IMG/VR virus record: IMGVR_UViG_3300030102_000996
Span: 1 to 43,410 of that record
Source of the DNA: a virus
DNA: 43,410 nt
Direction: 5' to 3' (one strand)
Shown here: piece by piece, positions 1 through 43,410 of the stretch
Numbering within the stretch: the first letter of the stretch is position 1
Layout: every line of letters starts with the position of its first letter
The notes under the pieces: model-generated
The model's input: only the letters and a program-made list of their open reading frames with translations
Told to the model about the DNA's origin: nothing
Database searches by the model: none
Made by a program: the position numbers and the translations under genes

Positions 1-305
1 GACAAGAAATAGAATTACTACAGAACTATCCGAAACATAAAACATTTACTTTTACGACATCGGGTTCTTCTGCAGAAACTGCATTAGATATAGCAGCTAA
101 TTTTGAAGAAGTAAACAAAATATCATTTGTTGTAGAACTAGCAGACGCTTTTATAGAGTTTGATGGCACTGCAACATCATCTAATATGTTAATACCTCAG
201 AATGAAGGATACTCAGATTCCGGTATCTACGTTGCTGATAAACTTAGCATAATCAGGTCTTCATCAACAAACGCTAGAATTAGAGGAATCGCATGGGGGA
301 GATAA
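1..305 (+). CDS. 3' end of an unidentified structural protein (5' truncated)
   Basis: An open frame beginning at position 3 runs without a stop to TAA at 303-305 and gives the last 100 residues of a protein whose start lies before the window. The visible part has an Ala/Glu-rich helix-like stretch followed by beta-rich sequence and ends in GIAWGR. Its stop lies 3 nt before the start of the first fibre gene, and GGGGGAG at its 3' end serves as that gene's ribosome binding site, so the two genes are co-transcribed. I recognise no family. By position it is probably a virion or fibre-associated protein, which is inference only. Confidence 0.7.
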   Translation, partial: QEIELLQNYPKHKTFTFTTSGSSAETALDIAANFEEVNKISFVVELADAFIEFDGTATSSNMLIPQNEGYSDSGIYVADKLSIIRSSSTNARIRGIAWGR

Positions 306-308
306 TCT

Positions 309-2594
309 ATGCCTGTAGGACAAGGTGCCAGAAATAATATTGTATTAGGTGGTCTTGGTAGACCTTCACTTTTTGATACTAATGTAAAAGCTACGTCTAT
401 TGATGAAGATATTTTTAGTGACCAGACAGAAGTTACTGCAGTACAAGACGCAGATTTAGTTTTAGTTTTAGATACATCTGAAACACCCGATAAAATAAAA
501 TTTATTACACATGCTAATCTTACTGCTGGGTTTCCTGCATTAACTGGAAGCACAGACAATACTGTTGTAACTGTAACAGGAACAGGGACTATAGCTGGAG
601 AAGCTAATTTACTTTTTGATGGAACTATATTAACTAATGACGGTGGTGAAGTAGATATTGATATATCTTCTGGCGACCCACACCTTTCTTTTCAAATTGG
701 AGGAACAGACAAATTTACTATTGGTGTAGACGATGATGATAGTGATAAGTTAAAGATTGACACTGGAGGCACAGTTGGCGGTGCTACTAAACTTACTATG
801 GATTCAAGTGGTAATATAGTTACTGCAGCTGAGTTAACAATTGGTAGTAAATTAAAAATGCCTTCAAACACTGCTGATAAATTACTTATAGCAGATGGCA
901 CAAGTTTTGAAGAAGTAGCTATAGGTGACTTATCAGAAATATCTTCAGTCGCAAATGATGATGTGTTGGTTGCAATAGATACAGATGCAGGAAGTCTTAA
1001 AAAAATTACAAGGTCAACACTTGTGGCGGGTCTTTCAGCAGGTACTGAAATATCAAATGTTGTAGAAGATAGTACACCTCAACTTGGTGGAGACTTAGAT
1101 GTAAATAGCAATAATATAGTATCAACATCAAATGGCAATATAAGTTTATTACCTAATGGTTCAGGTAAAGTGATTGCAGATGGTGATGGTAGCTCAGGTG
1201 GTATATCTTTATCAGATGGAGTGATTGATATTAGAACTGGCACAGGCTCAGTTGCAAAAGTTTTATTTTACTGTGAGTCTTCAAACGCTCACGCTCAAAC
1301 ATTACAAGCTCAGCCACATTCAGCAGGTGTAACAAACACTCTTACATTGCCAGCTGGTTCTAGTTCAACTTTAGTATCTTTAGTATCAACAGATACATTA
1401 ACTAACAAAACATTAACTACACCAAAGATAGCAGAGATTGATTCATTGTCATCTGGTAGTATTACTCTTGATGCTGAAGCAGATATAATATTAGATGCAG
1501 ACGGTGCGAACATTATATTTAAAGATGATGGTACATCAATATTAGATATTGCTAATTCATCTTCTGATGTTGAGTTTACAGTAAGCACTGCAGATAAAAA
1601 CTTTGCAATTAAAGGTACAGACGGCTCATCAGCAATTACCGCTTTAGATATAGACATGGCGTTAGCAGGTAAAGCTACGTTTAATGGAGATGTTGTAGTT
1701 GGAGGTGATTTAACAATCACGGGTGATGATTTATTTATGAACACAAACACAGCAGGACACATTCTTGTTGGTGATGATACAAATTACAATCCAGTAGCTG
1801 TAAGTGGTGATGTTAGTTTAGCATCAAATGGTGCAGTTACAATAGCAAACAACGCTGTTGAGTCAGGAATGTTAAACAATAACATAATTTCTGGTCTTAC
1901 TGAAATAACATCAGGTTTAGCAGACGCTGATGAGTTACTCTATTCAGATGCTGGGACAATTAAAAGGGTAGGGCTAGATACTCTATCAACTAAAATTTTA
2001 ACTGGCAACGCAACAACTGCAACTGATGCTACTAACTCATCTCATGTTTTGGTTACAGATAATGAAAGCACAGATGAAAATAACTTAATTACTTTTGTTG
2101 AAGATGGTACAAGTTCTACTGGTAATGTAGGATTAGAGATGGATGGAAACCTTACATATAATCCAAGCTCAGGAACATTAACTGCTACAAATCTTGCTGG
2201 TACATTAACAACAGCAGCACAGACAAACATAACATCTGTTGGTACACTTACTACTCTTACAGTAGACAATGTAATTACAAATGGCACAACTATTGGGCAT
2301 ACTGACGATACAGACTTAATGACATTGGCAGATGGAGTTCTTACTGTTGCAGGTGAAGTTTCAATGACTACCCTAGACATAGGTGGTACTAATGTAGGTT
2401 CTACAGCAGCAGAATTAAATTTATTAGACGGTTCTGCTAAATCTACTTCATCTATAACAATTGCAGATTCAGATGCTTTCATAGTAATAGATGGAACAAC
2501 TTCAAAGCAAATACCTGCTAGTGATATTAAAACATATGCAGCAGGAGCTGCGGCTACTAAAGGATTTGCAACAGCAATGGCAATTGCTTTATAA
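309..2594 (+). CDS. Large tail fibre / adhesin with internal repeats (761 aa)
   Basis: This is a Ser/Thr/Asp/Gly-rich, low-cysteine, beta-repetitive protein typical of phage fibres, probably displayed on the virion for host attachment. A motif of about 25 residues, roughly D-x-(L/F)-hydrophobic-x-D-x(4-6)-K-x-I-x-x-S/D-x-L/I, recurs near residues 47-74, 187-211, 217-242, 538-562 and 720-745; the last copy ends in IPASDIKTYA. Stretches such as DIILDADGANIIFKDDG resemble fibre repeats of marine T4-like phages and pelagiphages (recalled similarity, not searched). The C-terminus shares the AELNLLDG module with the fibres at 2975 and 5031. The start follows GGGGGAG at good spacing. The receptor is unknown. 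Confidence 0.85.
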   Translation: MPVGQGARNNIVLGGLGRPSLFDTNVKATSIDEDIFSDQTEVTAVQDADLVLVLDTSETPDKIKFITHANLTAGFPALTGSTDNTVVTVTGTGTIAGEANLLFDGTILTNDGGEVDIDISSGDPHLSFQIGGTDKFTIGVDDDDSDKLKIDTGGTVGGATKLTMDSSGNIVTAAELTIGSKLKMPSNTADKLLIADGTSFEEVAIGDLSEISSVANDDVLVAIDTDAGSLKKITRSTLVAGLSAGTEISNVVEDSTPQLGGDLDVNSNNIVSTSNGNISLLPNGSGKVIADGDGSSGGISLSDGVIDIRTGTGSVAKVLFYCESSNAHAQTLQAQPHSAGVTNTLTLPAGSSSTLVSLVSTDTLTNKTLTTPKIAEIDSLSSGSITLDAEADIILDADGANIIFKDDGTSILDIANSSSDVEFTVSTADKNFAIKGTDGSSAITALDIDMALAGKATFNGDVVVGGDLTITGDDLFMNTNTAGHILVGDDTNYNPVAVSGDVSLASNGAVTIANNAVESGMLNNNIISGLTEITSGLADADELLYSDAGTIKRVGLDTLSTKILTGNATTATDATNSSHVLVTDNESTDENNLITFVEDGTSSTGNVGLEMDGNLTYNPSSGTLTATNLAGTLTTAAQTNITSVGTLTTLTVDNVITNGTTIGHTDDTDLMTLADGVLTVAGEVSMTTLDIGGTNVGSTAAELNLLDGSAKSTSSITIADSDAFIVIDGTTSKQIPASDIKTYAAGAAATKGFATAMAIAL

Positions 2595-2608
2595 ATAACT
2601 AGAAAGTA

Positions 2609-2617
2609 AGTATAATA
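2609..2617 (+). promoter_or_regulatory. Putative late promoter AGTATAATA (copy 1)
   Basis: AGTATAATA sits in the 42-nt gap after the 761-aa fibre gene, 20 nt upstream of the 2637 start and just before its AGGAG. The hexamer 17 nt upstream of TATAAT is TTTATA, which is not a -35 consensus. The same 9-mer precedes most structural transcription units in the window. Confidence 0.55.
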
Positions 2618-2636
2618 AATATAGGAGACTAAACAA

Positions 2637-2963
2637 ATGGCACAAGATTTTGAAAATAGCATAGCTAGAGATAAAGGCACTGCAGGGGCAGACATTAGAG
2701 TTGCTGATAGTGATGACGCTATTGTAGGATTACGCCTTGCTAACATTACTACAGGAGCAATCGCTGTAGATGTATTTATTACAAGAAGTAGTGCAAATTA
2801 TTTTTTAGTTAAAGGTGCCACTATCCCTGCTGGTTCCTCTTTAGAACTTATTGATGGGGGAAGCAAAATAGTCTTAATGAGTGGTGATACATTAAAAGTA
2901 GATTGCGATACAGATAACGCATTAGACGTATGGTGCAGTGTAGTAGACACAATTAGCGAATAG
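2637..2963 (+). CDS. Small fibre-associated protein, first paralogue (108 aa)
   Basis: The protein starts MAQDFENS and is paralogous along its whole length to the product of 5962-6288: both are 108 aa with matching blocks around VFITRSSANYF / VYITNGGVNYF and the LPAGSS-like and GGxKxxxxSGD segments. The alternating hydrophobic pattern suggests a compact beta-sandwich. Similar small genes next to fibres in marine phages are of unknown function; a fibre cap, connector or chaperone are options. It has its own promoter-like motif and the AGGAG at about 2623 as its ribosome binding site. It is followed after 11 nt by a fibre gene. Confidence 0.75.
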   Translation: MAQDFENSIARDKGTAGADIRVADSDDAIVGLRLANITTGAIAVDVFITRSSANYFLVKGATIPAGSSLELIDGGSKIVLMSGDTLKVDCDTDNALDVWCSVVDTISE

Positions 2964-2974
2964 GAGATTGACAT

Positions 2975-4630
2975 ATGGCATATATTGGAAATCAACCTGC
3001 TGAAACGCCAGTAAAAGAAATTTTAGAAACCGATATAAAAATTGGTGAAGACGACCAGACTAAAATTGACTTTGCTGATGCAAACAAAATAAACTTTCAT
3101 GCGAACAACGCCAAGGAAATGGTGTTAGTAGAAAATGCTTTAACTCCGGGTGGAGATGATGGTACAGCACTAGGTACAACAGCTCTTAAGTGGTCTGATT
3201 TATTTTTAGCTAGTGGTGGGGTAATGAATTTTAATAACGGTAATGTTACCCTAACCCATAGTGCTGATACATTAACAGTAGTTGGAGCCACAGTCGCATT
3301 TACTGCATCTACAGCAGTGACAGTCAGTAATGATTTAAAACTTGTTAGTGATTCTGCTATCTTATCATTAGGAGCAGATGATGATGCTACACTAACACAT
3401 GATGGTACTACTGGACTGACAATAGCTGCTACACCAATATCTATTGACTCTACAGGTTCTTTGGACTTGAACTCTACCACTGGTGATATTAACTTACAAG
3501 ATGGCGGTGTTAATCAAATTGCTTTTGATTTAGATGGCACTGCTGGTGAAGTAATTATAAAACCAATGGTTGATAGTGATGATTTAGTTATCAAACAATA
3601 TGATGGCACAGAGGTAATTCGTATAGAGGATGATGCTAGTTTAGGTTTAGTAGGCAACAAACTTAATATTGCTAATTCATCAGGTGATGTAATTATAAAA
3701 CCACTAGATGACGAAAAAGATATTATATTTCAACAAAGAGATGGTACTGAGGTTGCAAGAATTGAAGACAATGCAACATTTAATGTTGTTACAGACAAAC
3801 TTGCTATTAATGGTACTGCTGTTACAGCAACTGCTGCTGAACTTAATCTTATAGATGGTGGTACATCAGTTGGTGGTTCTGTTACTGTTGCAGATTCTGA
3901 TGGATTTATTTTGAATGATGGTGGGACAATGAAAACCATTCCTGCATCAGATGTAAAGACTTACGCAGGTGGTAGTGGTGGTGCTTATTCCCTTGTATCT
4001 AGCACTAACTTTGGTGCAAGTAGCACTATGACACATGCATTTTCAAATATATTTACAGAAGAAAATGCAAACTACAGAATATATCTCCAGATGGGTCAAT
4101 ACAACCAAAGTGGTACTCCATTTCCATATCTAAGATTGTATACAGATACAGGAACAACTGAAGGTTCAACTGTTAGATATCATGGTAGAAGTGTTGGTTC
4201 AGGTGCTGTGTCTACAGAAACTAATTTAGGTACAGGAAATAGTGCTGGTTCTTCTGGTGATGAATGGTCAATGATATGTGCAACTGATACTAATGCTGGT
4301 GTGATTCAAGGTGATGACTTTCCAGCTTATCATGCAGTTATAGATATATTTAATGCTAGGCATACAACTGGAACTAGCCAAACAACAAATAGAGATAGAG
4401 TAACTTCTATTTCATGTCATGGTGGTTATATGGATATGGCAGGATACTTTAAACAATTTAGTTTTGAACTTCACATGGATGAAGCACAAGAATTATTTGG
4501 TTTCGGTATACATACATCAAAATACTATCCTGACTCTGATGGTGCTTTAGGGACAAACCTGCATGGTTCAAATAATCCTACTGAAGGTATGGCAGGGCAA
4601 TTTGATTTATATAAAATAAGCGTTACATAG
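2975..4630 (+). CDS. Tail fibre with distinct C-terminal tip (551 aa)
   Basis: It starts MAYIGNQP and shares its N-terminal half with the 299-aa fibre at 5031, including IGEDDQTKIDF, the LFLASG...NFNNGNVT block and TASTAVTVSNDLKL. The middle contains tandem DVIIKPxxDxxDxxxQQRDGTEVxRIED units of about 35-40 residues. After the shared AELNLIDGG...IPASDVKTYA module (about residues 285-330) comes a unique 220-residue domain rich in aromatic residues and His, the likely receptor-binding tip. The start has AGGAG upstream. The protein looks modular: a conserved attachment part followed by a variable head. Confidence 0.85.
   Translation: MAYIGNQPAETPVKEILETDIKIGEDDQTKIDFADANKINFHANNAKEMVLVENALTPGGDDGTALGTTALKWSDLFLASGGVMNFNNGNVTLTHSADTLTVVGATVAFTASTAVTVSNDLKLVSDSAILSLGADDDATLTHDGTTGLTIAATPISIDSTGSLDLNSTTGDINLQDGGVNQIAFDLDGTAGEVIIKPMVDSDDLVIKQYDGTEVIRIEDDASLGLVGNKLNIANSSGDVIIKPLDDEKDIIFQQRDGTEVARIEDNATFNVVTDKLAINGTAVTATAAELNLIDGGTSVGGSVTVADSDGFILNDGGTMKTIPASDVKTYAGGSGGAYSLVSSTNFGASSTMTHAFSNIFTEENANYRIYLQMGQYNQSGTPFPYLRLYTDTGTTEGSTVRYHGRSVGSGAVSTETNLGTGNSAGSSGDEWSMICATDTNAGVIQGDDFPAYHAVIDIFNARHTTGTSQTTNRDRVTSISCHGGYMDMAGYFKQFSFELHMDEAQELFGFGIHTSKYYPDSDGALGTNLHGSNNPTEGMAGQFDLYKISVT
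3290..3405 (+). repeat. Fibre-to-fibre direct repeat, copy A
   Basis: This stretch is repeated at about 5337-5452 in the next fibre gene. Within it 3374-3405 is identical to 5421-5452 over 32 nt, and the flanking parts differ mostly at third codon positions. This supports duplication or recombination between adjacent adhesin genes. Confidence 0.8.
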
Positions 4631-4638
4631 GAGATATT

Positions 4639-5031
4639 ATGGCTACATGGAAAGATACAGATGGTTTTACAGATGCACAAGTCGCTGTGTTAAATAATTT
4701 AAGTGATTCAAGATATAACAATGATATTTATAATTGGTCAAATGGATACTTTCAATCAACCCTTGTTGATACTGATGTAGAAAATTTAAGAGCGATGGTA
4801 AATATTACAAATTATCAATTAGTAAGTGTTAATCCATCTGTTTTACAAAGCACTTTAAATGTTACATACGATAGTGCTAGTGATTATACAGACCAAGAAA
4901 AGTCTTGGATTGCAGGTTGGAAATTCAATAATGCAGGGAAAATAGGTTTTGCAATAGCAAGAGCCAAAAGATTATTAGCACTTTCCTATGCAGACCAAAC
5001 TATCATAGACTTATTAGGAGAATCATTATAA
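4639..5031 (+). CDS. Small MATW-type protein, first paralogue (130 aa)
   Basis: The protein starts MATWKDTDGFTDAQV and is paralogous to the 135-aa product of 9649-10056, which starts MATWNGTDGYTDDQV. They share an N-terminal block, a central ALVNI/AMVNI segment, a DYxxQxxxWIAG motif and a C-terminal RLKALSYxDQTIIDxL-like helix. Each copy closes a fibre block: this one follows the 551-aa fibre and overlaps the ATG of the 299-aa fibre by 1 nt. I recognise no family. A role as fibre assembly chaperone or fibre-bound accessory is inferred from position and from repeated co-occurrence with fibres. Confidence 0.75.
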   Translation: MATWKDTDGFTDAQVAVLNNLSDSRYNNDIYNWSNGYFQSTLVDTDVENLRAMVNITNYQLVSVNPSVLQSTLNVTYDSASDYTDQEKSWIAGWKFNNAGKIGFAIARAKRLLALSYADQTIIDLLGESL

Positions 5032-5930
5032 TGGCATATATAGGGAATAAACCACCAGTTGTAAGTAATTTAATAACTGATATAAAAATTGGTGAGGATG
5101 ACCAAACCAAGATTGATTTTGAAACAGCAGATGAAATACATTTTTATGCAGCGAATGCACACGAAATAACTTTAGCTGCTAATGAGTTTTCGCCGAATCT
5201 TAGCGATGGCATAGCTTTAGGAACGGGTACAAAGATGTGGTCAGACTTGTTTCTTGCAAGTGGTGCTGTAATAAATTTTAATAATGGAAACGTAACTATA
5301 ACCCATAGTTCTAATACACTGACAGTAGCTGCGGCTACAGTAGCTTTTACAGCATCTACAGCAGTAACGGTAAGTAATGATTTAAAACTATCTAGCGATT
5401 CTGCTATTTTATCATTAGGTGCAGATGATGATGCTACACTAACACATGATGGAACCACAGGGTTAACAATAGCAGCGAACCCAATTACATTAGATTCTGG
5501 TGGAGATATAACATTTGATGCGGCTGGTAATGATTTTAGTTTTCAAGCTGGTGGCACAGAAGTATTAAAAATAACTAACTCATCTAGCGATGTTATCATA
5601 AAACCTATTGCGGATGATAAAGACCTTATTTTTCAACAAAGAGACGGGACTGAGGTAGCAAGGGTAGAAGATAACGGAACATTTAATATAGTAACTGACA
5701 AATTAGCAATCAATGGTACTGCAGTTACAGCTACAGCAGCAGAACTAAACTTTATAGATGGGGGTGCAACTGTAGGAACTACTGCGGTAGCAGATGGTGA
5801 CGGTATTATTCATAATGACGATGGAACAATGAAAGTTACAAGTGCTGCTACTTTTAAAACTTATTTCCAAAGTGGGCTTAGTTCAGGGCTAAGTGCACAA
5901 CAAACTTTAGTTTTTTCACTAGCAGCATAA
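5031..5930 (+). CDS. Short tail fibre related to the 551-aa fibre (299 aa)
   Basis: It begins MAYIGNKPP and aligns with the 2975-4630 product through IGEDDQTKIDF, the FNNGNVTITHS block, TASTAVTVSNDLKL, one IIKP...QQRDGTEVARVED unit and the AELNFIDGG module. It then stops about 30 residues after that module, without the large C-terminal domain of its paralogue. It may be a truncated duplicate or a shaft whose tip is supplied in trans by a neighbouring protein such as the beta-helix proteins. TAATG overlap with the upstream gene implies translational coupling. Confidence 0.85.
   Translation: MAYIGNKPPVVSNLITDIKIGEDDQTKIDFETADEIHFYAANAHEITLAANEFSPNLSDGIALGTGTKMWSDLFLASGAVINFNNGNVTITHSSNTLTVAAATVAFTASTAVTVSNDLKLSSDSAILSLGADDDATLTHDGTTGLTIAANPITLDSGGDITFDAAGNDFSFQAGGTEVLKITNSSSDVIIKPIADDKDLIFQQRDGTEVARVEDNGTFNIVTDKLAINGTAVTATAAELNFIDGGATVGTTAVADGDGIIHNDDGTMKVTSAATFKTYFQSGLSSGLSAQQTLVFSLAA
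5337..5452 (+). repeat. Fibre-to-fibre direct repeat, copy B
   Basis: Partner of the copy at about 3290-3405; 5421-5452 is identical to 3374-3405. It lies in the equivalent, homologous part of the shorter fibre gene. Confidence 0.8.
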
Positions 5931-5933
5931 TAT

Positions 5934-5942
5934 AGTATAATA
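5934..5942 (+). promoter_or_regulatory. Putative late promoter AGTATAATA (copy 2)
   Basis: AGTATAATA begins 4 nt after the stop of the 299-aa fibre and lies 20 nt before the 5962 start. Its distance to the downstream gene is nearly the same as that of copy 1 to 2637, so promoter plus 108-aa gene appear to have been duplicated as a unit. Confidence 0.55.
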
Positions 5943-5961
5943 GGTATAGGAGACCAAAAAT

Positions 5962-6288
5962 ATGGCACAAGATTTTGAAAATTCATTAGTAAGAGTTACC
6001 CAATCAGCGGTTGCGTTACATACACCAAACAGTGATGATTTAATCATTGGAATTATGTTATGCAATCAAGATACTGACGACAATGTTATAGACGTTTATA
6101 TTACAAATGGCGGTGTTAATTATTTTGTTGCAAAATCATTAAGTCTACCAGCAGGTTCATCAGTACAATTACTAACAGGTGGTGCAAAATTAATAATGAA
6201 AAGCGGTGACGTATTGTATGGTGACCTTACAACAGGTAACGACAACGATACACACGCAATTGTTAGCTATATAGACGCAGCATCGTAA
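5962..6288 (+). CDS. Small fibre-associated protein, second paralogue (108 aa)
   Basis: It starts MAQDFENSLVR and is the paralogue of the 2637-2963 product, with the same length and the same order of motifs (NSDDLIIGI, VYITNGGVNYFV, LPAGSSVQL, GGAKLIMKSGDV). The sequences have diverged clearly, so the duplication is not recent. It heads the block of three beta-helix genes, whereas the other copy heads the block of fibre genes. A specific pairing of each copy with the following adhesin is possible but unproven. AGGAG precedes the ATG. Confidence 0.75.
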   Translation: MAQDFENSLVRVTQSAVALHTPNSDDLIIGIMLCNQDTDDNVIDVYITNGGVNYFVAKSLSLPAGSSVQLLTGGAKLIMKSGDVLYGDLTTGNDNDTHAIVSYIDAAS

Positions 6289-6297
6289 GGAGGAATT

Positions 6298-7371
6298 ATG
6301 CCAGATAATTTTTTCGGTAACGCACCTAACCATGCTATGCCATTTGACAGCGTTACTTATAATGGTGGTACTGTGCCTACAACTGCAGGCTACCATTTAG
6401 TAAAGCGTGGTACTTATGGTGATGTAACACTTAGTACAAACAAATGTATTATAGAGTTTGATGGTGGTTGCACACTTAGTTCACTAAGAATAACAGCAGA
6501 CCAATGCGTTGTAATATTTGGTCCAAGATTAAGAATTACAGGCGATAAGTCAAATGGCATGATAAGTATTACAGGTGACAGAAACTATGTGTACTTAGGT
6601 CCGAACTCTGTGGTAACAGATAACGGAACACCAAATGCTAGAAACAGCACAGACGCTGGCAATGGTATGGCTTGTGTTATTAGTGGTTCTTACAATACTG
6701 TAGAAGGTGCTAATTGGTCATCTATGCTAATAGGTCCACATAGTGCAGGTGCAGCATATAATAGTAGTGGTACAGCAGAACACAATACTTTTAAAAATTT
6801 AAGAGGTAGAAACAGACCTAATGAAGGTTCTTATGTGTCAACAGCAGACTGGCATGCGTCTGCACCACATACTACTTTTTACAATTGCTTGTCTGATTAT
6901 GCTAGTCCGGGTGGTACTAATACCGAAAATCTTGGTGGTTATAAAAACGGCACTTTTAAATTTGGACCGATAGCAGGAACAGGTAGTGCAAGCAATAGTA
7001 ATGGTAATGGCTATGGTTCTAAAGTTATTTATGGTTATCAGGATTGTTCAGGCAATAGTCCTTATGGCAGTGCAACTTCTTTGCCAACAGGAAGTTCAGC
7101 AAATAATAATTTTGGCATACAAAACTACGGAGCTCCACATTCGCAATTAATAGGTACATACTTAGATAGTGATGGTCAAACTGCGTCATTAGGTATGTAT
7201 GAGCCATACACATTAATTTACGGTTGTATTTGGGATAGTGCTAGTAACATGTCACAAGAAGCAACTGGTACATGCGTAGCAAGTATATTTAAAGACCCAA
7301 GCAACTCTAATGGCACACAAACAGACAACGTAGCAGTTGGTGGAAGTATAACAGCGTTGACTAATGATTAA
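6298..7371 (+). CDS. Beta-helix tailspike-like protein 1 (357 aa)
   Basis: Short strands alternate with Gly/Asn turns (for example NKCIIEFDGGCTLSSLRITADQCVVIFG, then the short block NYVYLGPNSVVTDNG), the pattern of right-handed parallel beta-helices such as pectate-lyase-like phage spikes and depolymerases. An HNTFKNL segment near residue 160 and an N-terminal YHLVKRGTYGDVTL block fit this. I see no definite catalytic Asp/Glu set, so it may bind rather than cut glycans. It starts MPDNFFGNAPNHAMPFD after AAGGAGG and is the first of three consecutive beta-helix genes spaced 8 nt apart or overlapping. Confidence 0.7.
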   Translation: MPDNFFGNAPNHAMPFDSVTYNGGTVPTTAGYHLVKRGTYGDVTLSTNKCIIEFDGGCTLSSLRITADQCVVIFGPRLRITGDKSNGMISITGDRNYVYLGPNSVVTDNGTPNARNSTDAGNGMACVISGSYNTVEGANWSSMLIGPHSAGAAYNSSGTAEHNTFKNLRGRNRPNEGSYVSTADWHASAPHTTFYNCLSDYASPGGTNTENLGGYKNGTFKFGPIAGTGSASNSNGNGYGSKVIYGYQDCSGNSPYGSATSLPTGSSANNNFGIQNYGAPHSQLIGTYLDSDGQTASLGMYEPYTLIYGCIWDSASNMSQEATGTCVASIFKDPSNSNGTQTDNVAVGGSITALTND

Positions 7372-7379
7372 GGAGATAC

Positions 7380-8420
7380 ATGCCTAAATATGCACAAACA
7401 ATAAATATAGAAGGGCATAGTGGAATACACAGCGAAGAGTACGAAAGAATTGTATTTACTAGAGGAAACTATACTGCTGTGGAAATTGCAGGCGATTACA
7501 ATGTTATTATTATAAACGCTGGTTGTAGATTTGACGGCAAGTTTGTAGTGTCAGGTGATTACAATAAAATTACAATACACAATGACGTAAACTTTAACAA
7601 TGGCATACTTATAGGTAATGACACAGATGCATCAATTGGTGTAGGTAATCATATTAAATGTTTAGGCAAAACATACATTACAAGGGACACTGCACAGCTC
7701 AACGATACTGTAAACTATGCTTTACAAATAAATGGTGACTACACACATTGGGAAGGTAGTGGCATGAATACTAAAGTTGTTGCAATAACTGCATCAGGTA
7801 AAAAAACTCATGCTGGCACGATTGGTAGAAATGTTGCTGGTAACGCACTGTCTACAGCAACAAAGTGGTGTATAGTAGAAAAAACTAATTTTATGGTTCT
7901 TTATGACGGCTCATCACATGGGTCGCAAAAATATGCACTGCGTGTTAATGGTGGGCAAACTGATGTTGCTTGTGGTCATTTAATTACAAACAACTGGTTC
8001 GGTACTTTAGGTGAATACGATACTTCTATAAGTGCAGGACAAGACACTACAGGAAGTGGTGGTCAAGTTATATTAGAAGGTGCTACAACAAGATTTGTAG
8101 AAAATCATATACAACCAGCTTATGGTACTACTTCAGGGGGCATTAATTTAAACCTTGCTGGAAGACGTAATATTGTTTTATTTAATCATATAGCACATGG
8201 TGGTGATTATGGTATTGATATGAGTCCTGCTGATAACTGTGTTGTTTCGGGTAACTTAGTTTATTGGAATTACGCAAAAAGCACTTCTATTCATCCTATT
8301 AGAGTTGATAGTGGTGTTGACAGAACTGTTATTGCTGGCAATAGAATAGGTAACACAAGTAGTATAACTGGTAGTGGCACAAATAATTCTATAAGCAACA
8401 ACGAAGGGGGTACTTTATAA
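7380..8420 (+). CDS. Beta-helix tailspike-like protein 2 (346 aa)
   Basis: Like its upstream neighbour it shows a ladder of short beta strands with Asn/Gly turns: YNVIIINAGCRFDG, then DYNKITIHNDVNFNNG, and near the C-terminus repeated N-x-(I/V)-x-x-N-x-(I/V) units such as NIVLFNHIAHGGDYGIDMS and NCVVSGNLVYWN, typical of parallel beta-helix repeats. No signal peptide or membrane segment is present. It starts after AGGAG and overlaps the next gene by 1 nt (TAATG). A role as host-surface glycan binding or degrading spike is inferred from fold type and location. Confidence 0.7.
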   Translation: MPKYAQTINIEGHSGIHSEEYERIVFTRGNYTAVEIAGDYNVIIINAGCRFDGKFVVSGDYNKITIHNDVNFNNGILIGNDTDASIGVGNHIKCLGKTYITRDTAQLNDTVNYALQINGDYTHWEGSGMNTKVVAITASGKKTHAGTIGRNVAGNALSTATKWCIVEKTNFMVLYDGSSHGSQKYALRVNGGQTDVACGHLITNNWFGTLGEYDTSISAGQDTTGSGGQVILEGATTRFVENHIQPAYGTTSGGINLNLAGRRNIVLFNHIAHGGDYGIDMSPADNCVVSGNLVYWNYAKSTSIHPIRVDSGVDRTVIAGNRIGNTSSITGSGTNNSISNNEGGTL

Positions 8421-9637
8421 TGGCAGAAACATTTAATTATTTTTCACATCAAAAATTTACACCAAACTATATACATGGTATTGACGGTGAGTTTGAGAAT
8501 GTAAGTAGTGTTACAAGTAGTGCTGATTGCACTGCTGTTATAGAAGCAGGTAACAATATCATGTTTACAGGTAACATGGCACAAGTTGATTGGTCAGCTA
8601 CTAACGAAGTTGCAAGAAAAGACATGACTTGGAAAACTGGTGTAACAATATCTGACTTACATTATTTTAATGCAGAATACACCACCTTAAATTTACAAGC
8701 AGGCACAAGTGCAATGCAACCATTATTATTTGATGCTGCATATGGCTCAAATGTAAACGCTGTAGGTGCTGCTGATATTACAAACGTAAACTTTACAGGG
8801 AATAGGCACGCACCAAATACTACTTTAAACGATGAAGTTGGAACAGTACCTTATACATTTCAAGGTACTGGTTATGAAACATACATGAAGCATTCAGGTG
8901 AGATGGCAATAGTTGACACCAACCCCGGCGTACAAGACCCAGCAATGGGTGATGTAGATGACGGCTTTGGTACGTTCCACTGTGGTTACGAAAGTTATGA
9001 CGTTATGAGCATGTCATACGCACCTCACAAATTTAGTGCTTCAAGCGATTATCGTGCAATAAGTCATGGTGGTCAGTCGCCTGACTTTGTAGACTTTAGA
9101 AATTGCACTGTAGGAATGGTTAATGGTACACGAACAATATCAAATTCTAATGGTGTACCGGGTGCAATGTTAACGACACGGGATAGTGAGTATTATTATC
9201 TATCATTTATTATGGCAGACTTTAGTAGTCATAGGCAGGTCTTTAAAGGTAATGCTGATAAACTGCACGTAAGAAATTGCGTTGTTGCAGGATTTACAGA
9301 CTCAACAAGTAATCACAATGAGCCAAGCAACAGTTACGTTTATAAAAAAAGCATACTAAATGGCTTTCAATTTTTAGAAATGGAAAGCAGTGCTGGAAGT
9401 AGCAACAGCAATCATGATGGGGGTGGTATCGGTAGTGCAGATGATGACGCACTAATTGTTGCTTCTACAATAGAAATGCAAAGTGCCGATGCTTCAGGTG
9501 ATGCTTTAAGAATATTAAGTGGTGCAAATGACAACGTGGTTTATGGTAATACTATACATAGCAACAATACAAGTTACGGTGATTTCCTTGATGAAGCAAG
9601 TGACGGAACAGTAGCAGGTAACAGTACTAATACATAA
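8420..9637 (+). CDS. Beta-helix tailspike-like protein 3 (405 aa)
   Basis: The third protein of the tandem set starts MAETFNYFSHQKF. The N-terminal part has ENVSSVTSSADCTAVIEAG, followed by strand-turn repeats, and the C-terminus has DDNALRIL-like and NVVYGNTIHSNN units, again a beta-helix signature. The middle is rich in His, Tyr and Asp, so a metal-binding or catalytic site is possible, but no family motif is clear. It is coupled to the preceding gene through TAATG. Together with 6298 and 7380 it may form hetero-oligomeric or alternative receptor-binding tips. Confidence 0.65.
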   Translation: MAETFNYFSHQKFTPNYIHGIDGEFENVSSVTSSADCTAVIEAGNNIMFTGNMAQVDWSATNEVARKDMTWKTGVTISDLHYFNAEYTTLNLQAGTSAMQPLLFDAAYGSNVNAVGAADITNVNFTGNRHAPNTTLNDEVGTVPYTFQGTGYETYMKHSGEMAIVDTNPGVQDPAMGDVDDGFGTFHCGYESYDVMSMSYAPHKFSASSDYRAISHGGQSPDFVDFRNCTVGMVNGTRTISNSNGVPGAMLTTRDSEYYYLSFIMADFSSHRQVFKGNADKLHVRNCVVAGFTDSTSNHNEPSNSYVYKKSILNGFQFLEMESSAGSSNSNHDGGGIGSADDDALIVASTIEMQSADASGDALRILSGANDNVVYGNTIHSNNTSYGDFLDEASDGTVAGNSTNT

Positions 9638-9648
9638 AGGAGAAATAT

Positions 9649-10056
9649 ATGGCAACATGGAACGGAACAGATGGTTACACAGATGACCAAGTTACACAAT
9701 TAAATAAAGTTACAGACGCTAGAAAAACAGCAGATACAAATACAGAAATGGTAGAAGCAGTAAGCATGTGGGATGAATCTTCTTTTAAAGAAAGATTGAA
9801 AACATACAGTGCTGACGAAATAAAAGCATTGGTAAACATTAAAAGTTATAGTGTTGGTCATTCGGACACAACTGCAACTGTTGTTTATGACACAGATGCA
9901 AACGACTACAGCACACAGCAACAAACATGGATTGCAGGTTTTACAATTAAAAGCAATTGGATACAAAAACTTCCACAGATGTTAGCTTCTGCAGAAAGGT
10001 TAAAAGCATTAAGCTATACTGACCAAACTATAATAGATATTTTAAGAGAATATTAA
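9649..10056 (+). CDS. Small MATW-type protein, second paralogue (135 aa)
   Basis: This is the paralogue of the 4639-5031 product; both begin MATW and end with an LKALSYTDQTIID-type helix. An insert of about 15 residues after residue 25 (around TADTNTEMVEAVSMW) and altered central strands account for the length difference. It closes the beta-helix block just as the first copy closes the long-fibre gene, which strengthens the idea that these proteins assist or decorate adhesins. AAGGAG precedes the start. No domain is recognised. Confidence 0.75.
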   Translation: MATWNGTDGYTDDQVTQLNKVTDARKTADTNTEMVEAVSMWDESSFKERLKTYSADEIKALVNIKSYSVGHSDTTATVVYDTDANDYSTQQQTWIAGFTIKSNWIQKLPQMLASAERLKALSYTDQTIIDILREY

Positions 10057-10063
10057 AAAAATT

Positions 10064-10072
10064 AGTATAATA
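10064..10072 (+). promoter_or_regulatory. Putative late promoter TTAGTATAATA (copy 3)
   Basis: AGTATAATA, preceded by an A run and TT, lies just after the stop of the MATW paralogue and about 58 nt upstream of the 10131 start. The 75-nt gap holds only this motif and the ribosome binding site AGGAGG. It probably drives the connector genes 10131-12377. Confidence 0.6.
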
Positions 10073-10130
10073 TAAGTAGAACTTGCAAAATGAGTTGGAA
10101 TAAGTTAAGATACGATTTTAGGAGGTAAAA

Positions 10131-10553
10131 ATGCCAATAGAAACTAAAACGTATAAACACTATTGGAAAGATAGGAAATGGTGGCAAGATGAGGAGTATG
10201 TTGAATTTCCAGTCTTAACATATAAAAAACACTATACAAGAACTAAAACAGTTGAGAGAAAAATAAAGAGTTTATTAAGAAGGGGCAAATCTTTTATATT
10301 AAACACCAATATTTTAACTGGAGATGATATACTATATGTAAGTGGTTTTAACGGAATGGTTCAACCATGTGAGGATGCATCTCAAGAATGCAAAGATGTG
10401 TGGTATACTAAAAAAGAAGAAGGGCATTATTTATATGTCAATAATTGTCTACCCTTTTTGAATGGGGTTAGACCGGTATGGGGAGACCCCCCACCGCAAA
10501 GAAAAAAAAGAGCCTCTATAAAAAGGGGCATTAGTTCAAGGAGAAATGCATGA
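10131..10553 (+). CDS. Basic protein of unknown function (140 aa)
   Basis: It is strongly basic and aromatic at the N-terminus (HYWKDRKWWQDEEYVEF) and ends in an Arg/Lys-rich tail (KKRASIKRGISSRRNA) that could contact nucleic acid. Four cysteines are present, two of them in the segment CEDASQEC. AGGAGG is 5 nt before the ATG. It is first in the connector operon behind an AGTATAATA motif and overlaps the next gene by 4 nt (ATGA). No family recognised. Confidence 0.65.
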   Translation: MPIETKTYKHYWKDRKWWQDEEYVEFPVLTYKKHYTRTKTVERKIKSLLRRGKSFILNTNILTGDDILYVSGFNGMVQPCEDASQECKDVWYTKKEEGHYLYVNNCLPFLNGVRPVWGDPPPQRKKRASIKRGISSRRNA

Positions 10554-10786
10554 GCGAAAGCATAGACATAAAATCAGATTTGAAAATTATGGAAGAAGAG
10601 TTGGTAAAACTTCAAGATGAACTCGCAAAAATAGAGACATCTAGGAATCAAACACTTCAAAAACTCCATCAATTATCAGGTGCAGCTGCGTATTTGAGAG
10701 GTAAATTACCCCCTGAAGAACAGCCGGTAGTAGAACAGCCAGAAGAAAAGCCTGAAGAAACAACGGAGGAAAACTCGGAGGGTTAA
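10550..10786 (+). CDS. Small coiled-coil protein (78 aa)
   Basis: Residues about 8-45 form a heptad-patterned helix (LKIMEEELVKLQDELAKIE), followed by a Pro/Glu-rich acidic tail (PEEQPVVEQPEEKPEE). The ATGA overlap with the upstream gene implies coupled translation. Small coiled-coil proteins with acidic tails occur as virion accessory or chaperone proteins; no specific assignment is possible. Confidence 0.65.
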   Translation: MSESIDIKSDLKIMEEELVKLQDELAKIETSRNQTLQKLHQLSGAAAYLRGKLPPEEQPVVEQPEEKPEETTEENSEG

Positions 10787-10789
10787 ACA

Positions 10790-11926
10790 ATGCCTACAGT
10801 GGCAAATGAACAATTTGATTACGTCAGAATAGATACTGGTGGAGGTGTTTTTACTAATAGGGATTTAGAGGCAAGGTCTCTTACAGGGACTTCTTTTTCA
10901 GTATTAGAAGGTACTGACGACTTTTTATATTTAGGAGATGACGCTAAGTTTGATATGGCAATATTTGACATAGACACAGGCGGTAGTTTTACAGCACCTT
11001 TAAAATATGAGTATTTTAATGGGACTAGTTTTACAGAATTTATTCCTGATACTCAAGAATTTAATTTTAATAGAGACGATGATGGAACATATGAGGGTGA
11101 AGCTTATGGATTTGCAGGGGATGGCGTAGAGATATTCCCATTAAGAGTGATAAGTGATTGGGCTAAAACAACTGTTGATGCAGGACAGTCTGCGTATTGG
11201 ATACGAATAAGTGCACCAAATGGTGTAACTACTGCTGCAACCGTTAAAAATATTAGAAAAAGAGCTGTAGAAGCCTATTGTACTACACAAGAAGTATTTG
11301 AATTGTTACAACTCGCTAATGTAACAGGCACTACAGATTTTAGTACCTCAACTATTCCGAGTAAAGCTACAGTAGAAACTTATATAGCAGGGGCACAAGC
11401 TCAAATAGACTATCAAACCAGAAAATCTTGGAGACCTAATTATGTTGCAGATGAAAAACATGATTTTAATATTTTTGGATTTAAGTTAGACAGACCAGAC
11501 GCGTATAAAATATTAGATTTATCGGTATGGGATGGTAACGCATATGATACTAGAACGCAGGGTAGAAATCAAGACTATTTCTTAGTAAGAGATACAGGAA
11601 TGGTGCATTTTTCTAGATACTTCTTTTTACCTGCAAGATTTAGAGGATTCAATACACCAACATTTAGATTTGGTGGGGGTGAATTTATAGCACCTGTAAG
11701 AGTTAGATATCTATATGGTAGAAACATTGGAACTGATGCTAGAGAAGCAAACTATGTTCATGAGATAGCCAAAAAATTAGCAGCTATTGAAGTGTTGAAA
11801 AATTCAGATTTTGGTAATATGGCTGTAAGTGGTATGGACAGAGTGCCATTAGCTCAAAAATTACAAATGTTTACACAAGAGACTACAGAAGGAATAGAGT
11901 CTTTGAAAGCAGTGGAGATATTCTAA
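10790..11926 (+). CDS. Head-tail connector / adaptor protein (378 aa)
   Basis: Residues 1-155 are a beta-rich domain with a jelly-roll-like pattern (FTAPLKYEYFNGTSF, SAYWIRISAP). From about residue 160 the sequence turns helical and contains YCTTQEVFELLQL and VETYIAGAQAQIDYQTRKSW, resembling the gp6/gp15-type head-completion adaptors that bind the portal ring. The C-terminal part has an EIAKKLAAIEVL helix. It is followed by a tail-terminator-like gene and the tail tube, the usual order in siphoviruses. The adaptor call rests on pattern and order rather than a decisive motif; the N-terminal domain could be a decoration. Confidence 0.55.
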   Translation: MPTVANEQFDYVRIDTGGGVFTNRDLEARSLTGTSFSVLEGTDDFLYLGDDAKFDMAIFDIDTGGSFTAPLKYEYFNGTSFTEFIPDTQEFNFNRDDDGTYEGEAYGFAGDGVEIFPLRVISDWAKTTVDAGQSAYWIRISAPNGVTTAATVKNIRKRAVEAYCTTQEVFELLQLANVTGTTDFSTSTIPSKATVETYIAGAQAQIDYQTRKSWRPNYVADEKHDFNIFGFKLDRPDAYKILDLSVWDGNAYDTRTQGRNQDYFLVRDTGMVHFSRYFFLPARFRGFNTPTFRFGGGEFIAPVRVRYLYGRNIGTDAREANYVHEIAKKLAAIEVLKNSDFGNMAVSGMDRVPLAQKLQMFTQETTEGIESLKAVEIF

Positions 11927-11927
11927 T

Positions 11928-12377
11928 ATGCCAACAGAACCAGTACCAGTTACAGATTTACTAACTGATATAGAAGGTCAATGGACTTTCAGTAATGTTA
12001 GTGGTACATCTAAAAAACCGGGTTTTATTGAAGTAAATGGAGCAAGTGAGCCATTAAGATATAACTTAAACGTCAATGACCAAATTATAGGTAGAGCAGG
12101 TAACCCCACTTTACAAGAAAACCCAATAGGTAACTATAAATTTGGAGATAGAATATACTACGTTGCGTTAGAGATATATACGAATGTTAGTAGACAACGA
12201 CTATATGACTTAATGAGAGAAGTAAGAAGAATATGCCACGCTAGAATACATAGTTTAACAAATTTTCAAAGAATTAGATTTGTAAATTTTAATGAGTCAA
12301 CAGATACTCAAGTAAACTTATGGACTGGGATAATTCAAATAGAGTTAGTTAACAACTCTGTATCTTTAGAAACATAA
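11928..12377 (+). CDS. Tail terminator / tail completion-like protein (149 aa)
   Basis: It is a small alpha/beta protein with an initial helix segment (VTDLLTDIEGQW), central strands and an amphipathic helix (RLYDLMREVRRICHARI) followed by strands ending in IIQIELVN, the general layout of tail terminator proteins (lambda gpU / HK97 gp10-gp11 class). Position between adaptor and tube supports this. Identity is inferred; a neck protein is the main alternative. It starts 1 nt after the adaptor stop, within the same transcription unit. Confidence 0.5.
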   Translation: MPTEPVPVTDLLTDIEGQWTFSNVSGTSKKPGFIEVNGASEPLRYNLNVNDQIIGRAGNPTLQENPIGNYKFGDRIYYVALEIYTNVSRQRLYDLMREVRRICHARIHSLTNFQRIRFVNFNESTDTQVNLWTGIIQIELVNNSVSLET

Positions 12378-12385
12378 GAAAAATT

Positions 12386-12394
12386 AGTATAATA
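12386..12394 (+). promoter_or_regulatory. Putative late promoter TTAGTATAATA (copy 4)
   Basis: The sequence AAATTAGTATAATATAA is nearly identical to copies 3 and 8. It lies in the 36-nt gap before the tail tube candidate at 12414, whose AAGGAG follows directly. No -35 consensus is seen (TTTAGA at the 17-nt spacing). Confidence 0.6.
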
Positions 12395-12413
12395 TAAATA
12401 TAAGGAGAATACA

Positions 12414-14156
12414 ATGGCAGTCTATCGAAGTGACCAAGCACAATTGACAATAGCAGCAGAAGCAGCCCCCGGAGGTGACCCAGAATTAAATTCAGGTACT
12501 CGTCACACCGGAGGTTTCAATGGTTTAATAAATAACGCAAACGGTATTGCTGCAGGAAGCACACAAATTACTTATGATAACGGAAGTAATACTTTATATA
12601 AAGGTGACTTTATAAGAATAGGTAATGTAAACGCAGGAAGTAGCGAATCTAGTAGTGATGCAGATGGAAGTACAGTCAATGAATATGAAATTAGAAGAGT
12701 GGTTCATTTTACTGGAACAACTGCTGGAACTATATTTTTAGATAGACCTACTGCATTTTTTCATGCAAATAATGAAATTGTTATTAATGTAGAGGGAAGT
12801 TCAGCTACTGAAGAATTTAGTTATATAACAACTGTTCCCGGTATATATGAAGGTGTAACTTTACCAGAATTTACGCCTACAATTGAACCTAGATATTTAT
12901 TAGGTACGTCAGCAGATAGAAACTTTACCATTGCTTACTCTGGGTCTCAATCTTTTAATGGAGCACTATCAAGTTTTGTTGTGGTGGATGCGTCACCTTT
13001 AAGATTTCCTATAGGTAAAATGACCACTGTACCTTCGTCTGTAGCATCTGATAGTATTAAATTAGATGGAGCAGTTAAAAAAGGTGACTTATTTATTGAT
13101 TGTGATGGAAGTGATGTAGGAAACTTAGCAGTAAATGACTATATTCAGATTGTAAATGCTGATGGAACCACTACTACTTCCGAAGTTAGGCAAATAGTTG
13201 ATGAGCCCGGAACTAATATATTTAGACTAGATAAACCTTTAAGATTTGACCATGCAGATGACTCAGATATCCATGAGGTTTCTGGAGGAGCTTCTCCATC
13301 AGGAACATTTACTCATACAATTACAGAAACTTTTGATTTAGATACTCTATCATGGAATGTATTATTTAGAGATACAGCAGAAACTGCTGCAAATGATTTA
13401 CAAAGAAGATATGTAGGTGGTATTGTAGATAGTGCTACTTTAAGTGCGAGTGAGGGTGGAATGTTAATGATGAGTTATGACTCTGTACCATTCTTAGATA
13501 TGGTTCACAACCAAGCTAATCAAGGAACAGTAGGTAATAATTTATTTGCTGATGGTGGTGGTTCAGAGGATGCTGGTATGCCAAGATACTCTATGATGAA
13601 CTCAATCGATACAACAGATATTATTTTCCCAACAACAGAACCTTATTACTTCTCTCAAGGTAGTTTTACTCTATTTGGACAAGAATTTGCTAGAGTAAGA
13701 AATGTTTCTATTTCAATGGCTAACTCAGTCGAGCCTAGATACTATATAAGTCCGAGGCACGGTAGACACAGAGGACCAAGTGAATTTAGAGAAGGTAGAA
13801 GGTCATACTCAATGGCTTGCACAGTAGCATTACCAGATACAGTGGGAGCGACTGAGACTGATGTAAATAGTGCTAACGAAATATTTAAACAAGTATTACT
13901 AGAGGGTAACTACGGTGATGGTAATGGTTTATCTGGATTTGGGGTAACATTGACCTTTACTAGAGGAACTAATGATACAATAACTATAACGATACCAAAT
14001 GATACTACTGCAGCTACAGGGTTAAATGAAGCAGGAGCATTTATTTTAAGTGCTCCATACAATATAACAGGAGACCCTATAATTCAAGTTGATTTAGATA
14101 TCTTATTTAGAAATATGAAAATAGAAGTAGTAGATACAAAACCATCGTATATATAA
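12414..14156 (+). CDS. Major tail (tube) protein candidate (580 aa)
   Basis: A beta-rich protein starting MAVYRSDQAQLTIAAEAAPGG. It lies between the terminator-like gene and the frameshifted chaperone pair, the place of the tail tube gene in siphoviruses. Residues about 35-115 and 205-280 look like two related inserted beta domains: each has an LYKGDFI/KGDLFI strand, an EIRRVV/EVRQIV strand and an IFLDRP/IFRLDKP strand. The tube core would be N- and C-terminal (YTTVPGIYEGV, then SPRHGRHRGPSEFREGRR and DPIIQVDLDILF). It has its own promoter-like motif, consistent with high expression. A sheath protein is less likely because no separate tube gene follows. Confidence 0.6.
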   Translation: MAVYRSDQAQLTIAAEAAPGGDPELNSGTRHTGGFNGLINNANGIAAGSTQITYDNGSNTLYKGDFIRIGNVNAGSSESSSDADGSTVNEYEIRRVVHFTGTTAGTIFLDRPTAFFHANNEIVINVEGSSATEEFSYITTVPGIYEGVTLPEFTPTIEPRYLLGTSADRNFTIAYSGSQSFNGALSSFVVVDASPLRFPIGKMTTVPSSVASDSIKLDGAVKKGDLFIDCDGSDVGNLAVNDYIQIVNADGTTTTSEVRQIVDEPGTNIFRLDKPLRFDHADDSDIHEVSGGASPSGTFTHTITETFDLDTLSWNVLFRDTAETAANDLQRRYVGGIVDSATLSASEGGMLMMSYDSVPFLDMVHNQANQGTVGNNLFADGGGSEDAGMPRYSMMNSIDTTDIIFPTTEPYYFSQGSFTLFGQEFARVRNVSISMANSVEPRYYISPRHGRHRGPSEFREGRRSYSMACTVALPDTVGATETDVNSANEIFKQVLLEGNYGDGNGLSGFGVTLTFTRGTNDTITITIPNDTTAATGLNEAGAFILSAPYNITGDPIIQVDLDILFRNMKIEVVDTKPSYI

Positions 14157-14165
14157 GGAGATTAT

Positions 14166-14543
14166 ATGACAACAGAAAATAGCCCAGCACAGAAAAGTTT
14201 TGACATAAGTAAATACAAAGTTAACGCTACAGATAGAGAAGTAGTTGATGTAGAAGTAGGAGAAGATAAGTTTAAAGTTGAAATCAAACCTTTAACTTGG
14301 TTTAGAAAAAATCAACTTGTCACTCAATGTATGACTTTCACTTCTGGTGGAGAAACTAAATTTGATGGAAGTAAATATGTTAAAGAGGTATTAAAAGAAA
14401 TAGTAACAGATGCTCCGTGGGGTAAAACTACGGATGCTTTTTTACAAAGCATAAATTCTGAACTAGGTCAAGCTTTAGAAAGCATAGTACCAAAAGCATT
14501 TTTAAATCAAGAATTAGATGTTGATGCGATAAAAAAAGGGTAG
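14166..14543 (+). CDS. Tail assembly chaperone, short form (gpG-like, 125 aa)
   Basis: A small helical protein between tube and tape measure that ends at TAG directly after the A7-GGG run. By analogy with lambda G/GT this is the zero-frame product that helps tail tube and tape measure assemble. It has a conserved-looking IKPLTWFRKNQLVTQC segment and a C-terminal helix rich in acidic residues. AAGGAG precedes the start 9 nt after the tube gene. The presence of the slippery run at the end of its frame is the main support. Confidence 0.7.
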   Translation: MTTENSPAQKSFDISKYKVNATDREVVDVEVGEDKFKVEIKPLTWFRKNQLVTQCMTFTSGGETKFDGSKYVKEVLKEIVTDAPWGKTTDAFLQSINSELGQALESIVPKAFLNQELDVDAIKKG

Positions 14544-14791
14544 ACCGCTTTCTTAAAGGAGTACCGGTCAGTACAGAGGAAGCGGCAATATATAAATTTT
14601 GGACCATGGTAAATACATTAATGGAAATGGGTTTATCATTCTCTGAGATTAAAGAATTAACTGATGACGAATATATAATGATATTAGCAACTAAAATAGC
14701 AATAAAAGATAAAGAAAGTGAGCAGTTGAAATCACAAACAGCAGCAGCTCAAGCACCTAAATTTAGGATGCCTACAAGGGGATTATACTAA
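14166..14791 (+). CDS. Tail assembly chaperone fusion by -1 frameshift (gpGT-like, about 208 aa)
   Basis: Zero-frame translation from 14166 reaches ATA AAA AAA GGG TAG. A -1 slip on the A7 run joins 14166-14537 to 14537-14791. The -1 frame is open from the slip site (RVDRFLKGVPVST, AAIYKFWTMVNTL) through an internal ATG at 14606 to TAA at 14789-14791. Without the slip the T-like part has no good ribosome binding site at its first ATG. The T part ends in a Gln/Ala-rich segment and overlaps the tape measure start by 1 nt. Lambda-type phages use this arrangement to set the G:GT ratio. Confidence 0.75.
14531..14537 (+). promoter_or_regulatory. -1 ribosomal frameshift slippery site A AAA AAA
   Basis: Seven A residues in the register A AAA AAA are followed by GGG and, 3 nt later, the zero-frame stop TAG (14541-14543). 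This fits the X-XXY-YYZ rule for -1 slippage. A possible stimulatory internal Shine-Dalgarno is not seen upstream within 15 nt. Confidence 0.75.
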
Positions 14792-15654
14792 TGGCTGAGT
14801 CAATATTTAGATTTTTAATGGATGATGCTTTATCTACCACTAGTGGTGGAGCTCAAGATAGAGGTAGTCAAGATGTAAAAGATGACTTTGAAGAGGAAGC
14901 AAAAGCAAATCAAAATAGGAAAAAAAGTCTTCAACAATTAGTTGGTATACAGTTTACTTTAGCTGCGATGTTAAAACAATCATCTATCTTTACGGGTACT
15001 CTTGGAGCATTGTTTCAAGTAATTGGTGCCTTTGTAGATATACTATTAGCCGCATTCTTTCCCTTACTTAGTGGTGGACTAAAGTTTATCATGAAATTTA
15101 TAGACCCTTTGAAAGCTATTTCAGCGGGAATATCAGAAGTGGTGACCTTTGTAATAAAACTATTCACTAAAGTAGGAGATATTTTTAATACTATAAAAGG
15201 TTTTTTTGGATTCGGTGATAATCAGGCTAGTGAAGGTACAGGACTAAATAAAGGTCAAAGTAGTGAAGGTGCAGGTTTGGCACAAACCATAGGTAATGTT
15301 ATATTTGGTGCTGGTAAAGGTATAGGCAAAAGAATCCCGATGTTAGGAAGTTTACTTAGAATTGGTTCTGGAGCTGCAGATTTTTTCTCAGCTGATGATG
15401 CAGCAGGTAAAACAACTGCTGTAGTTCAAACAATTGTAGGCACTACTTTAGCTGGTTTATTTGGGGCAGGTGGGGCAGCTGCTGGTTCATTTCTTGCACC
15501 GGGAGTTGGTACAGTTGCAGGTGGAGCAATCGGTGCTGGGGCTTATGAAGCAACGCTTGCTAGCACAGTTGACAATGCGATACATAGTATAATACATGGT
15601 ATGATGGGTAGAAGCGAAGAAGATGCTCAATACGCACATCAATTACCACAATAG
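14791..15654 (+). CDS. Short tape measure / tail membrane-interacting protein candidate (287 aa)
   Basis: It lies directly after the frameshift pair, the standard place of the tape measure gene. Charged helical residues 20-50 are followed by several hydrophobic helices (about 52-100, 110-145) and a Gly/Ala-rich region near residues 225-260 (AGLFGAGGAAAGSF, GGAIGAGAYEA) that could insert into membranes. At 287 residues it is far shorter than usual tape measures of 700-1500 residues; at roughly 0.15 nm per residue a tail of only about 40 nm would result. An alternative is a separate tail-lumen or ejection protein. Confidence 0.5.
   Translation: MAESIFRFLMDDALSTTSGGAQDRGSQDVKDDFEEEAKANQNRKKSLQQLVGIQFTLAAMLKQSSIFTGTLGALFQVIGAFVDILLAAFFPLLSGGLKFIMKFIDPLKAISAGISEVVTFVIKLFTKVGDIFNTIKGFFGFGDNQASEGTGLNKGQSSEGAGLAQTIGNVIFGAGKGIGKRIPMLGSLLRIGSGAADFFSADDAAGKTTAVVQTIVGTTLAGLFGAGGAAAGSFLAPGVGTVAGGAIGAGAYEATLASTVDNAIHSIIHGMMGRSEEDAQYAHQLPQ
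15596..15604 (+). promoter_or_regulatory. Intragenic AGTATAATA motif
   Basis: The full 9-mer occurs inside the end of the 14791 gene, 66 nt upstream of the 15670 start. It could serve the baseplate and hub genes, but it encodes part of a His/Ile-rich segment and may be chance. Confidence 0.25.
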
Positions 15655-15669
15655 TAAAAGGAGTAAGTA

Positions 15670-16404
15670 ATGGCATTATCAATACTTTTAACAGACATTG
15701 GGTCTATAACATCGATATCAAAGTTTTGTTTGCTTAATGGAGCTTTGGGTGCTGATGCTAATGGGAACAGTAGTGATGATATTAATATAGATAATACTAA
15801 CAATGCGGCTTTTCCGGCAAGTGGTCCTCTTAGAACTATATTTGTAGAGGGTGAGGAAATAGGATACACAAGTAAAGGAAGTTCTACTCAATTCACAACT
15901 ATTACTAGAGGGCTTAATAACACTAATATAAAAGCTCATGCCGACAATACTAATGTAACAGGTGTTAGAAGATATGCATTGAAAGCAGATTCGTTTGGAG
16001 TATCAATTGCAAAAACTCCTATTCAAGTAGCCTTCCCTCAAAATAGTCCGGAACTATTAGAATTAGGTATGTTTAGACCAAGTATAACTTTAAGTGGCAC
16101 TGTTGATAGAGACCAGTCTGATACACCTGAAATAGTTACAGGTCCTGCTAAAGGTCATAGTAGTGATACTGATAAAACAAATTACTTTGTACCTACTCAA
16201 AAACAATTAGAGGATTTAGCTACAGATGTGATATATGATGATAGTGTTACACCGCTTCAATTGATTGTGCAAACTTCCGCAGGTACTACTTATGCTACTT
16301 ATGACGTAGCTATTAATCAATGTAGATTTGATTTAGCTCCGGGTACAGAAGATAGGTATCAATTTTCTATGAGCTTTGTTGGAAAAGATAGACAGGAGTC
16401 ATAA
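15670..16404 (+). CDS. Distal tail / baseplate protein candidate (244 aa)
   Basis: A beta-rich protein without signal or membrane segments that sits between the tape measure candidate and the large hub/fibre gene, where distal tail proteins are found. It contains a segment FVEGEEIGYTSKGSS followed by FTTITRGL, a small beta module also common in phage tip proteins. The C-terminus has YQFSMSFVGKDR, resembling the closing strand of tube-like folds. It overlaps the ATG of the hub gene by 1 nt, so translation is coupled. Function inferred mainly from order. Confidence 0.5.
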   Translation: MALSILLTDIGSITSISKFCLLNGALGADANGNSSDDINIDNTNNAAFPASGPLRTIFVEGEEIGYTSKGSSTQFTTITRGLNNTNIKAHADNTNVTGVRRYALKADSFGVSIAKTPIQVAFPQNSPELLELGMFRPSITLSGTVDRDQSDTPEIVTGPAKGHSSDTDKTNYFVPTQKQLEDLATDVIYDDSVTPLQLIVQTSAGTTYATYDVAINQCRFDLAPGTEDRYQFSMSFVGKDRQES

Positions 16405-19400
16405 TGCCAGTTGGAACTAGTCCTAGAGTAGCACGAATGTTAGTAGAGTATTGGAGTGGCTCTGCTTGGGTCAGTCTTGCAGATACTGACGGCACATCTA
16501 GAGTATTACGAATAGAAATACAAGACTTGTTAAATGCTCCTAGAATGGCTACCATTCAATTATTTAATCCTAGAACATCTTCATCTAATATTTTTGAAAC
16601 TGGTGATTTTGATACAGTTCTTAAAAATAAAATGAAGATAAGAATAACAGACCAAGCTACTAAAAGTATTTTATTTTTAGGTAAAGTTGATGATATAGCA
16701 CCTGAAAATACCTTAAGAGGCTATACAATAACTGTGACTGCATATGACAGTTTAATTGAACTGCAACAAAATATTTTAAAAAAAGACACATTGAATGACA
16801 GTGCTAGAAGTCAAAAACCCGGTGTCGGTAAAAATGCTTTTATATCTCAAGACATTGCACAATTAATAGATTTTGGAAGTTATAACCAAGGAACAGGTGA
16901 TAGGTCAATTGAAATAGTTAATACTACTGATAGTGATGATACAGGAGCTTATAGATTTCAAACATCATTAGGTAAAACAAGCACAAAAGATAAAGACTTT
17001 ACGAAGTCAGGTAATAACTTTTTAAATGCCATAAAAAGACTTGGAGAACTTGAAGCAGGAATAGAGTCTACAGCATCAGGTGCGATTACTGGTGATTTGA
17101 AGCCCTACAACTTTTATGTAGATACAAATTTTAAAACTACTGCTACGAATACTGAAGGCACGGACAACTTCTTCAACTACTTTCCAGCAGGGTGTATGCC
17201 AGCAGCGGCTCAATCAGGAACTAGTTATACTGTTTCTAATCCTGCAGATGATGGGCTGACATTAGTATTTGGGACTGGTGATACAATAGCTGAAACAGGG
17301 CAGACATTAAAAATGTTACCTTCCTTCTCTTTTGAAGATATTGCAAGAGAACGTACTACACACCTAAATGCTCACTTCGTCAATCCTGTAACTGGGTTTG
17401 CTGAAGATATAGAATTTGAAGTATTTAATTATAAATCTATAACTAATGGTACGACTATACAAGATTTATATGAACCTAGTGGCACCGGCACCGGAGGTAC
17501 CGAAACGAGTAAAACAATAACTCAAGGTCAAGGAGGTGTATTTGATGCAGCCAGCGGAGGTAACAATATAGGGTTTTTACAATATTTAAGCAACACGGGT
17601 GGAGCAGGATTTGCTTTATTATCAGGAACTACTGGGGATGCTGGTAGTATAAGACACTCTGTTGCCGCTGGAGAGCAACTACATATTAGAAACGCAGGTG
17701 GTACTACGGTAGGTACAATTACATTATCAGACACAACTGATGCTAATGGTAGTGATATTTTTAGACCTCAACAAGTATTTAAACAAAAAGTATTAAGAAA
17801 CTTCAGTATTGAAACTGGAGATATAATAATGATTAGAAGAGCTATCGCATCGGCATTTGCAAATAAAGATACAAGAAGAGTGCGTGCTACGTTTAGTATG
17901 GCAAGTGGTTATCCATATCACTTTGTAGAGGGGCAAGTAAATTCTGTATCAACTAATACGATAACTGATAGCACCATAGCTAATCAACACTCTACAACAA
18001 CAGATGGTTTAGCATCTGCAAATATAGATAGTTTTCCTACTGCTGGCGTAAGAACAGGTATGGTGTTACATAAGCTTTCTGGTGAGGGTGGCATCATGGA
18101 GGAGTATGGGTATATTAGTAAGACAGAAGATAATAGCTTAACTGCTACCTTAACTAACTCAGCTACCTTTTCTACCAATGATTATTATAGAACTTATATA
18201 CCATTAAGAGCAGGACACTCTGTTCAGATTAAAAACTTAGCCATTAACTCTAGTCCTTTCACCCATGTTGTAACAGATATAAAATATACTGAGGGTGAAA
18301 AAGGTTTTATGACAGAAATTAATACTGTGGGTGATGTTTCAAATCCTAAAGCGTCAACTGCAGGACCTAGAATAAAACCTGCTACTCCCCCAATTGTATA
18401 TGATGATGAAACTTATGCTGAAGGTATTCCATTAGGATTACAATTAGCTAACTTTTCTGGTACGTTTAGTGCAGGTAATACAAGTGGAGGTAATAAAAAT
18501 ACGGCTATATCATACAGTTCGGGTACACTAGAGGTAAATGGTGAAACATTTAATATTTCAGCTGGCGATAGTGAAGATGCTACAACCGGTTTAAATGGAG
18601 CTATGGCGGATGGTACAAATAACATAATTTCGTTCAACCCAGACGTGTCAGAAACAAAATTTATAATTGAAACTGAAACTAATTTTAAAAATAATGCAAC
18701 AACTGCTGGAGGCGGTTCAGGAAATGATGCAAGTTTTAATCAACATAAAAATGTAATAAAAGTAGGAACGACTAAAAAAGCTAGTCATACTGCTGCCGAG
18801 GCATCTTTTGAATTAACTCATATGGAGTTACCGGGTAATAACTTTAAATTTGATAAAGATTCAATATCTGCTAAGTCTATAACAGCAGACGAGATAAAAG
18901 CCAATACAATCACAGCATCTGAGATAGCTGCTAATACAATTACAGCGAGTCAAATAGAAGCTGGTACAATAACAGCTACTGAATTAGCTTCAGGAGCAGT
19001 AACAGTTGGTGGAAGTAGTGCTACTAGTGGAGCTAGATTTGTAGTTACACATCCAAATGCAAATCCTACAGGAGCTGGGACAGATTTCTTTAGAGCATAT
19101 GATGGTAGTAATTCAAGCAGTAATGCTTCTGGATTCTGGTTTAACTTAGATTCACACAATCAATCTTTACAGATAGCAGACGGAGCAGCTAGTCCTACTG
19201 TCATAGTTGAAATAGATAAAGGCGGTATAGATATAAAAGATGGAAGTGAATCTACATCATTTTTAAATTTCTTTAAGAGTAGCACTAATATTATGAAAAT
19301 GTTTGCAGCATCAACTACACATAATAGTTCAACAGTAAACTTTCAAATGTTTTTTCCTACTAATAATGCTGTGTTACAAGTGGGAAGCGGAGGTGCTTTT

Positions 19401-20492
19401 GTACTACAACCCCATGTTTCAAACACTGATACATCATTAGGCACTGCTAGTAAAGGGTGGAATAAGTTTTATACTGCTAACATATATAGCACAGAAACAA
19501 ACCTACAGATTAATGCACCTTTAAATCTTACAGGTGCAGATGGCACAGCTAGAAGCCTTATAACGAGTGCTGGCAATCTTACAATTGATGCACAGGGTAG
19601 TAATGATGATATTATATTCAAAGGTACTTCAGGTGCATCCGATGTAACCATGCTTACTCTTGACGCTAGTACAGGAGGAAATGCTACATTTAACAAATCA
19701 ATATATTTAGGTGATGTTGATACTGCAACTGCTGATGCATACGGTATATTTAGATTTACAGCAGACCCAGCTGGGGGAAGTAATGATGTATTAGCCTTTA
19801 ATGCAGGGCAAACCAATGCTACACCGGCAAGTACAACTAATGATTCAGCATTTTGGACTATGTGGACTCAAGCTCCTGATTCAAATACAAGTAGATTACA
19901 TTTTGAACCTATAGATGACTTTAGCACAGCAGATGGACATGCTCATAACTTTGCTTATATTGGATATAATAATCCATTAGTTGCTGTTAATTCTTTTTAT
20001 CACTATTCTGGAGGAGGTTCTGCTAGTAATCCAACACACTCTTTCTATGGTGACTCTGATACAGGAATGTATAATATTTCTGCAGATAGATTAGGGTTTG
20101 CTACTGGTGGTACACAAAGAACCACTATAGATAGTAGTGGTACAACACTTAATACCATATCGTCAGGAACTGAGGCTTTTAATATATTCGTAACTTCTGC
20201 AGGACTAATAAAATTTGTATCATCATCTGAAAGATATAAGAAAGATATTGTTAGTTTAACTACCCCATCTGAAAAAATATACGATTTAGAACCAGTTAAC
20301 TTTACTTGGAAAGAAACAGGTGAAAAAGATTTTGGACTTATTGCAGAAAAAGTGCACGAACTTATTCCAGAATTAGCTGTGTTAAAAGATGGAAGACCTG
20401 AGTCAGTAAAATACTCAATGTTATCTGTGTTATTATTAAATGAAGTACAAAAATTAAAGAAAGAAATAGAAGAATTAAAGGAGAACAAGTAA
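16404..20492 (+). CDS. Tail hub/tip protein fused to fibre with C-terminal S74 chaperone (1362 aa)
   Basis: Residues 1-140 resemble gpD/gp27-type baseplate hub modules (DLLNAPRMATIQLFNP, LFLGKVDDIAPEN, ITVTAYDSLIELQ). The middle is beta-rich. Near residues 826-868 are tandem T-I-T-A-x-E-I/L-x-A repeats (SITADEIKANTITASEIAA) that form trimeric shafts in J-type tip proteins. A fibre-like region follows and residues about 1271-1362 are an intramolecular chaperone of the endosialidase type (peptidase S74): SSERYKKDI at the cleavage site, then FGLIAEKV and a C-terminal coiled coil (NEVQKLKKEIEELKENK). The chaperone drives trimerisation and cleaves itself off at a Ser near 1273-1275. Hub and adhesin are thus one polypeptide. 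Confidence 0.8.
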   Translation: MPVGTSPRVARMLVEYWSGSAWVSLADTDGTSRVLRIEIQDLLNAPRMATIQLFNPRTSSSNIFETGDFDTVLKNKMKIRITDQATKSILFLGKVDDIAPENTLRGYTITVTAYDSLIELQQNILKKDTLNDSARSQKPGVGKNAFISQDIAQLIDFGSYNQGTGDRSIEIVNTTDSDDTGAYRFQTSLGKTSTKDKDFTKSGNNFLNAIKRLGELEAGIESTASGAITGDLKPYNFYVDTNFKTTATNTEGTDNFFNYFPAGCMPAAAQSGTSYTVSNPADDGLTLVFGTGDTIAETGQTLKMLPSFSFEDIARERTTHLNAHFVNPVTGFAEDIEFEVFNYKSITNGTTIQDLYEPSGTGTGGTETSKTITQGQGGVFDAASGGNNIGFLQYLSNTGGAGFALLSGTTGDAGSIRHSVAAGEQLHIRNAGGTTVGTITLSDTTDANGSDIFRPQQVFKQKVLRNFSIETGDIIMIRRAIASAFANKDTRRVRATFSMASGYPYHFVEGQVNSVSTNTITDSTIANQHSTTTDGLASANIDSFPTAGVRTGMVLHKLSGEGGIMEEYGYISKTEDNSLTATLTNSATFSTNDYYRTYIPLRAGHSVQIKNLAINSSPFTHVVTDIKYTEGEKGFMTEINTVGDVSNPKASTAGPRIKPATPPIVYDDETYAEGIPLGLQLANFSGTFSAGNTSGGNKNTAISYSSGTLEVNGETFNISAGDSEDATTGLNGAMADGTNNIISFNPDVSETKFIIETETNFKNNATTAGGGSGNDASFNQHKNVIKVGTTKKASHTAAEASFELTHMELPGNNFKFDKDSISAKSITADEIKANTITASEIAANTITASQIEAGTITATELASGAVTVGGSSATSGARFVVTHPNANPTGAGTDFFRAYDGSNSSSNASGFWFNLDSHNQSLQIADGAASPTVIVEIDKGGIDIKDGSESTSFLNFFKSSTNIMKMFAASTTHNSSTVNFQMFFPTNNAVLQVGSGGAFVLQPHVSNTDTSLGTASKGWNKFYTANIYSTETNLQINAPLNLTGADGTARSLITSAGNLTIDAQGSNDDIIFKGTSGASDVTMLTLDASTGGNATFNKSIYLGDVDTATADAYGIFRFTADPAGGSNDVLAFNAGQTNATPASTTNDSAFWTMWTQAPDSNTSRLHFEPIDDFSTADGHAHNFAYIGYNNPLVAVNSFYHYSGGGSASNPTHSFYGDSDTGMYNISADRLGFATGGTQRTTIDSSGTTLNTISSGTEAFNIFVTSAGLIKFVSSSERYKKDIVSLTTPSEKIYDLEPVNFTWKETGEKDFGLIAEKVHELIPELAVLKDGRPESVKYSMLSVLLLNEVQKLKKEIEELKENK

Positions 20493-20677
20493 TGCCAGAC
20501 ATAACAATTTCACTTACCGATGCTCAATGGACAAGAGTTGTAGCAGCATCTACTTACATAGCAGGAGTAGATGGAGGCACTGTTACAACAGACTATTTGT
20601 CAACTAGGTGGAAAGAACAACTTAGCGAATGGGTAAAAGCATATGAGCATGAACAGGCAACAGTTAATGACTTCTAA
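20492..20677 (+). CDS. Small protein of unknown function (61 aa)
   Basis: It begins MPDITISLTDAQWTRVVAA and overlaps the hub gene stop and the next start by 1 nt each (TAATG on both sides). Length, beta start (ITISLTDAQW) and position after a fibre gene match small conserved phage proteins of unknown role seen next to fibre genes. GGAG lies about 10 nt before its ATG. It is the last gene of the tail block before the regulatory pair. Confidence 0.6.
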   Translation: MPDITISLTDAQWTRVVAASTYIAGVDGGTVTTDYLSTRWKEQLSEWVKAYEHEQATVNDF

Positions 20678-21060
20678 TGAAAGCCAAAAACAAGATAGTA
20701 AGGTTGCGTAATAAGTACCCTTTAATGTCTTCAGCGGAAATTAGTAGGAAAGTAGGGGTCAGTCGTGTCTATGTTCATAATATTTTAAAGCAAAATGACC
20801 TACAAACTAAGGTTCCAAAACCCCAAAAGGTGGTATACTGTAAAGAGTGTGGGGAGATAACCACCGATAAAGGTAGAATACACAAAGGAGAATGTACTTT
20901 TAACTCAAGATTCATGAGATTGACATGTTCTTGGTGCAAAATACCTTTTTATAGAAGAAAAACGATAGTAAAAGTAAGGATAAAGAATAAATTAAAGAAT
21001 ATTTACTGTTCATACAAGTGTTATGCCGAATATAGACGATACAATGCAAATAAACGATGA
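20677..21060 (+). CDS. HTH and zinc-binding putative transcription regulator (127 aa)
   Basis: Residues about 5-42 form a basic helix-turn-helix (LRNKYPLMSSAEISRKVGVSRVYVHNIL). They are followed by a CKECGE element near residue 55 and a second set, CSWC near 88 and CSYKC near 113, which together can make one or two zinc knuckles. The protein is strongly basic. It overlaps the start of the sigma-like gene by 38 nt, so the two are co-expressed and may act together. A role as DNA-binding regulator or sigma partner is inferred. An HNH-like nuclease was considered, but no HNH signature is visible. Confidence 0.65.
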   Translation: MKAKNKIVRLRNKYPLMSSAEISRKVGVSRVYVHNILKQNDLQTKVPKPQKVVYCKECGEITTDKGRIHKGECTFNSRFMRLTCSWCKIPFYRRKTIVKVRIKNKLKNIYCSYKCYAEYRRYNANKR

Positions 21061-21550
21061 GTTAATTGAAAAATGGGAGCCAAAAATCTATAAAATGTTG
21101 CAAAATGCTTACATTGAGGGGTGGGAGAAGGAAGATTTAGTCCAAGAGCTTAGATTGACAGTAATTAGGGCGGCAAAAAAGTATAATCCAAATAAAAATG
21201 CGTCATTTCACACTTATTTACACACTGCAATGGTAAATACCTTAAGAACTTTACATACAAAGTCCACTAAAAAGGTACAAACAGTCAGTATGGATAGAAA
21301 TAACTCATCTGGTCACGCAGATAACGATGATTTTACATTAAAAGATTTATTACCTAGTGAAGACAATCATATAGATGAAATTAGGTTAGACCATTTTTTA
21401 AATTCTTTAGGCTTAGAAAAAAGTGAAAAAGAGTTCTTGACAATGAAGTATAAAAATTATACTATGGAACGCATACAAGATAATTTGACTGATACTTCGA
21501 TATATAAAGTCAAGAAATCTTTAAGAAATAAGTATAAAGAAGGAGAATAG
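21023..21550 (+). CDS. RNA polymerase sigma factor, sigma-70 family-like (175 aa)
   Basis: Residues about 20-80 match sigma-70 region 2: DLVQELRLTVIRAAKKY (core-binding and -10 recognition helices), then FHTYLHTAMVNTLRTLHTK with the conserved F-x-x-Y and N. Residues about 125-172 (SEKEFLTMKYKNYTMERIQDNL) look like a reduced region 4 helix-turn-helix. Region 1 is absent, as in T4 gp55 and ECF-type factors. It would direct host RNA polymerase to phage promoters, most likely the AGTATAATA sites. The start has no clear ribosome binding site; translation is probably coupled to the overlapping upstream gene, and ATG at 21044 is an alternative start. Confidence 0.75.
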   Translation: MPNIDDTMQINDELIEKWEPKIYKMLQNAYIEGWEKEDLVQELRLTVIRAAKKYNPNKNASFHTYLHTAMVNTLRTLHTKSTKKVQTVSMDRNNSSGHADNDDFTLKDLLPSEDNHIDEIRLDHFLNSLGLEKSEKEFLTMKYKNYTMERIQDNLTDTSIYKVKKSLRNKYKEGE

Positions 21551-22792
21551 TTGGAAAATTTTAATTTTATAGAGTCGGGACTCATATTTGGATTATGTGA
21601 GTCAAACAATTACAAAGCTTTTACGCATCCTGTAAAAGACTTTGCTAATCATGGAGAAGCATACAAATTTATTCAAAAGCATTTAGATGAATACAAAGAG
21701 TTTCCTAAGTGTGAAGTATTATTAGAAAAGTTTCCTCAGTTATCAAAAGATGCAAAAGACATAAACTTTCAATATGCATTAGGTGAATTTAAGAAACATG
21801 TAATGTACAGGAATATTATCTCTGCCTTCTCTGAACAGAAGCCTATACTGAGGGAAGACCCGAAGAAAGCTTTATCATTAATTATGGATGGCTTACATGA
21901 TGTAGAGATATTACATGATGCTGATGTAGTTCAGTATGATTCAGGTGAGTTGGATAGATTTGAAGAGTGGAAAGAGAAGAATGCTAAAAGAGAACTAGGT
22001 GATGGCATGATAGGTATACCTACACCATTTAATGTTATAAATTCAACAGGTATGGGATGGCAACCGGGAGATTTAATTACTGCTTATGCTAGACCAACTG
22101 TAGGTAAGACTTGGTTATGTTGTAAGATAGCAGCAATAGCAGTAGAGAAAGGATTTAAGACATTATTAGTATCTACAGAAATGACTAGAGCTTCTATAAA
22201 TCTAAGGATGGATGTTATACTAGGTCATATGAGAGGTTTTAATCTATCACATTCTGCTATACGAAACGGTAATGAAATAGATGAGAGTGAATATAAAAGG
22301 TTTCTAACCGAGACTGATTCTAAAAATCTATTAATATGTGACCATATTAGTGGTGAGGATAGTATATCTCTACCTAGTATAAATAATCTAGTTAGGAAAT
22401 ACTCTCCTGACTTATTAGTAATAGATGGCGTATACTTAATATCTCAAGATAGTAACAAGGCTGCATGGGAGCAATCACATTCATTGTTTTATGGACTAAA
22501 GAACTTAGCACTATCTACTAATACGGCGATAATGGCATCAACTCAAGCTACTAGAGATGCGGCTGACATGTATGTGCCACCTGCTCCTAGTCAAGTGGCA
22601 TTTGGTGATGCATTGATTAGAGCGTCAGATGTGGCAGTATCTATGTCAATGATGAAAGATGATTTAGATATGCCGATAGCAGATAAAAGACAAATACAAT
22701 TTCAAAAATATAGAGATGGGGATTTAGCATTTAATGACTTTGACTTTATATGGAGGGTAAACAATGGACACATTGAGCAAGCTAATGCATAA
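21551..22792 (+). CDS. Replicative DNA helicase, DnaB/gp41-like (413 aa)
   Basis: A RecA-fold hexameric helicase that unwinds the phage replication fork. Walker A is ARPTVGKTW (residues about 180-188), LLVSTEM follows near 208, and Walker B is DLLVIDGVYLI near 290-300; AIMASTQATRDA near 325 is the sensor-like H3/H4 region. The N-terminal 150 residues are helical and probably bind primase. The start is TTG at 21551, chosen because AAGGAG ends 7 nt upstream and because it abuts the sigma gene stop. Primase follows after one small overlapping gene. Confidence 0.85.
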   Translation: MENFNFIESGLIFGLCESNNYKAFTHPVKDFANHGEAYKFIQKHLDEYKEFPKCEVLLEKFPQLSKDAKDINFQYALGEFKKHVMYRNIISAFSEQKPILREDPKKALSLIMDGLHDVEILHDADVVQYDSGELDRFEEWKEKNAKRELGDGMIGIPTPFNVINSTGMGWQPGDLITAYARPTVGKTWLCCKIAAIAVEKGFKTLLVSTEMTRASINLRMDVILGHMRGFNLSHSAIRNGNEIDESEYKRFLTETDSKNLLICDHISGEDSISLPSINNLVRKYSPDLLVIDGVYLISQDSNKAAWEQSHSLFYGLKNLALSTNTAIMASTQATRDAADMYVPPAPSQVAFGDALIRASDVAVSMSMMKDDLDMPIADKRQIQFQKYRDGDLAFNDFDFIWRVNNGHIEQANA

Positions 22793-23048
22793 ATATAAAG
22801 ACCAAACCTTTTTACAATTAAGGTGTGGTAAATGTAGTGCTAATGGTAAACTTAAAACTGGATTGACAGTGAAAGTGCCTATACTAAAAGCAGACGGAAG
22901 TGCAAAAGTTAAAATATTAGGAATAATAAAAGACGACCCCTCATGTATAAAATGTGGAACTACATTTCCTGAGGGATATAGACAAGTAAAAGATGACATC
23001 ATATACAGGATTAGACCAACAAAAACAAGATATGATAGACTGGACTGA
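22764..23048 (+). CDS. Zinc-ribbon protein between helicase and primase (94 aa)
   Basis: Cys pairs CGKC (residues 21-24) and CIKC (61-64) frame a beta-rich middle, a CxxC-x36-CxxC zinc ribbon. The gene overlaps the helicase end by 29 nt and the primase start by 56 nt, with GGAGG upstream of ATG 22764, so all three are translationally linked. A zinc ribbon at this position could be a split-off primase or loader domain or a ssDNA-binding accessory protein. That is inference; no family recognised. Confidence 0.65.
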   Translation: MDTLSKLMHKYKDQTFLQLRCGKCSANGKLKTGLTVKVPILKADGSAKVKILGIIKDDPSCIKCGTTFPEGYRQVKDDIIYRIRPTKTRYDRLD

Positions 23049-23904
23049 AATCTTACACAAGATTGGTGTAGATGTACCATTAGGTGCAGAACAGTTTAAT
23101 ATAGAATGTCCTTTTCATAAGGATGATAAACCTTCGTTAGCTATAAATACTAATAAAGGTGTATGGATATGCTTTGCTGGCTGTGGTCAAGGTAGTTTAA
23201 AAAGCTTTATAAGAAAACGTATGGGATGGAGTGCTCGTAAAATACTAGACTTTTTAGTAGAGAACTCGGAGGGTTATGACCCTGTAAAAATGTTTGAGAT
23301 AGATACTCCTGCCCCTCTTGGATTATCAGCACTTGAAGAAAAAGAGTTCCCTTTTAAACAATATGTAGTGCCTAAATGGATATTTGACAGAGGGTTTGAT
23401 AAGTTTACATTGAATAGATGGGGGTGTGGCATAACATCTAGTAATGGATTAGTAATCCCTGCTCATAATAAAGATGCAAAACTAGTTGGGTGGATAATTA
23501 GAAGGGAGTTTGGTGTGCCTAAATATGTTTACGCTAAAGGATTTAAGAAATCACATATATTATTTGGGCAACCATTAGTGGATACATCCAATGCAGTGTG
23601 TATAACTGAAGGTGCACTAGATGCAATGTGGTTGAATCAGCTTGGATATCAGGCAGTTGCTTTACTTGGTATGCAAATGTCTAAGGTTCAAGAGGAGTTA
23701 ATATTAGAATTACCATCTAAAGAAATTATCTTATGTTTAGATAATGATGAAGCAGGTGAAAAAGGTAGAGATTACATATTGACAAGATTAAGAGGTCGTG
23801 TTAATATATCTTATCTGAAACTTCCTATAGGATATAAAGATGTGCAGGAAGTTAAAAATTATGATACAATAAAAGAAACAATAGAAAACCGGAGAATCTG
23901 GTGA
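22993..23904 (+). CDS. DNA primase, DnaG type (303 aa)
   Basis: Synthesises RNA primers at the fork. The N-terminus has a CHC2 zinc motif: ECPFH near residue 35, then VWICFAGCGQG near 60. The C-terminal half holds a TOPRIM domain with ITEGALDA near 210 (catalytic Glu) and LCLDNDEAG near 245 (DxD metal site). At 303 residues it is compact and lacks the helicase-binding C-terminal domain of bacterial DnaG. The start is uncertain: ATG 22993 overlaps the zinc-ribbon gene, while ATG 23032 would start MIDWTEILHKIG and keep all motifs; neither has a strong ribosome binding site. Confidence 0.85.
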   Translation: MTSYTGLDQQKQDMIDWTEILHKIGVDVPLGAEQFNIECPFHKDDKPSLAINTNKGVWICFAGCGQGSLKSFIRKRMGWSARKILDFLVENSEGYDPVKMFEIDTPAPLGLSALEEKEFPFKQYVVPKWIFDRGFDKFTLNRWGCGITSSNGLVIPAHNKDAKLVGWIIRREFGVPKYVYAKGFKKSHILFGQPLVDTSNAVCITEGALDAMWLNQLGYQAVALLGMQMSKVQEELILELPSKEIILCLDNDEAGEKGRDYILTRLRGRVNISYLKLPIGYKDVQEVKNYDTIKETIENRRIW

Positions 23905-23914
23905 AGGAGAAAAG

Positions 23915-24667
23915 ATGGCAGGAATAGCCGACATACAAAACAGATACGAGAGTTATCAGAAGAATAGAAACTCTCTATCAAACAATAGCTTAGGCAGGGA
24001 ACTGTTCTTGAAACAAGATGGAGACCAAGCCTTTATAAAATCAATAGCAACAGGGACACCTGAAGACCCTTATCTAGCAGAGATAAGATTGCACACTTTC
24101 AGAGAAGATGGAAGATGGCAGTCTGTTCTACATACTGAAGAAGGACCTGCAGATGAAGTTCCAGAAGGAAGTGTACCTTCAAGAAAGTTTGCTTTATGGG
24201 CATATGTATCAGAAGTTATACACCCTGAGAAACCAAACTTAGGACTCGCAGGAGACTTAGATTGGGAAGAACGCACATTACCATCAGGTAAGACTGTGTT
24301 TGTTGAGCCTATAAATGATTTTAGAATTATTACTCTAAGCTTCGGAAGAGGCAGATACCTATGGAATGAACTTGTCGACATATACAATGATTGGCAAGGA
24401 CTAGATAAAGGTGTCCTTAGAATAAAAAGAAATGGTTTGAGCACTGATACTACTTATACCATTACAACTGTTTCTGATAAGAGTATTGAGATACCAGAAG
24501 ATAGGATTAAGGAGACATCTGAATTGACTCCCCTTGATGAATATTTTGCCAATAGATATGGTAAAAAATTCGTACCATCTTCTAACAACAATACACCTAT
24601 GGAAACACCTAAAGACGCAGTATCTACAATGTCTGATGATTCAGATGATGTAGAGATGCCTTTTTAG
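23915..24667 (+). CDS. Single-stranded DNA-binding protein-like (250 aa)
   Basis: Residues 1-190 are a beta-rich core with aromatic and basic residues (FRIITLSFGRGRYLWNELVD). The C-terminus is a flexible Asn/Ser/Asp linker ending DDSDDVEMPF, closely resembling the acidic tip with terminal Pro-Phe of bacterial SSBs (DDDIPF) that recruits partner proteins. Position between primase and DNA polymerase fits. The core does not look like a textbook OB fold by eye, so it may be a divergent phage SSB of the T4 gp32 or T7 gp2.5 functional class. AAGGAG precedes the start 10 nt after primase. Confidence 0.65.
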   Translation: MAGIADIQNRYESYQKNRNSLSNNSLGRELFLKQDGDQAFIKSIATGTPEDPYLAEIRLHTFREDGRWQSVLHTEEGPADEVPEGSVPSRKFALWAYVSEVIHPEKPNLGLAGDLDWEERTLPSGKTVFVEPINDFRIITLSFGRGRYLWNELVDIYNDWQGLDKGVLRIKRNGLSTDTTYTITTVSDKSIEIPEDRIKETSELTPLDEYFANRYGKKFVPSSNNNTPMETPKDAVSTMSDDSDDVEMPF

Positions 24668-24683
24668 TAACCTCCTCTCAATC

Positions 24684-24715
24684 TCCTCCCCAAGTTTGAC
24701 TCATCTTGGGGAGGA
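24684..24715 (+). promoter_or_regulatory. Perfect 11-bp hairpin burying the DNA polymerase Shine-Dalgarno site
   Basis: TCCTCCCCAAG (24684-24694) and CTTGGGGAGGA (24705-24715) are exact reverse complements separated by a 10-nt loop. The right arm contains GGGGAGGA, the polymerase ribosome binding site, 9 nt before ATG 24725. No U-run follows, so a translational switch or RNA-processing site is more likely than a simple terminator. A second CCTCCT at 24671-24676 could also pair with the site. Confidence 0.8.
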
Positions 24716-24724
24716 TAAATAATT

Positions 24725-26731
24725 ATGAACTCATTAATAGTAAATACAGATAATTTTAAAGATACACTTAGCTCACTTAAGAATGACTACAGTGCTACAA
24801 ATACTTGGATAATAGACGTAGAAACTAACGGTTTAGATGTTTATAATTCTGATATTAAATTATGTGGTATAGGACTTACTCCCGTAACAAATCATGATAC
24901 AATAGATGTCGCACCCACTTACTACTTTCCTGTAAGACATGAGGAAGGGAATAATTTAGAAATGTCTGACGTAAACGATTTGATACAGTTTCTAAATGAT
25001 ACATGTCATATACTTATTGGATACAATATTAAATTTGATGCTAAGTTTTTAGAAAAACAAGGGATGGATATATCTAATATGCAGATGATTGATGTGTTGG
25101 TCATGGTTAGAATGACAGAGGCTACCACAGTAAACAAATTAAGTCTATTGGATATAACTATAAAAGACTACGGAGAAGTTGCTGGTCAGTATGATTTAGA
25201 TACAGACAAAATTCTAAAGTCAAACCGCACTGATGGAGTAAGATGGAAAGATAATTACTCGTTAGCACCTGTTGATGTATTAGGTCCATACTGTATAGAG
25301 GATGTTAAATGCACTAAAAGACTATATGTTGATAGATTATCTAAGATAAAACAAGCAGGTATGACTGACTTATTAAAGTTACAATGTAAGTTAAGTAAGG
25401 CTTTATATGATATGGAAAGCAGGGGTGTTGCTATAGATAATAAATATGCCCAAACTGCTAATAAAAGAATCCTTACAAGATTAAATAAGTTAGAGCAACG
25501 TATATATGATTTAGCCAAAAGTGAGTTAGGTTTTGATAAGATAGACTTTAAGTTTAATATTAGTAGTCCATCACAGATAGGGGAGATATTTAATAAGATG
25601 AATATACACTCTCCTGTTCAAACTAGCACGGGAGCAGAGGCTTGGAATGAAGCAGTCTTAGTTCAAGTTAATCACCCACTCGCAGGGTTGATAAGACAAT
25701 ATAGAACACTTAATAAATTTAATTCTACTTACATAGAGCCTTATTTAGAGATGCCCGTATTACATACAGGATTTAAAAACTGGGGTACTGTCACGGGTAG
25801 GTTATCATCTAGTAACCCTAATTTACAGAACATACCTAGAGACACGATATACGTTGCAGACAGGGAACTTGATGAAGAACAACGTGATGAAGTTAAGGGT
25901 AGGATATCTGCTTTGATATCTAGCAAAGGTGGCGATTCCACTGTGACTCTTACTGATGATGTGGTTGATACATGGAGTTTTTTAGGTGGAGATAAGTTTG
26001 ATGTCAAAGATAAAACACAGATTGCTATACGACATCTATTCGTACCTCGTAAGGATTACACACTTATGGCGTATGATTACTCACAGATGGAAGTTAGAGT
26101 CTTCATGTATTATGTTGATAACGCTGAAATGAATGAACTCATGAAACAAGATGATGTAGACTTTCATGGAGAAGCAGCTAAGATAGCTTTTAATATGGAT
26201 GAGGATAACCCTGAATTTAAGTTTTATAGACAATTAGCTAAGTCAATTACTTTTGGAGTTATATATGGTATTGGTAAAGATAAGCTGGCAATGCAATTAA
26301 ATACAAGTGCTAATGAAGCTTTTAGATATAAAAAGACATATTTAGAAAACATGAAAGGGTCAAAAGAATTTTTTAACTCTGTGGTTAAGACTATTGAAAC
26401 TAAGGGTTGGGTTAGAAATAAGTATGGAAGAATATACAAAGTTCCAAAAGATTATGCATATAGAGGTGTAAATTACTTGATTCAGGGCACAAGTGCTGAT
26501 ATTATGAGTGAAAGAATAGTAGAAATACACGATTACCTAAAAGATAAGAAGAGTAATCTACTACTTCAAGTGCACGATGAAGTTATATGTGAGATACATA
26601 AGTCGGAGTTGGATGAAGTAGCACCTAAAATTAAAGAACTAATGAAAGAAAACACATTGAATATCCCACTTGGTGTAGATATGGAAGTATGTAAGCCATC
26701 GTGGGCAGTGAAGGAAGATTATAAATTATGA
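24725..26731 (+). CDS. polA: DNA polymerase, family A with 3'-5' exonuclease (668 aa)
   Basis: The replicative polymerase. The exonuclease domain has Exo I WIIDVETNGLD (D and E near residues 30-32), Exo II IGYNIKFDAKF near 98 and Exo III YCIEDVKCT near 190. The polymerase domain has VTGRLSSSNPNLQNIPR near 355, motif A MAYDYSQMEVR near 445, motif B RQLAKSITFGVIYG near 500 and motif C LLQVHDEV near 615. The residue equivalent to E. coli Phe762 is Phe. No 5'-nuclease domain is present, as in T7-like and other phage enzymes. An insert of about 45 residues lies before motif A. The start follows GGGGAGGA, which lies inside a hairpin; the stop overlaps bS21 by 4 nt (ATGA). Confidence 0.95.
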   Translation: MNSLIVNTDNFKDTLSSLKNDYSATNTWIIDVETNGLDVYNSDIKLCGIGLTPVTNHDTIDVAPTYYFPVRHEEGNNLEMSDVNDLIQFLNDTCHILIGYNIKFDAKFLEKQGMDISNMQMIDVLVMVRMTEATTVNKLSLLDITIKDYGEVAGQYDLDTDKILKSNRTDGVRWKDNYSLAPVDVLGPYCIEDVKCTKRLYVDRLSKIKQAGMTDLLKLQCKLSKALYDMESRGVAIDNKYAQTANKRILTRLNKLEQRIYDLAKSELGFDKIDFKFNISSPSQIGEIFNKMNIHSPVQTSTGAEAWNEAVLVQVNHPLAGLIRQYRTLNKFNSTYIEPYLEMPVLHTGFKNWGTVTGRLSSSNPNLQNIPRDTIYVADRELDEEQRDEVKGRISALISSKGGDSTVTLTDDVVDTWSFLGGDKFDVKDKTQIAIRHLFVPRKDYTLMAYDYSQMEVRVFMYYVDNAEMNELMKQDDVDFHGEAAKIAFNMDEDNPEFKFYRQLAKSITFGVIYGIGKDKLAMQLNTSANEAFRYKKTYLENMKGSKEFFNSVVKTIETKGWVRNKYGRIYKVPKDYAYRGVNYLIQGTSADIMSERIVEIHDYLKDKKSNLLLQVHDEVICEIHKSELDEVAPKIKELMKENTLNIPLGVDMEVCKPSWAVKEDYKL

Positions 26732-26913
26732 AAGTAACAGCAAAGAAAAATGAAACTTTTGAAAAATTATTACGAAGGTTTAAAAAGTCTATTGAAAAAG
26801 ATGATATAATTAAGACATATAGAAAAAAGTCAGAGTTTATACCGAAAAGTGTACAAAGACAACAGAAAATTAAAGATAAGTTACGAAAGAGTAGAGAAAA
26901 TGGCAAAGGCTAA
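26728..26913 (+). CDS. rpsU: Viral ribosomal protein bS21 homologue (61 aa)
   Basis: A strongly basic small protein with the bS21 pattern: a short beta start (MKVTAKKNETFEKLL), the hallmark LRRFKKSIEK helix (E. coli bS21 has ALRRFKRSCEK), then KTYRKKSEFIPKSVQRQQK, matching the family's R-x-x-E/F-x-x-P-x-x-x-R-x-x-K run, and a basic tail. bS21 sits by the 16S anti-Shine-Dalgarno and affects initiation. Viral bS21 genes are known from marine phage genomes and may bias host ribosomes to viral mRNA. It is coupled to the polymerase by ATGA and overlaps the next gene by 14 nt. Confidence 0.85.
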   Translation: MKVTAKKNETFEKLLRRFKKSIEKDDIIKTYRKKSEFIPKSVQRQQKIKDKLRKSRENGKG

Positions 26914-27223
26914 AAAGAAAACATTAAAAGATAAATTAGATATATATTTACAAGCTTTTGAGGAAGAAGTTATGCTCTATGATGAGTATGAAGATGCCTT
27001 TGTAGGACTAGGATATCAACAATACAAAGGTCCAATTGCTATATACGATGCAAGAAAGTGTGTCGAAATACTAACTGACAATTTTATGGATGACCCTGAC
27101 TGTGAAAATAGAGAAGCGGCTGAAGAGATGGCAATAGAATGGTTTGACTATAACTCTGTTGGAGCATGGTATGGAGAAAAAACACCGATATTTATATCGA
27201 CTACATTGGAGGATTTAGAATAA
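26900..27223 (+). CDS. Acidic protein of unknown function (107 aa)
   Basis: After a basic start (MAKAKKKTLKDKLDIY) the protein is acidic and aromatic (AFEEEVMLYDEYEDAFVGLGYQQYKGP). It includes AIYDARKCVEILTDNFM and AIEWFDYNSVGAWYGEKTPIF, which look like a small alpha/beta domain found in hypothetical phage proteins. ATG 26900 was preferred to the earlier ATG 26849 because it follows a purine-rich site and gives only a 14-nt overlap with bS21. The stop overlaps the next ATG by 1 nt. Function unknown. Confidence 0.65.
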   Translation: MAKAKKKTLKDKLDIYLQAFEEEVMLYDEYEDAFVGLGYQQYKGPIAIYDARKCVEILTDNFMDDPDCENREAAEEMAIEWFDYNSVGAWYGEKTPIFISTTLEDLE

Positions 27224-27615
27224 TGACAGCAGGATGGAAAAACCCAAAAGCTCCTTATGATTTTACACAAGGAGAATGGGATGATTATCAAGAAAAGTAC
27301 CCAAATTTATCTTGGGGAGAATATAAACAAATGAAACAATGGAATGTGGAGGAAAGAATGGCAAACAAAAAGTATAGTTTTATAGAAGCCTATAATAGAC
27401 CTGTAAAAGAAGCTACCGACCCTGTACATTATCATTTTGATATAGAACCTTTTGATTACATACATGACAATCAGATGGGTTTTGCAGAGGGAAATGTGGT
27501 AAAATATATAACAAGGTGGAGATACAAAGAGAATGGTATTGAAGACCTTTATAAAGCAAAACAATATATAGATATGTTAATTTCAAAGGAGCTTACTAAT
27601 GACTACAATGACTAA
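27223..27615 (+). CDS. DUF3310 protein (130 aa)
   Basis: Residues about 67-122 match DUF3310: DPVHYHF followed by QMGFAEGNVVKYITRW and KENGIEDLYKAKQYIDML. The domain occurs in many phages and in T7 gp1.7, which acts as a nucleotide kinase; I do not extend that activity to this protein without further evidence. The N-terminal 60 residues contain a QGEWDDYQEKYPNLSWGEY segment. ATG 27223 was chosen over 27166 because it overlaps the upstream stop by 1 nt and follows GGAGG at 27209. The nucleotide-metabolism setting (MazG, RNR) is compatible. Confidence 0.75.
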   Translation: MTAGWKNPKAPYDFTQGEWDDYQEKYPNLSWGEYKQMKQWNVEERMANKKYSFIEAYNRPVKEATDPVHYHFDIEPFDYIHDNQMGFAEGNVVKYITRWRYKENGIEDLYKAKQYIDMLISKELTNDYND

Positions 27616-28183
27616 AAAAGAAAAACGTGACTTAATAACTTTAAATTATAATGGAAAGATAGCTAACATTTATTTTACTAGTGGGCGATTTGATGATTAT
27701 ATGGTAGGAGTAGACATGCCCGGAGCCGACCAACCTGTATACCCCAAAGACGAAGGTTACTTTGGTTATTTTAAAGGTTTAACTGAAAAAGAACGTAAAC
27801 AAACATATGATGACTTTGTTGAGATATATTCGTTGACCACTAATAGAATAGATTTAAAAGTATGTAAAAAAATAGCTGATTTATCAAGACAATATAAAGA
27901 CTCAGATGATTGGAAAATCCGCATGTCTGTAATTTATTATGGCATGGTTGCAGAAGAATTAAAAGAAAATATGATATTAGGGAAAAGAATGAAAAGGTTT
28001 GGAATGCATCAAACTTTAATTGAGGGTATGCCTGCAAAGCATGCAGCTGAATTTAGTAAAAAAGATAATTGGATTCACGGAAATATATGGAAAAGTAAAA
28101 TTACAGGTGAGGAATATCCAAGAACATCAAATGAAAAAATAAGTATATTATTAGATAAACTAATGAAAGAAAGAGGATTTTAA
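27599..28183 (+). CDS. Protein of unknown function, early region (194 aa)
   Basis: A mixed alpha/beta protein. Residues 15-45 have IANIYFTSGRFDDYMVGVDMPGADQ and the middle has helices (TTNRIDLKVCKKIADLSRQ). A conserved-looking segment near 135-165 (YYGMVAEELKENMILGKRMKRFGMHQ) precedes GMPAKHAAEFSKK. Proteins of this type accompany phage replication genes, but I cannot assign an activity. AAAGGAG lies before the ATG, which overlaps the DUF3310 gene by 17 nt. Confidence 0.65.
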   Translation: MTTMTKKEKRDLITLNYNGKIANIYFTSGRFDDYMVGVDMPGADQPVYPKDEGYFGYFKGLTEKERKQTYDDFVEIYSLTTNRIDLKVCKKIADLSRQYKDSDDWKIRMSVIYYGMVAEELKENMILGKRMKRFGMHQTLIEGMPAKHAAEFSKKDNWIHGNIWKSKITGEEYPRTSNEKISILLDKLMKERGF

Positions 28184-28184
28184 T

Positions 28185-28418
28185 ATGGCGAAAGTCGGAG
28201 TAAAATTAGGATTTACATTTAGAGTAGGTCCACTAGATACAAATCAGTATGCAAGAATGGACATGGAGATACATGACATTAATACTGAGTTACCAATAGA
28301 TGAACAACTAACAGAAGCAGGATTGACTATAGATAAAGCATACACTGCTATCCATGATAAGGTGGATGAAGAAATTAAGAACATCCTAACGAAGGGAAAG
28401 AAGAAGGATGCAAGCTGA
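28185..28418 (+). CDS. Small protein of unknown function (77 aa)
   Basis: It begins MAKVGVKLGFTFRVGPLDTNQYARMDMEIHD-like beta sequence (split here as VKLGFTFRVG and ARMDMEIHDI), then has helices (EQLTEAGLTIDKAYTAI) and a basic tail KGKKKDAS. Two-strand start plus helices resembles small phage proteins found near MazG and RecA genes. It starts 1 nt after the upstream stop with GAGG nearby, and overlaps the MazG-like gene by 11 nt. Confidence 0.6.
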   Translation: MAKVGVKLGFTFRVGPLDTNQYARMDMEIHDINTELPIDEQLTEAGLTIDKAYTAIHDKVDEEIKNILTKGKKKDAS

Positions 28419-28689
28419 ACATGTTAGAGCTATAATTACTGAACAGTTTTTATCTGAACGAGAGTCACAAGAAGAAAAATGGGGTGAACAAATACATCAC
28501 TCAGATGAATATTGGACTGTAATTCTAGCTGAAGAGTTTGGGGAGGTAGCTAGAGAAGTATACGAAAAGAATACACCCAAATTGTATAATGAACTTATTC
28601 AGTGTGGTGCTGTATGTATGGCTTGGGCGGAAGCAATACAAAAAAGAAATATGGAAAGACGAATAGAAAAAGGAGACGATTTACTTTGA
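28408..28689 (+). CDS. MazG-like nucleotide pyrophosphohydrolase-family protein (93 aa)
   Basis: The protein has the all-helical MazG-like pattern: QEEKWGEQIHHSDEYW, then LAEEFGEVAREV with metal-binding Glu residues 42, 43 and 46 (EExxE), then LYNELIQCGAVCMAWAEAI. MazG-family enzymes hydrolyse (d)NTPs or alarmones; phage copies are proposed to tune nucleotide pools or ppGpp. The fourth metal ligand, usually an E-x-x-D in the later helix, is represented by NELIQ, so activity is plausible but not certain. The TGA overlaps the TTG start of recA. Confidence 0.75.
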   Translation: MQAEHVRAIITEQFLSERESQEEKWGEQIHHSDEYWTVILAEEFGEVAREVYEKNTPKLYNELIQCGAVCMAWAEAIQKRNMERRIEKGDDLL

Positions 28690-29687
28690 AAGAAAATGCA
28701 GAAGCAATATTTAATGATTTATTAAACGATAAAAAACTTGCTACAAAGCGTGGAGATGATGAAAGTTTTGCTTATGGCAGAATACCTTTTAACATCCCAC
28801 AGTTAGATAAGATTACAAATGGTGGTATCCCAAGAAAAAGATTTACTCTTTTATTTGGTGGGTGGTCATCTGGTAAGTCTTATATAGCATCACAGTTGTG
28901 TAAGTCTGTGCAAGAAGAGGGTGGAGTACCTATGTGGATAGACTTAGAAAAGTCTTGGGACCCAGCATGGATGGAAAAAGTTGGCGTAGATATAACTAAA
29001 ATACTAGTTGCTGACCCCGCCACTGCAGAAGAATCATTCACAGTTGCACAAAAAGGACTACGAAGTGGTGTAGATTTAATCGTGTTAGATAGTGCTGCAG
29101 GTATAATACCAGCAGATATATTTAACAATGATAAAGGAATCGACTATAGTCCCATTGCATGGCAATCAAGAACATGGAATCAAATGTTAATTAGGTTACT
29201 CCCAGACCTAACATATGGTAGTTCTTTAGTTGCTATCAACCAGACTAGGGGAGCAATGGGACCAGTCACTGCTATGGAAACTATGCCGGGTGGAGAGGGT
29301 CAGAAGTTCTTTTCACACTGTTGCATGCAGGTATCCAAAGGCGGATGGATAAACGAACCAGCTTCATCTACCAATAGAGTAGGGTTTGAAATTAAAGTAA
29401 AACTATTGAAAGATAAGTTTGGTGGAGAGAAGTGGGAAGAAGTAGTAGTACCATTCCGTGTTGAAGGTGGAGTAGACATAGTAGAAACTTATGTAAGATT
29501 AGGACTAGAATATGGTCTAATAAAACAAACAGGAGCTTGGTATACTTATGAAAAGATGCCTAGTAAAGTAGCAGGTATCAATAAAGTAGTAGATTGGTTC
29601 AAGGCTAATCCTGATGACTACGAGGTATTTAAGAGTGAGACCGAAAAGTTTTACACCACAGGAGAATCTGATAGCGAAAGTTCTTGA
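28686..29687 (+). CDS. recA: RecA/UvsX-like recombinase (333 aa)
   Basis: ATP-dependent strand-exchange protein for recombination-dependent replication and repair. Walker A is FGGWSSGKSY (residues about 57-66), VPMWIDLEKSWD follows near 82, Walker B is LIVLDSAAGIIP near 133, and the loop region has SLVAINQTRGAMGPVTA near 183. TTG 28686 was chosen as start because AAAAGGAG precedes it by about 10 nt and it overlaps the MazG stop; translating from the upstream ATG 28602 would read a stretch that is an out-of-frame shadow of the MazG gene. The acidic end has GESDSESS. Confidence 0.9.
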   Translation: MKENAEAIFNDLLNDKKLATKRGDDESFAYGRIPFNIPQLDKITNGGIPRKRFTLLFGGWSSGKSYIASQLCKSVQEEGGVPMWIDLEKSWDPAWMEKVGVDITKILVADPATAEESFTVAQKGLRSGVDLIVLDSAAGIIPADIFNNDKGIDYSPIAWQSRTWNQMLIRLLPDLTYGSSLVAINQTRGAMGPVTAMETMPGGEGQKFFSHCCMQVSKGGWINEPASSTNRVGFEIKVKLLKDKFGGEKWEEVVVPFRVEGGVDIVETYVRLGLEYGLIKQTGAWYTYEKMPSKVAGINKVVDWFKANPDDYEVFKSETEKFYTTGESDSESS

Positions 29688-29922
29688 TGAAACAGGACTT
29701 CGTTATGCTAGGCAAGTGCCCATAGGAAACTATACTGTAGACTTCCTTATAACTGAAATGAATGTTATAATAGAAGCAGATGGTCCTTTTGGGCATCTAG
29801 CAAAACGTGATGCAAAGAGAGATGCTGATTTAATTGAGATGGGATTTGAAGAAGTTTGGCATCTCGAAGAAAAGACATACAAAGATATAAAGGATAGATT
29901 ATGGCAGGAATTGAAGCTATAA
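29614..29922 (+). CDS. DUF559/Vsr-like endonuclease-fold protein (102 aa)
   Basis: A PD-(D/E)xK-like fold of the DUF559/very-short-patch-repair type: TPQENLIAKVL, RYARQVPIGNYTVDFLI (active-site Asp), NVIIEADGPFGH (Glu and downstream His), RDADLIEMGFEEVWHLEE. Such proteins cut or repair DNA; here it may process recombination intermediates or nick DNA. It overlaps the recA end by 74 nt and the next gene by 22 nt. The start is uncertain: ATG 29614 has only AAGG upstream, whereas GTG 29635 has GAGG 9 nt upstream and keeps all motifs. Confidence 0.7.
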   Translation: MTTRYLRVRPKSFTPQENLIAKVLDETGLRYARQVPIGNYTVDFLITEMNVIIEADGPFGHLAKRDAKRDADLIEMGFEEVWHLEEKTYKDIKDRLWQELKL

Positions 29923-30593
29923 ACAATGCGATAAGTAACGAGCCTAAAGCTAAAAAGTCTAGTGGTAGAACCAAGAATCAAGATAGGTGGTTACTAAAAT
30001 CTATTGATAATGCCATCTCATATAAGAATAGACCCCCGAGCAAAGGTAAATTTTATCCATCTTTATTTGGTAATCCTTGTGATAGATACTTGTATATGGC
30101 TTATAACGGTCTATTAGATTGGGATGAAATAGATGGTAGAATAAAACGAATATTTGACCATGGTGGAACTTTTGAAGACCGCATGAAAAAGTATTTGAAG
30201 AAAGCTGATATTTATATAGATGATGAAGTATCTGTAAAAAACGAAGACCCTCCTATATCAGGCAGGATTGACTTTATAATAAAACATGATAAGCATGAAG
30301 AAGCATTGTTAGAGTTAAAAACTATAAAAGATGAAGACTTCAAAGATTTAAAAGAAGCTCCAAAACACGAGCACACGATACAGTTACAGATATATCTTAA
30401 CTTAACTGATAGAGAGTATGGTGTAGTTATGTATGAAAACAAAAATGACCAAAAATTAAAAGCTTTTAAAGTAGATGTTGACAAACAAATTTGGACTGAT
30501 ATACTTGATAGATGCAAAAGCATAATGAACATGTCAGAAGCACCTGTACAATGCACGGGTATGTGGTATTGTAAATGTAAAGGAGAAAGATAG
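29901..30593 (+). CDS. Cas4/RecB-like PD-(D/E)xK nuclease with Fe-S cysteines (230 aa)
   Basis: A RecB-family nuclease: GRIDFII (D124), ALLELKTI (E138, K140) and HTIQLQIYL (Q161/Q163) form the catalytic motifs II, III and QxxxY-like. C60 (NPCDRYL), C218, C224 and C226 (QCTGMWYCKC) reproduce the one-plus-three cysteine spacing that binds a 4Fe-4S cluster in Cas4 and AddB. There is no CRISPR array or cas1 in the window, so a role in end resection for phage recombination is more likely than adaptation. It is coupled to its neighbours on both sides by overlaps. Confidence 0.85.
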   Translation: MAGIEAINNAISNEPKAKKSSGRTKNQDRWLLKSIDNAISYKNRPPSKGKFYPSLFGNPCDRYLYMAYNGLLDWDEIDGRIKRIFDHGGTFEDRMKKYLKKADIYIDDEVSVKNEDPPISGRIDFIIKHDKHEEALLELKTIKDEDFKDLKEAPKHEHTIQLQIYLNLTDREYGVVMYENKNDQKLKAFKVDVDKQIWTDILDRCKSIMNMSEAPVQCTGMWYCKCKGER

Positions 30594-31075
30594 TGGAAAA
30601 AAAATGGAGTTATAAAAGAGCATTACAATTAGCCCAAGAGGTTATGAAAGAGACAGGCATACCTAATATTACTATGGATGCAAATGCAGATGCTAATTTA
30701 GATTTCATAGATGTAATTCATGCATCTAATAAAAAACTAGAAGAGTATTTAGTAATCTATGGTGGATTCAAAGGGCAACTAGAACAACGTGTCGCAGACA
30801 TTGAGACAAAGAGAGCTGCAATAGAAGCACAGGTTACTGAAAATTACAATATAGCTTTTGCTGACTTACTATCATCTCATGAGGGTAGGAAACCAACTAA
30901 GGATGAGTGTCGTGGTATTATAATGAAATCTAATGAGGGTATAGCACAACTTCAGAGAGATTTGATAGATGTTACTACAATTAAAAATAAATTAGATGCT
31001 CAACTTAGATTGTATACACAATGTTGGGCAACTGTTTCAAGAATCGTAGCCCTAAGAACTCAAGGAAATGATTAA
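30593..31075 (+). CDS. Helical/coiled-coil protein of the recombination cluster (160 aa)
   Basis: It starts at GTG 30593, which overlaps the nuclease stop (TAGTG) and follows AAAGGAG. The protein is mostly helical with a coiled-coil region around residues 60-95 (LEQRVADIETKRAAIEAQV) and 120-150 (IAQLQRDLIDVTTIKNKLDAQL). No family is recognised. Its size and position between a Cas4-like nuclease and RuvC recall the recombination mediator UvsY of T4, but no sequence feature proves this. Confidence 0.6.
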   Translation: MEKKWSYKRALQLAQEVMKETGIPNITMDANADANLDFIDVIHASNKKLEEYLVIYGGFKGQLEQRVADIETKRAAIEAQVTENYNIAFADLLSSHEGRKPTKDECRGIIMKSNEGIAQLQRDLIDVTTIKNKLDAQLRLYTQCWATVSRIVALRTQGND

Positions 31076-31079
31076 TTTG

Positions 31080-31088
31080 AGTATAATA
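31080..31088 (+). promoter_or_regulatory. Putative late promoter AGTATAATA (copy 5)
   Basis: GAGTATAATAATAATAGGAGG starts just after the previous stop; the 9-mer lies 20 nt upstream of ATG 31108. Upstream sequence at the -35 position (CTCAAG) lacks consensus. It would start a transcript with two small membrane proteins, RuvC and the terminase genes, i.e. late functions. Confidence 0.55.
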
Positions 31089-31107
31089 ATAATAGGAGGA
31101 AACTAAC

Positions 31108-31260
31108 ATGATGGGTAAATTAAGACCACAAATATTTTTAGCTATTATAGTGCTTGGACTTCTAAGTGCAGTTGGAGTATATTTTGGATATACAGAGATA
31201 GCCACAGGATGTACAGGTGGAATTATAGCATTAGGTATGAAAGTATTAGAATCAGAATAA
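31108..31260 (+). CDS. Small membrane protein (50 aa)
   Basis: This ORF encodes MMGKLRPQIF, then a hydrophobic helix (LAIIVLGLLSAVGVYFGY, residues about 11-28) and a second, weaker hydrophobic stretch (GCTGGIIALGMKVLE). AGGAGG lies 10 nt before the ATG. The sequence resembles short one- or two-helix phage proteins that I have seen described only as hypothetical. Holin or membrane-remodelling function is possible, since no other lysis gene is visible, but unproven. Confidence 0.7.
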   Translation: MMGKLRPQIFLAIIVLGLLSAVGVYFGYTEIATGCTGGIIALGMKVLESE

Positions 31261-31275
31261 ATAAAAGGAGACATA

Positions 31276-31449
31276 ATGACAAGCAAAGACATAGTAAAAG
31301 GAATAGCAAAGAGTTTACCAGTAGTAGGAGCACTTGCAGTTGGTGTAGGAGCAACTATGGCTGTATTTAAAAGAGATGCACTAGAAGATAAAGTGTATGA
31401 CAAATTAACTGCTAGACAAATTATAAAAGAAGATATCCCTTTACAATAG
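31276..31449 (+). CDS. Small single-helix membrane protein (57 aa)
   Basis: The protein begins MTSKDIVKGIAKS, has one Gly/Ala/Val-rich membrane helix (LPVVGALAVGVGATMAV, residues about 14-30) and a charged C-terminal tail (KRDALEDKVYDKL) that is probably cytoplasmic. AAAGGAG precedes the start. It follows the 50-aa membrane protein by 15 nt and abuts the RuvC-like gene. The pair may act together, for example as holin and partner; this is inference from size and topology. Confidence 0.65.
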   Translation: MTSKDIVKGIAKSLPVVGALAVGVGATMAVFKRDALEDKVYDKLTARQIIKEDIPLQ

Positions 31450-31944
31450 ATGGAAAAATATATAGGGATAGATTGCTCGTCTAAAGCTGTGCACATTGTA
31501 GTTTTAGATGGCAAAGAACAATTAATAGATAAATACAAATGGAGCTCAAATTTAAAAACGGCTGATGCAAGATTTTTAGATATAGTAGACCAGATACACA
31601 GTAACTTACCTGATTTCAAAGATGCTAAATTAGTGTGTGTTGAGGATTCTTTATATATACAGAACCCATTGACAACACGCACTATAACTGCTATAGTGTA
31701 TTCAATTATTTACTTTTTACATCATTATGATATTAATTGTTTGACAACTAAACCTCAACAATGGAAAAAAGTTTTAGACAACAAAGAAGTATTTAAAAAA
31801 GGTAAGGCGAAAGAAACTATAATGAATTATGTAAAAAGCAAATGGCATCATGATGATTTTGATGAACAAGACTATGCTGATGCAGCTTGTGTAGCACTTT
31901 ATGGTTTAAGACAAGAAAAGGAGAAAGATAATGGCAGCACCTAA
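31450..31944 (+). CDS. RuvC-like Holliday junction resolvase (164 aa)
   Basis: An RNase H-fold resolvase: IGIDCSSKAVHIVVLD with catalytic D8, LVCVEDSLYI with E65, a KPQQWKKVL segment near 101, and DEQDYADAACVALYGL with D141 and D144. These four acidic residues coordinate the metals in RuvC. It likely resolves branched DNA before packaging, like T4 gp49 or T7 gp3 in function. The ATG follows the previous TAG directly with no evident ribosome binding site, so re-initiation is likely. Confidence 0.8.
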   Translation: MEKYIGIDCSSKAVHIVVLDGKEQLIDKYKWSSNLKTADARFLDIVDQIHSNLPDFKDAKLVCVEDSLYIQNPLTTRTITAIVYSIIYFLHHYDINCLTTKPQQWKKVLDNKEVFKKGKAKETIMNYVKSKWHHDDFDEQDYADAACVALYGLRQEKEKDNGST

Positions 31945-32422
31945 AGGATATAAAAAGACTACAGGTCAAAAAAATAAAACGTATTTTTACGACACACCTG
32001 AACCGAAGGATAATAAAATAGAAGATAAATTACCTAAAGGCATGACTGCTGAAGAGTTTAAAGCAAAGTATGCTAAAGTTGTATGGTGTGACTATTACAA
32101 ATGTATACATAATATACAAACTGAGGGAGCTAAACGAACTATAGCAACTCTATTAGAAAACCCTCAATACAAACCTCTCGGTCCAAAAGATGCAATGATA
32201 AGGGGTGTATGTAGTAGAGCTGAGATAGGTATAAAATTTAAAGAGATAAGCACAACGGGTGGTGTAAAGCACAAAGTTCCAGAGTGTTTTAATGCTGCTG
32301 GTAATAAAAACAAAGGCGGTATGGATTTTAGCAAGTTGTTACAATCCGATGGAAGTCCGCATGGAGGAAGCATTGAATCAGGAAACGCTGATACAGGATG
32401 GTCTAATGCTGCATATATGTAA
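31931..32422 (+). CDS. Cysteine-motif protein before the terminase genes (163 aa)
   Basis: It has a basic N-terminus (MAAPKGYKKTTGQKNKTYFY) and four cysteines spaced as a metal site: C53 and C58 (VWCDYYKCIHN), C94 (GVCSRAEIGI) and C119 (VPECFNA). The C-x4-C-x-x-N start and the C-x-A/R-x-x-I element recall DUF1540-like small metal proteins, but the match is by eye only. The tail is Gly/Ser-rich. It overlaps RuvC by 14 nt and the small terminase start by 1 nt, so it belongs to the packaging operon. Confidence 0.6.
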   Translation: MAAPKGYKKTTGQKNKTYFYDTPEPKDNKIEDKLPKGMTAEEFKAKYAKVVWCDYYKCIHNIQTEGAKRTIATLLENPQYKPLGPKDAMIRGVCSRAEIGIKFKEISTTGGVKHKVPECFNAAGNKNKGGMDFSKLLQSDGSPHGGSIESGNADTGWSNAAYM

Positions 32423-32925
32423 TGCCTAAGAAATTTTCACGACAAGTAAGAGACAGAGCATTTAAACTATACTTAGATGATACATATTCTGCACGCGAGA
32501 TTGCTGAACAAGTATCTCAAGAATTTAGAGTAGCAGTAACTACTCCTACAATTTATAGTTGGATAAGAACTTTAGATTGGGATACTAAGAAAAAAGAAAC
32601 GGAAGCAAAAGCTATGCAGAAAATGCAAGAAGATGAATCAACTAAGATAGCTAGAATGCAAGAGGAACACCAAGAACTATATAAGACTGTGAGAGACAAA
32701 GCTGGTATAGAATTAAATTCATTAACTTTTGAAAGAGCTTTTGATGCAGTAAAAGCTTTAGACATAGGTATACAAGGAGAAAGACAAGTTGCAGAAGGAT
32801 TAATTAATGTGCAGTTTATACAAGATGTAGTTAATATCCTAGTAGATGAAATAGAAGATGTAGAACTTATTAAACGTATAGCAACTAAATTGAAAGTATT
32901 AATGGCATCAAAAGACAATGAGTGA
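32422..32925 (+). CDS. Terminase small subunit (167 aa)
   Basis: DNA-recognition component of the packaging motor. Residues 1-52 form a helix-turn-helix (RQVRDRAFKLYLDDTYSAREIAEQV, then TPTIYSWIRTLDWD). Residues 55-120 are a charged oligomerisation helix and the C-terminal part (FIQDVVNILVDEIEDVELIKRI) probably contacts the large subunit. Its identity is supported by the immediate 8-nt overlap with the large terminase gene and by the W-D-T-K-K element after the helix-turn-helix that small terminases often have. Confidence 0.75.
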   Translation: MPKKFSRQVRDRAFKLYLDDTYSAREIAEQVSQEFRVAVTTPTIYSWIRTLDWDTKKKETEAKAMQKMQEDESTKIARMQEEHQELYKTVRDKAGIELNSLTFERAFDAVKALDIGIQGERQVAEGLINVQFIQDVVNILVDEIEDVELIKRIATKLKVLMASKDNE

Positions 32926-34564
32926 CGATTTAACAACATATAACAAAGCCTTTGAAATACTTGCAGAAAAACTAGAAAAAAGTAACAAGTATCAAATAGG
33001 TAGTTTCTGGGAATTTACTAGAGATATCTGGGCAGAGGGTTTTGAACATCCCGAATATTTTAGAGCTTGGCATGTAGGTAGATTAACTGAAGAAGTTGAA
33101 AAATGCATTGAAGATGGGCTTAATTATTTAGCAATTTTACCTAGAGCACATTTTAAATCTACCATATTAGGACATGCATTTAGTATTTGGAGAAGTTTAA
33201 AAGTACCGGGTAGTACAAATATATTATACTTATCTTATAGTGATACAATGGCTAAATACCATATCTCAGAAATAAATAAAGAAGTCAATAGAAATCCTAT
33301 TTTAAAAGAAATGATGACTAATAAAGCACCTAAAGCTGACTTTACGTTTAGATACGATACAGGTAGTGGAGGTAGTGCTGAGATATTACATGGTGGATTG
33401 TTTTCTTTCAAAAGGGGTATGCACGTTAATGGAGCTTTGATTGCTGATGACATATTAAAAGACCCAGAGAGTCCGCTAGCTATTGGACAAATGTCTAAGA
33501 TTGAAGACCATTTTTTAACAGAGTCTTTATTCATACCTAATCAAGGTGTTCCTGTTGTTATAGTGGGTACTCCAATGATGCCCGGAGATTTGTTGACAGT
33601 GTTAGAAAAAGATGATAGATTTGTTACTAGAAAGTTACCAGCACTAGACCCTGAACCGGGTAGAAGAGTGCTTATGCCTGAGTTATATAGTGAGGAATGG
33701 TTGTTAGAACAACAAAAAGCAAAACCTAAATCATTTGCTTCAGAGTTCTTACTTCAGCCACACTTTAATACTGAAGCATACTTTGATTCAGAAGATATAG
33801 AAAAATGTGAGGATGCTAATTTGAGGTCGTTACCGACTACAATTAAACATACATTTGCAGAAGATGAAGACATCTTTGCTGGATTTGATGTGGGTAAAAA
33901 AAGACACCCATCACATTTAGTTATCTTCAGAAGAAAGGGTGAAAGGATAGAACAAATTCATCAGTCGTGGTTAGATGGTTGGGATTATTCTGAACAGATA
34001 GTTTATCTTAATGAAGTAGCTGAGAACTTCGGACTTAGCAAAGGATACATAGATAATACTAGAGGTGAGTTAGAAGATAGAGGATTACATAGAACATGGT
34101 ATCCTTTAGCATTTACTCTAAAGTCTAAGAATAATATGGCACATATTTTTGAAGAGTATGTACATTCTGGGAACTTATTCTTAATTCAAGACCACAGGCA
34201 ACGTCAACAAATATTGTCTGTAAACAATGAATTGAAAGCTCCAGAAACTCCTATGGGACACGGTGATGCATTTTTTTCTATCGCTATGGCTTTACAAGCG
34301 GCGTATGAAACTGGTATATTTAGAATGCAAACTATTGGAAGTATCCAAGAATTTGCAAATGAATTGGAACCACCAGTTGGTAAACCGAAAGATAGCCAAA
34401 AATCATTATTGGATTTCCCAAAAAATGAGTATAATAATAACAGTAATTCTTCTTCGGAATCAGGTGCTCCCAATCCCTTGTGTACAGAAGATGTATGCAA
34501 TCCAGCATTCTGGATTCCAAAAAGAAAATTATGTTTACATTGCAATTACAGAGGACAATTATAG
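32918..34564 (+). CDS. Terminase large subunit (548 aa)
   Basis: ATPase-nuclease motor for genome packaging. A deviant Walker A reads LPRAHFKST (residues 74-82) and Walker B reads ALIADD (173-178), typical of the PRxHxKS terminase group. The RNase H-like nuclease domain has FAGFDVGKK near residue 320 (first catalytic Asp), GYIDNTRGELEDRG near 375-390 and GHGDAFFS near 447 (last Asp). After the nuclease an Asn/Ser linker leads to a cysteine tail, C522, C527, C539 and C542, which could bind zinc. The start overlaps the small subunit gene. Confidence 0.92.
   Translation: MSDDLTTYNKAFEILAEKLEKSNKYQIGSFWEFTRDIWAEGFEHPEYFRAWHVGRLTEEVEKCIEDGLNYLAILPRAHFKSTILGHAFSIWRSLKVPGSTNILYLSYSDTMAKYHISEINKEVNRNPILKEMMTNKAPKADFTFRYDTGSGGSAEILHGGLFSFKRGMHVNGALIADDILKDPESPLAIGQMSKIEDHFLTESLFIPNQGVPVVIVGTPMMPGDLLTVLEKDDRFVTRKLPALDPEPGRRVLMPELYSEEWLLEQQKAKPKSFASEFLLQPHFNTEAYFDSEDIEKCEDANLRSLPTTIKHTFAEDEDIFAGFDVGKKRHPSHLVIFRRKGERIEQIHQSWLDGWDYSEQIVYLNEVAENFGLSKGYIDNTRGELEDRGLHRTWYPLAFTLKSKNNMAHIFEEYVHSGNLFLIQDHRQRQQILSVNNELKAPETPMGHGDAFFSIAMALQAAYETGIFRMQTIGSIQEFANELEPPVGKPKDSQKSLLDFPKNEYNNNSNSSSESGAPNPLCTEDVCNPAFWIPKRKLCLHCNYRGQL
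34428..34436 (+). promoter_or_regulatory. AGTATAATA motif inside the end of terL, upstream of RNR
   Basis: The exact 9-mer, followed by ATAA, lies 141 nt upstream of the RNR start in the low-complexity linker-coding part of the terminase gene. It could give RNR its own late transcript, but the distance is longer than at other copies. Confidence 0.3.
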
Positions 34565-34576
34565 GAGGAACTTACA

Positions 34577-36448
34577 TTGGTCACGTTAACACAACAAGCA
34601 GAAACAGTCGCATCAAAAAGATATTACTTAAAAGACGAATCAGGTGAACCTGAAGAAAACGCAAACACGTTATTGAAACGAGTAGCTAAAGCTATAGCTT
34701 CCTCTGAAAAGTTGTATGGAAAGACAGATGCTGACACACAACTAACTGAAAAAGAATTTTATGACATGATGTCATCATTAAACTTTATTCCTAACTCGCC
34801 TACGTTAATGAACGCGGGCACTGAACAAGGAACATTATCCGCATGTTTTGTGCTACCTTTAGAAGATAGCATGGAAGATATTATGAAGGCGGCTCATGAC
34901 ATAGCTATGGTGCAAAAATTTGGTGGGGGCACAGGATTTGCATTAAGTAAACTCCGACCAAAGGGAGATAAGATTAAGACCACACATGGTATTGCATGTG
35001 GTCCAATACAAGTATTACAAACACTATCTAGAGTATCATCCATGATTACTCAAGGTGGTAAAAGAGATGGAGCAAATATGGCAGTAATGTCAGTTTATCA
35101 TCCAGATATATTAGAGTTTATTGACTGTAAAAAAGTGGAAGGTGATATACATAACTTCAACATATCAGTAGGTGTAGACTCTAACTTTATGAAAGCCGTA
35201 GAAGCTAATCTTAATTACCCACTAATAAATCCAAAGACTAAACAAGTAGTTGGTGAACTAAATGCAAAAGAAGTATTTGATAAGATGGTATATGGTGCAT
35301 GGAGAAATGGTGAACCGGGTATGATTTTCTTAGACGAAGTAAATAAGGACAACCATGTTACAGAAGAATATGGTGAGATGATTGCAACTAATCCATGTGG
35401 TGAACAGCCACTATTAGGAAACGAATCTTGTAACTTAGGGTCAATTAATTTAGCTAATTTTGTAGAATCTAGAGAAGTAAGACCTTACATTAAGTGGGAT
35501 GAATTAAGAGCTACAATAAAAACAGCTACAAGATTTTTAGACAATGTAATTGATGCAAACAAATATGCAACTCCAGAAATAGAAAAAATGACTAAGGCTA
35601 CAAGAAAAATAGGTTTAGGTATTATGGGATTTGCAGATATGCTTACACAACTTAGAGTATCATATGGCTCTAAAGAAGGCAGAAAGATAGGGTCTGATGT
35701 AATGAGATTCTTGAAAACTCACGCAGATAAAGCATCAATTGAATTAGCAGAAGAAAGAGGAACTTTCCCTGCATGGGATAACAGTGATTACAGTGATGAT
35801 GAAAAGTATAGGAACGCTTGCCGACTAACTGTAGCCCCTACAGGAACTATCTCTATGTTTGCTGATGCGTCTAGTGGAGTAGAACCTTTGTTTTCTTTAG
35901 CATATAGAAAGATGAACATATTAGAAGGGGAGACTCTTTACTATGTAAATAAATACTTTGAACAAGATGCAAAGGAAATGGGTTTTTATTCAGAAGACCT
36001 TATGGAATATTTATCTGATGGTGGCTCACTTAAAGATAGAAGTGAAGTACCTGATGAAATAAAAGATATTTACACAACTGCACCTGAAATATCTCCTGAA
36101 GCACATGTAGGAATGCAAGCAGCTTTCCAACAATATTGTGATTCTGGGATATCTAAGACCATAAACTTCGCAAATGATGCTACAATAGAAGATGTGTACA
36201 CAACTTACATGCTAGCTTGGAAAACAAAATGTAAAGGAATTACAGTTTACAGAGCTGGTAGCAGAGATAAAGAAGTATTGGTAACAGCACACAAGTCAGA
36301 AGAGACTACTGCTACTACAACGGAAGAACAACTTAATTTCTTTCAGGAAATAGAAGATGCAGAATGTTGTGCAGAACCTAACATAGTAATGGAATCTGGT
36401 TGTAAGACATGTAAAGTTTGTGGATGGAGTGCTTGTCACATAGCATAA
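34577..36448 (+). CDS. nrdJ: Class II (adenosylcobalamin-dependent) ribonucleotide reductase (623 aa)
   Basis: Reduces ribonucleotides to deoxyribonucleotides using host or imported vitamin B12 and no oxygen-dependent radical subunit. Catalytic residues are visible: C90 (TLSACFVLP) and C285 (NESCNLG) as the redox pair, C274 as thiyl site with N272 and E276 (NPCGEQP); the 11-residue spacing C274-C285 equals that of the Lactobacillus enzyme. FGGGTGFALS near 115 and VAPTGTISMF near 420 are substrate-phosphate loops. The end carries C609, C612, C615 and C620, probably the reductant relay tail. TTG 34577 is the start, 7 nt after AGGAGGAA. It is shorter than many bacterial NrdJ proteins. No thioredoxin gene is in the window. 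Confidence 0.93.
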   Translation: MVTLTQQAETVASKRYYLKDESGEPEENANTLLKRVAKAIASSEKLYGKTDADTQLTEKEFYDMMSSLNFIPNSPTLMNAGTEQGTLSACFVLPLEDSMEDIMKAAHDIAMVQKFGGGTGFALSKLRPKGDKIKTTHGIACGPIQVLQTLSRVSSMITQGGKRDGANMAVMSVYHPDILEFIDCKKVEGDIHNFNISVGVDSNFMKAVEANLNYPLINPKTKQVVGELNAKEVFDKMVYGAWRNGEPGMIFLDEVNKDNHVTEEYGEMIATNPCGEQPLLGNESCNLGSINLANFVESREVRPYIKWDELRATIKTATRFLDNVIDANKYATPEIEKMTKATRKIGLGIMGFADMLTQLRVSYGSKEGRKIGSDVMRFLKTHADKASIELAEERGTFPAWDNSDYSDDEKYRNACRLTVAPTGTISMFADASSGVEPLFSLAYRKMNILEGETLYYVNKYFEQDAKEMGFYSEDLMEYLSDGGSLKDRSEVPDEIKDIYTTAPEISPEAHVGMQAAFQQYCDSGISKTINFANDATIEDVYTTYMLAWKTKCKGITVYRAGSRDKEVLVTAHKSEETTATTTEEQLNFFQEIEDAECCAEPNIVMESGCKTCKVCGWSACHIA

Positions 36449-36470
36449 ATTCATAAATTTATAAAAAAAC

Positions 36471-36479
36471 AGTATAATA
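36471..36479 (+). promoter_or_regulatory. Putative late promoter AGTATAATA (copy 6)
   Basis: AAAAAACAGTATAATAATAGTAGGAG lies in the 48-nt gap after RNR, here cited by its 9-mer only; ATG 36497 follows after 17 nt. It probably drives the portal transcription unit. A weak all-AT inverted repeat at 36445-36462 precedes it. Confidence 0.6.
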
Positions 36480-36496
36480 ATAGTAGGAGAAAAGAT

Positions 36497-36913
36497 ATGC
36501 CGATAGGTAATATGTTAAGAGATAGACAAGAACAGTATGTCGCACAAAAAGATAATACTGGTACTTGGAGAATACTCGATACTTGGCACGAAGATTTAAC
36601 TAAATTAAGTCCAGAAGATGAGATAGATGACTCTAGTGAAGCAGTCACAGTGTTATCAGAAGGTGCTTTTTTAGCTTTAATTAGAGAGTCAACTAGATTA
36701 GGAGTGTTGCAAAATGCTGCTGTGATGGAAAACGAAGCTTTGGCTGACCAAGTAACAGAGTTAAAAGAAGAAAACAGTAGACTACAATTACAAATTGAAA
36801 CTACCCCTGCAGTTGAAGTTACACACGAAGAAAAAGCAGGGTTAAAACAACATGCAATAGACACCATAGCCAAGATAGTAGCTATAGATAGTGTTGAAAT
36901 AACTAAGGAATAA
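36497..36913 (+). CDS. Coiled-coil protein preceding the portal (138 aa)
   Basis: The N-terminal 40 residues (MPIGNMLRDRQEQY, GTWRILDTWHEDL) are followed by helices, with a clear coiled coil near residues 75-100 (NEALADQVTELKEENSRLQLQIE) and a C-terminal helix (LKQHAIDTIAKIVAI). Possibly a packaging or portal assembly accessory, because it is the first gene of the portal unit behind an AGTATAATA motif and ends 2 nt before the portal start. No family recognised. Confidence 0.65.
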   Translation: MPIGNMLRDRQEQYVAQKDNTGTWRILDTWHEDLTKLSPEDEIDDSSEAVTVLSEGAFLALIRESTRLGVLQNAAVMENEALADQVTELKEENSRLQLQIETTPAVEVTHEEKAGLKQHAIDTIAKIVAIDSVEITKE

Positions 36914-36915
36914 GT

Positions 36916-38970
36916 ATGAAATTAGGAGATTATCTTCCAGAAGTTCCTGAAATGGCAAAACAAATGGGTCAACTCGGCTCACAAATGGAGATATTCAACG
37001 ACTTAATGTTGAGTAAGTCAGCAGGAGAAACAGGTAGCGGACCTACATTTGGTGTAGACTACATAGTCAACTCATATATTAGAAACCAATTAGCTTATCG
37101 TAAGCAACTTGTACAAGATTTACAGACTATTGCATATACCTGTGAAGAATTACGAGCTCCTATTATGCACATTACTGGAGAAGTGTTTAGAAGGGGTATA
37201 AAAGTAGAACCTACTAAAGTAGACCCAGACAGTTCTCAAATAAAACGTCTCGTTAAATTTATGAAGAACTGTAATTTATTTGAGCAAGGTTTAGAAGAAG
37301 TTCTAAGACAGTTTCATTGGGATTTAAATACAGTGGATGATGCTTTTCTGTATTTTGCAAAAGAATATTATGATGCGGGTGATGGTAAATTAAATTCTAG
37401 AGTAACAGAAATTAGAAGAATCAATCCAGCATTAATAGAATATGACCTAGATGAAACAGGATTACCTAAGAACTCTCATTTCTTCTGTCCTTTACACAGA
37501 CAGAATATATCAGAATCACCTGAAGAGTGTTCTGAAGAAGGTTGTGAACAAGAAAAACAACCTGCAATGTACAGATACTTATATAGGACTGAGGTTCACT
37601 ATTTCTTAGATACAGAAGTGGTGCATCTATCTAAATTTAATCCAACAGAAACTTATGGTTGGTCTCCTGTATTAACAATATTTGAAAAAGCTCTCACACT
37701 TATAGGTATGGATAGAAACTTATATAGGTATTTCTTTGAAAGAAAGATGCCTGCATCTATGGTTATGGTAACTACAGATGACCCTGAAAGTTTAAAACGT
37801 GAAAGGGAAGCTATCGCCGCAAAAGTAAGACAAGACCCTAACTATATACCAATGGTTGCTGTATCTTCTAGAACTAATAGAGGTCGGGTAGATATGGTTA
37901 GAATGTTCCACACATTACAGGAGATGGATTACTTACCTGTGAGAGCTGAAATAAGAGAAAGAGTGTCTGCAATTTATGGTGTATCACCAGTATTCCAAGG
38001 TGCTCCTGATTCTTTTGGTGGATTATCTCAACAGACTACACAATTAACTGTGATGAGTCGAGTGGTAGAAAGAGACCAGAGACAAATCATGGAAAAAGTA
38101 TTTAGTGCTATCTTGGACAACTTTGGTGTAACTGATTATAAATTAGTATTACCTAATCCAGAGGAAAAAGCAGAGGCTACTAGAATCGCTCAAGCACAAC
38201 AAAGAACTGTAATAGCTAATCAATTATTACAAATGGGCTTTGATGTTGAACTTAAAGATGATAAAGTAGACTTAATGGATATAGACTTTATGATTAGTGG
38301 TGAACCTGTGCCTAGTGCTCAAATGCAAGGTCAGATGACTGCTATTCAATTAGACCAGCAGCAACAACAAGCAGCTGAACAAGAAGCTCAAAGAGCTGAA
38401 CAATTTGATGCAGCAGCAGACATTGCTGAAAGTGAAACAGGCGGTGAAGATGAAGAAGTTGAAAATAGTTTAGAAAAAAATGTTTTAACTAATGATTCAA
38501 GAAGTCAACCTTTACAACAACCCTTTGCTAATATGAATACTGCAATCCCAAAAGGAAAAGGTAAGTTTGAAGGAAGAACTGCAGGAAGAACCCCAGACCA
38601 TAATGATAAAACTCCTCTAGAAGAAAGAGATATTGAAGAGTATGCGGAAGCTAGAGAAAAAAAGTTTGAAGATAGAATGTATGGTCTAGCTAAAGCGACA
38701 TCTACATGGACTGATAGTTTAGCTGACCAAGGGTATGATTTCCCTATAATTAAAGAAGTTTCATTAGATGGTAGTCAATTATGGTTTATTAGTAATGGAG
38801 TTGACTACATAGGTAACCTAGAAGCAAACGGAGTATCAAATATATCAAAAGCATCCTTTTCAGGTATGGAAGGTAAAAAATATTATGGAGACCAGTACCA
38901 AACTGAAAGAGGTGATGGTTCATCTAAAAATAAACCAGTCAACGTAGAAGAGGAGGAAGACGATGACTAA
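36916..38970 (+). CDS. Portal protein with cysteine-cluster insert (684 aa)
   Basis: Forms the dodecameric DNA entry vertex of the head. Features of portal proteins include the N-terminal helical clip start, EELRAPIMHITGEVFRRGIKVEP near 75-98, VHYFLDTEVVHLSKFNPTETYGWSP near 225-250, the long stem helix region (NLYRYFFERKMPAS) and VSAIYGVSPVFQGAP near 350 before the SQQTTQL tunnel region. C191, H194, C205 and C210 lie in a surface insert and may bind zinc. Beyond residue 470 come a Gln/Glu/Ala-rich helix, a disordered linker and a small beta domain (LDGSQLWFISNGVDYIGNL) that is an unusual C-terminal addition. The start has no strong ribosome binding site but follows the upstream stop by 2 nt. 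Confidence 0.85.
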   Translation: MKLGDYLPEVPEMAKQMGQLGSQMEIFNDLMLSKSAGETGSGPTFGVDYIVNSYIRNQLAYRKQLVQDLQTIAYTCEELRAPIMHITGEVFRRGIKVEPTKVDPDSSQIKRLVKFMKNCNLFEQGLEEVLRQFHWDLNTVDDAFLYFAKEYYDAGDGKLNSRVTEIRRINPALIEYDLDETGLPKNSHFFCPLHRQNISESPEECSEEGCEQEKQPAMYRYLYRTEVHYFLDTEVVHLSKFNPTETYGWSPVLTIFEKALTLIGMDRNLYRYFFERKMPASMVMVTTDDPESLKREREAIAAKVRQDPNYIPMVAVSSRTNRGRVDMVRMFHTLQEMDYLPVRAEIRERVSAIYGVSPVFQGAPDSFGGLSQQTTQLTVMSRVVERDQRQIMEKVFSAILDNFGVTDYKLVLPNPEEKAEATRIAQAQQRTVIANQLLQMGFDVELKDDKVDLMDIDFMISGEPVPSAQMQGQMTAIQLDQQQQQAAEQEAQRAEQFDAAADIAESETGGEDEEVENSLEKNVLTNDSRSQPLQQPFANMNTAIPKGKGKFEGRTAGRTPDHNDKTPLEERDIEEYAEAREKKFEDRMYGLAKATSTWTDSLADQGYDFPIIKEVSLDGSQLWFISNGVDYIGNLEANGVSNISKASFSGMEGKKYYGDQYQTERGDGSSKNKPVNVEEEEDDD

Positions 38971-39598
38971 GAAGTTTTCAAAAAAAGACGCAGAGTATTC
39001 AGAAACACCAAAAGCTGCGTTACCTAAAAAACCGGGAGAACCCGACCAGTATGCTAATCACAACTATGAAAATAGAGAAGTAAGACCTGATGGTTCCACA
39101 GTATACTATTATGAAAATGGGGTAAAAGCAATACACCACCCACCACAAAAAACATCGTCAGGTTACCATAAAACTGCGGCAAAACATCATTTAGACGAAA
39201 CTAAATCTTCAATTGATAGTGCTAAATATAAAAAAGCACTGTCACACTTAAGAGCCTTATCAGGACACAGCCAAGCCTTAGATAAGTTTAAGGATGAGTC
39301 TGGCACTAATGTAGAAAAACTTGCAAAAGAATTTGCAGGCACTGTGGCAGTAGCCAGTGACCCAGCTGTATTTACTCGGACTTATGGTGGCAATAATAAA
39401 AAAGGTAAAAGTGGGGTAAAAAAACTAGACGACTATTTAAAAAAAGAACTTGAACATAAAAAAGCAATGGTTAGTTTAGTAAAAGATGTACAAAAAGAAT
39501 TAAAAAATGATGATACAATAGATATAATAAAAGCTGAAGATGAAGATTTTTACCAATTCCAAAAAGAATTAGATGAGGAATTTGCATCTAATGACTAA
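38963..39598 (+). CDS. Lysine-rich head-region protein (211 aa)
   Basis: It overlaps the portal end by 8 nt. Residues 1-75 are polar with Pro/Lys/Tyr (YENREVRPDGSTVYYYENG resembles a small YD-type beta hairpin). The remainder is helical with SSIDSAKYKKALSHLRALSG and LDDYLKKELEHKKAMVSLV. The C-terminus is acidic (EDEDFYQFQKELDEEF). No catalytic motif is apparent. By location it could be a minor head, internal or assembly protein. Confidence 0.6.
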   Translation: MTKKFSKKDAEYSETPKAALPKKPGEPDQYANHNYENREVRPDGSTVYYYENGVKAIHHPPQKTSSGYHKTAAKHHLDETKSSIDSAKYKKALSHLRALSGHSQALDKFKDESGTNVEKLAKEFAGTVAVASDPAVFTRTYGGNNKKGKSGVKKLDDYLKKELEHKKAMVSLVKDVQKELKNDDTIDIIKAEDEDFYQFQKELDEEFASND

Positions 39599-39836
39599 TT
39601 TAAATAAATTTTTAGAATTTATGGAAACTGACTTGACCCGAAAGAAAAAAGGTGTTAAGGTCAAATTAAATAATATGCCTTTTTTAAATCACTATAAAAA
39701 ATCTAAAGAAGGTAGAGTGGAAAACCCACCTAACAGAAAAAAAACAATTGCGTATGGTTCTAAGAGAACTCCTAGACCAGACCCGCAAGGATATAGAAAT
39801 CCACCTAATAGGAGGACCCCTAATCCAGAAGATTAA
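39591..39836 (+). CDS. Small basic proline-rich protein (81 aa)
   Basis: The protein starts MTNLNKFLEFMETDLTRKKKG and continues as a Lys/Arg/Pro/Asn-rich chain with repeated NPPNR elements (ENPPNRKK, RNPPNRRT), likely disordered and able to bind nucleic acid or the portal. ATG 39591 overlaps the upstream stop by 8 nt and was preferred to ATG 39573, which adds six residues inside the neighbouring gene. Function unknown; an internal head or portal-associated peptide is a guess. Confidence 0.55.
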   Translation: MTNLNKFLEFMETDLTRKKKGVKVKLNNMPFLNHYKKSKEGRVENPPNRKKTIAYGSKRTPRPDPQGYRNPPNRRTPNPED

Positions 39837-39857
39837 CAATAGTAAAGGATAGATAAC

Positions 39858-41216
39858 ATGACAACATTCGTCATACCAGAAGAGGCAAAAGAAGAGATAG
39901 TAAAAAGAAAGATGGCAGGAGCAACATGGAGTGCTTTATCAAGATGGGTAGAGGATAGATGGGGTGTAGCAGTTCACCGAACTACACTACAGAAGTGGTA
40001 CGATAGAGAAGTAGAGCTACTCGATGAACAACAGTCACAAGACATGGAAGATATGCAGACAGATTTTACACCTGAAGCACATGTTAAACTGGCTAAAAAA
40101 GTAGAAACTTATAAAGCGGAATCTAGATATTGGAAAAAAGTTGCAGAAGCAGCTATCAAAAAAGACGCTAAAGAAAATCTTCTAATAGAATCAATTAAAA
40201 AATTTACCCCTTCATATAAAGAAGTAAAGAAATATAAACGCCGAAAGCCTACAGGTAAGATAAAAGGGGACAGCACACAGTCCATGATAGCCCCACTCAC
40301 GGATACCCACATTGGTGATAATGTAGAATCTGACCAGATGTTAGGCTTAAATGAATATAATATTGATGTATTTAATAAAAGATTATATGGATGGGCAAAT
40401 CAAATTATTACATTAGCAGAACTTAGGCGTAATTCCGCAGACGTTGGAGAGCTTATAGTTCCAATGTTAGGTGACATGATTAGTGGGGATATCCACGAAG
40501 AGTTAGCACGGACTAACAATGACCACTGTATGGGACAAATGATTAGAGGAGCTAACCTTATATCACAAGCACTTATGCTTATAGCTCCACACTTTGATAA
40601 AGTAAGGGTTGCATGCGTAGTAGGTAATCATGGTCGTATGACTAGGAAGCCACCTATGAAAGATAAGTACATGGACTGGGATTACATGTTGTATCAGTGG
40701 ATTGCTGTATTCTGTCAAGAGCAGAAAAACATAGAGTTTCACATTCCAAAGTCTTTTATGACTACAATCAAAGTATGTAACAGAGATATCTTATTAGCAC
40801 ACGGAGACTTCATCAATGGTGGTGGAAGTGGCACTGCAATCAGTCGAGGTGTAAATAACATGCGAAATGTTATGGCATTTAGAAAAGGATTAGTAGATGA
40901 AATGCAGCAATTACAAGACAATGCTTTAGAAAATGTGCCTGATAAATTTGAAACAGCCTTACTTGGACATTTTCATAGAGTAGACGAAGTTGATATAGGA
41001 ACGGGAGCTGTACATATCTGTGGTTGCATGAAGGGTGGAGATGAATATGCTATGCAAAGAGTTCAAGCTATTAATAAACCAAGGCAAATAGTTTTATATT
41101 ATCACCCTAAATACGGCGAGATTGGTAAAGAAATTGTTTACCTAAACAGATATGATTCTCGTAAGGGTCAATTCAATGACATACTACCTGATGTATGGTC
41201 TAAAACTTTTAAGTAA
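39858..41216 (+). CDS. HTH domain fused to calcineurin-like metallophosphoesterase (452 aa)
   Basis: Residues 21-52 form a helix-turn-helix (GATWSALSRWVEDRW, then TTLQKWYDREV) similar to that of the small terminase. A charged coiled segment (55-135) leads to a metallophosphoesterase domain: D149-x-H151 (TDTHIGD), GDMISGD 205-211, GNHGR 256-260, AHGD 314-317 and GHFH 370-373, a complete di-metal set. Substrates may be DNA ends, nucleotides or phosphoproteins. Placement between portal and capsid genes suggests a role in packaging or head maturation. The DNA-binding fusion favours a nuclease or DNA phosphatase; this is inference. Confidence 0.85.
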   Translation: MTTFVIPEEAKEEIVKRKMAGATWSALSRWVEDRWGVAVHRTTLQKWYDREVELLDEQQSQDMEDMQTDFTPEAHVKLAKKVETYKAESRYWKKVAEAAIKKDAKENLLIESIKKFTPSYKEVKKYKRRKPTGKIKGDSTQSMIAPLTDTHIGDNVESDQMLGLNEYNIDVFNKRLYGWANQIITLAELRRNSADVGELIVPMLGDMISGDIHEELARTNNDHCMGQMIRGANLISQALMLIAPHFDKVRVACVVGNHGRMTRKPPMKDKYMDWDYMLYQWIAVFCQEQKNIEFHIPKSFMTTIKVCNRDILLAHGDFINGGGSGTAISRGVNNMRNVMAFRKGLVDEMQQLQDNALENVPDKFETALLGHFHRVDEVDIGTGAVHICGCMKGGDEYAMQRVQAINKPRQIVLYYHPKYGEIGKEIVYLNRYDSRKGQFNDILPDVWSKTFK

Positions 41217-41229
41217 ACAGGTTTAAAGT

Positions 41230-41238
41230 AGTATAATA
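41230..41238 (+). promoter_or_regulatory. Putative late promoter AGTATAATA (copy 7)
   Basis: TAAAGTAGTATAATAAG lies in the 41-nt gap after the phosphoesterase gene, 19 nt before ATG 41258 and just before AAAGGAG. No -35 box (TTAAGT at 17-nt spacing). Confidence 0.55.
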
Positions 41239-41257
41239 AGTACAAAGGAGATTTATT

Positions 41258-41647
41258 ATGGCTACAGCTGAACAAAATGCTGCTTTTAGAGCTTTTATAA
41301 AAGAATTAATAGAAAGATTTGCTACTAATGTGTATGAAAACTCACAAGCGTCAGTCCCTGTAGTTACTGGTGAATTAAAAGCTTCTGGAAGTCTTAGAAA
41401 AATAAATAACGGTTATGAAATTAAATACTCAGCTCCTTATGCATCGTTAATTGATGGTATGGGGGAGGATTTTACCATGATTTTTAGACGAGGTGATAAA
41501 CCTTTTAGATTTCCAAAATCTCCTCAGACCGCTAGTGGTTTTGTTTCAAATAGTGTTAAAAATACTGCTGAAGAGGGCATGCGTTCTTTGATTTATGCGG
41601 CTAATGGTGGTCCAGCTTCAGCTCAATATAATTTTTACATACAATAG
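41258..41647 (+). CDS. HK97 gp10-like neck/tail-completion protein (129 aa)
   Basis: An N-terminal helix (FRAFIKELIERFATNVYENSQ) is followed by SVPVVTGELKASGSLRK and YEIKYSAPYASLIDGM, the hallmark of the HK97 gp10/phage neck family (V-x-T-G-x-L-x-x-S, then a strand pair and Y-A-x-x-x-x-x-G). Such proteins join the connector to the tail. The RFPKSPQTASGF and IYAANGGPA parts close the domain. It has its own promoter-like motif and AAAGGAG. It is separated from the connector genes at 10790-12377, unless the genome is circular. Confidence 0.7.
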   Translation: MATAEQNAAFRAFIKELIERFATNVYENSQASVPVVTGELKASGSLRKINNGYEIKYSAPYASLIDGMGEDFTMIFRRGDKPFRFPKSPQTASGFVSNSVKNTAEEGMRSLIYAANGGPASAQYNFYIQ

Positions 41648-41662
41648 AAAAGGATAACAGAA

Positions 41663-41878
41663 ATGGTAGACATCGAAAACGTAACAGATGAACAGGAATG
41701 GCTAATAGCTAGACATTCTAGGATGGTAGGTAAGATTTTAGACCTAGTAGAGACTGCAATGCCCGAAGGTAAACAGTGTGAAAAGCTTAAGAAACTACTA
41801 CAAGTTCCACTATACGACTTTAGAAATGATATGCTGCGTTTACAAAGCGGTGACGCAGACATAAGTATCGTTGAGTAA
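41663..41878 (+). CDS. Small helical protein before the scaffold gene (71 aa)
   Basis: An acidic start (MVDIENVTDEQEWLIARHS) is followed by helices: MVGKILDLVETAMPEG and QCEKLKKLLQVPLYDFRNDML. Small proteins with this QxxKLKKLL...LYDFRN pattern are present in other tailed phages without known role, as far as I recall. The start follows AGGATAAC-type weak site after a 15-nt gap, so it shares the 41230 transcript. Possibly a head-assembly accessory. Confidence 0.6.
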   Translation: MVDIENVTDEQEWLIARHSRMVGKILDLVETAMPEGKQCEKLKKLLQVPLYDFRNDMLRLQSGDADISIVE

Positions 41879-41909
41879 GCGTATATTTTTTTATATTTCT
41901 ATATAAATT

Positions 41910-41918
41910 AGTATAATA
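41910..41918 (+). promoter_or_regulatory. Putative late promoter TTAGTATAATA (copy 8)
   Basis: AAATTAGTATAATATAAG lies in the 158-nt gap before the scaffold and capsid genes and nearly repeats copies 3 and 4. The start codon is 118 nt downstream, giving the longest leader in the window. The right half overlaps an inverted repeat (41913-41921 with 41933-41941). Confidence 0.6.
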
Positions 41919-41945
41919 TAAGTGTACATAAATTATATTATGTTT

Positions 41946-41981
41946 TAAGAAGGTCGGGGGTGGCTTAGACCAACCTTTTTA
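41946..41981 (+). terminator. Leader hairpin, attenuator/terminator-like, upstream of scaffold and capsid genes
   Basis: AAGAAGGT (41947-41954) pairs with ACCTTTTT (41973-41980), one G-U included, and after a C/A mismatch GG pairs with CC (41970-41971). The right arm is a T run. GACC at 41968-41971 could alternatively pair with GGTC at 41952-41955 or 41982-41985, so mutually exclusive folds exist. The rest of the gap up to 42036 is AT-rich with AAGGAGG as the ribosome binding site. Confidence 0.45.
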
Positions 41982-42036
41982 GGTCGAAAATTAATTTATA
42001 GTTAAAAAAAACATCAAGAAAGAAGGAGGACATAAT

Positions 42037-42918
42037 ATGTCTGACGAAATTCTAAATAGAATTGAAAAGCACATGGAAGGTACGCAGTTAGGATTAGCTG
42101 CACTATCAGAAGTGTTGCAAAAAATGGATGCAAGAATCGAAAACGAAGCAGAAGCTTCATACGAACTTGCAAAAGCAGAAGAAGAAGCTTTGGAAAAAGA
42201 AGCTTTGGTGAGAGATATTGCTAAGGCAGTATTAATCGAACTATCGGACCAAGGTATGGATGTTGACGGTACTGACATCGAAAACGTAGGAAAGCCTGAC
42301 CCGACCAAAGGTGCAACTGCTACACCTAACTACATTGGTGACGCTGATGACTCATCTGAAACTGTAACGCCAAGAACTGATATCTCTGAACAACAGGCAT
42401 CAATCATGGCTGAAAAGAAAGAAGATGAAAAAGAAGAAGAAAAAGCGTACACTAAAATGGGTATGAACAAAGCAGAAGGTGAAGAAGACAAAGACAAAGA
42501 AGAAGGCGATGAAGAAGAAAAAGCTATGGGTTTCCCTAAGAAAGAGAAAGCCATGCACGAAGGCGGAGATGAAGACAAAGAAGATGACGAAGGTGACGAT
42601 GACGATGACGTAAAGAAATTATTCAAACAAATGAGTTCTTTACAGAAACAAATCGAATCATTAGACATCTCTAAAGCTGTCAAAGACGAATCCGAGAACA
42701 GACTACGAAAAATGGGATTCAAGGAAGAGAATGGATTACAGAAACCACAATTGACTAACGTGTTTGGAGCAGATGAAACTCCAATCAAGAAGGCTCAAAA
42801 TGTGAATGATGTAGTCGACCAACTTACAAACTTGTCTTACAAAGAACTCAGAAAAATGCAAGAGTTCAAGAGACAAGGTTTAACAGAGAACTTGCCAGAC
42901 GAAATAGCAAATCTCTAA
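42037..42918 (+). CDS. Acidic scaffold / prohead core-like protein (293 aa)
   Basis: It lies directly before the major capsid gene, the standard position of a scaffolding protein. The N-terminal helix (LNRIEKHMEGTQLGLAAL) and a Glu/Ala coiled segment (KAEEEALEKEALVRDI) are followed by a highly charged Glu/Lys/Asp low-complexity region (residues about 125-195) and a C-terminal helical part (LQKQIESLDISKAV, YKELRKMQEFKRQG). No protease catalytic triad is visible. Codons are enriched in C-ending forms compared with early genes, suggesting high expression. AAGGAGG precedes the start. Confidence 0.7.
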   Translation: MSDEILNRIEKHMEGTQLGLAALSEVLQKMDARIENEAEASYELAKAEEEALEKEALVRDIAKAVLIELSDQGMDVDGTDIENVGKPDPTKGATATPNYIGDADDSSETVTPRTDISEQQASIMAEKKEDEKEEEKAYTKMGMNKAEGEEDKDKEEGDEEEKAMGFPKKEKAMHEGGDEDKEDDEGDDDDDVKKLFKQMSSLQKQIESLDISKAVKDESENRLRKMGFKEENGLQKPQLTNVFGADETPIKKAQNVNDVVDQLTNLSYKELRKMQEFKRQGLTENLPDEIANL

Positions 42919-42956
42919 ACTTAAATTAAAACTAGAAAAACGAGGAGATAATAATT

Positions 42957-43410
42957 ATGCCTTCACTAAGTGAATACATAGCTCAATCGAATAGAGGACT
43001 AAACCAGTCTGTATTCGGTCCTGAGTACTTATCAAAAGCGTTTAATGCAGCGAACACAGGAACTGCTGATGCAATCTATACGACTACATCTGCGGATAAC
43101 GTGTTCACGTCTACTTTCGGAAGAAAAGTATGGCAGTCATTGAACAACCAAACTCGTTTCTTCAACGCAATCCCAAGAACAGTTTTCGGTAACACCGTTG
43201 GTTGGAGGGTGAGAACAGATAGAGGTACACAAAGGTCTCGACCAATAACAGAGACTGGTAGTTTACCAGATATCGATGTTTCAAACCTAGAAACAATCTC
43301 TAGCTTGCCTAAGATTATTTCTACTTCATTCGGTGCTTCTGTGAAAGCAATGTACACTGCCCAATTAGAAGGTGGTGTCGGTGACGTATTAGCGTTGGAA
43401 AACGAAAACG
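42957..43410 (+). CDS. Major capsid protein, N-terminal 151 residues (3' truncated)
   Basis: An open frame from ATG 42957 after GAGGAG runs to the window end. The product starts MPSLSEYIAQSNRGLNQSVFG. ENFLSKAF-type and VWQSLNNQTRFFNAIPRTVFGN segments, then TETGSLPDIDVSN and FGASVKAMYTAQLEGG, correspond to the N-arm, spine helix and P-domain start of HK97-fold capsid proteins of this phage type. Phe codons are TTC in 7 of 8 cases and Asn codons AAC in 10 of 12, unlike the rest of the genome, as expected for the most abundant protein. The C-terminus lies outside the window. Confidence 0.75.
   Translation, partial: MPSLSEYIAQSNRGLNQSVFGPEYLSKAFNAANTGTADAIYTTTSADNVFTSTFGRKVWQSLNNQTRFFNAIPRTVFGNTVGWRVRTDRGTQRSRPITETGSLPDIDVSNLETISSLPKIISTSFGASVKAMYTAQLEGGVGDVLALENEN

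Follow-up and report, generated by a model that had tools for sequence, protein, structure and literature searches.

A covarying RNA hairpin at the ssb-polymerase junction of uncultured phages as a candidate gate for translation of a family A DNA polymerase

Phages are known to bury the Shine-Dalgarno sequence (SD) of certain genes in RNA structure, as in e, soc, 49 and I-TevI of T4 and mobE of Aeh1 (PMC3014915). In these genes an inhibitory hairpin hides the SD or the AUG; with the SD in the 3' arm of a stable stem, 30S binding is predicted to be blocked, and the hairpins silence long early transcripts; for gene e, late promoters have been shown to give a transcript that lacks the 5' arm. The gene 43 operator of T4 and RB69 comprises a short hairpin, which has a conserved loop of UAAC type and stands about 40 nt before the AUG, together with sequence overlapping the ribosome binding site (PMC3014915), and it binds a family B polymerase. 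The T4 proteins gp43 and gp32 are both translational autorepressors (PMC3014915, PMC535899), and the gene 32 element lies upstream of gene 32 itself, where a pseudoknot is followed by UUAAA repeats. The open-access literature yielded no report of hairpin translational control for a family A phage replicative polymerase; such control has been described for T4-like phages, with family B enzymes.

In this study, we examine a hairpin between the genes for a single-stranded DNA-binding protein (ssb) and a family A DNA polymerase (pol) in a viral sequence of 43.4 kb, referred to throughout as the window (Table 1). The reading that we favor, with a probability of roughly 0.7, is that the stem-loop at 24684-24715 acts in cis on the polycistronic ssb-pol message to gate initiation of polymerase translation. 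A strongly covarying element at this junction in uncultured phages offers a directly testable candidate.

Table 1. Replication genes and hairpin components in the window
Feature	Coordinates	Strand	Remarks
Helicase gene	21551-22792		Upstream of primase
Primase gene	22993-23904		Upstream of SSB gene
SSB gene	23915-24667	+	250 aa; acidic tail DDVEMPF; stop TAG 24665-24667
Upstream motif AACCTCCTCTCAAT	24669-24682	+	Predicted single-stranded; invariant in 10/10 distinct group 1 sequences
5' arm TCCTCCCCAAG	24684-24694	+	Pairs with 3' arm over full 11 bp
Loop TTTGACTCAT	24695-24704	+	10 nt; differs between groups 1 and 2, not conserved
3' arm CTTGGGGAGGA	24705-24715	+	Holds the pol SD GGGGAGGA
Family A DNA polymerase gene	24725-26731	+	668 aa, with 3'-5' exonuclease domain; PHROG 17, E 4e-112; Pfam DNA_pol_A, E 1.1e-78

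The helicase, primase, SSB and polymerase genes follow one another in succession. A sequence-only reading of the window had taken the ssb-pol junction for the sole non-overlapping one, which is inexact: the primase and SSB genes are 10 nt apart and other gaps measure 0-1 nt, the 57 nt between ssb and pol being the largest gap in the core replication block. The same reading had described a perfect inverted repeat here, and the hairpin is real, with arms that are 100% complementary over 11 bp. No other perfect stem of at least 11 bp with a loop of 3-20 nt occurs in the window. Dinucleotide shuffles of the window give a mean of 0.6 such stems, and none of 40 shuffles produced one with at least six G/C in the arm. 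The predicted fold is a simple stem-loop, and an Rfam search with the element returned nothing above gathering score.

The ribosome binding site of pol had also been placed within the hairpin, and the 3' arm does include a strong SD, GGGGAGGA (24708-24715), whose GGAGG ends 10 nt upstream of the ATG at 24725. Calculated on naked RNA at 37 C, the opening energy at the pol start is 20.6 kcal/mol. Across 50 ORF starts of the window the mean is 7.9 (sd 3.2), and the next highest value is 12.4 kcal/mol. SDs are common in this genome and that of pol ranks among the strongest; the AAGGAG-like SDs upstream of many genes make SD use by the host likely.

Scans with the polymerase, together with pattern scans of viral contigs, yielded relatives of as little as about 50% identity, all of them contig fragments from uncultured viruses; L030, a relative that differs in its upstream sequence, was left out because its contig may be chimeric or truncated. 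Cellular genomes contained only remote polymerases (23-29% identity), and no host was found among them. In the polymerase tree the hairpin-bearing sequences form a single clade (24 representatives, support 100/100), which comprises group 1, namely the window and its kin (7 tree representatives, 10 distinct junction sequences aligned), and group 2 (17 tree representatives, 19 distinct junction sequences aligned; branch support 90/87). All 24 representatives carry the hairpin between ssb and pol, each genome having a single copy at that junction only. The element is absent from the sister clade of this whole assemblage (L147 and others), in which the ssb stop and the pol start mostly overlap or adjoin, and from more distant relatives. 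A mobile or repeated element was considered and rejected, strong matches being confined to the ssb-pol junction and other pattern matches in viral contigs being chance occurrences without the hairpin. Unrelated strong hairpins that leave the SD outside the stem were seen in the ssb-pol gap of L069/L070, L149/L150 and L160, and it seems that hairpins have arisen here more than once. From the general character of the collection we would guess a marine origin for the hairpin-bearing phages.

Base pairing in the stem is maintained through extensive sequence change. In group 1, 98.2% of alignment cells are paired (slid controls, 44-65%) and both sides have changed in 4 of the 11 pairs; the corresponding values for group 2 are 96.1% (37-56%) and 10 of 12. 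When 23 sequences from both groups are combined (alignment A6), pairing stands at 94.6% (37-60%), with 183 of 184 cells paired in stem columns 21-28, and both sides have changed in 11 of 12 pairs and in 87 cells, although sequences of one clade share ancestry and cell counts do not equal independent events. The covariation score of the combined alignment was reached by none of 500 shuffles, and parsimony on the polymerase tree places dozens of changes over the 12 pairs. Covariation in relatives had been set beforehand as one test of the hairpin, and the many compensatory changes across this one clade show, by sequence comparison, that a plus-strand RNA hairpin is held by selection. That the selected form is RNA of the plus strand, not a DNA palindrome, is indicated by the non-Watson-Crick cells, which comprise 41 G-U and 3 A-C. 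The central part of the 3' arm stays purine across the relatives, which may reflect selection for an SD-like sequence or merely the easy passage afforded by G-U pairs.

A second conserved component lies upstream of the stem. The unpaired AACCUCCUCUCAAU is invariant throughout group 1, and its core ACCUCC recurs in 18 of 19 group 2 sequences, the exception being L067 with ACUUCU. The core stands 7-8 nt upstream of the stem at near-constant spacing. In the window, ACCTCC occurs once on the plus strand, within the element, and 13 times on the minus strand. Two upstream CCTCC segments had been credited with alternative pairings; the one at 24671-24675 is indeed free, while the other, at 24685-24689, is part of the 5' arm. 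Pairing of the free CCTCC with the 3' arm is worth -12.9 kcal/mol in the window, compared with -20.6 kcal/mol for the hairpin, and drops in strength to -6.4 for L009 and -4.7 for L057, in both of which ACCTCC is unchanged, so the relatives give no support for it as a conserved function. Nor was a conserved partner for ACCUCC found when the ssb SD and other conserved GGRGGY sites were considered. We infer that ACCUCC may be a contact for a protein or for the ribosome.

The gene upstream of the hairpin had been called SSB-like, and structure prediction agrees. Its AlphaFold2 model (pLDDT 73.6) has T4/RB69 gp32 as all of its best five PDB matches (E 1.1e-4 to 5.6e-4, TM about 0.4-0.5), the protein had no PHROG match and no Pfam family above cut-off, and its acidic tail ends in a terminal Phe. 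It is probably a distant SSB of the gp32 type. The protein family is kept down to about 40% identity with a terminal -PF or -LF and, judged from the model, looks like an undescribed gp32-type family.

By its anatomy, the pol hairpin is nearer to the structures of T4 e, soc, 49 and I-TevI and Aeh1 mobE than to the gene 43 operator, for here too a stable stem holds the SD in its 3' arm and a block to 30S binding is predicted. It differs from them in that no late promoter like those of gene e was seen, the gene controlled is a replicative polymerase, and an invariant ACCUCC accompanies the stem. The analogy with T4 gp43 drawn in the sequence-only reading holds in so far as an RNA hairpin precedes the start of a phage replicative polymerase. 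It is otherwise loose, as the stem of 11-13 bp itself contains the SD, the loop varies where the T4/RB69 operator has its UAAC-type loop, and the polymerase belongs to family A. The neighboring SSB with its predicted gp32-like fold recalls gene 32, but the element here is a simple stem-loop downstream of ssb, not a pseudoknot upstream of its start (where the SD alone was examined). Two features of phage SD-sequestering (inhibitory TIR) hairpins are found: an SD within a stable stem, in the window and in all 10 distinct group 1 sequences (opening energy, 20.3-23.2 kcal/mol), and a stem kept by compensatory change. In the sequences compared, SD sequestration is limited to the window's own clade, group 1, and does not extend to the whole hairpin-bearing family.

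In group 2 the hairpin lies inside an open reading frame, in contrast to the untranslated junction of group 1. The pol frame is open from the ssb stop through the hairpin in 19 of 19 sequences, with no stops, as compared to 31 and 45 stops in the other two frames; in shuffles a mean of 12.4 sequences, and never fewer than 6, acquired a stop. Gap lengths differ by multiples of three within each subtype, and each of the 18 sequences checked has an in-frame AUG that sits at the ssb stop (TAATG) or precedes it by 17-20 nt. The group 2 loci, L015-L068, may thereby encode an N-terminal leader of roughly 20-30 residues. Since synonymous changes are not enriched in the pol frame, protein-level selection on a leader peptide was rejected; the open frame and the RNA stem are kept and the peptide is not evidently conserved. 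A programmed frameshift from ssb into pol is unlikely, because ssb and pol are related by a -1 shift in the MPF type but by +1 in the SLF type, whereas every sequence offers a start codon at the ssb stop or shortly before it. It is likely from these arrangements that ribosomes finishing ssb reinitiate at its stop and continue across the stem into pol. The 3' arm is 11-22 nt upstream of the internal AUG, at which the hairpin would shut initiation, leaving pol reachable via the in-frame leader. This position, together with the apparent translation from upstream, rules out SD occlusion as a function shared by the whole family.

For the window and its kin, gating of polymerase initiation would operate as follows. 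Access of the 30S subunit to the SD would be blocked unless the stem opens, and a ribosome ending at the ssb stop (24667) would, to judge by footprint size, be too far upstream to melt a stem that begins at 24684, so that synthesis of polymerase would be slow or conditional, whereas SSB, which is needed in quantity, would be produced freely. The factor that opens or locks the stem could be the polymerase, SSB, another phage or host protein, or none. SSB is required in excess over polymerase, and a hairpin that sets a constant low polymerase:SSB ratio with no regulator at all is accordingly quite possible, if short of an even chance. The buried SD of T4 gene e cuts expression about 100-fold (PMC3014915), in keeping with such passive down-tuning. 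However, a weak SD would suffice for that purpose, without conservation of an 11-13 bp stem and ACCUCC through deep divergence, and the SD remains strong; that such an SD is retained within a strong stem speaks for conditional control more than for simple down-tuning. We regard as slightly more doubtful an autogenous operator, in which the hairpin, the invariant AACCUCC or both would be bound by free polymerase (as with T4/RB69 gp43) or by the gp32-like SSB, locking the pol start when enzyme suffices. The element is unique and sits exactly between ssb and pol, its invariant single-stranded motif at a fixed distance from a variable stem resembles a recognition site, and the SSB has the predicted fold of gp32, which with gp43 is a known autorepressor (PMC3014915, PMC535899). 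Against this, the loop is not conserved as it is in the T4/RB69 operator, a pseudoknot was looked for at the element and none was found, and the element never occurs apart from ssb and pol, so it can be assigned to neither. The passive and autogenous schemes are sub-cases of gated initiation that differ in the effector, and confidence in them overlaps with confidence in the gating reading.

Other roles would place the function of the stem outside initiation. That it is an RNase III type processing site, or a 3' barrier shielding the ssb message, with the SD overlap secondary, seems unlikely: 11-13 bp makes a short RNase III substrate, all group 1 sequences retain the SD at its place in the 3' arm, and ACCUCC would be left unexplained. 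In favor of such a role, group 2 retains the stem while showing no evident use of an SD, and the junction hairpins with a free SD noted above point the same way. Very improbable is an intrinsic terminator, a promoter or a DNA-level palindrome (operator or replication site). The hairpin had been said to lack a U tail, and no U tract follows the stem, nor was an intrinsic terminator called there. A sigma-70-like match (10/12) does cover the loop and spacer, but it is lost in L005-L008, L013 and L014, and a promoter at this place would start downstream of the ATG. The G-U to A-C ratio speaks against recognition of duplex DNA, as does, for a DNA-level site, the lack of any plus-strand repeat of AACCTCCTCTCAAT in the window within 3 mismatches.

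A broader interpretation of gated initiation is that the element represents a new class of translational operator, through which the family A polymerase or the gp32-like SSB would autoregulate via ACCUCC and the stem-loop, by SD occlusion in one clade and, from the same position, within a translated in-frame leader that is coupled to ssb in its sister. We consider this rather improbable. The switch of one conserved hairpin from an untranslated, SD-hiding form to a translated, read-through form would make it possible to study how an RNA control element preserves its fold as its mode of action shifts.

Two further genes of the window may be mentioned. The segment at 21023-21550, just upstream of the helicase gene, matches phage RNA polymerase sigma factors (PHROG 351, E 1.8e-13), and its product is a possible phage-encoded sigma factor. 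A ribonucleotide reductase large chain (Pfam Ribonuc_red_lgC, E 1.5e-132) is encoded at 34577-36448, between the terminase and portal genes.
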